Shown piece by piece: positions 1 to 28,740 of a stretch of 28,740 nt of DNA. The notes below the pieces were generated by a model. That model was not told where the DNA came from. It saw nothing but the letters and a program-made list of their open reading frames with translations, and did no database searches. How positions within the stretch are numbered: position 1 is the stretch's first letter; every line of letters starts with the position of its first letter. Source of the stretch: a virus; the IMG/VR virus record IMGVR_UViG_3300027805_000063, positions 1-28,740 of that record, one strand, 5' to 3'. The translations under genes were made by a program, and so were the position numbers.

Positions 1-2
1 TC

Positions 3-122
3 GGTCCAGAGATTGACGCGCTACGTCGTTTCCGCACAATCGGTTGGTACTACTTCGGAGGCTTTGCACGCCTTCGTGAAGCAGCGCTCTATCGCATTGA
101 GTCATCTGCAACAAACGGATAA
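3..122 (+). CDS. Major capsid protein, C-terminal end (partial)
   Basis: The gene is cut by the left edge; only about 39 codons of frame 3 remain before TAA at 120-122. The fragment contains the stretches ALRRFRTIGWYYFGG and RLREAALYRIESSATNG. Aromatic and Gly-rich segments followed by an RLREA-type strand are typical of the last part of HK97-fold major capsid proteins, the shell subunits of tailed phages. Position supports this: terminase and portal lie at the far end of the window and small head genes follow here, so this would be the capsid end of a permuted genome. The family is inferred from a short fragment; another head protein is possible. Confidence 0.6.
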   Translation, partial: GPEIDALRRFRTIGWYYFGGFARLREAALYRIESSATNG

Positions 123-143
123 TTCCGTCAGTGCAACGGCAGG

Positions 144-163
144 GGGAGGGGAAACTCTCCCTC
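144..163 (+). terminator. Short G/C stem-loop after the capsid gene
   Basis: GGGAG at 144-148 can pair with CTCCC at 157-161, or GAGGG at 146-150 with CCCTC at 159-163. It lies between the capsid stop and the next start. No T-run follows, so it may be an attenuator, an mRNA-stabilising end or a weak terminator that lowers read-through from the very abundant capsid message. Function is inferred. Confidence 0.3.
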
Positions 164-185
164 TGTCACTTATGAAAGGTTGGAT

Positions 186-512
186 ATGGCATACACACTA
201 ACAACTCCGTACCAGTGGCAAACCTGGGGCACAGGATATAACGAGTTCACTCCATACTCACGCCTTGCAGGACGTCGCTTTATCGGTGGAACTATTGATG
301 GTCCTATCGCGCCTAGTATGACAGATGTGGCACGTGGTCAAACAATTATTGTTAATGGAACTAATGTTACTTTGACACTGACTCCAAGCCAAGATGATTT
401 AGCAGCAGCAAGTTACTACTTCCTTGGTGGACACGAGTACGAGATCAGTGACTACCAAGCACAGGTTCTTATTGATGCTGGTCTAGGCGATTATGTGACA
501 CCAGTTGTATGA
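186..512 (+). CDS. Small head-region protein, unknown function
   Basis: This is a 108-residue protein directly after the capsid gene. ATG at 186 is preferred because AAAGG at 175-179 sits six bases upstream; an in-frame TTG at 180 would overlap that site. The sequence is rich in Thr, Gly and Tyr and looks beta-structured, with no Cys, no membrane segment and no enzymatic motif. Its place suggests a capsid decoration, cement or head-completion protein, but I do not recognise the family. It ends in an ATGA overlap with the next gene, so the two are probably translationally coupled. Confidence 0.75.
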   Translation: MAYTLTTPYQWQTWGTGYNEFTPYSRLAGRRFIGGTIDGPIAPSMTDVARGQTIIVNGTNVTLTLTPSQDDLAAASYYFLGGHEYEISDYQAQVLIDAGLGDYVTPVV

Positions 513-781
513 GTTTACATAGACGAACAACGCACCTTGAGTATGTCGAAGGCTGCTTCGGCTGCAAGATAGGCGAACTAGAGTTGAGTGTAGGTGCTGC
601 TAACCACAGAGGAATACCTACTGCTAAGCAACACGATAGGGAACTACAGTCCTATTATGATGCAACACGACAGGGTATAGAACCGCGTTCAACAAAGAGT
701 AAAGATATAGATGCAGCAGTCCAACTTTCCAATGAGGCTGGTAAAGCCTTTGACGGAATCTCAATGACCTTCAAAGACTAG
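509..781 (+). CDS. Conserved actinophage-type protein with CFGCK motif
   Basis: This 90-residue soluble protein begins in a 4-base ATGA overlap with the gene before it. Near the N-terminus it has EYVEGCFGCKIGELEL (about residues 11-26), a CxxC pair that could bind metal or form a disulfide. The middle (AKQHDRELQSYYDATRQG) looks helical and charged. I associate the CFGCK segment with short uncharacterised proteins in the head gene cluster of actinobacterial phages, but I cannot give a function. It sits in the structural operon and is likely made late. Confidence 0.75.
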   Translation: MSLHRRTTHLEYVEGCFGCKIGELELSVGAANHRGIPTAKQHDRELQSYYDATRQGIEPRSTKSKDIDAAVQLSNEAGKAFDGISMTFKD

Positions 782-789
782 GAGTAACA

Positions 790-918
790 ATGCCAAACGT
801 AAACGGAAAAGAATTCCCATACACAGCAAAAGGTATGGCAATGGCAAAGATGGAAGCCAAGAAGACTGGCAAGAAGATGATTAAGAAGCAGACTAAGAAG
901 ATGGGGAAGAAGAAGTAA
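790..918 (+). CDS. Tiny lysine-rich protein (42 aa)
   Basis: The gene encodes 42 residues. After MPNVNGKEFPYTAKG the sequence becomes almost entirely Lys, Met, Ala and Gly and ends KKMGKKK. GGAG at 781-784 is placed correctly for ATG 790. The stop TAA shares its last A with the next ATG (TAATG). The very basic tail suggests binding to packaged DNA or to an acidic capsid surface, but this is inference. Another gene near the terminase starts with the same four residues, MPNV. Confidence 0.7.
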   Translation: MPNVNGKEFPYTAKGMAMAKMEAKKTGKKMIKKQTKKMGKKK

Positions 919-1040
919 TGGAAAACTACGAAGAAGATATCACAAAGTACCCAACACCTGATAAGCAGTACGAAGGTGCAATGAAGTTTCAGTCTTACGA
1001 ATCAGTGCAAACTGGTGCGATGGGTAAGTCTGCTAAGTAA
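918..1040 (+). CDS. Tiny acidic/neutral protein (40 aa)
   Basis: The gene encodes 40 residues starting MENYEEDITKYPTPDKQYEG and ending GAMGKSAK. ATG 918 overlaps the preceding stop, indicating coupled translation. No motif is recognisable. The clear start, exact tiling with its neighbours and place in the head cluster support a real gene rather than chance. Function is unknown; a minor virion protein is the simplest guess. Confidence 0.6.
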   Translation: MENYEEDITKYPTPDKQYEGAMKFQSYESVQTGAMGKSAK

Positions 1041-1502
1041 ATGGCAAAGTCTCCAGCGTGTATCATATGCCTACGTTCAGATGTTAAGTTTGGGAAAGGT
1101 AGATCTGGCTGGTGTAATAAATGTTCTAAAAGTAAATGGGATAAAGACAACCCAGTAAAAGTTAGAGCACAAAGACTTTGGGCTAATGCCCATAAAAGAG
1201 CAAAGTATATGGGTTGGCAAGAACCAGATTTTGACTCGTTATGGATTTATGAAAAGATAGAAAAAGGTTACTGTGAAGTAACTGGAATACCTTTTGATTT
1301 AACCACACAAGTTTCAGATTCTCTTCACGCAAAGAACCCTTGGGTTCCTTCTATAGATAGAATAGATAGTTCAAAACCTTATATAAAAAACAATGTTCAA
1401 ATTGTAGTCTTTATGTACAATGTATGCAAAGCAGAATTTGCACATAAAGACGTAGTTACATTTTGTAAATCAGTTATGCAAAAGGAGTTAGAAATTGGCT
1501 AG
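1041..1502 (+). CDS. HNH-type (homing-like) endonuclease
   Basis: The 153-residue protein has an N-terminal zinc-finger-like arrangement, CIIC at residues 7-10 and CNKC at about 25-28. Its C-terminal half reads PSIDRIDSSKPYIKNNVQIV, the characteristic core of a family of free-standing phage HNH nucleases in which an Asp replaces the first His. Such enzymes cut DNA and often spread themselves. It starts directly after the previous stop, with no gap, and is clearly more AT-rich than its neighbours, both consistent with recent insertion. The ribosome-binding site and TTG start of the next gene lie inside its last codons. Homing activity is inferred. Confidence 0.85.
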   Translation: MAKSPACIICLRSDVKFGKGRSGWCNKCSKSKWDKDNPVKVRAQRLWANAHKRAKYMGWQEPDFDSLWIYEKIEKGYCEVTGIPFDLTTQVSDSLHAKNPWVPSIDRIDSSKPYIKNNVQIVVFMYNVCKAEFAHKDVVTFCKSVMQKELEIG

Positions 1503-1767
1503 TGCCTGGCAGAGAGCAGAGGGCAAGAACCCAAAGGGTGGCCTCAACGCAAAGGGTCGTGCCTCTGCCAAAGCGCAGGGGATGAACCTCAAGCCTCCAG
1601 TCAAGAAGGCTGAGGCTGCTAAGTCTCCCAAGGCAGCAGGACGACGCAAGTCTTTCTGTGGTCGTATGTGTGGGATGAAAGCAAAGAACACTTCTAGTAA
1701 GACTGCTAGAGATCCAAACTCAAGAATTAACAAGTCACTTCGTGCTTGGGATTGTAGTTGCAAATGA
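1495..1767 (+). CDS. DUF6321-like basic phage protein
   Basis: This 90-residue basic protein contains SAWQRAEGKNPKGGLNAKGR at the N-terminus, then RKSFCGRMCGMKAK and SSKTARDPNSRINKSLRAWDC. I recognise this as the small phage family usually labelled DUF6321, found near head genes; its function is unknown. The start is TTG at 1495, preceded by AAAGGAG at 1481-1487; it gives an N-terminus matching the family. It overlaps the HNH gene by eight bases. The many Lys and Arg residues suggest nucleic-acid or capsid binding (inference). Confidence 0.8.
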   Translation: MASAWQRAEGKNPKGGLNAKGRASAKAQGMNLKPPVKKAEAAKSPKAAGRRKSFCGRMCGMKAKNTSSKTARDPNSRINKSLRAWDCSCK

Positions 1768-1928
1768 AAAAGAAAGCAGCATTTTGGGATACAAAGAATC
1801 CTAAAGAGAAGTCAAAGAAATTAACGCCAGCACAAAAGGCAACAGCAAAGGCACGGGCTAAGGCAGCAGGACGACCTTATCCAAATCTAGTAGATAACGC
1901 AGCAGCGGCTCGCAAAAAGAAGAAGTGA
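1764..1928 (+). CDS. Lysine/alanine-rich small protein (54 aa)
   Basis: A 54-residue protein, MKKKAAFWDTKNPK at the start and AAAARKKKK at the end, with an Ala/Lys helix between. It starts in an ATGA overlap with the previous gene. The middle phrase ARAKAAGRPYPNLVDNAAAA resembles short phage proteins of unknown function near head genes. With the 42-residue product at 790-918 it forms a group of very basic mini-proteins in the head cluster, possible DNA- or capsid-binding virion components (inference). Confidence 0.7.
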   Translation: MKKKAAFWDTKNPKEKSKKLTPAQKATAKARAKAAGRPYPNLVDNAAAARKKKK

Positions 1929-1937
1929 GGTAGATAG

Positions 1938-2222
1938 GTGGCACTAGGAGTTTACGGTACAACTTTACTAGCAGAGATGAACAGACTTGCTAATGGTGGC
2001 ACCTATCGAACATCTGCAGAAATGGTAGATATGGCATTGGCTGCTCGCCAATGGGCTGTAGCACGTTCAGTATCAACAGAGTTAACAGACACAGTAGGAG
2101 TTCTAAATGCGATTGCGGGTACGACTAGCGATAATCGTCTTGACTTTAACGGCGTATGTAACCTCATCGCTGATACTTTTCAACTACCTGCAGCGCAGGC
2201 TCTCAGAGCGGTGTCATCTTGA
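1938..2222 (+). CDS. Unknown structural-operon protein (94 aa)
   Basis: Start is GTG at 1938. The protein is predicted largely helical: LLAEMNRLANGG, MVDMALAARQWAVARSV and a C-terminal [10 protein letters not shown] are amphipathic. It has no Cys pairs and no membrane segment. It resembles short neck or tail-accessory proteins in size and position but I do not recognise the family. The stop overlaps the TTG start of the next gene (TTGA), so the two are coupled. Confidence 0.7.
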   Translation: MALGVYGTTLLAEMNRLANGGTYRTSAEMVDMALAARQWAVARSVSTELTDTVGVLNAIAGTTSDNRLDFNGVCNLIADTFQLPAAQALRAVSS

Positions 2223-2559
2223 GTGCTAAATATAACTTGGTCTGTGACCAAGCAACTACATTTAATTTTCAGTTCCAGATCCTAAACGATCAAACTCCTT
2301 GGAGTCTTGGTGGTTACACAGGAACTATGACTGTTAGACCATTCGTTGGTGCTAATACTACAACAGTAGTTGCAACCACAGAAAATGGTCGTATGACTTT
2401 AGACCAAACAACTGGTCGAGTAACTGTAAGTTTTGATGCAACTACTACAGGTGCAATAGCAGCAGGTCGTTACTCATACGACCTAGTACTTACATCTGGT
2501 GTAACAGTTACCAGAATCCTAGAAGGCAAATTTATTGTGACAGGAGCGGTGACAACAAC

Positions 2560-2563
<4 letters not shown>
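2219..2563 (+). CDS. Beta-rich tail/fibre-associated protein
   Basis: This 114-residue protein is built from alternating beta strands: [36 protein letters not shown], a Thr-rich middle, and a last strand around [12 protein letters not shown]. This layout, with the ILEGKF(I/V)V ending, is common in small phage proteins beside fibre genes and resembles the N-terminal part of baseplate upper proteins. The TTG start overlaps the previous stop; its own TGA overlaps the GTG of the collagen-like gene. It probably attaches or supports the fibre made by the next gene (inference). Confidence 0.7.
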
Positions 2564-3459
<896 letters not shown>

Positions 3460-3468
3460 ACTTCTCGT

Positions 3469-4530
3469 ATGAGATTTCACGTTATCAGCCTGCCCCATAC
3501 ACAGACAACTAAAGATTACGTCAACTGCGCTTATACCGAAAAGGTCAGGCGCTTTTGTATGATGATGAAAGGGTTAGGCCATACGGTCTATCTCTATGCT
3601 AGTGAAGATAACGAAGCACCAGTAGATGAACTGATTACCTGCATTACTAAAGAGCAACAGCAAGAAGCATTAGCAGGTAAACACTTTACAGAGGCTGAGT
3701 TTAATAACTCGTTACCACACTGGCAGATCTTTAATGGCAAGGCAATAGCAGAACTAGGCAAGCGCCTAGAGAAGAAAGATTTTATCTGTCTTATCGGTGG
3801 AGCATCACAAGAACCAATCGCTAAGGCTTATCCAAACCATATCAGCGTAGAGTTTGGTGTGGGTTACGGTGGAGTATTTAGTAAGTTTAAGGTCTTTGAA
3901 TCATATGCTTGGATGCACAGCATCTATGCAATGTTTAAGAACCCAACGCTAGTAGATGGTAACTTCTATGATGCGGTTATTCCTGGTTACTTAGAACCAG
4001 AGATGTTTCCGCTGCAAGAGAAGAAAGAAGATTACTACCTCTACGTTGGACGTATGGTAGATCGCAAAGGTATAGGAATTGCCCAGCACGTATGCAAAGA
4101 GATGGGTTTGAAACTTATCCTTGCTGGTCCTGGCAAAGATCCTAAAGTCGAGTATGGCGAATGGGTAGGACCTGTCGGTCCTGAAGAGCGAGCAAAGTTA
4201 ATGGGTGGTGCAATTGCCCTATTTGCACCAACGCTATACATAGAACCTTTTGGTAACGTCGTTATCGAAGCACAAGCCTGTGGGACTCCAACGATTACCA
4301 CAGACTGGGGAGCATTTACAGAAACTAATCCACAAGGTGTTACTGGATACCGTTGCAGAAATGCAATGGAGTTTGCAGTAGCAACAGAGTGGGTAAAGAG
4401 TTTAGATCCAGTAGCAATACACAAGCGAGCAGTGTCCTTGTATTCCTTGGATGCTATAGCACCACAATATGAACAGTATTTTGCACGACTGCTAACTCTA
4501 TGGGGAGATGGCTGGTATGAGAGGAAATAA
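3469..4530 (+). CDS. GT-B glycosyltransferase, GT4-like
   Basis: This 353-residue protein has two Rossmann-like halves. The C-terminal donor-binding half carries YLYVGRMVDRKG (about residues 190-201), LKLILAGPG (214-222) and EPFGNVVIEAQACGTP (259-274). The last holds the E-x7-E motif (E259, E267) of retaining GT4-type enzymes, which transfer sugar from a nucleotide donor. The acceptor is not readable from sequence. Candidates are the Thr-rich collagen-like fibre encoded just upstream, another virion protein, or a host surface glycan. The end overlaps the next ATG (TAATG), so it is inside the virion operon and probably expressed late. Confidence 0.9.
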   Translation: MRFHVISLPHTQTTKDYVNCAYTEKVRRFCMMMKGLGHTVYLYASEDNEAPVDELITCITKEQQQEALAGKHFTEAEFNNSLPHWQIFNGKAIAELGKRLEKKDFICLIGGASQEPIAKAYPNHISVEFGVGYGGVFSKFKVFESYAWMHSIYAMFKNPTLVDGNFYDAVIPGYLEPEMFPLQEKKEDYYLYVGRMVDRKGIGIAQHVCKEMGLKLILAGPGKDPKVEYGEWVGPVGPEERAKLMGGAIALFAPTLYIEPFGNVVIEAQACGTPTITTDWGAFTETNPQGVTGYRCRNAMEFAVATEWVKSLDPVAIHKRAVSLYSLDAIAPQYEQYFARLLTLWGDGWYERK

Positions 4531-5432
4531 TGCCAACACTGAACGAACTGGTAGACGAGGTAAAGGCTAACCTACAAGGTTACGCACTTCGTCAAGACCG
4601 CATTACCTATGTTGCTAACCCTTCAGGGTTGACCACAACATCTACTGAGATCGTTGTAGGTAGCCAGAATAACCTTGCTAAAGGTGTCATTGAAATTGAT
4701 GACGAACTTATCTGGATTGATTCATTTGATAAGGCAGCCAATCTTCTCAACGTAATCCCAGGCTTTGGTCGTGGATACCAGGGAACTACAGCATCACCTC
4801 ACGCACAGTATGCGCCAGTAACTCTATCTCCAACCTTCCCACGTAGTTCTATCAAGAAGGCTATCAACGATACGATCAACAGTTTCTATCCGAAGTTGTG
4901 GATTATTAACTCTTATACATTTACCTTTAACGCATCTCAGGTTACATACCCATTGCCTGATGACTGCGAAGGTGTTCTATTTATCTCTTGGCAGACAACA
5001 GGTTCTAGCCAGGAATGGCTACCAGTAAATCGCTGGCGCTTAGATGGTATGGCAAACGCTGCTACCTTTAATACAAACAATACAATCAATATCTATGAGA
5101 ACGTACAACCTGGTCGTACTATTCAGGTTTGGTACACAGCCACACCAAACACTCTTGATGCCAACACAGATGATTTTGCTGACGTGTCTGGTCTACCAGA
5201 TTCTTGTAAGGATGTTGTGGTACTGGGAGCCGCATACAAATTACTGTCTTACCTTGACGCTGGACGAATCAATCTCTCTAGTGCTGAAGCGGATCTAAAC
5301 GATTCCAAGTTGCCATCATCTGCAGGTGCTGCTGCATCTCGTTACATCTTTGCTCTATATCAGCAACGACTCAACGAAGAAGCACTCAAGTTAGCAGACA
5401 AGTATCCAATCCGTATTCACTACACCCGATAA
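4530..5432 (+). CDS. Connector / tail adaptor-like structural protein
   Basis: The 300-residue protein starts in overlap with the glycosyltransferase stop. The N-terminal third has a beta module (EIVVGSQNNLAKGVIEIDDE, GFGRGYQGTTASPH) also common in phage appendage proteins. The centre (SSIKKAINDTINSFYPKLW, then YPLPDDCEGVLFISWQ) and the helical C-terminus (SRYIFALYQQRLNEEALKLA) recall head-tail adaptor or T7 gp11-like proteins, which form a ring below the portal. Homology cannot be proved by eye. In a tail without a tape measure, an adaptor role would fit. Confidence 0.65.
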   Translation: MPTLNELVDEVKANLQGYALRQDRITYVANPSGLTTTSTEIVVGSQNNLAKGVIEIDDELIWIDSFDKAANLLNVIPGFGRGYQGTTASPHAQYAPVTLSPTFPRSSIKKAINDTINSFYPKLWIINSYTFTFNASQVTYPLPDDCEGVLFISWQTTGSSQEWLPVNRWRLDGMANAATFNTNNTINIYENVQPGRTIQVWYTATPNTLDANTDDFADVSGLPDSCKDVVVLGAAYKLLSYLDAGRINLSSAEADLNDSKLPSSAGAAASRYIFALYQQRLNEEALKLADKYPIRIHYTR

Positions 5433-5445
5433 GTAAGGAAAGATA

Positions 5446-5823
5446 ATGACACGCGAATTCTCCAGTATCTCTGTTGAGACAGCACTTGCCACTGGTATCT
5501 CAAACAGTGCAACAAGTATGACTGTTAACTCTGGTACAGGTTCTGCCTTACTAGGCGGGGTAACTCTTGCTGCAGGTAACGTAGACACCTTTGGTGTAGC
5601 ACTAGATGTTGACACCCAGAATGAAGAGATCATCTATATCACAGCAATTTCTGGCGATACATTTACTATCGTCAGAGGTCAGGCTGGTACATCTGCTATA
5701 GCACATACAGCAGGTGCATCGGTAAAGCACGTACTCAACTCAGCAGACCTCAATGCCTTTGAAGCAGGACTAGATAGCGGTTCAGGTGGAACCGTTAGCA
5801 GTTTGCTTCTAATGGGCGGATAA
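5446..5823 (+). CDS. Fibre/decoration-type structural protein
   Basis: This 125-residue protein has a good AAGGAA site before ATG 5446. It contains TSMTVNSGTGSALL, then EEIIYITAISGDTFTIVRGQ and GTSAIAHTAGASVKH, a beta module repeated in many phage tail and fibre proteins; a related module (IDDELIWID, then RGYQGTTASPHA) is in the previous gene. The C-terminus, VSSLLLMGG, resembles the hydrophobic Gly-Gly end of the collagen-like protein (ALFLGGM), perhaps a shared assembly tail. The exact virion location is unknown. Confidence 0.7.
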   Translation: MTREFSSISVETALATGISNSATSMTVNSGTGSALLGGVTLAAGNVDTFGVALDVDTQNEEIIYITAISGDTFTIVRGQAGTSAIAHTAGASVKHVLNSADLNAFEAGLDSGSGGTVSSLLLMGG

Positions 5824-5853
5824 CCAAAACACTACAGTAAAGGAAAAAAATAA

Positions 5854-6183
5854 ATGCCAACAAATTACAAGGTGTTAGGGCAATCTAACCCAGCGGCAAC
5901 AACTGCAACAACGCTCTACACCGTACCAGCAGCAACACAAGCAATCGTATCTACACTGACAGTAACCAACCAGACAGCAACTGCTGGCACATACCGCATC
6001 GCGGTCCGTGTGGCAGGTGCAGCCTTGGCTGCTGCCCAGTACTTGGCCTATGACGTATCTCTACCTGGTAACGCTACAGACACCCTGACTCTAGGTGTGA
6101 CTCTGGGAGCAACAGATGTGATCACAGTCTATGCCTCAGCAGCAACATTCTCATTCAATGCTTTCGGAAGCGAGTTATCATAA
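5854..6183 (+). CDS. Beta-sandwich virion protein (YKVLGQ family)
   Basis: The 109-residue protein starts MPTNYKVLGQSNPAATTATT, continues LYTVPAATQAIVSTLTVTNQ and finishes TFSFNAFGSELS. This strand pattern and the YKVLGQ/FNAFGSE ends are familiar from small phage proteins next to fibre genes, believed to be structural. Start ATG 5854 is preceded by AAAGGAAA. The next gene begins immediately after the stop. It probably decorates the capsid or a fibre (inference). Confidence 0.75.
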   Translation: MPTNYKVLGQSNPAATTATTLYTVPAATQAIVSTLTVTNQTATAGTYRIAVRVAGAALAAAQYLAYDVSLPGNATDTLTLGVTLGATDVITVYASAATFSFNAFGSELS

Positions 6184-6774
6184 ATGACAGTTGGACGCAT
6201 ACCTGTAATTGAAGGTGGTATCCAGCCGACCATCTTTGATGCTAAGGCAGACTTACTGACGGCTACTGCCAACGATACTCCAGCAAGACTGGCAGTTGGC
6301 ACCAATGGGCAGGTTCTTACTGCTGACTCAACAGCAAGCACTGGGTTAAAGTGGGCTGCTGCAGGCGGCAAGGTTTTACAGGTTGTTGGCTCAAGCACTG
6401 TGACTTTTGTTGCTAATTCAACTACGACACTTGCAGATAGTGGATTAAGTGCAAGCATTACACCAAGCAGTGCATCTTCAAAAATTGTCGTTTTAATAAA
6501 TCAAGCGTGTTTCAAATCTAATGGAAATGCTAACAATGGTATAAAAATTGATGTGCAACGAAATGGAACATCAATTGCTGGGTATGAATATTTAGGTTTC
6601 ACTGGAACTGCTATTGAACTTTACACTATGTATGCACTTTCTTATCTTGATAGTCCTGCTACAACTTCTGCAATTACTTACAAAACTCAATTTGCAAATT
6701 ATAATGCTTCGGCTGAAGTAAGAGTTAATGGTGGTGGCAGGTCGTCAATCGTACTTATGGAAATTGGTGCATAA
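6184..6774 (+). CDS. Tail fibre protein 1
   Basis: The 196-residue protein has two parts. Residues about 18-61 (FDAKADLLTATANDTPARLA, then STASTGLKWAA) form a connector module widespread in phage fibres. After about residue 70 comes a beta-rich domain ending IVLMEIGA, the typical tip of receptor-binding or appendage proteins. From about base 6400 the DNA becomes noticeably AT-richer, so the tip domain looks exchanged relative to the conserved base module. There is no separate ribosome-binding site; it follows the previous stop directly and is likely coupled. Confidence 0.8.
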   Translation: MTVGRIPVIEGGIQPTIFDAKADLLTATANDTPARLAVGTNGQVLTADSTASTGLKWAAAGGKVLQVVGSSTVTFVANSTTTLADSGLSASITPSSASSKIVVLINQACFKSNGNANNGIKIDVQRNGTSIAGYEYLGFTGTAIELYTMYALSYLDSPATTSAITYKTQFANYNASAEVRVNGGGRSSIVLMEIGA

Positions 6775-7019
6775 TGGAATATAACAAAATTACTAATGGA
6801 TTAAAACAACTTGGTTTTGATACTGGTTGGGTTGTAACAGGCGATGAAATAACGCTTTGGGAAAACCCGCAACCACAACCAACCGTGGAGGAAATAAATG
6901 AAGCGGCTCAGTTATGGGACCAAAGTTTAATTGCAGCCAAAGAAGCAGCACAGGCTAAACTTGTTGCGCTTGGTTTAACAGCAGATGACTTAAAGGCACT
7001 TGGATTGGGGAATAACTAA
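6774..7019 (+). CDS. Small fibre-associated protein, possible assembly chaperone
   Basis: The 81-residue acidic protein overlaps the stop of fibre 1 and the start of fibre 2. An N-terminal segment (YNKITNGLKQLGFDTGWVV) is followed by a Pro-Gln stretch and a helix-rich end, AQAKLVALGLTADDLKALGL. Short proteins with this C-terminal helix commonly accompany fibre genes and may help fold or join the fibre. Position between two fibres is the main support for a chaperone role; no Tfa or gp38 motif is visible. Confidence 0.6.
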   Translation: MEYNKITNGLKQLGFDTGWVVTGDEITLWENPQPQPTVEEINEAAQLWDQSLIAAKEAAQAKLVALGLTADDLKALGLGNN

Positions 7020-8164
7020 TGGCTACAGGTAGAGTTCCAACAACGGCTAACTCGCCGTTAACAGCAAAGGGTGACCTATTCGGTTACTCCACAGCACCTG
7101 CAAGATTGGCTGTGGGAAACGATGGGGAGCAAATTGTAGCAGATAGTTCCGCTACCACGGGCTTGCGTTATCAAGGTTCAATGGCTGCTGGCAAGAACGC
7201 AATTATTAACGGCGGTATGGATATTTGGCAGCGTGGTACTAGCATTTCAGCAGTTGGTTCAACTTCAAACTATACGGCTGATAGATGGTTGGGTTACAAT
7301 TCTAGTTCTGCTTTTACCATAAGCCGACAAGCCACAGGTGATACAACTAACCTACCTAACATTCAGTATTGTGGTCGTATCCAAAGAAATAGTGGTGCAA
7401 CCGCTACTACTTATATGTACCTTAGCCAATCTTTTGAAACCGTTAACTCAATTCCTTTTGCTGGTAAGACAGTTACTTATTCTTTCTATGCTCGCAAAGG
7501 CACAGACTTTTCAGATGGAACATCTGTATTGAGAATAGGAGTTAATAGCGGAACTGGAACTGACCAAAATTGGTTAGTATCATACACAGGAGATGCAGCA
7601 GTTATTGCTGGAACAACTCTTACTCTGACTACTACTTGGCAAAGATTTACATATACTGGAACAGTTGCCACAACAGCAAAAGAATTAACAGTATGGTTTG
7701 AACATCGCGCTTCTGGTACTGCTGGGGCTAATGATTACTATGAAATCACAGGTTTACAGTTAGAACTTGGTTCGGTTGCTACTGCGTTTGCCCGTAATTC
7801 TGGAACAATCCAAGGAGAACTTGCCGCCTGTATGAGATATTACCAAAAGTCATACAATCAATCAGTAACACCAGCAACAGTCACCGAAGTAGGTTCTGTC
7901 TCTATGTTTACTCAGGCAACAGTATCCTATAATTTTCTGCCAAGCGTAAGTTTTGGTGTTCGTATGCGAGCAACACCAACGATTACTGTTTATAGCACTG
8001 CAACGGGAACAAGTGCAAAAATTGCTAATATTGGTGGTGTGGTTGATGTCAACGCCACCGTTGTCAATATCGGAGAAGCAGGATTTACAGCAATTGTTAA
8101 TAATGTTTCTATTGCAGGTGGCAATGAGTTAAGGTGCCAATGGAGAGCGGAGATTGAACTATGA
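7019..8164 (+). CDS. Tail fibre protein 2 (receptor-binding candidate)
   Basis: This 381-residue protein opens with the same class of connector module as fibre 1 (LTAKGDLFGYSTAPARLAVG, TTGLRYQG), followed by NAIINGGMDIWQRGTS and YTADRWLGY, a conserved signature of a jelly-roll fibre domain. The middle is rich in Thr, Ser and Gly beta strands, with LQLELGSVATAFARN marking the end of the carbohydrate-binding-like domain. The last ~110 residues form a separate tip. It is the best candidate for host recognition. It starts and ends in overlaps with neighbouring genes, and the DNA is AT-rich. Confidence 0.85.
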   Translation: MATGRVPTTANSPLTAKGDLFGYSTAPARLAVGNDGEQIVADSSATTGLRYQGSMAAGKNAIINGGMDIWQRGTSISAVGSTSNYTADRWLGYNSSSAFTISRQATGDTTNLPNIQYCGRIQRNSGATATTYMYLSQSFETVNSIPFAGKTVTYSFYARKGTDFSDGTSVLRIGVNSGTGTDQNWLVSYTGDAAVIAGTTLTLTTTWQRFTYTGTVATTAKELTVWFEHRASGTAGANDYYEITGLQLELGSVATAFARNSGTIQGELAACMRYYQKSYNQSVTPATVTEVGSVSMFTQATVSYNFLPSVSFGVRMRATPTITVYSTATGTSAKIANIGGVVDVNATVVNIGEAGFTAIVNNVSIAGGNELRCQWRAEIEL

Positions 8165-8316
8165 GAAATTATTACAAAATTGAATCTATAAGTGGCGAAA
8201 TCTTAGTTATGGAAAAAGATGGAGTTACTTCTATTGTTCCGCAAGATGAAGCAAATCCAGATTATCAACTGTATCTAAATCCAGAAGCGGAACAATCCAC
8301 ACCGAACCTGTCGTAG
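8161..8316 (+). CDS. Small protein downstream of tail fibre (51 aa)
   Basis: The gene starts in an ATGA overlap with fibre 2 and ends at TAG 8314-8316. Its 51 residues include MRNYYKIESISGEILVMEKD and PQDEANPDYQLYLNP. The second motif, a short acidic run before NPDYxxYL, is common in small proteins at the end of phage fibre operons. Composition is AT-rich like the fibres, so it probably travels with that cassette. Function is unknown; it may be an accessory of the fibre. Confidence 0.6.
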   Translation: MRNYYKIESISGEILVMEKDGVTSIVPQDEANPDYQLYLNPEAEQSTPNLS

Positions 8317-8327
8317 TGTGCTAGGCT

Positions 8328-9134
8328 ATGGGTATGGAAATCATACCTATGGAACAGATCGCTGAACAGTTGCACAACAGGTACCGCACAAGTGGGTACT
8401 CTGAGCAGTTGTTCAAGCAAGATATGCAGATCATTAGACGGCTGGGTGTTCACCCTGCTCTAGCAACTTACGAGGACCTAGAGCGGGTGATACTCCAGGC
8501 TACTAGGCAGTCTACCAAGGCTACCTACGTAGCAAGGCTCAGAAGCATCTACAAGTCCCTTAATAAGATGGGGTTGGTAGGTGGTCACAACCCTGCTGAA
8601 CAACTGCCACAGGTCAAGCCAGGGCGTGGTGTGCCTAAGCCTGTAACCAAGGGTGAATACCAGAAGTTGCTGGCAGAAGCCAAGAACCCAACGCTACGCA
8701 ACTGGTTTATCTTAGGTGGCACAGCAGGGCTTCGTGCTATGGAAGTAGCCAACATCAAAGGCTCAGACCTAATAGAGCACGAGGACGGGTACTCTTTACG
8801 AGTACAGGGCAAAGGTGGAACAGACCTGATTGTCCCAGTATCTCCAATAGTCTCAGATATGATTAGGTCATACGGAACTCTTGGCAGACTATGGCAGGTA
8901 ACGCCTAATAAGTTATCTAGTAGAGCAGCCAATGAGATGCGTCGCATCCTTGGACCAGACGCTAAGCATTTCCACAGTCTCAGGCATTACTTCGCAACGA
9001 CGATGCTTGAGAAATCAGGCGGAGATTTGATTGCTGTTAAAGAACTTATGCGCCACACAAGTGTGGCTACAACCCAAATTTATACACAGTTAGCACAAGG
9101 TAGAACTAGATCACTGGTGAACCTTTTAGAATAA
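8328..9134 (+). CDS. Tyrosine recombinase / integrase
   Basis: The 268-residue protein has an N-terminal SAM-like DNA-binding domain (about 1-95) and a C-terminal catalytic domain. All key residues are visible: Arg136 in GLRAMEV, Lys162 in QGKGG, His216 and Arg219 in HSLRH, His243 in LMRHTS and the nucleophile Tyr252 in QIYT. It should therefore be active in cutting and rejoining DNA. Several Met codons (8328, 8334, 8349) could start it; the longest is given. It lies between the fibre cassette and a tail gene rather than beside attachment or immunity genes. I see no attachment core near it. Integration, dimer resolution or DNA rearrangement are all possible. Confidence 0.92.
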   Translation: MGMEIIPMEQIAEQLHNRYRTSGYSEQLFKQDMQIIRRLGVHPALATYEDLERVILQATRQSTKATYVARLRSIYKSLNKMGLVGGHNPAEQLPQVKPGRGVPKPVTKGEYQKLLAEAKNPTLRNWFILGGTAGLRAMEVANIKGSDLIEHEDGYSLRVQGKGGTDLIVPVSPIVSDMIRSYGTLGRLWQVTPNKLSSRAANEMRRILGPDAKHFHSLRHYFATTMLEKSGGDLIAVKELMRHTSVATTQIYTQLAQGRTRSLVNLLE

Positions 9135-9143
9135 GGAGAATAG

Positions 9144-11351
9144 ATGCCATACGGCGACGATATTACCGAGGGAATACCGTACGTACTTTCTAATCCTGCT
9201 GGATCTACTAACTACTCAGCCACAGGTGAGGCATACGATGTCGCTATTGGTGGCCTACCGTTCTTCTTGCTTAACTCTGATGATGCTCCTTATCGTCGCG
9301 TAACTGCCCAGTATCGTAAGCAACAGATTGACCAGTCCAGAGAACCTGGTGAACAGACGCTGACTGGTTGGTGGCTACGTAGCCAGTCATCATTCCACTA
9401 TGGACAAGGCATCAAGTTCTTTGAACCTATCCAGGATGAGTCGCTTCGCTTCCAGTACACAGAGTCTAAAGGTATTGATGTCTGGACCAAGGGACAGGCA
9501 ACGCTGCTTAAGTCATCTGTTGCTCAGCACGTAGTAACTGGTGGTATTCAAGCCAATGGTCGTCCGTGGCAATATGCACGTTCTATCCAATGGGAAAAAA
9601 ATAGCAATACCTATAACGGTATCTTGTTATCTGATGAGTATGACGTAGACAAGATCTTCCCAGCAATTACTGTATCTATTAGCAATAAGGCGTTGACATC
9701 TAACGTAGCGACACTGACTACCACTGCAGCACACGGTCTATCTGTGGGTATGCAGATTACTATTACTGGTGTGGATGCAACCTTTAATGGTGAGTACCGC
9801 ATCACTGGTGTACCTACAACTACTACCTTTACCTACGCCAAGACTGCTGCAGATGTTGCATCAACTCCTGTATCTCCAGTAGGTACAGGCGTTGCCGATG
9901 TTATTCACTTTGTTGACTACATATCTGGCACTGACTACCCAGTACACGCTATCTGTGATGATGGTGTCTATGCCTATTGGGTTACTAACGTACTCAATGC
10001 TGGAACTCCAAGACTAAGAGTGTACAAGAAGTTACTATCGGATGATAGTTCTGTATCACCTACTCTAATGATTAGCGAAAACAGCATCACTGTAACTAAC
10101 GCTGTTATGGAATACACCAAAGAGCGTATCGTAATGTGCGTCAACGACAAGGTGTATGAGTTTTCTAGTACTGCAACATCATTACCAGCAGCGGTCTATT
10201 CACACAATGACCCAGATCATATCTTTACTAGCATTACATCTAGTGGTGCTGCTATCTACATCGCAGGCTATAGCGGTATCCAGTCCAACATCTACAAGTT
10301 TACTTTGTCTACGGCTGGTGCTATGCCTACCCTGACCAGTGCTATCACTGCAGCAGAGTTACCAGTAGGTGAGATTGTATTTAGAATTGCTTACTACCTT
10401 GGCAATATGGCTATTGGCACTAGCCAAGGTATGCGTATGGCAGATGCAAGTCAACTCGATGGTTCTATTACCTACGGTGCTTTAATCTTTGAATCAACCC
10501 AACCAGTCTATGACTTTGGTTTCCGTGACAGATACATCTGGGCTGCCTCTGGCGTTGATGGTCAGGTCGGTGTGACTCGTGTAGATATGGGTCAACCATT
10601 AGGTAACCTTCAGTTCCCTTATGCCTATGACTTGTACAACCCAGCAGATACGCTAGGTCATTACACCACAGCGTGTGCTTTCCTTGGGGATACTAACCGC
10701 TTAGCATTTTGTAATGCTGGCAATGGTGTAGATGGTGCTATCTATATTGAGTCTGCTTCTACTTTGTTAGAAGAAGGATTCCTACGTACAGGTTACGTCC
10801 GATACAACACACTAGAACTCAAGATCTACAAGTTAATGCAGGCTCGTATTGATACCACTAATGGTGGACTATTGATTGACTCTGTTGACTATGCCGATAA
10901 CTTCTATCGCATCGGTACCTTTGCACAACAGGCATTGGTTCCAGAGATTAACATTAACTATCCTCAAGCATCACAGGAATACCTTGGCTTCCAGTTCACA
11001 CTGACTCGTTCAACAACTGATGTTACTAAGGGTCCACTGTTTACTGGATACCAGATTAAGGCACTACCTGCTATCCCACGTCAGCGACTAATCCAGTATC
11101 CACTGTCTTGCTTTGACCACGAATCAGATCACTTCGGCGTTGAGATTGGCTATGAAGGTTCTGCTTACTTCCGTATGTCTCAGTTGGAATCTATTGAGAA
11201 TGTGGGAGACACCATCCGCGTTGAAGACTTTAGAACTGGTGAGTCCTACATCGGACTTATCGAAGAGTTGGACTTTAGAAATGCAACCCCTTCAGATAAG
11301 CGCTTCAGCGGATACGGTGGAACGCTCTTAGTAACCATTAGGACGGTCTAA
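9144..11351 (+). CDS. Large tail protein, nozzle/beta-propeller-like
   Basis: This 735-residue protein is the longest complete gene here. AAGGAG at 9133-9138 fixes ATG 9144. The N-terminus has PGEQTLTGWWLRSQSSFHYG. Residues about 170-245 hold an inserted Ig-like module (ALTSNVATLTTTAAHGLSVG, TFNGEYRITGVPTTTTFTYA) found in many virion proteins. The rest consists of repeated blade-like strands with YxW/F patterns, suggesting a beta-propeller. In a short-tailed phage a protein of this size and fold would be the tail nozzle (T7 gp12-like). That assignment is inferred from size, context and fold impression, not detected homology. Confidence 0.7.
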   Translation: MPYGDDITEGIPYVLSNPAGSTNYSATGEAYDVAIGGLPFFLLNSDDAPYRRVTAQYRKQQIDQSREPGEQTLTGWWLRSQSSFHYGQGIKFFEPIQDESLRFQYTESKGIDVWTKGQATLLKSSVAQHVVTGGIQANGRPWQYARSIQWEKNSNTYNGILLSDEYDVDKIFPAITVSISNKALTSNVATLTTTAAHGLSVGMQITITGVDATFNGEYRITGVPTTTTFTYAKTAADVASTPVSPVGTGVADVIHFVDYISGTDYPVHAICDDGVYAYWVTNVLNAGTPRLRVYKKLLSDDSSVSPTLMISENSITVTNAVMEYTKERIVMCVNDKVYEFSSTATSLPAAVYSHNDPDHIFTSITSSGAAIYIAGYSGIQSNIYKFTLSTAGAMPTLTSAITAAELPVGEIVFRIAYYLGNMAIGTSQGMRMADASQLDGSITYGALIFESTQPVYDFGFRDRYIWAASGVDGQVGVTRVDMGQPLGNLQFPYAYDLYNPADTLGHYTTACAFLGDTNRLAFCNAGNGVDGAIYIESASTLLEEGFLRTGYVRYNTLELKIYKLMQARIDTTNGGLLIDSVDYADNFYRIGTFAQQALVPEININYPQASQEYLGFQFTLTRSTTDVTKGPLFTGYQIKALPAIPRQRLIQYPLSCFDHESDHFGVEIGYEGSAYFRMSQLESIENVGDTIRVEDFRTGESYIGLIEELDFRNATPSDKRFSGYGGTLLVTIRTV

Positions 11352-11545
11352 TGCAGGCACAAGACTACGCAACAGTTGCTGTTGCAGTATGCACAATCAT
11401 CGGTGGCTTCGGCGCAGCAGTGCGCTGGATGGTTAAGCACTACCTCAATGAACTCAAGCCTAATGGTGGTTCATCAATTAAAGATTCAATCACAAGATTA
11501 GAAGAACGCATAGATGATCTGTACCGATTGATTGCAGAGAAATGA
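11351..11545 (+). CDS. Small membrane protein with C-terminal coiled coil (holin-like)
   Basis: The 64-residue protein has one membrane segment (about residues 6-28, YATVAVAVCTIIGGFGAAV), then a basic patch, a Gly-rich hinge and an amphipathic helix (SITRLEERIDDLYRLIAEK) likely to form a coiled coil. ATG 11351 overlaps the stop of the tail protein. It is immediately followed by the endolysin, so it is probably part of the lysis cassette, as a second holin, antiholin or pinholin-like protein. The precise role is inferred. Confidence 0.7.
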   Translation: MQAQDYATVAVAVCTIIGGFGAAVRWMVKHYLNELKPNGGSSIKDSITRLEERIDDLYRLIAEK

Positions 11546-11551
11546 GTAACG

Positions 11552-12052
11552 ATGAAACCTGTTGCCAAGAGAGCCACACCTGCCGCTATTGCTGTCCTTC
11601 GACAAGCCACAGCGATATCGCCTTCTCGGAAGAAAGCCTCAGATGGATTACTACCAAGCAAGGCACACATCAACCAGAGTCCTAACTCAGACCACAACAC
11701 AGGCTTTGCAGTAGACCTAACGCACGATCCTAAGCACGGCATTGATTGCTTTGATATCTTTGAAAAGTTAAAAGAAGATGCACGAGTTAAGTACCTGATA
11801 TTCCAGGGAAAGATCTGGTCTAAAGAAAGAGCCAAGCAAGGCAACAGAGTTTATACTGGAAGTAATCCACACAATAAGCACCTGCATATATCTATCAATG
11901 ATGGTATGGGCAAGGACACATCACCTTGGTTCTGGTGGTTAAACCAACCAAAGATCATTAGTCAAGTTATCGCAAAGGTAACACCAGTGCCTGCTAAGAA
12001 GGCATACAAGACCGAAGTTTGTACCTGTTGCAAAGTGCACGGTGCAAAGTAA
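11552..12052 (+). CDS. Endolysin, M15-type peptidase
   Basis: The 166-residue protein carries the zinc-peptidase pattern SDHNTGFAVDLTHD (His48, Asp55) and PHNKHLHISI (His112), the three metal ligands of M15/VanY-like peptidases that cut the peptide part of peptidoglycan. The segment between (ARVKYLIFQGKIWSKERA, then YTGSNPHNK) matches phage lysins of this group. There is no signal peptide, so release needs a holin; holin-like genes flank it. The C-terminus ends with a Cys-rich VCTCCKVHGAK, unusual for a lysin and possibly a small metal or wall-binding tail. Confidence 0.9.
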   Translation: MKPVAKRATPAAIAVLRQATAISPSRKKASDGLLPSKAHINQSPNSDHNTGFAVDLTHDPKHGIDCFDIFEKLKEDARVKYLIFQGKIWSKERAKQGNRVYTGSNPHNKHLHISINDGMGKDTSPWFWWLNQPKIISQVIAKVTPVPAKKAYKTEVCTCCKVHGAK

Positions 12053-12070
12053 TCCCCATAGGAGGAAACA

Positions 12071-12256
12071 ATGGAACAATTCAAGCAACTCGGCCTAACT
12101 TGGTTTCGTGCTGCAGCAGCATCTGCAGTAGCACTATTCCTTGCAGGTGAGTCAGACCCTAAGACACTAGCAATGGCAGCAATCGCTGGCTTTGCTGGTC
12201 CACTACTTAAGTGGTTAGACGCATCAGCACCAGAGTTTGGACGTGGGTCTAAGTAA
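12071..12256 (+). CDS. Holin
   Basis: The 61-residue protein has two hydrophobic stretches (about 10-26, TWFRAAAASAVALFLAG, and 33-49, LAMAAIAGFAGPLLKWL) joined by a short polar turn, and ends APEFGRGSK. I recognise this as the small two-helix holin common in actinobacterial phages; it forms holes that let the endolysin reach the wall. AGGAGG at 12060-12065 is placed ideally for ATG 12071, so expression should be strong. It is the last gene before the terminator of the virion operon. Confidence 0.85.
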   Translation: MEQFKQLGLTWFRAAAASAVALFLAGESDPKTLAMAAIAGFAGPLLKWLDASAPEFGRGSK

Positions 12257-12275
12257 CCCACTAGCGCGAGGCAAT

Positions 12276-12311
12276 AGAAAGAGGCCCCTCTTCGGAGGGG
12301 CTTCTTTTTTT
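12276..12311 (+). terminator. Strong intrinsic terminator (possibly bidirectional)
   Basis: The core GCCCCTC / GAGGGGC stem pairs around a TTCG tetraloop (12291-12294). Pairing extends outward through AAAGAG and TTCTTT to about 14-15 base pairs, followed by a run of T. It closes the plus-strand virion and lysis operon. On the other strand the same stem lies just after the minus-strand HNH gene, so it may end both. Confidence 0.93.
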
Positions 12312-12315
12312 ATGC

Positions 12316-12666
12316 CTAAAATATGCCTGAGTTGCTGTCGCCTGCAAGGTGTGTCTTGAGCCTGTGGCAGTTCGCACACAGGGTTTGCAGGTTGGCTGGG
12401 TCATTATTAAAGCGGTCACCGTCTATGTGGTCTACGTCCAACTGACTGATGTGTACTGGCCTGAAGTCACACTGCTCGCAGTACTCCTTGCGGTGAGCGT
12501 GGTAGGGAGAACGTGCCTTCATCTGATTGATCTTGTAGATGGTATTGCAACGGTATCTACCTGATACTGGCTTAGACTTATCTCGTATCTTTATTCTTGT
12601 GGGGCCACAAACTGAGCACATTCCTGTGCGTTCTACTTCATTAACCTCAGAGAGTCTGTGCTTCAT
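12316..12666 (-). CDS. HNH endonuclease
   Basis: The 116-residue protein contains CSVC (17-20), CEQC (63-66), the core LDVDHIDGDRFNNDPANLQ with His80, and LCANCHRLKT with Cys97, Cys100 and His101. This is the classic HNH fold with zinc-binding Cys pairs, a DNA-cutting enzyme. In phages such genes are either homing enzymes or help terminase-linked DNA cutting. It overlaps the upstream zinc-ribbon gene by 20 bases, so both are on one minus-strand message ending at the terminator at 12276-12311. Confidence 0.93.
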   Translation of the reverse strand: MKHRLSEVNEVERTGMCSVCGPTRIKIRDKSKPVSGRYRCNTIYKINQMKARSPYHAHRKEYCEQCDFRPVHISQLDVDHIDGDRFNNDPANLQTLCANCHRLKTHLAGDSNSGIF

Positions 12667-12901
12667 CTTTATCTACTGGACAAGGGACAGTGACTATGTT
12701 GCCACAGTTAACACAGGTACCATCAAGAAAGTACCAGACTAGTTCGTGATCTTCAAAGGATGCCATTATGGAAAAGACTTGTGAACCACAGGGACATACG
12801 TGTACTGGACCAAGACCTCGTAAGTCAGTACCAAATTTATCTGGTAGTTTGTGCCTAAATTTCGGCAGCCTTGGTAGACGGAACCGCACAGTCAGTACCA
12901 T
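12647..12901 (-). CDS. Zinc-ribbon protein of actinophage type
   Basis: From ATG at 12901 the protein has 84 residues. A basic N-terminus (LPRLPKFRHKLP) leads into GLGPVHVCPCGSQVF with Cys36 and Cys38, then DHELVWYFLDGTCVNCGN with Cys63 and Cys66, and a final PCPVD. Paired Cys of this kind form a zinc ribbon. I have seen this pattern in short actinophage proteins of unknown role. An in-frame start 42 bases further upstream would place the 12908-12924 hairpin inside the coding region, so the internal start is preferred. A nucleic-acid-binding role is possible. Confidence 0.75.
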   Translation of the reverse strand: MVLTVRFRLPRLPKFRHKLPDKFGTDLRGLGPVHVCPCGSQVFSIMASFEDHELVWYFLDGTCVNCGNIVTVPCPVDKDEAQTL

Positions 12902-12907
12902 ACCATC

Positions 12908-12924
12908 GTGCCCCCTTGGGGCAC
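12908..12924 (-). promoter_or_regulatory. Perfect hairpin before the minus-strand zinc-ribbon gene
   Basis: GTGCCCC at 12908-12914 pairs fully with GGGGCAC at 12918-12924 around a three-base loop. In minus-strand RNA it ends just upstream of the ATG at 12901 and could hide the start or act in attenuation. A TACAAT (minus strand, about 12950-12955) further upstream resembles a -10 element. The function is inferred. Confidence 0.4.
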
Positions 12925-12968
12925 CCTGTTTAATTCGCCTCACGGCTCATATTGTAACGACTAGTAGT

Positions 12969-13012
12969 GTCGCTAACGCGACGACACGCCGTTCTCTAGT
13001 ACACTCTCCAGT
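12969..13012 (+). promoter_or_regulatory. Putative leaderless promoter with operator-like dyad
   Basis: Upstream of ATG 13013 there is no ribosome-binding site. TACACT at 13000-13005 resembles an actinobacterial -10 element and lies seven bases before the ATG, the spacing expected if transcription starts at the start codon. A dyad GTCGC-TAAC-GCGAC at 12969-12982 covers the place of a -35 element and could be an operator. Leaderless mRNAs are common in Actinobacteria; the rest is inference. Confidence 0.4.
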
Positions 13013-13570
13013 ATGACAACAATCGCGGCGCTAGAAGGTATCGACTACGCAGTACTAGTAGCAGATTCTCAGATCACAGAAGATAATCTTGTAACGCTTG
13101 CAACCAGTACACCTAAGATCGTAGAGGTAGGCAAGTTCCTAATAGGAATCTCAGGTGATACACGACCAGGAGATATCCTTGCCTACAACTGGAAGCCACC
13201 GACCTATCGTGGTGAGAACCCAGCACAATTTATGGGTAAGAAGATTATTCCTAGTATCAACCAAGCCTTTAACGACAACAACTACGACTACAACAAGGTG
13301 GACAAAGATGGCGGTTTTGATTATCTCATTGCTTTTAACGGTAACATCTTTCGTATTGCTTGCGATCTCTCTTTTTTCCAAGCAAATGTCGGAGCGTATG
13401 GCATTGGTAGTGGAGGTCAGTTTGCTCTTGGCTATCTCGCTTCAATTGTCAAGCCTGATATGGAGTTAGCCTACGCCAAGCGACACGCACGAAAGGCTGT
13501 AGAGATTGCATCGGTACTTGACGCGAACACTGGTAAGCCCATACAGTTAGTGGTCCAGGAAAGGATGTAA
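13013..13570 (+). CDS. Proteasome beta-subunit / HslV-like Ntn hydrolase
   Basis: The 185-residue protein begins MTTIAALEGIDYAVLVADSQ. Removal of Met would expose Thr2, the N-terminal nucleophile of proteasome and HslV peptidases. Asp18 in ADSQ matches the conserved Asp17, and Lys35 in TPKIVEVG lies within one residue of the catalytic Lys33. FLIGISGD, GAYGIGSGGQFALG and VLDANTGKPIQLV match the later strands and the GSGG-type loop of the fold. The length is close to HslV and to a propeptide-less beta subunit. It opens the plus-strand replication operon. It may degrade host or phage proteins, act with the host proteasome ATPase, or disturb host proteasome assembly; none of these is shown by sequence. 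Confidence 0.85.
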   Translation: MTTIAALEGIDYAVLVADSQITEDNLVTLATSTPKIVEVGKFLIGISGDTRPGDILAYNWKPPTYRGENPAQFMGKKIIPSINQAFNDNNYDYNKVDKDGGFDYLIAFNGNIFRIACDLSFFQANVGAYGIGSGGQFALGYLASIVKPDMELAYAKRHARKAVEIASVLDANTGKPIQLVVQERM

Positions 13571-13572
13571 CT

Positions 13573-13818
13573 ATGGAAATGACAGATGAGTATGCTGCTA
13601 AATACTTTCATCGTATGGGCTGGCAGTCAGCACAATTAAGTTATTCATTTAATCCTATGGCAATGCGTGAGAAGATTGCACAAGAGATTGAAGCATCAAG
13701 AGAAAAATACATTGAATTATGTAAAGATAAAGATTCTGAGAATTATCAGTTTAACAACGGTGTTTGCAATGGTATGTTCCTTGCAATTATGTTAGCAAGG
13801 GGTAAGAATGCACACTGA
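13573..13818 (+). CDS. Unknown actinophage protein (81 aa)
   Basis: The 81-residue protein contains AAKYFHRMGWQSAQLSYSF, a charged helix (MREKIAQEIEASREKYIELC) and an end motif YQFNNGVCNGMFLAIMLARG. I have seen the end motif in short actinophage proteins without assigned function. AAAGGA about nine bases before ATG 13573 supports the start, and its end overlaps the exonuclease gene by 11 bases, so it belongs to the replication operon. Confidence 0.75.
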   Translation: MEMTDEYAAKYFHRMGWQSAQLSYSFNPMAMREKIAQEIEASREKYIELCKDKDSENYQFNNGVCNGMFLAIMLARGKNAH

Positions 13819-14752
13819 TCCGAAAGAACTACTGCTCACTGCACTACGTGCAGGTGATGCAAAGCGTTCACGTTCTACACAGGTACAGATAGGACCATCA
13901 GAGTTAGGTGGTTGCCGTCGTAAAGTTTGGTATCGATTGAACGATCAACCAGAGACTAACGAGAACGAGATGAAACTCGCTGCGATTATGGGTACTGCTA
14001 TCCACGCAGAGATTGAACGAGCACTAGCAGACAACCCAGATGTAATGATTGAAACATCAGTTGAGTACAACGGTATGAAGGCACACATCGACTGCTACGT
14101 ACCAGGTACTGGTGATGTCATTGACTGGAAGACAAGCAAAGTCAAGAACCTTAGTTACTTCCCATCAACACAGCAACGCTGGCAGGTACAGACATACGGC
14201 TATCTACTAGCAAAGAACGGCTACGATGTGAAGCGCGTCTCGCTCGTTGCTATTGCACGTGATGGTGATGAGCGAGATGTCAAAGTACATACAGAACCAT
14301 ACGATGAAACCATTGCACTACAAGCATTGAACTGGTTAGAAGCAATCAAGGTAGCAGATACTGCACCAGATCCAGAACGTGATGCTTCCTATTGCAAACA
14401 CTATTGCAAGTTCTATGACGCATCAGGTGAGATGGGATGCGTTGGTATAAAAAAAGAACTTACACCAGCAACTGACCTACTAATTGATGATGCTGATATT
14501 GACAAGAATGCACTGCTGTACTTACAGTTAGCAGCACAGATCAAGGTACTAGAGAAGGAACAAGATTCATTGAAGACTTCTTTTGAAGGACTGTTGGGAG
14601 TAACACCTAGTGGAATAGAAGTCAGTTGGACAACTGTCAAGGGACGTGAAAGTATTGACAGTGAGGAAGTAGAAAAACTTATTGGGTATGTGCCTAAGAA
14701 GTTTGGTAATGAATCACAAAGGTTATCAATCAGACAAACTGGAGGAAAGTAA
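13808..14752 (+). CDS. Cas4/RecB-like PD-(D/E)XK exonuclease
   Basis: The 314-residue protein has the nuclease residues His66 (GTAIHAEIE), Asp95 (KAHIDCYV), Asp106 and Lys108 (VIDWKTSK) and a QxxxY motif (QVQTY, Gln126-Tyr130). Cys36 in GGCRRKVW together with Cys196, Cys200 and Cys211 makes the four-Cys set that holds an iron-sulfur cluster in Cas4 and AddB-type nucleases. Such enzymes resect DNA ends for recombination, replication or host DNA breakdown. After about residue 215 comes an extra helical region. There is no CRISPR array or other cas gene here, so it is a phage recombination enzyme rather than a CRISPR adaptation protein. Confidence 0.9.
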   Translation: MHTDPKELLLTALRAGDAKRSRSTQVQIGPSELGGCRRKVWYRLNDQPETNENEMKLAAIMGTAIHAEIERALADNPDVMIETSVEYNGMKAHIDCYVPGTGDVIDWKTSKVKNLSYFPSTQQRWQVQTYGYLLAKNGYDVKRVSLVAIARDGDERDVKVHTEPYDETIALQALNWLEAIKVADTAPDPERDASYCKHYCKFYDASGEMGCVGIKKELTPATDLLIDDADIDKNALLYLQLAAQIKVLEKEQDSLKTSFEGLLGVTPSGIEVSWTTVKGRESIDSEEVEKLIGYVPKKFGNESQRLSIRQTGGK

Positions 14753-15133
14753 ATGGCAACAGAAGGCACAAAGTATCAAATAAATTACAAGTTAAATGAT
14801 GGAACGCTCATCAATCTCTATGCAAAAGATGTCAAGGATTTAGAGACAGGTCTTGCAGATCTAGGTATGGTTGCAACACTTATCAAGTCAACTAGTAATG
14901 ACTTACACGGTGGAGCACCAGCACCAACAGTTGCATCAGTTGCTGAATCATTTAATGCAACTCCAGTTGCTGCACCCGCACAACCACAGGTTGTAGAAGG
15001 ACAGGCACCTACCTGCAAGCACGGTAATATGACATACCGTACTGGTACATCTGCTCGTGGACCTTGGAGAGCGTGGATGTGCTCTGCACCAAAGGGTGCA
15101 GTAGATAAGTGCGACCCTATCTTCTTAAGATAA
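14753..15133 (+). CDS. Zinc-binding protein, possible single-strand DNA binder
   Basis: The 126-residue protein has an N-terminal beta domain (YQINYKLNDGTLINLYAKD), a flexible Ala/Pro linker (about 55-85) and a C-terminal knuckle CKHGNMTYRTGTSARGPWRA with Cys88, His90, Cys110 and Cys120. The knuckle resembles the topoisomerase-type zinc fingers that touch single-stranded DNA. GGAGG at 14741-14745 supports ATG 14753. Position right after the exonuclease suggests a partner in recombination or replication (inference). Confidence 0.75.
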   Translation: MATEGTKYQINYKLNDGTLINLYAKDVKDLETGLADLGMVATLIKSTSNDLHGGAPAPTVASVAESFNATPVAAPAQPQVVEGQAPTCKHGNMTYRTGTSARGPWRAWMCSAPKGAVDKCDPIFLR

Positions 15134-15137
15134 TACG

Positions 15138-15407
15138 ATGCGGGAGCCTCGTGAGTACGAGAACCCGCTATGTGCAGAGATAGGTGGTGACTTCTGGTTT
15201 CCTGATAAAGATAAGGAATCAGTAAGTTACATTGAAAGTCAGTATGCAAAGTCAATCTGTAAACGTTGTACTCATAGAACCGAATGTGCTGAGTGGGGAA
15301 TCCACAAGGAACAGTTTGGTATATGGGGTGGGCTTGCACCACGTGAACGTCTTGCAGTAAGGAGACAACGCAGAATAAATCTTGGAGGGGATGGGGAAGT
15401 TGCTTAA
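15138..15407 (+). CDS. WhiB-family transcription regulator
   Basis: The 89-residue protein has the WhiB signature: Cys12, then Cys41, Cys44 and Cys50 (CKRCTHRTEC) that bind a 4Fe-4S cluster, followed by GIWGG (61-65) and a basic tail RLAVRRQRR. WhiB proteins bind the primary sigma factor and tune promoter choice, and occur only in Actinobacteria and their phages. Phage copies can block or redirect host genes, as WhiB of mycobacteriophage TM4 does. It is the best host marker in the window. Its last 17 bases overlap the ATPase gene. Confidence 0.95.
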   Translation: MREPREYENPLCAEIGGDFWFPDKDKESVSYIESQYAKSICKRCTHRTECAEWGIHKEQFGIWGGLAPRERLAVRRQRRINLGGDGEVA

Positions 15408-16215
15408 TCTAAAGCGGGCGATGGGCGGTAGCCACACCAAGGCTATACCGTTGCCTGATGTATGGACTGGCCTTGCTGGTGAGTCCATTAAGTTTAGACG
15501 TGGGCAAGTATGTATGGTTGCTGCTGCACCTAATGCTGGTAAGAGTATGTTTGCTCTTGTCTATGCAATCAAGGCTAAGGTACCAACTCTTTTCTTCTCA
15601 GCCGATACTGATACTGCAACAGTCCTGATGCGATCTGCAGCACAGATCTCAGGGCATACGCAGTTAACTGTTGAGTCCAATATGGAATACAAGGAAGACT
15701 TTTACAGTGAACACCTATCAAAGATGTCACACATACAATGGGTATTCGATTCAAGTCCATCATTAGATGACATTGAATTGGAGATTAAAGCCTACGTTGA
15801 ACTGTATGGAATAGCACCTGAGTTAATTATCATTGATAACTTAATGAATGTTGCTGCCGAAACAGACAATGAATGGGCAGGGCTACGTGCAATTATGATG
15901 GAGTTGCACGATATGGCACGCAAGACTCAGGCTTGCGTCTTAGTACTCCATCACGTCAGCGAGCAGAGTGAGTATGGTTCACCGAGTATGCCACCACCGC
16001 GTCGTGCTATTCACGGTAAGGTCAGCCAGTTACCTGCGCTGATACTCACATTGGGTTATGACCCAGGTCAAGGGATGTTGCGTGTGGCTGCGGTGAAGAA
16101 TCGCTTTGGTCCACACACAGCAGATGCCTCTAAATGGGCTACACTATTTGTTAACTTTGCAGCGTGCCAGATAGGAGATCAAGATGCACAAGGTAGGGCC
16201 TACTTACGTGTTTGA
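15391..16215 (+). CDS. DnaB/RecA-like replicative ATPase
   Basis: From ATG 15391 the protein has 274 residues. Walker A is APNAGKS (46-52) and Walker B is LIIIDNL (145-151). CVLVLHHVSEQ (182-192) and VKNRFGPH (236-242) follow the order of DnaB/RepA RecA-fold helicases. The DnaB N-terminal domain is absent, so it is a short helicase core, as in several phages with a separate primase. A TTG nine bases upstream could also start it; GGAGG at 15384-15388 is very close to the ATG, so the start is uncertain. It overlaps WhiB and precedes a resolvase-like gene. Confidence 0.85.
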   Translation: MGKLLNLKRAMGGSHTKAIPLPDVWTGLAGESIKFRRGQVCMVAAAPNAGKSMFALVYAIKAKVPTLFFSADTDTATVLMRSAAQISGHTQLTVESNMEYKEDFYSEHLSKMSHIQWVFDSSPSLDDIELEIKAYVELYGIAPELIIIDNLMNVAAETDNEWAGLRAIMMELHDMARKTQACVLVLHHVSEQSEYGSPSMPPPRRAIHGKVSQLPALILTLGYDPGQGMLRVAAVKNRFGPHTADASKWATLFVNFAACQIGDQDAQGRAYLRV

Positions 16216-16233
16216 TATTCAGGTGGTGCGCTA

Positions 16234-16584
16234 ATGGCTAATCCCAATGGACGTAAAGGTTCTCAGTTCGAGACAGATGTAATGAAATGGCTACGCAAAT
16301 GCGGAGTTATGGCAGAACGTTTGACTAAGGCTGGGGCAAAAGATGAAGGGGATATGGTTGCGATCATCGCGGGGAAAACCTATATCCTTGAACTCAAGAA
16401 CAGGGCAACCCTTTCCTTGCCTGAGTTCTGGAGAGAAGCAGAAGTTGAGGCGCTTAACTATGCCAATGCTCGTGGCCTTGGGGAAGTTCCACTGCATTAC
16501 GTTGTAGTTAAGCGTCGCAACTCTGGAATAGAAAACGCCTGGGTTATTCAAGACCTAGCACAATGGATCAAGGAGAAACAATAA
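16234..16584 (+). CDS. Holliday-junction resolvase-like nuclease
   Basis: The 116-residue protein starts with KGSQFETDVMKWLRK (Glu13), then DEGDMVAII (Asp40) and YILELKNRA (Glu53, Lys55). This E...D...ExK order is the active site of small PD-(D/E)XK nucleases such as archaeal-type resolvases and VRR-NUC proteins. A role in resolving branched DNA before packaging is likely. The stop overlaps the start of the next small gene. Confidence 0.85.
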   Translation: MANPNGRKGSQFETDVMKWLRKCGVMAERLTKAGAKDEGDMVAIIAGKTYILELKNRATLSLPEFWREAEVEALNYANARGLGEVPLHYVVVKRRNSGIENAWVIQDLAQWIKEKQ

Positions 16585-16691
16585 TGCCAGTACCAGAAGG
16601 TGAAATCACCACAACAGATATCCTAGTACCAGAAGAAGTAGTTGAAGAATCAACTACCGAAGAAGAGGCAGATGATAGTACGCCTGAGTAG
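16584..16691 (+). CDS. Tiny acidic protein (35 aa)
   Basis: This 35-residue protein, MPVPEGEITTTDILVPEEVV followed by a run of Glu, Asp and Thr, begins in a TAATG overlap with the nuclease. It has no Lys or Arg at all, so it is strongly negative, a composition typical of DNA-mimic proteins or flexible tails. AAGGAG at 16570-16575 supports the start. Function is unknown. Confidence 0.55.
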   Translation: MPVPEGEITTTDILVPEEVVEESTTEEEADDSTPE

Positions 16692-17154
16692 GGATGAAGT
16701 AAGAGTTTGTACACTGCTTGCAACAGAGCGTTGGCTTGCTAAGTATGGTTCTGTAGACAGACCTAACTATGCAGAGGGTAAGAAGAACGGCTACTTAGAG
16801 CACGAACTTCTTGCCAATGTCCGAGCCAACGTCTCTGAGTGGGCAGTTGCATCTCTCACTGATACTGCTTGGAATGTACCTTGGTATCCTAATGAACTAC
16901 ATCCTCGTCGTGCTAAGTTGCCTGATGTTGGTGTTAACTTTGAGGTACGCACAGTACGCACACGTGATTCGATTCCTTTTTGGAGCAAAGATAGTGGCAA
17001 GATAATTGTAGGAACTAAGATCCTTGATGAAGATTATTACTCACAGGTTGAAGTATATGGCTGGTGTAATCCTGAAGAGTATGCAACTATGCAGTACAGA
17101 GATGAAGCCATCGGTGGATGGCGTGTACCAGTAACAGAACTAAAGGAGTTCTAA
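16672..17154 (+). CDS. Conserved actinophage protein, possible nuclease fold
   Basis: From ATG 16672 the protein has 160 residues. The N-terminus MIVRLSRDEVRVCTLLATER is helical. The middle, LPDVGVNFEVRTVRTRDSIP, and SGKIIVGTKIL, YYSQVEVYGWCNPEEY alternate strands in a way that recalls PD-(D/E)XK nucleases, but the usual ExK is EVR, so activity is doubtful. An upstream TTG would overlap the acidic mini-gene entirely. I recognise the pattern from actinophage replication operons but know no function. It ends in TAATG with the next gene. Confidence 0.75.
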   Translation: MIVRLSRDEVRVCTLLATERWLAKYGSVDRPNYAEGKKNGYLEHELLANVRANVSEWAVASLTDTAWNVPWYPNELHPRRAKLPDVGVNFEVRTVRTRDSIPFWSKDSGKIIVGTKILDEDYYSQVEVYGWCNPEEYATMQYRDEAIGGWRVPVTELKEF

Positions 17155-17333
17155 TGATTTGTCAGAACTGTCACAAGGCAGGGGAAGAGAACACTCTAAC
17201 CCATTACAAACGTGCCTCTAATTGGCACGAGAAGTGCGACGACAAGGGGTGTGTATGCCAGCACAAGACTGGTCCAGGGTACGTAAAGCGGGACGGTTCA
17301 AAGGTACCGTTGATGCAAACACAATCCCCATAG
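17154..17333 (+). CDS. Small zinc-finger protein (59 aa)
   Basis: ATG 17154 is fixed by AAAGGAG at 17142-17148. The 59-residue protein carries Cys3/Cys6 (CQNC) and Cys28, Cys33 and Cys35 (KCDDKGCVCQH), enough for a zinc knuckle. Lys and His between them suggest nucleic-acid contact. Its last 79 bases are also read, in another frame, as the start of the primase zinc-finger gene. It may be an accessory of the primase (inference). Confidence 0.7.
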   Translation: MICQNCHKAGEENTLTHYKRASNWHEKCDDKGCVCQHKTGPGYVKRDGSKVPLMQTQSP

Positions 17334-17632
17334 GAGCAATTGTTCTGCACTACGGAGGGGAAGTACGAGAGGGTAGGTCTGCATCAGTAAGGTGCTGCAT
17401 CCATCCTGATAAAAGAAGAAGCGCTGTCATCAATACCTATGACAACTTATTCTTCTGCCACACCTGCGGGAAGGGTGGTAACGCAGTTAATGTTGTAGGT
17501 ATCATAGAGAACTTGGAGTTTAAGGATGCACTCGCACGAGCAATCGAGATCGTTGCTGGAAGCGGTCAATCATTACAGCAAAAACCTGGACACAAGGGCG
17601 CTAGAGTATCTCGAAGGACGTGGGATCTCTGA
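17255..17632 (+). CDS. Primase CHC2 zinc-finger subunit
   Basis: ATG 17255, with AAGGGG at 17244-17249, gives 125 residues. LHYGGEV and CCIHPDKRRSAVINTYDNLF followed by FCHTCGKGGNAVNVV match the DnaG-type CHC2 zinc domain (Cys47, His50, Cys68, Cys71), which recognises the priming site. A helix LEFKDALARAIEIVAG follows. The frame then diverges and stops, while the catalytic TOPRIM part continues in the +1 frame from 17526. So this is the first half of a split primase. The first 79 bases overlap the zinc-finger gene and the last 107 overlap the TOPRIM gene. Confidence 0.85.
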   Translation: MPAQDWSRVRKAGRFKGTVDANTIPIGAIVLHYGGEVREGRSASVRCCIHPDKRRSAVINTYDNLFFCHTCGKGGNAVNVVGIIENLEFKDALARAIEIVAGSGQSLQQKPGHKGARVSRRTWDL

Positions 17633-18167
17633 AGATGTTGCTCAACAGTTTTCGTTGGGTGTAGTAACAGACCCAATCAATGGTCACGAAATGCACGCGG
17701 GCTGGCTTTCTGTGCCCTATCTGACAGCCCTTGGTATGTGTGTGGGTGTAAAGTTTCGTAGGCTAGATGATGGCAAGCCTAAGTATGGTGCACCAGCAGG
17801 ACAGAAGGGTCACCTGTATAACGTGGCTGATGTCACTATTGATTCATCTAGTATCGTGGTGTGTGAGGGTGAGTTAGATGCAGTAGTTGTATCAGGTATC
17901 TTGAACCTGCCAGCAGTAGGAGTACCAGGAGTGCAGGCTTGGAAGCCACACTTTACTAAGTTATTTACAGGCTATGACATTGTGTATGTAGTTGGTGACA
18001 ATGATATCAAGGATGATGGTACCAACCCAGGTGCTGAGTTCTCCCGCCGTGTGTCACAGGAAGTAATGAACTCACGCATAGTATCCTTACCACCATCAAT
18101 GGACATCAATGACTTCTATCTTGCACACGGCAAGGATGAAGCGTTGAAATTATTTGGAGGCGTTTAA
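17526..18167 (+). CDS. Primase TOPRIM catalytic subunit
   Basis: The 213-residue protein starts at ATG 17526, with GGAG at 17515-17518 seven bases upstream. ALEYLEGRGISEDVAQQFSL is the typical DnaG linker. SIVVCEGELDAVVVSGI holds the TOPRIM Glu114, and YVVGDND holds Asp158 and Asp160, which bind the metals used for primer synthesis. SLPPSMDINDFYLAHG ends the domain. It lacks a zinc finger, supplied by the gene just before it. Its own start signals argue for a true separate gene rather than a simple sequencing error. Confidence 0.9.
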   Translation: MHSHEQSRSLLEAVNHYSKNLDTRALEYLEGRGISEDVAQQFSLGVVTDPINGHEMHAGWLSVPYLTALGMCVGVKFRRLDDGKPKYGAPAGQKGHLYNVADVTIDSSSIVVCEGELDAVVVSGILNLPAVGVPGVQAWKPHFTKLFTGYDIVYVVGDNDIKDDGTNPGAEFSRRVSQEVMNSRIVSLPPSMDINDFYLAHGKDEALKLFGGV

Positions 18168-18583
18168 TGTATGACAATGACCGAGAGCGAATGGGTCACG
18201 ATGCTACAAACTTTGCAGCATATGGGCTTCCAAATCCTGAATCACGACAGGTCAATGGAGACGATCTTAATAAAGCCATTGCCGACAAGATAGACCACAA
18301 GCACGTTCAGTTTGTTGTTGATGTCTGGGCTACCTTAGATAGTGCAGGTAACCTGCTCATCAAGAAGCATAAGGATTATGGTCCGACCAACATTAGTCTC
18401 TCACCTGGTGGTCCACTCAATGGTTTGCGTGTGCGTATGCACGACAAGACTGCACGCATCAACCACTTAATTGATACTGGTGCTACACCTGAGAACGAAT
18501 CGTTGCGTGATTCCTTTATTGATCTACTTAACTACAGTGCTATTGCACTGATGGTATTAGATGGTAAGTGGCCTAATGACTGA
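18167..18583 (+). CDS. DUF1599 / Nmad1-like protein
   Basis: The 138-residue protein contains KKHKDYGPTNISLSPGGPLN and VRMHDKTARINHLI, then SLRDSFIDLLNYSAIALMVL. This matches the DUF1599 or nucleotide-modification-associated domain 1, a helical MazG-like fold with acidic metal-binding residues found in phages. Members are thought to act on nucleotides, perhaps cleaning or supplying modified dNTPs. No base-modifying enzyme is visible beside it, so a pyrophosphatase-like housekeeping role is also possible. GGAGG at 18155-18159 supports the start. Confidence 0.85.
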   Translation: MYDNDRERMGHDATNFAAYGLPNPESRQVNGDDLNKAIADKIDHKHVQFVVDVWATLDSAGNLLIKKHKDYGPTNISLSPGGPLNGLRVRMHDKTARINHLIDTGATPENESLRDSFIDLLNYSAIALMVLDGKWPND

Positions 18584-19208
18584 GCCACACCCAGTAATTA
18601 ACGACATCGTACCTAGCGTAGTAACGCTAGTACACCGTCGCTATCGTAAGTATGTAGACCGTGTTGACCTGACGCAAGAGGCATACGCTTGGGTAATGAC
18701 ACGCATCTCATACTTCAATGCTTTACTAACAGAAGAGAACGAGGCCGTACGTCTGGCTAACCAAAGGCGTATCGGTTGGCAGATGAAGCGTGCTATCGAA
18801 CGCTATGCCCGCAAGGAGAAGGCGGCTAAGTCAGGCTATCAACCTAATGATGAAACCTTTTATGATGTCATCACCATTGCACAACTCTTGCCGTATGTAA
18901 TTGCAAGCGTGGTCAATGAGACTGCCATTGAACAGGCACAGAACCTTGTCAATGATGGCACACCACGCAAGCCTGCTGCACCCGCAGAAGGTGGCAACCT
19001 GTTAGCCACACTCATTGATATCAAGAAGGCATACGAGTTACTAGATGAGGATGAGAAGAATATCCTGCGCCTGCGCTATCACGAGAACTACACACTGCAA
19101 CAGTTGAGTGAGACTATCGAGTGTGCTATCTCTACTGCTGATCGTAGATGTGGCAACGCACTACGTAAACTACTTAACTTTATGGGAGGGGAGTCGCCTT
19201 ACCAGTGA
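18576..19208 (+). CDS. Sigma-factor-like regulator
   Basis: From ATG 18576 the protein has 210 residues. VDRVDLTQEAYAWVMTRIS near residue 30 resembles the start of sigma region 2. The last third, LLDEDEKNILRLRYHENYTL followed by QQLSETIECAISTADRRC, is a clear region-4-like helix-turn-helix. The two are joined by a Pro/Ala linker. It could direct RNA polymerase to phage promoters or act as an anti-host factor. An in-frame ATG at 18561 would add five residues. It overlaps the preceding gene by eight bases. Confidence 0.75.
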   Translation: MTEPHPVINDIVPSVVTLVHRRYRKYVDRVDLTQEAYAWVMTRISYFNALLTEENEAVRLANQRRIGWQMKRAIERYARKEKAAKSGYQPNDETFYDVITIAQLLPYVIASVVNETAIEQAQNLVNDGTPRKPAAPAEGGNLLATLIDIKKAYELLDEDEKNILRLRYHENYTLQQLSETIECAISTADRRCGNALRKLLNFMGGESPYQ

Positions 19209-19330
19209 CATACACCTTCAAATGTTTCTGTGGTGTATCTATCTCAGCAGATAGTGAAAAACAATTAGAAACTTTACTTCAACGCCACTCTAAAAATAGT
19301 TCTATACATAGAAAGCAAGGATTGTTCTGA
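19205..19330 (+). CDS. Tiny Cys-containing protein (41 aa)
   Basis: GTG 19205 overlaps the stop of the sigma-like gene, and the TGA overlaps the next ATG. The 41 residues start MTYTFKCFCGVSISADSEKQ; a single CxC pair could join a metal site with another protein. The tight overlaps on both sides make it credible despite its size. Function is unknown. Confidence 0.6.
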   Translation: MTYTFKCFCGVSISADSEKQLETLLQRHSKNSSIHRKQGLF

Positions 19331-19503
19331 TGCAGTACGACTATCGATGCACTGAATGTAATGCAGAACTAACTATTGAACGTAGTATCCACGAGCAACC
19401 ACGTGAGCCATCTTGTTTTGAGTGCCACATCCCAATGATTCGCAAATGGGATTCTCCTTCTATTACATTTAAGGGTAAAGGCTTCTACTCCACGGACAAA
19501 TAA
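19330..19503 (+). CDS. FmdB-like zinc-ribbon protein
   Basis: The 57-residue protein has MQYDYRCTECNAELTIERSI (Cys7, Cys10), PSCFECHIPMIRKW (Cys29, Cys32) and an end FKGKGFYSTD. This is the FmdB/CxxC_CxxC_SSSS-type zinc ribbon, small proteins linked to transcription. Host FmdB-type proteins end in the same FKG-GFY-TD phrase. It is the last gene of the plus-strand replication operon, directly before the terminator. Confidence 0.85.
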   Translation: MQYDYRCTECNAELTIERSIHEQPREPSCFECHIPMIRKWDSPSITFKGKGFYSTDK

Positions 19504-19541
19504 AGAACCCCACCGCAGGAAGGGTAGCGGTGAGGTTCTTT
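19502..19541 (+). terminator. Terminator between converging operons
   Basis: AAAGAACC and CACCGC on the left pair with GCGGTG and GGTTCTTT on the right, with a single C/A mismatch, around a 10-base loop (19517-19526). The right arm ends in T. It lies at the stop of the FmdB-like gene and 32 bases past the end of the minus-strand transglycosylase, so it probably serves as an end point for both directions. Confidence 0.85.
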
Positions 19542-19572
19542 GTGCCCGAAAGGAGGATGCACTTAAAGTGTA

Positions 19573-20016
19573 TCAGTACCAGCCTCTTCTGTTGCTATGT
19601 TGGAGAGCGCGACACGCACTCCCTCCGTAGCGATGACTAAGGTATCGTAGGCCGTGAAGGATTTGAAGTTCAGGTTGTCCACTACGTTCTCTAAGGAGTT
19701 GAGCAATTCCAAAAGCCGTGCTTCTTGGTTTGCCCGAAGCGTCTCTTGGGCGAGCAAGGTGGTCGAGCCTGGACTCACGGGTCCAAAGGGTGAGGAGACA
19801 TTTGACTTGGTTGTCGTTGTAACCGAGTGCCTTTGAGTAACTAATGACAAGTGCCTTGTTCTCACGCTTCTCCTCTATTGTTGCCTTCGTTCGTTCCTTT
19901 ATGTATGTCTTCTTTGAGGACAGGTGCACCTCGTCCGTCTGCTGTGCGTACACGAACGCCGACAACAGGGACAGTATTACCATCAAGGTCAAGCCACGTC
20001 TTACCTTCTTGTTCAT
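19573..20016 (-). CDS. Secreted lytic transglycosylase
   Basis: ATG at 20016 gives 147 residues. MNKKVRRGLTLMVILSLLSA is a Sec signal peptide, with VYA/QQ at the likely cut (about residue 24). The mature part has LLTLWTRESRLDHLA with catalytic Glu81, STAFGIAQLL and GLRYLSHRYGGSACRAL ending RRGWY, the pattern of SLT-type transglycosylases that cleave glycan strands. Unlike the M15 endolysin, it would be exported by the host. It is the last gene of the minus-strand operon. The first 155 bases of the gene are shared with the end of the preceding gene in another frame. Confidence 0.85.
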   Translation of the reverse strand: MNKKVRRGLTLMVILSLLSAFVYAQQTDEVHLSSKKTYIKERTKATIEEKRENKALVISYSKALGYNDNQVKCLLTLWTRESRLDHLARPRDASGKPRSTAFGIAQLLRERSGQPELQILHGLRYLSHRYGGSACRALQHSNRRGWY

Positions 20017-20167
20017 CTGTCTTCTTCTCCATTTCGAGCAACTGCTTATAGGTATCAGGGTATAGATGAGCAAGACGTACTAGCGCACGATCTCTTGCCC
20101 TTCTGTAGTTGCGCTGGCGCACCGCTTGGTTAGCAGCACCACGCAATCGTTTATTCTCAGTCTCCAT
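19862..20167 (-). CDS. Basic helical protein overlapping the transglycosylase
   Basis: From ATG 20167 the protein has 101 residues. Its first half is very basic and helical (RLRGAANQAVRQRNYRRARD, then LVRLAHLYPDTYKQLLEMEK). The second half has TWLDLDGNTVPVVGVRV and an ordinary charged tail. The pattern ALVRLAHLYPDTYKQLL is familiar from small actinophage proteins. The start of the next gene, with its signal peptide, is encoded inside its last 155 bases. It may bind DNA or RNA (inference). Confidence 0.75.
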   Translation of the reverse strand: METENKRLRGAANQAVRQRNYRRARDRALVRLAHLYPDTYKQLLEMEKKTDEQEGKTWLDLDGNTVPVVGVRVRTADGRGAPVLKEDIHKGTNEGNNRGEA

Positions 20168-20243
20168 TGTTGGTCTTATCCTCCCATACAATCAGGACAT
20201 AAGCCACTAACATCACGAACATCAAGCCTAGAACATAGGTCAT
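20157..20243 (-). CDS. 28-residue single-pass membrane peptide
   Basis: ATG 20243 is preceded by AAGGAG. The 28 residues, MTYVLGLMFVMLVAYVLIVW followed by EDKTNNGD, form one membrane helix with a short charged tail inside the cell. It overlaps the upstream gene by ATGA and the downstream gene by 11 bases. Small peptides of this type can act as antiholins, modulators of membrane proteins or toxins; no role can be read from the sequence. Confidence 0.65.
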   Translation of the reverse strand: MTYVLGLMFVMLVAYVLIVWEDKTNNGD

Positions 20244-20476
20244 AGCAACTCCTTCTCAATAGCCTCAATGGTTGGGCAGGGATAAGGGTTTAAGAAGGCT
20301 GGAATGTTAAGGTTACAAGAACATCCGACTGCCTCTCCACCTTCTTCATCTGTCTGCATAATCCAGGGTTTGTGCAACTCTAATACCGCACGAAGTGCTA
20401 TGTATGGAGTCTCTAAGGTTCTACTGTTCATAAAGGTTGGACTATTAACTGCCTCTAATAGATCATTGTGTGTCAT
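20240..20476 (-). CDS. Actinophage small protein with Cys pair (78 aa)
   Basis: The 78-residue protein starts MTHNDLLEAVNSPTFMNSRT, has an aliphatic helix PYIALRAVLELHKPW, then AVGCSCNLN and NPYPCPTIEAIEKELL. The three Cys could hold a metal. This ordering, a helical start with ELHKP and ending with PCPTIxAIEKEL, is one I know from actinophage early genes without a function. Overlaps of four bases on both sides show coupling. Confidence 0.75.
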   Translation of the reverse strand: MTHNDLLEAVNSPTFMNSRTLETPYIALRAVLELHKPWIMQTDEEGGEAVGCSCNLNIPAFLNPYPCPTIEAIEKELL

Positions 20477-20724
20477 TGCACACCTGCCATTACTGCAAAC
20501 ACAATCTTTGTGATGTCAATGGGTTCAATTATCAGGCGAGCATCCTCTTCCCCTGCTTCCCAGCAGGACACCAATAGGCGTGAGTTCAGAGGTGATTGGC
20601 GTAGCCATTGCACCGCACTGTGCGGATCTTCCCCGCCCCATACTGCGTTGCCTTCTGCCGTTGCTATCTCGTAGAAGTTCACGAGTTTATTCTTAGGGTG
20701 GAATCCCACTACGTTGTCAGTCAT
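20473..20724 (-). CDS. Unknown early protein (83 aa)
   Basis: The 83-residue protein starts MTDNVVGFHPKNKLVNFYEI and contains AVQWLRQSPLNSRLLVSCWE and a hydrophobic end (ITKIVFAVMAGVQ). GAGGAGG is placed just before ATG 20724. It overlaps both neighbours by a few bases. I do not recognise the family. The alternating acidic and hydrophobic stretches suggest a small alpha/beta domain. Confidence 0.75.
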   Translation of the reverse strand: MTDNVVGFHPKNKLVNFYEIATAEGNAVWGGEDPHSAVQWLRQSPLNSRLLVSCWEAGEEDARLIIEPIDITKIVFAVMAGVQ

Positions 20725-20860
20725 TGTCTTCCTCCTCTAATTTAATCCATTTGCTTACAATTCCGAGTTTAGATTTATAAGTAATTACTCGGTACTTTGT
20801 CACTAATAATCCAGCAAACAAACGCCTTTCAATTATCTCATCACTTATTAGATTACTCAT
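20717..20860 (-). CDS. Unknown early protein (47 aa)
   Basis: The 47 residues run from MSNLISDEIIERRLFAGLLV to IKLEEEDND. GGAGG stands ahead of ATG 20860, and the end overlaps the next gene by eight bases. A helix followed by two strands is likely. AT-rich compared with neighbours. No known family. Confidence 0.65.
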   Translation of the reverse strand: MSNLISDEIIERRLFAGLLVTKYRVITYKSKLGIVSKWIKLEEEDND

Positions 20861-20972
20861 CACTTCCTCCTTCTACCTTAATCCACACAAACCCATCTTG
20901 GTGCTTGCTTATCTGACCTAGTATCTCAAACCATTGTTGATCTACCTCTACTGTAATCTTACGCTTGCTCAT
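20853..20972 (-). CDS. Unknown early protein (39 aa)
   Basis: The 39 residues start MSKRKITVEVDQQWFEILGQ and end IKVEGGSDE. AAGGAGG before ATG 20972 is a strong ribosome-binding site; the end overlaps the next gene by eight bases. A small beta-rich protein, no recognised family. Confidence 0.65.
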   Translation of the reverse strand: MSKRKITVEVDQQWFEILGQISKHQDGFVWIKVEGGSDE

Positions 20973-21138
20973 CTTGTCCTCCTTCGTTGAATGTATCTAC
21001 CATAGACAGGGCGTAGGTCATACGCATTAGGTTCATCCCTGCCTCCTTCTCTGTGTCTTCATCTTCAATCTGTATCAGCGCAAGGTCACGACATAACTCT
21101 GCCTTTGCACGCCAGTAGTCTACCGTAGGTTCAGACAT
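20959..21138 (-). CDS. Acidic early protein (59 aa)
   Basis: The 59 residues, with WRAKAELCRDLALIQIEDED in the first half and MNLMRMTYALSMVDTFNEGG in the second, form two likely helices in an acidic protein. GGAGG before ATG 21138 and overlaps with both neighbours support it. No family recognised. Confidence 0.65.
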   Translation of the reverse strand: MSEPTVDYWRAKAELCRDLALIQIEDEDTEKEAGMNLMRMTYALSMVDTFNEGGQDEQA

Positions 21139-21304
21139 TAGTTATCTCCTCCACCTCAAAGTAATACTCCACCGCGTTATCATCTAATAGTTCTTTGTAC
21201 TTATCACGTTGAGCAGCAGCCCACATCCGAGCCTCTAACTCAGTATTGAACTCATCAGTTGTGCGGTACACAACCTTGGCAATACTTATCTCAAACTCCT
21301 TCAT
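21131..21304 (-). CDS. Acidic early protein (57 aa)
   Basis: The 57-residue protein begins MKEFEISIAKVVYRTTDEFN and continues with a helix (ELEARMWAAAQRDKYKELL) and a last strand (AVEYYFEVEEITNV). A beta-alpha-beta pattern is likely. It overlaps the upstream gene by 14 bases and the downstream one by eight. No family recognised. Confidence 0.65.
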   Translation of the reverse strand: MKEFEISIAKVVYRTTDEFNTELEARMWAAAQRDKYKELLDDNAVEYYFEVEEITNV

Positions 21305-21536
21305 CTTCTACACCTTCCTTGATTACATCATTGATGGTCTTCTCCACCTTGTCTGTTGGTAGTTCGATCTTAGATAGCGCCTCACCTAGCGCCGTGCGCC
21401 AGTTGCTACCCTCACCTGCTGCGATTAGAGCAGGCTCTTCGCCTGCAAAATCCCATAGTTCTACTTCGTATCGCTTGTTGTCAGGCACAATCACTACTGT
21501 AAATACAAATTGCGCCATCTTATCCTGCTCACTCAT
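21291..21536 (-). CDS. Unknown early protein (81 aa)
   Basis: Two adjacent ATGs (21539, 21536) are possible; AAAGGAG favours the second. The protein has strands AQFVFTVVIVP and YEVELWDFAGEEPALIAAGE, then a long acidic helix (WRTALGEALSKIELPTDKVE). It resembles a small ubiquitin-like or DNA-binding accessory fold only in pattern. No family recognised. It starts within the end of the membrane peptide gene. Confidence 0.7.
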   Translation of the reverse strand: MSEQDKMAQFVFTVVIVPDNKRYEVELWDFAGEEPALIAAGEGSNWRTALGEALSKIELPTDKVEKTINDVIKEGVEDEGV

Positions 21537-21642
21537 CATCTTCTCCTTTGGTTATCATCTTCTCCATCCAATAGGCTATTGCACATATTGGTATACCGTA
21601 TAGTAACAGTAAGCCCCACAGAACTATCGCGTCATTGACCAT
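21529..21642 (-). CDS. Small membrane protein (37 aa)
   Basis: ATG 21642 is preceded by GAGGAG and overlaps the previous TGA. One membrane helix (about residues 4-25, DAIVLWGLLLLYGIPICAIA) is followed by a charged tail MEKMITKGEDDE. It is the second tiny membrane peptide of this operon. A longer version starting upstream would lie inside the preceding gene and is less likely. Role unknown. Confidence 0.65.
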   Translation of the reverse strand: MVNDAIVLWGLLLLYGIPICAIAYWMEKMITKGEDDE

Positions 21643-21824
21643 CACGCACTCCTCTTCTTGGTAACTGTTGCGTGTTCCATTGAAATGTATGTGGTCTTTG
21701 AACCGCAAGGGCATTTGGTCTTGACTTCCCCGTTAGGGAATCCAAATCCATCTTGGAATGTGAACTCCAATAACCCGTCACAATCTCCATTACACACGAA
21801 TGTATATCTCGTCCACTCGCTCAC
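21642..21824 (-). CDS. Zinc-finger early protein (60 aa)
   Basis: The 60-residue protein has Cys11 and Cys15 (FVCNGDCDG) and Cys38 and Cys40 (KTKCPCGSKT) around a short beta segment LEFTFQDGFGFPNGEV, a compact zinc ribbon. The first residues MSEWTRYTF place the ribbon near the N-terminus. It overlaps both neighbours by a few bases. A regulatory or nucleic-acid-binding role is likely but not shown. Confidence 0.75.
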   Translation of the reverse strand: MSEWTRYTFVCNGDCDGLLEFTFQDGFGFPNGEVKTKCPCGSKTTYISMEHATVTKKRSA

Positions 21825-21982
21825 GCCTTGTCCTCCTCTATCGTAAAGATAGCAAACTCGCTTATGCGGTTGCCGTGTTGCTCCTCTGCGGTCTGTTTGG
21901 CTTGCTCAATGGCATCTTCCTCACTCTCTGCCTCTAATCCAATGTACATTGTGTAAACCATTTTGATTTCGTAATCCTTCAC
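21821..21982 (-). CDS. Small alpha/beta early protein (53 aa)
   Basis: GTG 21982, with AAGGAGG seven bases upstream, begins in GTGA overlap with the previous gene and gives 53 residues. DYEIKMVYTMYIGLEAESEE is a strand followed by the common DAIEQAKQTAEEQ helix, then EFAIFTIEE, a ferredoxin-like beta-alpha-beta pattern found in many tiny phage proteins. A longer upstream start would run into the previous gene and lacks a good site. Function unknown. Confidence 0.7.
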   Translation of the reverse strand: MKDYEIKMVYTMYIGLEAESEEDAIEQAKQTAEEQHGNRISEFAIFTIEEDKA

Positions 21983-22311
21983 GCTTTGCCCTCCTTCTTC
22001 TCCGCAATCAATAGCCCTGTATGTATGCCCGCAATCAGTTTGCGTAGGCTTTGCGCTGCTTCTGCCTTGCTCCCGCCTAGATAGTCGCTGAATCCGCGTG
22101 GCTCCCAATGTCCCGAGCCGTACTTACTACCTCCTGTAAAGTGGATACGCCAAGCGCGTCCGTAAGTCTTGCTCCCCTCCTGTAACACTATGTGCGGGCG
22201 CTTCATTGATTCATAAGGCGCGTCCTCTAACACTTCACCCTCGAATAAGGGTTCGACTAACTTCTCTAGTGCTTGAACTAGGCTTCTGACCTCTTCAATT
22301 GTCGTTTGCAT
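21979..22311 (-). CDS. Unknown early protein (110 aa)
   Basis: The 110-residue protein begins with an acidic helix (EEVRSLVQALEKLVEPLFEG), followed by RPHIVLQEGSKTYGRAWRIH and GGSKYGSGHWEPRGFSDYLG, and ends with a basic helix. The Trp- and Gly-rich middle resembles a small beta-barrel. It is the largest gene of this part of the early operon and shares one base with the upstream stop. No family recognised. Confidence 0.75.
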   Translation of the reverse strand: MQTTIEEVRSLVQALEKLVEPLFEGEVLEDAPYESMKRPHIVLQEGSKTYGRAWRIHFTGGSKYGSGHWEPRGFSDYLGGSKAEAAQSLRKLIAGIHTGLLIAEKKEGKA

Positions 22312-22499
22312 TACGCTACCTCCACATCTTGCGCCGTGCCGTGCTCACGAATCGCACGGTCTAACTTATCGGGGTTCGTGGTGTCTGCCACCTTGTCTAA
22401 TTCTCCTGCTTCAATGATGAACAAGGTCTGACCTACACCGCTATCGGTGTCAATCGTCCACCAGTCGCCATTCTCATTTGATACGTAGTAAACTGCCAT
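22311..22499 (-). CDS. Unknown early protein (62 aa)
   Basis: The 62-residue protein starts MAVYYVSNENGDWWTIDTDS and continues with LFIIEAGELDKVA and LDRAIREHG. Strands then a helix are likely. It follows the structured gap at 22500-22602; AGGAAGG before ATG 22499 is a clear ribosome-binding site. No family recognised. Confidence 0.75.
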   Translation of the reverse strand: MAVYYVSNENGDWWTIDTDSGVGQTLFIIEAGELDKVADTTNPDKLDRAIREHGTAQDVEVA

Positions 22500-22530
22500 T
22501 TTCTGCCCTTCCTAGGCTAAGAGAGGCGGG

Positions 22531-22594
22531 CGGTGTTGCCCTCCTGTCTTGTGCCACCGTGAGGTTGTGAGCCTCTAGCCTTTAGCGCGGTGGC
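22531..22594 (-). promoter_or_regulatory. Structured leader with alternative pairing (copy 2)
   Basis: This lies in a 103-base gap between early genes. GCCACCG (22553-22559) pairs fully with CGGTGGC (22588-22594) to close a stem, with an inner GAGG/CCTC stem (22561-22564 with 22572-22575). CGGTG at 22531-22535 can instead pair with CACCG at 22555-22559. In the minus-strand RNA the alternative strand comes just before the ribosome-binding site of the 22311-22499 gene. The layout resembles the element at 23262-23327. Confidence 0.4.
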
Positions 22595-22602
22595 GGTCTT
22601 GC

Positions 22603-22755
22603 TTATGCTAGACCGAGAATCTTGCGGTGTAGTAATCCTCCCTCTTCGTAGACTTTCATTCCCTCTTGCGCCTCTTCTGTGCTTGCGTAACAGTGGATAC
22701 ACAAGCCTTGCGGTTGCACCGCAAGCGGGTAAGTCTTGCATTCTGTACAGTTCAC
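22603..22755 (-). CDS. Zinc-knuckle early protein (50 aa)
   Basis: GTG 22755 overlaps the previous stop and has GAGGAGG upstream. The 50 residues have Cys3/Cys6 and Cys19/Cys22 (CTECKTYPLAVQPQGLCIHC), a four-Cys zinc knuckle, then a helix STEEAQEGMKVYEEG. It is followed by a structured non-coding gap. A nucleic-acid-binding or regulatory role is possible. Confidence 0.75.
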   Translation of the reverse strand: MNCTECKTYPLAVQPQGLCIHCYASTEEAQEGMKVYEEGGLLHRKILGLA

Positions 22756-22925
22756 GCTTTAACCTCCTCTATCCATATCCAAGCGTATCTCTTCTCTTCC
22801 GTCCATTTCTCTAGTTCCCATTGTGCCTCTTGTGCCGTCGCGTAATCCTCCTTAGAGGTAAAGCGGGCGTAACTCTTGGCGGTCTTGGGATTCTCGAATG
22901 AGCCGTGAACTGTATACTTAGGCAT
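22752..22925 (-). CDS. Unknown early protein (57 aa)
   Basis: The 57 residues start MPKYTVHGSFENPKTAKSYA, then ATAQEAQWELEKWTEEKRYA and a hydrophobic end WIWIEEVKA. Strand-helix-strand is likely, rich in Trp. ATG 22925 sits in a TAATG overlap; the TGA overlaps the next GTG. No family recognised. Confidence 0.7.
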   Translation of the reverse strand: MPKYTVHGSFENPKTAKSYARFTSKEDYATAQEAQWELEKWTEEKRYAWIWIEEVKA

Positions 22926-23068
22926 TAGCAGACCCCTGCCTCTCTCAATATCGCCTGCGCCTCTTCTAGCGTGTCAGCATAGCCGAAGAAGTGGCTAGCC
23001 CCTGTCTGGTACTGATAGCGGTAGGCGAATCCACCTGTCAAGCCTGTTGCCTCGATTGAGTGAATCAT
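22925..23068 (-). CDS. Unknown early protein (47 aa)
   Basis: The 47 residues, MIHSIEATGLTGGFAYRYQY then HFFGYADTLEEAQAILREAG, form strands followed by a helix, a common layout in the tiny alpha/beta proteins of this operon. ATG 23068 overlaps the previous stop. No family recognised. Confidence 0.7.
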   Translation of the reverse strand: MIHSIEATGLTGGFAYRYQYQTGASHFFGYADTLEEAQAILREAGVC

Positions 23069-23241
23069 TACTTCACCCCGCAAGCCACTAGGAACTTATG
23101 GCGGTCAAAACGTGGATTGTCCTCTTCTAGTACGTCGGCGAACTTATAGGCTAGGTCTGCCCCGATTGTCTCTTCTAGGTCGCAGATTTTGCCAAAATGT
23201 GCAAATACTCCCGCGATAAGTACATAGTCCTTGCGTGTCAT
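23068..23241 (-). CDS. Helical early protein (57 aa)
   Basis: ATG 23241 with AAGGAGG (23253-23247) five bases upstream gives 57 residues. MTRKDYVLIAGVFAHFGKIC and ADLAYKFADVLEEDNPRFDR are helical, and the end is FLVACGVK. Short proteins opening MTRKDYVLIA are common in phages and unassigned. A start 39 bases further upstream would lie in the structured leader and lacks such a site. Confidence 0.8.
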   Translation of the reverse strand: MTRKDYVLIAGVFAHFGKICDLEETIGADLAYKFADVLEEDNPRFDRHKFLVACGVK

Positions 23242-23261
23242 TTTTTCCTCCTTGTTTGGTG

Positions 23262-23327
23262 GCGGGGTAGTTCCCTCCACTCGTGCCCCGCTCCGAATCG
23301 AATCGGCACGCCCTAGGCGGGCGGGGC
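23262..23327 (-). promoter_or_regulatory. Three-way-junction leader with alternative pairing (copy 1)
   Basis: GCCCCGC (23285-23291) pairs with GCGGGGC (23321-23327) in seven base pairs. Inside, CCGA/TCGG (23293-23296 with 23303-23306) and CGCC/GGCG (23309-23312 with 23316-23319) form two arms, giving a compact 43-base three-way junction. GCGGGG at 23262-23267 can compete for the strand at 23286-23291. In the minus-strand RNA this competitor lies just before the ribosome-binding site of the 23068-23241 gene. Function is inferred. Confidence 0.5.
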
Positions 23328-23336
23328 TAATCTTGC

Positions 23337-23489
23337 TTAGCGGTTTGCGCCGTCCATTTCCGCTTCTTCAATGTCTGCCTGTAGAATCTGAGCCAACTTG
23401 TAAGCGATTGGCGCTGTTCCTGTTCCTTTAAGTGATACTGTTAGCAATATGTTTCTTGCTTGAATCATCTCTGAGTAATCGAATGGCAT
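23337..23489 (-). CDS. First gene of the early operon (50 aa)
   Basis: ATG 23489, preceded by GAGGAG, encodes 50 residues: MPFDYSEMIQARNILLTVSL, then IAYKLAQILQADIEEAEMDG. It is mostly helical. It is the first gene after the strong promoter at 23543-23569 with a leader of about 45 bases, so it should be made early and in quantity. No family recognised. Confidence 0.75.
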   Translation of the reverse strand: MPFDYSEMIQARNILLTVSLKGTGTAPIAYKLAQILQADIEEAEMDGANR

Positions 23490-23515
23490 TTGGTATATCT
23501 CCTCTTAGGTTAATT

Positions 23516-23526
23516 CAAACCGTTTG
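23516..23526. promoter_or_regulatory. Palindrome in the early leader
   Basis: CAAAC-C-GTTTG is a perfect 11-base palindrome located about 10-20 bases inside the expected early transcript. It could bind a repressor or form a small hairpin at the 5' end of the message. Confidence 0.35.
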
Positions 23527-23542
23527 GCTTGATAAGTAGAAC

Positions 23543-23569
23543 ATTATACGGTTGTCTACCGTATGTCAA
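23543..23569 (-). promoter_or_regulatory. Consensus sigma-70-type promoter with built-in operator
   Basis: Read on the minus strand, TTGACA (23569-23564) is followed after 15 bases by TATAAT (23548-23543), both perfect consensus boxes. The spacer holds a perfect inverted repeat, TACGGT-N5-ACCGTA (23547-23563 in plus coordinates), which also touches the -10 box. It should start the early minus-strand operon. The 15-base spacing is short, so activity may depend on a bound protein; the repeat is an obvious operator. No repressor gene is recognised in the window. Confidence 0.8.
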
Positions 23570-23863
23570 GCCCAAACAAGGGTATTTTGATAACAGTTTA
23601 ATAACGATTTCCTGAATGAATCCTGAGAATAATAAGGGATAGTCGTGTCGATATGTCGACAATTTGAAATTGATTTGGTTGAAGATTCAACTATCTATTG
23701 TTACTCGCGGGTAACTTAGCAGGATGCAACAAGGTAGACAATTAAGGGTTGAATGTCTAAGTCTATTGAAAGAGTTTATTAATGGACAGATACTTGTCGA
23801 ATGTATAGGGTGCCAGAAGTAGAGCCCTCCCTCTTACTTTACATAATGTAAGGCAAAGAGGTC

Positions 23864-23916
23864 TGACCAGTTATCAAGGGGGGCAGGGGGTGACCAGTCA
23901 GCCAAAAAATGACCAC
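23864..23916 (+). repeat. Iteron-like TGACCA repeats
   Basis: TGACCAGT occurs at 23864-23871 and 23891-23898, with TGACCAC at 23910-23916 and a further GACCAGT at 24109-24115. G-rich sequence separates the first two. Spaced repeats in a non-coding region can bind an initiator or regulator; spacings (27 and 19 bases) are not regular helical turns. Confidence 0.4.
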
Positions 23917-24018
23917 CCACGGTGTTAAGTATTGACCCTGCACCTACATATACTCCCACACAAAAAATATACGCTAAAGTGAGATCCCCGTAAATGTCCT
24001 ACTTTGTACACATATTTA

Positions 24019-24034
24019 TGTGACCTTGGTCACA
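24019..24034. promoter_or_regulatory. CRP/GlxR-type binding site
   Basis: TGTGACCTTGGTCACA is a perfect 16-base palindrome with the exact TGTGA-N6-TCACA form recognised by CRP-family regulators; the actinobacterial CRP/GlxR proteins use the same half-sites. Binding would link this control region to host cAMP state. Site identity is seen; regulation is inferred. Confidence 0.6.
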
Positions 24035-24089
24035 AATAGAAAATAAAATCTACCGTAGACGGGAAATGGGCTATTTTTTCTGCCTTATA

Positions 24090-24127
24090 TATAGTAGGGG
24101 AGTAAAACGGACCAGTACTAGTTTTAC
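24090..24127 (+). promoter_or_regulatory. Possible late promoter -10 and inverted repeat
   Basis: TATAGT at 24090-24095, in an AT-rich run, may be the -10 box of a plus-strand promoter for terminase; no convincing -35 box is seen. Just downstream, GTAAAAC (24102-24108) and GTTTTAC (24121-24127) form an inverted repeat with a 12-base loop containing AGTACT, a possible operator or leader hairpin. Confidence 0.35.
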
Positions 24128-24206
24128 GACCCGTATCGCTACGTTGGCACTACGCGAGTCCCCCTAGGACGAGCACCAACTTACCCCTCGCTGCGCTGTG
24201 GCTTGC

Positions 24207-24249
24207 TCGGGCGCTAAGCCCGAACTGTGCGGTGCGTGGCACCGCTTTT
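24207..24249 (+). terminator. Two tandem hairpins, second terminator-like
   Basis: TCGGGC/GCCCGA (24207-24212 with 24218-24223) is followed by GCGGTGC/GCACCGC (24229-24235 with 24239-24245), a seven-pair stem with three-base loop and a TTTT tail. Together they could stop or slow plus-strand transcription before the terminase gene, or form part of a larger leader RNA closed by CCCC (24184-24187) and GGGG (24253-24256). Confidence 0.45.
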
Positions 24250-24292
24250 AGTGGGGATAGTTCTATCTCCAGTATAGAGATCCTTCCCCTAG

Positions 24293-24335
24293 TAATAAAA
24301 TTTTTTTTCGCGCCTTCGGCGCTTTATTAGAGGAG
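24293..24335 (+). promoter_or_regulatory. Hairpin abutting the terminase ribosome-binding site
   Basis: TAATAAA (24293-24299) pairs with TTTATTA (24323-24329), enclosing a run of eight T and a compact GCGCC-TTC-GGCGC hairpin (24310-24322). The ribosome-binding site GAGGAG (24330-24335) starts at the next base, five bases before GTG 24341. The structure could stabilise the message or affect ribosome access. Confidence 0.45.
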
Positions 24336-24340
24336 ACTAC

Positions 24341-26200
24341 GTGGCTGAGAAGTCTAGTGACATCGCCAAGCGTCTGATCCTTTCAGGTGTAGCAGAAGGT
24401 CTTACCATCGAGGCAGCCACGGCTGCTGCTGGTAAATCCTATAAGACCTACGAGTACTACCGCAGAACCGATAAGGTCTTCTGCGACAAGATGGACCGAA
24501 CAAGACTAGGTTTGAAGGATAAGAACTTCGCATCTAGTGATGTCCACGACTTAACCTTTGCAGAGTTCCGCCAACGATATCTTCACTCTCAGACCTTTGC
24601 TCACCAGCAGAACCTGATTGATGTGATCGAGGGGCGTGAACCTTCCTGGCTACATCCCAGTATGAAGTACGAACCAGGGCTGGCTAGTAACCGTATCCTT
24701 GTTAATATCCCTCCCAACCACGCCAAGTCGATGACGGTGACAATTGATTACGTTACCTGGCAGGTTTGTCAGAACCCTAACTTCAGAGTCCTGATAGTTT
24801 CACAAACGCAGCAATTGGCTGCTGACTTTCTCTACGCCATCAAGCAACGCCTGACACATCCTAACTATGAAGCACTGCAACAGGCTTACGCTGCTGGCGT
24901 AGGGTTTAACTCTAAGACCGCTTCCTGGCAGGCAACCCGTGTGACCTTTGGTGATGAACTTCGTGAGTCCAGCGAGAAGGACCCGAACATTGAAGCCGTT
25001 GGTATCGGCGGTCAGATCTACGGCAAGCGTGCCGATATGATTATCGTAGACGATGCGGTGACATTAAAGAACGCAAATGAGTTTGAAAAGCAGATCCGTT
25101 GGTTAACCCAGGATGTGCGCTCTCGTCTTAACCCTACTGGTAAGTTAATCATTATCGGTACCCGCGTTACAGCAATTGACTTATACAAAGAACTACGTTC
25201 CGAGGACCGCTACCCAGGTGGCCTTGTTCCTTGGAAGTATCTGGCTATGCCAGCATTACTGGAGACTCACGAGGACCCCGACAAGTGGGTTACCCTGTGG
25301 CCTGCATCAGATGCACCCTTTGATGGGCAGATGGAATCTGATAAGAACGAAGATGGACTTTACCCCCGCTGGAATGGTCGTAACCTTTACAACGAACGTC
25401 AAGCAATGGATGCATCTACTTGGGCGCTGGTCTACCAGCAACAAGATATCTCCGATGATGCTATCTTTGACCCAGTATGTGTGAGAGGTTCTATCGATGG
25501 TATGCGTAAAGCAGGTCGTTTGGTTCCTGGTCACCCAGGCCATCCGCGTGACCTTAGCGGCTTCTCTATTATTTGTGGTCTTGATCCCGCTATGGTTGGT
25601 GATACAGCCGTCGTTTGTTACGCTATTGATCGGGTTAGCCATAAACGTTATATCGTGGATGCTATTAAAATCACTAGGCCAACGCCTGCTGCGATCCGTC
25701 AAATAATCTTTGACTGGACTGCGCTCTATCAACCTACCGAGTGGATTGTAGAAAAGAATGCTTTCCAATCATTCCTTACGCAAGATGAGGGTATCAGGCA
25801 AAACCTGGCCTCTAGAGGAGTGCTACTGCGGGAACACCATACTGGATCTAACAAATGGGATTCAGGTTTCGGTGTTGCATCAATGTCAACTTTGTTTGGC
25901 ACCAAGCAGCACGACGGCAAGCACCACAGAGACAACCTTATTCACTTACCTAGTGACCAGACTGAAAACATTAAGGCGCTCATCGAGCAACTAATTACCT
26001 GGTCGCCTACTACTAAGGGTAAGACCGATATGGTAATGGCTCTTTGGTTCTGTGAGATCCGCGCACGTGAGATGCTCAACCAAGGTATGCACAAGACACA
26101 CCATATGAAGAATCCATTCCTGTCTCGTAGTGAGATAGGCAAACGAACAGTTATCAACATAGATGAACTGCTCGCAGAAAAAGATCGCACATTCATCTAA
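24341..26200 (+). CDS. terL: Terminase large subunit (packaging ATPase/nuclease)
   Basis: The 619-residue protein starts at GTG with GAGGAG five bases before. Residues about 5-60 form an extra N-terminal helical region (GLTIEAATAAAGKSYKTYEY) resembling the helix-turn-helix of small terminases. The ATPase follows: Walker A PPNHAKSM (124-131) and Walker B MIIVDDAV (233-240, Asp-Asp rather than Asp-Glu). The nuclease domain has GLDPAMVGDTA (Asp415), IVEKNAFQ (Glu471) and KTDMVMALWF (Asp563). This is the motor that cuts and pumps DNA into the head. No separate small terminase gene is visible, so the N-terminal region may do that job. Confidence 0.95.
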   Translation: MAEKSSDIAKRLILSGVAEGLTIEAATAAAGKSYKTYEYYRRTDKVFCDKMDRTRLGLKDKNFASSDVHDLTFAEFRQRYLHSQTFAHQQNLIDVIEGREPSWLHPSMKYEPGLASNRILVNIPPNHAKSMTVTIDYVTWQVCQNPNFRVLIVSQTQQLAADFLYAIKQRLTHPNYEALQQAYAAGVGFNSKTASWQATRVTFGDELRESSEKDPNIEAVGIGGQIYGKRADMIIVDDAVTLKNANEFEKQIRWLTQDVRSRLNPTGKLIIIGTRVTAIDLYKELRSEDRYPGGLVPWKYLAMPALLETHEDPDKWVTLWPASDAPFDGQMESDKNEDGLYPRWNGRNLYNERQAMDASTWALVYQQQDISDDAIFDPVCVRGSIDGMRKAGRLVPGHPGHPRDLSGFSIICGLDPAMVGDTAVVCYAIDRVSHKRYIVDAIKITRPTPAAIRQIIFDWTALYQPTEWIVEKNAFQSFLTQDEGIRQNLASRGVLLREHHTGSNKWDSGFGVASMSTLFGTKQHDGKHHRDNLIHLPSDQTENIKALIEQLITWSPTTKGKTDMVMALWFCEIRAREMLNQGMHKTHHMKNPFLSRSEIGKRTVINIDELLAEKDRTFI

Positions 26201-26209
26201 GGAGATACA

Positions 26210-26479
26210 ATGCCAAATGTAAAGAAGAGCAAGTCAATGGACAAGATGCCAGCACGCAGAATGCCTGAAGGTGTTGAGTTCCCAAAGACAAAGAAGCCTA
26301 TGCCTAAAGTTGAAGGTGCTAAGCCTAGTGTTAAGAAACCAATGCCAAAGGTTGGTCCTAAGCCAGCAAGAATGACACCTAAGCCTAAGACTACAAAGAA
26401 GTCTCCAGGCAAGATGACTCCGCAAGATGCAGCGATGAAGAAGATTCTTGAAAAGAAGTACGGCAAGATTTATGGATAA
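26210..26479 (+). CDS. Pro/Lys-rich repeat protein (89 aa)
   Basis: The 89-residue protein opens MPNVKKSKSMDKM. It is made of short Lys-Pro-Met units, with KKPMPKV twice and KPSVKKPMPKVGPKPARM in the centre, followed by a helix AAMKKILEKKYGKIYG. It lacks hydrophobic core residues, so it is probably unfolded until bound, for example to DNA or an acidic protein. AAGGAG stands before ATG 26210. Location between terminase and portal suggests a packaged or assembly protein (inference). Confidence 0.75.
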   Translation: MPNVKKSKSMDKMPARRMPEGVEFPKTKKPMPKVEGAKPSVKKPMPKVGPKPARMTPKPKTTKKSPGKMTPQDAAMKKILEKKYGKIYG

Positions 26480-26984
26480 GAAGCAAAAGGCAAAGTTTCA
26501 AGAAGAGTGGAAGAAGCCTGGCAATGTTAAAAAAGGCGAGATTATTACTCCTGGTGCTGTTGTACGTGGAGTCGCTAAGGCTGCTGCAAAAGTTACTGGG
26601 AAACAAACTGCCAAGAAATTAACTGCTGCAGAAAAAGCAAGAGTTAAAGACGTTAAAGTTATTGCTAAAGGTACAAAACCAGGGACCGTTTCAAAGATGT
26701 TAGACAAGTTGCCATTAGAAGAAAAACGAGCATACTCACAGGCATTAAGAAAAGCAGTTCCAGACAAGAAAAAAGCCGCTATCTATAAAACAGTTAAGCA
26801 GGCAAAGCCTTCAAAGGTTGTTAAAAGAACTACTGATCCAATCAATAAAAATGCACAGACAGATGCTATCTTGGAACAGCAGTATGCAAAATCAATTAAA
26901 GCAACAAAAGCAATGGGTGGAGATCCCAAAAAAGTTCGCGTCACAATGAATGGCAGAACAATGGACTACAAAGGCATTAGGTAA
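26472..26984 (+). CDS. Lysine-rich protein before the portal (170 aa)
   Basis: From ATG 26472, overlapping the previous stop, the protein has 170 residues. It is very basic throughout (MDKKQKAKFQEEWKKPGNVK, then ARVKDVKVIAKGTKPGTVSK and a middle helix EEKRAYSQALRKAVPDKKKA) and ends RVTMNGRTMDYKGIR. An upstream TTG in frame could add eight residues. No enzyme motif is seen. A DNA-binding virion or assembly protein is the best guess. It is AT-richer than terminase. Confidence 0.7.
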   Translation: MDKKQKAKFQEEWKKPGNVKKGEIITPGAVVRGVAKAAAKVTGKQTAKKLTAAEKARVKDVKVIAKGTKPGTVSKMLDKLPLEEKRAYSQALRKAVPDKKKAAIYKTVKQAKPSKVVKRTTDPINKNAQTDAILEQQYAKSIKATKAMGGDPKKVRVTMNGRTMDYKGIR

Positions 26985-26993
26985 GGAAAACAA

Positions 26994-28740
26994 TTGTTAT
27001 CAACTAAAGAGGTAGTAGCCAAGGTTAATCGCCTTCAAACACGCTACTCCGCACGTGACCAGAGAATGCGTGATGTGCTCTCTGTACGTCAGGGAGACAT
27101 TAGCAAGGTTTACCCTGCAATGTTTTCTGAGGAATATCCAAAGCCTCTAGTTGCTAACTTCATTGACGTAGCAGCACGTGACCTTGCAGAAGCAATGGCA
27201 CCGCTACCATCGTTTAACTGCGCTGCAACCAATATGGTTTCAGACTCAGCACGTAAGGCAGCAGACACACGTACTCGTATTGTTAACCATTACATCAGTG
27301 CATCTGAACTACAAATTCAAATGTACACAGGTGCTGATTGGTTTAATACCTACGGTATGTTGCCAGGTATGGTGGAGATGGACTATGAAACCAATAATCC
27401 AAGAATACGTCTGCTTAATCCTTTTGGTACTTATCCTGAAATTGATAGATTCGGTCGCACAGTTTCGCTTACACAAGTTATGGCATCTGATGCTGAAACG
27501 TTAGCGATGCAGTACCCAGAGTTCTATGACCAGATTATGCCAAAGAATGTTTATTCTCCTGGCTCACCGTATGTGTCACTAGTTCGCTACCACGACAAAG
27601 ACCAAGACTTAATCTTTATCCCAGAGCGTAAGAACCTAGTACTCTCAAACATTCCTAACCCTATTGGAAAGTGTATGGCCTACGTTGCTATGCGCTCATC
27701 CATTGACGGTGAAGCACGTGGACAGTTTGATGATGTTCTATCAGTTCAACTTGCTCGTGCTCGCTTTGCAGTATTGCAGATCCAAGCAGCAGAAAAATCT
27801 ATCCAAGCACCTATTGCTATTCCACAAGATGTGCAAGAGTTGGCACTGGGACCAGATGCAATTATGCGTTCTGCAAATCCACAAGGTATCCGACGTGTTC
27901 CACTAGAACTACCACCTGGAGTTTTTACTGAATCTGGTGTATTAGAGCGTGAACTACGTCTAGGTTCTCGTTACCCAGAGGTTCGCTCAGGTAACATTGA
28001 TGCATCTATCGTTACAGGCCGTGGTGTGCAAGCACTACAGGCAGGCTTTGATACACAGATCAAGTCAGCACAAGCACAGTTTGCCCGTATGTTTACAGAC
28101 CTTGCTTCTCTTTGCTTTGAAGTAGATGAGAAGATCTTTGGCAATATGACCAAGGAAATCAAGGGCGTAGATGATGGTACTCCGTTTAATATGAAGTACA
28201 TCCCATCAAAGCAGATTGATGGTAACTACGGTGTAGATGTTCGTTACGGAATTATGTCTGGTATGGATCCTAACCGTGCAATCATTGCATTGTTACAGAT
28301 GCGTTCAGACAAGTTAGTTTCTCGTGATTATGTACGCCGTGAGATTCCTATGGAACTCAACGTTACCCAGGAGGAACAACGTGTCGACATTGAAGAAATG
28401 CGCGACTCTTTGCGTGTTGCTGTTGCTCAGTATGCTCAGGCGATACCTGCTCTTGCAGCGCAAGGTCAAGATCCAAGTCAGATCATTACTCGTATTGCAG
28501 AAGTTATCCAAGGCCGTCAAAAGGGTCTTCAGTTAGAAACTATTATTGGTAAGGCATTTGCGCCAGAACCAGCGCCAGAGATGCCAGTAGCACCAGAACT
28601 AATGCAGGGTGCACCACAAGTTCCAGCAGCGGGAGCACTCCCTGCCCCTGCCTCGCAGCCAACTCCAGAACAACCAGGAGGCGCACCCGCTGCTGCTCAA
28701 CGTCCAGATATAGGCCAACTACTAGCCGCCATTGGCGGGG
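26994..28740 (+). CDS. Portal protein (partial, runs off the right end)
   Basis: The frame from TTG 26994 (AAGGA at 26983-26987, six bases upstream) stays open for 582 codons to the last base. It begins LLSTKEVVAKVNRLQTRYSA, has PLVANFIDVAARDLAEAMAP, RLLNPFGTYPEIDRFGR, SLVRYHDKD, a long helical stem and wing region (QFDDVLSVQLARARFAVLQI, GNIDASIVTGRGVQALQAGF), MKYIPSKQIDGNYGVDVRYG and a Pro/Ala-rich, disordered tail. This is the order of phage portal proteins, the 12-fold ring through which DNA enters the head. Missing sequence is at the C-terminus only. It follows terminase, as expected. Confidence 0.85.
   Translation, partial: MLSTKEVVAKVNRLQTRYSARDQRMRDVLSVRQGDISKVYPAMFSEEYPKPLVANFIDVAARDLAEAMAPLPSFNCAATNMVSDSARKAADTRTRIVNHYISASELQIQMYTGADWFNTYGMLPGMVEMDYETNNPRIRLLNPFGTYPEIDRFGRTVSLTQVMASDAETLAMQYPEFYDQIMPKNVYSPGSPYVSLVRYHDKDQDLIFIPERKNLVLSNIPNPIGKCMAYVAMRSSIDGEARGQFDDVLSVQLARARFAVLQIQAAEKSIQAPIAIPQDVQELALGPDAIMRSANPQGIRRVPLELPPGVFTESGVLERELRLGSRYPEVRSGNIDASIVTGRGVQALQAGFDTQIKSAQAQFARMFTDLASLCFEVDEKIFGNMTKEIKGVDDGTPFNMKYIPSKQIDGNYGVDVRYGIMSGMDPNRAIIALLQMRSDKLVSRDYVRREIPMELNVTQEEQRVDIEEMRDSLRVAVAQYAQAIPALAAQGQDPSQIITRIAEVIQGRQKGLQLETIIGKAFAPEPAPEMPVAPELMQGAPQVPAAGALPAPASQPTPEQPGGAPAAAQRPDIGQLLAAIGG

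Follow-up and report, generated by a model that had tools for sequence, protein, structure and literature searches.

The question raised by this locus is what a phage may gain from a proteasome-like hydrolase encoded at the head of its replication operon. The window, i.e., the entire stretch of DNA that was analyzed (28,740 nucleotides of the virus record IMGVR_UViG_3300027805_000063), contains an ORF at positions 13013-13570 on the plus strand whose product, a protein of 185 amino acids, begins with MTTIAALEGIDYAVLVADSQ (MTTIAALE...) and is identified as a proteasome-like Ntn hydrolase without a propeptide. A Pfam search yields a match to the Proteasome profile PF00227 with a score of 46.1 bits, above the curated cut-off of 22.4 (E = 5.7e-12), and the protein also matches PHROG 1040, "peptidase HslV family" (E = 5e-28). 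Thr2 immediately follows the first available start codon, and no start codon is found further upstream in frame, so that a propeptide cannot be encoded.

Alignment with 197 intact homologues from IMG/VR shows how the catalytic positions of the proteasome are retained (all codons on the plus strand). Thr2 (13016-13018), which would become the N-terminal nucleophile Thr1 once the methionine is removed, Asp18 (13064-13066, equivalent to Asp17) and Lys35 (13115-13117, equivalent to Lys33, with an offset of one residue) are invariant in 197 of 197 sequences. The GSGG loop of the window protein conforms to G[ST]G in all 197, with Ser or Thr in every homologue at the position of Ser133 (13409-13411, equivalent to Ser129), and Gly48, corresponding to the oxyanion-hole Gly47, is invariant as well. 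The stretch from Asp170 to Thr173 (13520-13531), which contains the equivalents of Asp166 and Ser169, is conserved in the homologues and lost in a clade with an MTC start that is discussed below; Asp170 is Asn in two of the 197 rows and Asp in the rest, and Thr173 is Thr throughout the near and E7-group rows and Thr or Ser in the DSL-LC01 group. Comparison of homologues with the window gene gives a dN/dS of about 0.06 (median dS 0.69). Judging from these alignments, the catalytic residues are under strong constraint and the gene is subject to purifying selection. The preliminary description had named the Thr, Asp18, Lys35 and GSGG positions and the absence of a propeptide; all are borne out, and Gly48, Asp170 and Thr173 extend the match with the proteasome beyond the residues first named.

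An AlphaFold2 model of a single chain (51 sequences; pLDDT 88.1, pTM 0.83; lowest confidence in residues 21-30), combined with comparison to PDB structures, predicts the proteasome-beta fold, namely a sandwich of strands S1-S11 and helices H1-H4. A Foldseek search identifies BPH of Thiobacillus denitrificans as the top PDB match (E = 7e-12, TM 0.76), followed by proteasome beta and HslV, and VIA-align yields Z scores of 19-20 across about 170 residues with proteasome beta subunits and BPH. When the PDB sequences are searched by profile, BPH (5.7e-11) and then HslV (2.6e-10) come first. The Ntn hydrolase fold, which the preliminary description had set as a check on itself, is what the structure prediction gives (Z of about 20), and the homologues keep the Thr, Asp and Lys together. 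Taken with the Pfam score, these results put the resemblance well beyond coincidence.

Group I of the proteasome homologues consists of HslV, BPH, AAH, CPH, PPH and others (Fuchs, Alva, Lupas 2021, PMC8665760); that survey found PPH and AAH in phages, with no function assigned, and no Actinobacteria-specific AAH phage (PMC8665760). With HslV (ClpQ), the window protein shares the fold, the N-terminal TT and the active site, and the HslV name is used in PHROGs and for phage DSL-LC01, but the equivalog cut-offs are missed by far (TIGR03692, 20.8 vs 157.75 bits; NF003964, 21.4 vs 137), and no HslU-type ATPase is detected in close relatives. An identity with PrcB was likewise rejected, with no match to TIGR03690, the bacterial 20S beta model, at E <= 1. 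PPH (PMC8665760) is similarly phage-borne, with Thr1, Asp17 and Lys33 and with no propeptide or known unfoldase, but is shorter, at about 140 residues against 185 in the window protein, and is without helix H2, which is predicted in the window protein at 70-88; the PPH-like phage proteins (the 152-aa protein of DSS3P8 and two others, by our own assignment) are a more remote profile. BPH (PDB 5OVS/5OVU), the top PDB match in both Foldseek and profile searches, has the same active-site set, no propeptide and, like the window protein, an acidic loop after H2, but it is a bacterial protein with about 22% identity to the window protein and a long, uncertain branch.

The nearest profile outside actinophages is that of a probable AAH clade, so named from the hosts, which comprises proteins from rhizobial and Streptomyces plasmids and from some phages. 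These proteins share with the window protein the segment R..IL..W.PP after Gly47, but differ in mostly starting with MTC, in carrying a Ser, or in one case a Gln, at position 47 and in lacking Asp166/Ser169, and they form a separate clade in the tree (100/99) with the window protein outside. The actinophage sequences lie across the split from this clade. Those of DSL-LC01, E7/F5, Hum25 (Arthrobacter), Pumpernickel and WaterT (both Microbacterium) have the full catalytic set of the window protein, but are about 30% identical to it where compared and are encoded at other gene positions. The joint branch of the actinophage sequences is weak (56/73), as deep splits of this tree are, and long branches meet there, so that neither the rooting nor the order of the actinophage groups is claimed, and the classification of the protein is kept at the level of a group-I proteasome homologue. 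By sequence, the window protein is a divergent group-I homologue, near yet apart from the probable AAH clade, and is not HslV, PrcB or PPH. Phage proteasome homologues have already been described (Fuchs 2021); the new part is an abundant actinophage branch.

A scan of IMG/VR identifies at least 587 confirmed relatives, counts that are not independent given that the contigs are partly redundant; the best 80 of the 587 are 91-98% identical. Further groups are those of the Actinomycetia phage DSL-LC01, with 244 loci, and of the Planktophila phages E7/F5, with 38 loci, both about 30-40% identical to the window protein. Homologues in other actinophages, for which the preliminary description had proposed a search, are thus found in several named phages (DSL-LC01, E7, F5, Hum25, Pitbull, Pumpernickel, WaterT and others) and in hundreds of phage contigs; they are annotated as "protease" or "ATP-dependent protease subunit HslV", or are unannotated, and in the freshwater actinophage papers covered by the search, among them the DSL-LC01 and E7/F5 papers, the main text mentions neither HslV nor a proteasome. 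Among 12 records sampled by their terminase, the gene is present in nine, including five of the five that are at least 37 kb long, and the remaining three, which also lack the neighbors on both sides, are apparently fragments that stop short of the locus. With nine of nine terminase-sampled records that span the locus, this is a core gene of the lineage. Two queries against the GTDB genome contigs (84,980 species) identify no homologue, so that no prophage or chromosomal source is shown, and plasmid searches yield nothing beyond the rhizobial/Paraburkholderia/Streptomyces clade. This absence of a prophage copy contrasts with the presence in the window of an ORF that reads like a tyrosine recombinase (8328-9134), which is near the locus in some relatives only (L019, L071, L075).

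Downstream of the proteasome-like gene are a small ORF, a PD-(D/E)XK/Cas4-like exonuclease in the same operon (13808-14752), a WhiB-like regulator (15138-15407; Pfam Whib, E = 1.2e-13), a DnaB-like replicative helicase (15382-16215; PHROG 243, E = 7.2e-72), a RusA-like protein, primase parts including the catalytic part (17526-18167), and a sigma-70 region 4 protein (18561-19208), with all coordinates on the plus strand. The first place in a replication operon, as originally described, is correct according to this annotation. The window terminase is closest to that of E7/F5 (45.8%), and these phages were isolated on 'Ca. Planktophila' (PMC10202952); their records, OX376640/41, carry the names LanE43-AprE7 and LanE43-AprF5, in agreement with the phage names. 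Because of the WhiB gene in the operon and the terminase nearest to that of these cultured Planktophila phages, the virus is taken to be an actinobacterial phage, as the preliminary description had it. The portal gene (26994-28739) runs past the end of the window, which is therefore a fragment.

The upstream region suggests how the operon is expressed (elements on the plus strand). A -10 box, TACACT (13000-13005), is located 7 nt 5' of the ATG, and comparison of 46 distinct upstreams shows that 44 carry TANNNT at a distance of 6-7 nt from the start codon, vs 6.4% in shuffles, and that five carry an SD-like word; four relatives have a TTG start, and in the two of their upstreams left after duplicate filtering the -10 box is missing. 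These sequence comparisons are good evidence of a leaderless transcript. Thus, of the earlier suggestion that first place in the operon and a possible leaderless promoter point to early production, the promoter is strongly supported, and early timing is probable. Just 5' of the promoter, the dyad GTCGC-TAAC-GCGAC (12969-12982) is a candidate operator; the pattern GTCGC-N4-GCGAC, of which the window contains one exact copy, is by itself not rarer than chance, and the candidate is supported by conservation in the relatives, where paired changes (GTTGC..GCAAC) occur. A terminator-like hairpin (12908-12924) lies ahead of the unit, with pairing kept and a stem sequence that varies between relatives, as read from the alignment and not counted. 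Also upstream is a divergent HNH gene. The sequence TTGGTAGACGGAACCGCA (12868-12905), which resembles the D-arm of tRNA-Leu/Ser, is kept in most relatives though the flanks differ; ARAGORN finds no tRNA and Rfam at gathering scores finds no family here, and at permissive E-values Rfam gives sub-threshold matches only, around 12222-12323.

Whether the phage supplies an unfoldase bears directly on the mechanism. When AAA_2 (HslU/ClpX type) and AAA domains are searched for, 14 of 14 control genomes are positive, but no such domain is detected in seven relatives of about 40 kb from the window group, records that are not certified complete and in which an unfoldase could be missed; an AAA_2 gene is present in a 267-kb relative. 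HslV is not listed for Actinobacteria, and BPH has no known unfoldase (PMC8665760). Given that no phage AAA+ unfoldase is detected and that HslV is unreported from actinobacteria, the enzyme most likely has no dedicated unfoldase or uses one of the host.

We consider the best account, at a probability of roughly 45%, to be a self-assembling threonine protease that belongs to the phage, works either unfoldase-free or with a host unfoldase, and most likely serves to eliminate host or defence proteins at takeover. Produced, probably early, from the leaderless promoter that precedes the replication operon, the subunit would lose its methionine and expose Thr1, which is expected to form the active center together with Asp17 and Lys33, residues that are all observed. 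By analogy with BPH or HslV, the subunits probably assemble into a double ring. The protease would then most likely act, unaided or with a host unfoldase, on host proteins that are unfolded or specifically bound, and thereby clear host or defence proteins during takeover. A more ambitious version, in which a separate actinophage subfamily with a complete catalytic set assembles by itself and breaks down host or defence proteins with no unfoldase involved, i.e., represents a true viral proteasome, is tentative and rather doubtful. If true, some of the commonest lake phages would possess a true viral proteasome for takeover, and the subfamily would be the branch in actinophages for which the 2021 survey searched in vain. 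In either case, viral proteasome homologues, known since 2021 without a function, now include one whose gene is core to an abundant freshwater lineage.

A narrower alternative is that the enzyme is not a general shredder of host proteins, but eliminates proteins of anti-phage defence or repressors, or terminates the activity of the early proteins of the phage itself. The position at the head of an early-looking operon, beside the exonuclease and WhiB, and the fixed presence in the lineage are compatible with such a role, but no PADLOC family matches the window protein or two of its neighbors, and this option appears unlikely.

The gene position within related phages bears on another possibility, namely that the enzyme serves in virion assembly, trimming or clearing away scaffold proteins or proteins inside the head as the capsid matures. 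In the E7 group, where terminase, portal, tail, lysis, helicase and primase are homologous to those of the window group, the gene is directly behind the portal, the usual site of a prohead protease, and is absent before the helicase; in three window-group relatives of about 40 kb (G004-G006), it is the first gene of the replication operon, and other small ORFs follow the portal. The two sites among related phages are exemplified by L089 (3001-3537) on the one hand and G004-G006 and G008 on the other, so that the position is not fixed. The E7/F5 homologue, likely late there, is a poor fit to a purely early role, and the capsid role is for this reason kept as a rival; furthermore, no prohead protease is recognized among the genes scanned from the portal to the major head protein of G005. 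However, the window group shares the terminase, portal and tail genes and yet encodes the protein at the head of the replication operon, under its own promoter and far from the portal, with another small ORF in the portal-adjacent slot, and Microbacterium phage WaterT encodes an annotated capsid maturation protease in addition to the homologue gp15. A capsid function of the window protein is accordingly quite unlikely. Very large proteins are encoded downstream of the portal in G005 (12205-16968, L237, 1587 aa) and G008 (10524-15719, L239, 1731 aa); a PHROG scan of one of these yields no match.

A proteasome-like protein need not form rings, as the monomeric ligase connectase shows (PMC8665760). 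A non-degradative role as a transpeptidase or a specific ligase or amidase of this kind would agree with a model that is silent on assembly, but seems improbable because helix pairs H1-H4 for ring contacts are predicted, whereas connectase lacks H1/H2, and in the window protein nothing is inserted over the active site. A 20S proteasome is frequent among actinobacteria, and the window protein shares the beta fold with it. Nevertheless, the original idea that the window protein is incorporated into the host proteasome or poisons it, whether through mixed assemblies with PrcA/PrcB or through capture of Mpa, is very hard to maintain: there is no match to TIGR03690, the closest solved relatives by profile, BPH and HslV, with which the protein groups as a group-I homologue, both form rings by themselves (PMC8665760), and the whole catalytic set is retained, which a pure poison would not need.

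For the favored reading, a self-assembling protease of the phage, the existence of relatives in cultured phage-host pairs (Planktophila E7/F5, Arthrobacter Hum25, Microbacterium WaterT and Pumpernickel) makes the role of a viral proteasome subunit directly testable. Among other genes of the window, the primase is split over two overlapping ORFs with zinc-finger-like and catalytic parts (17222-18167), and the ORF at 2560-3459 encodes a collagen-like protein of 299 amino acids with Gly-X-Y repeats.
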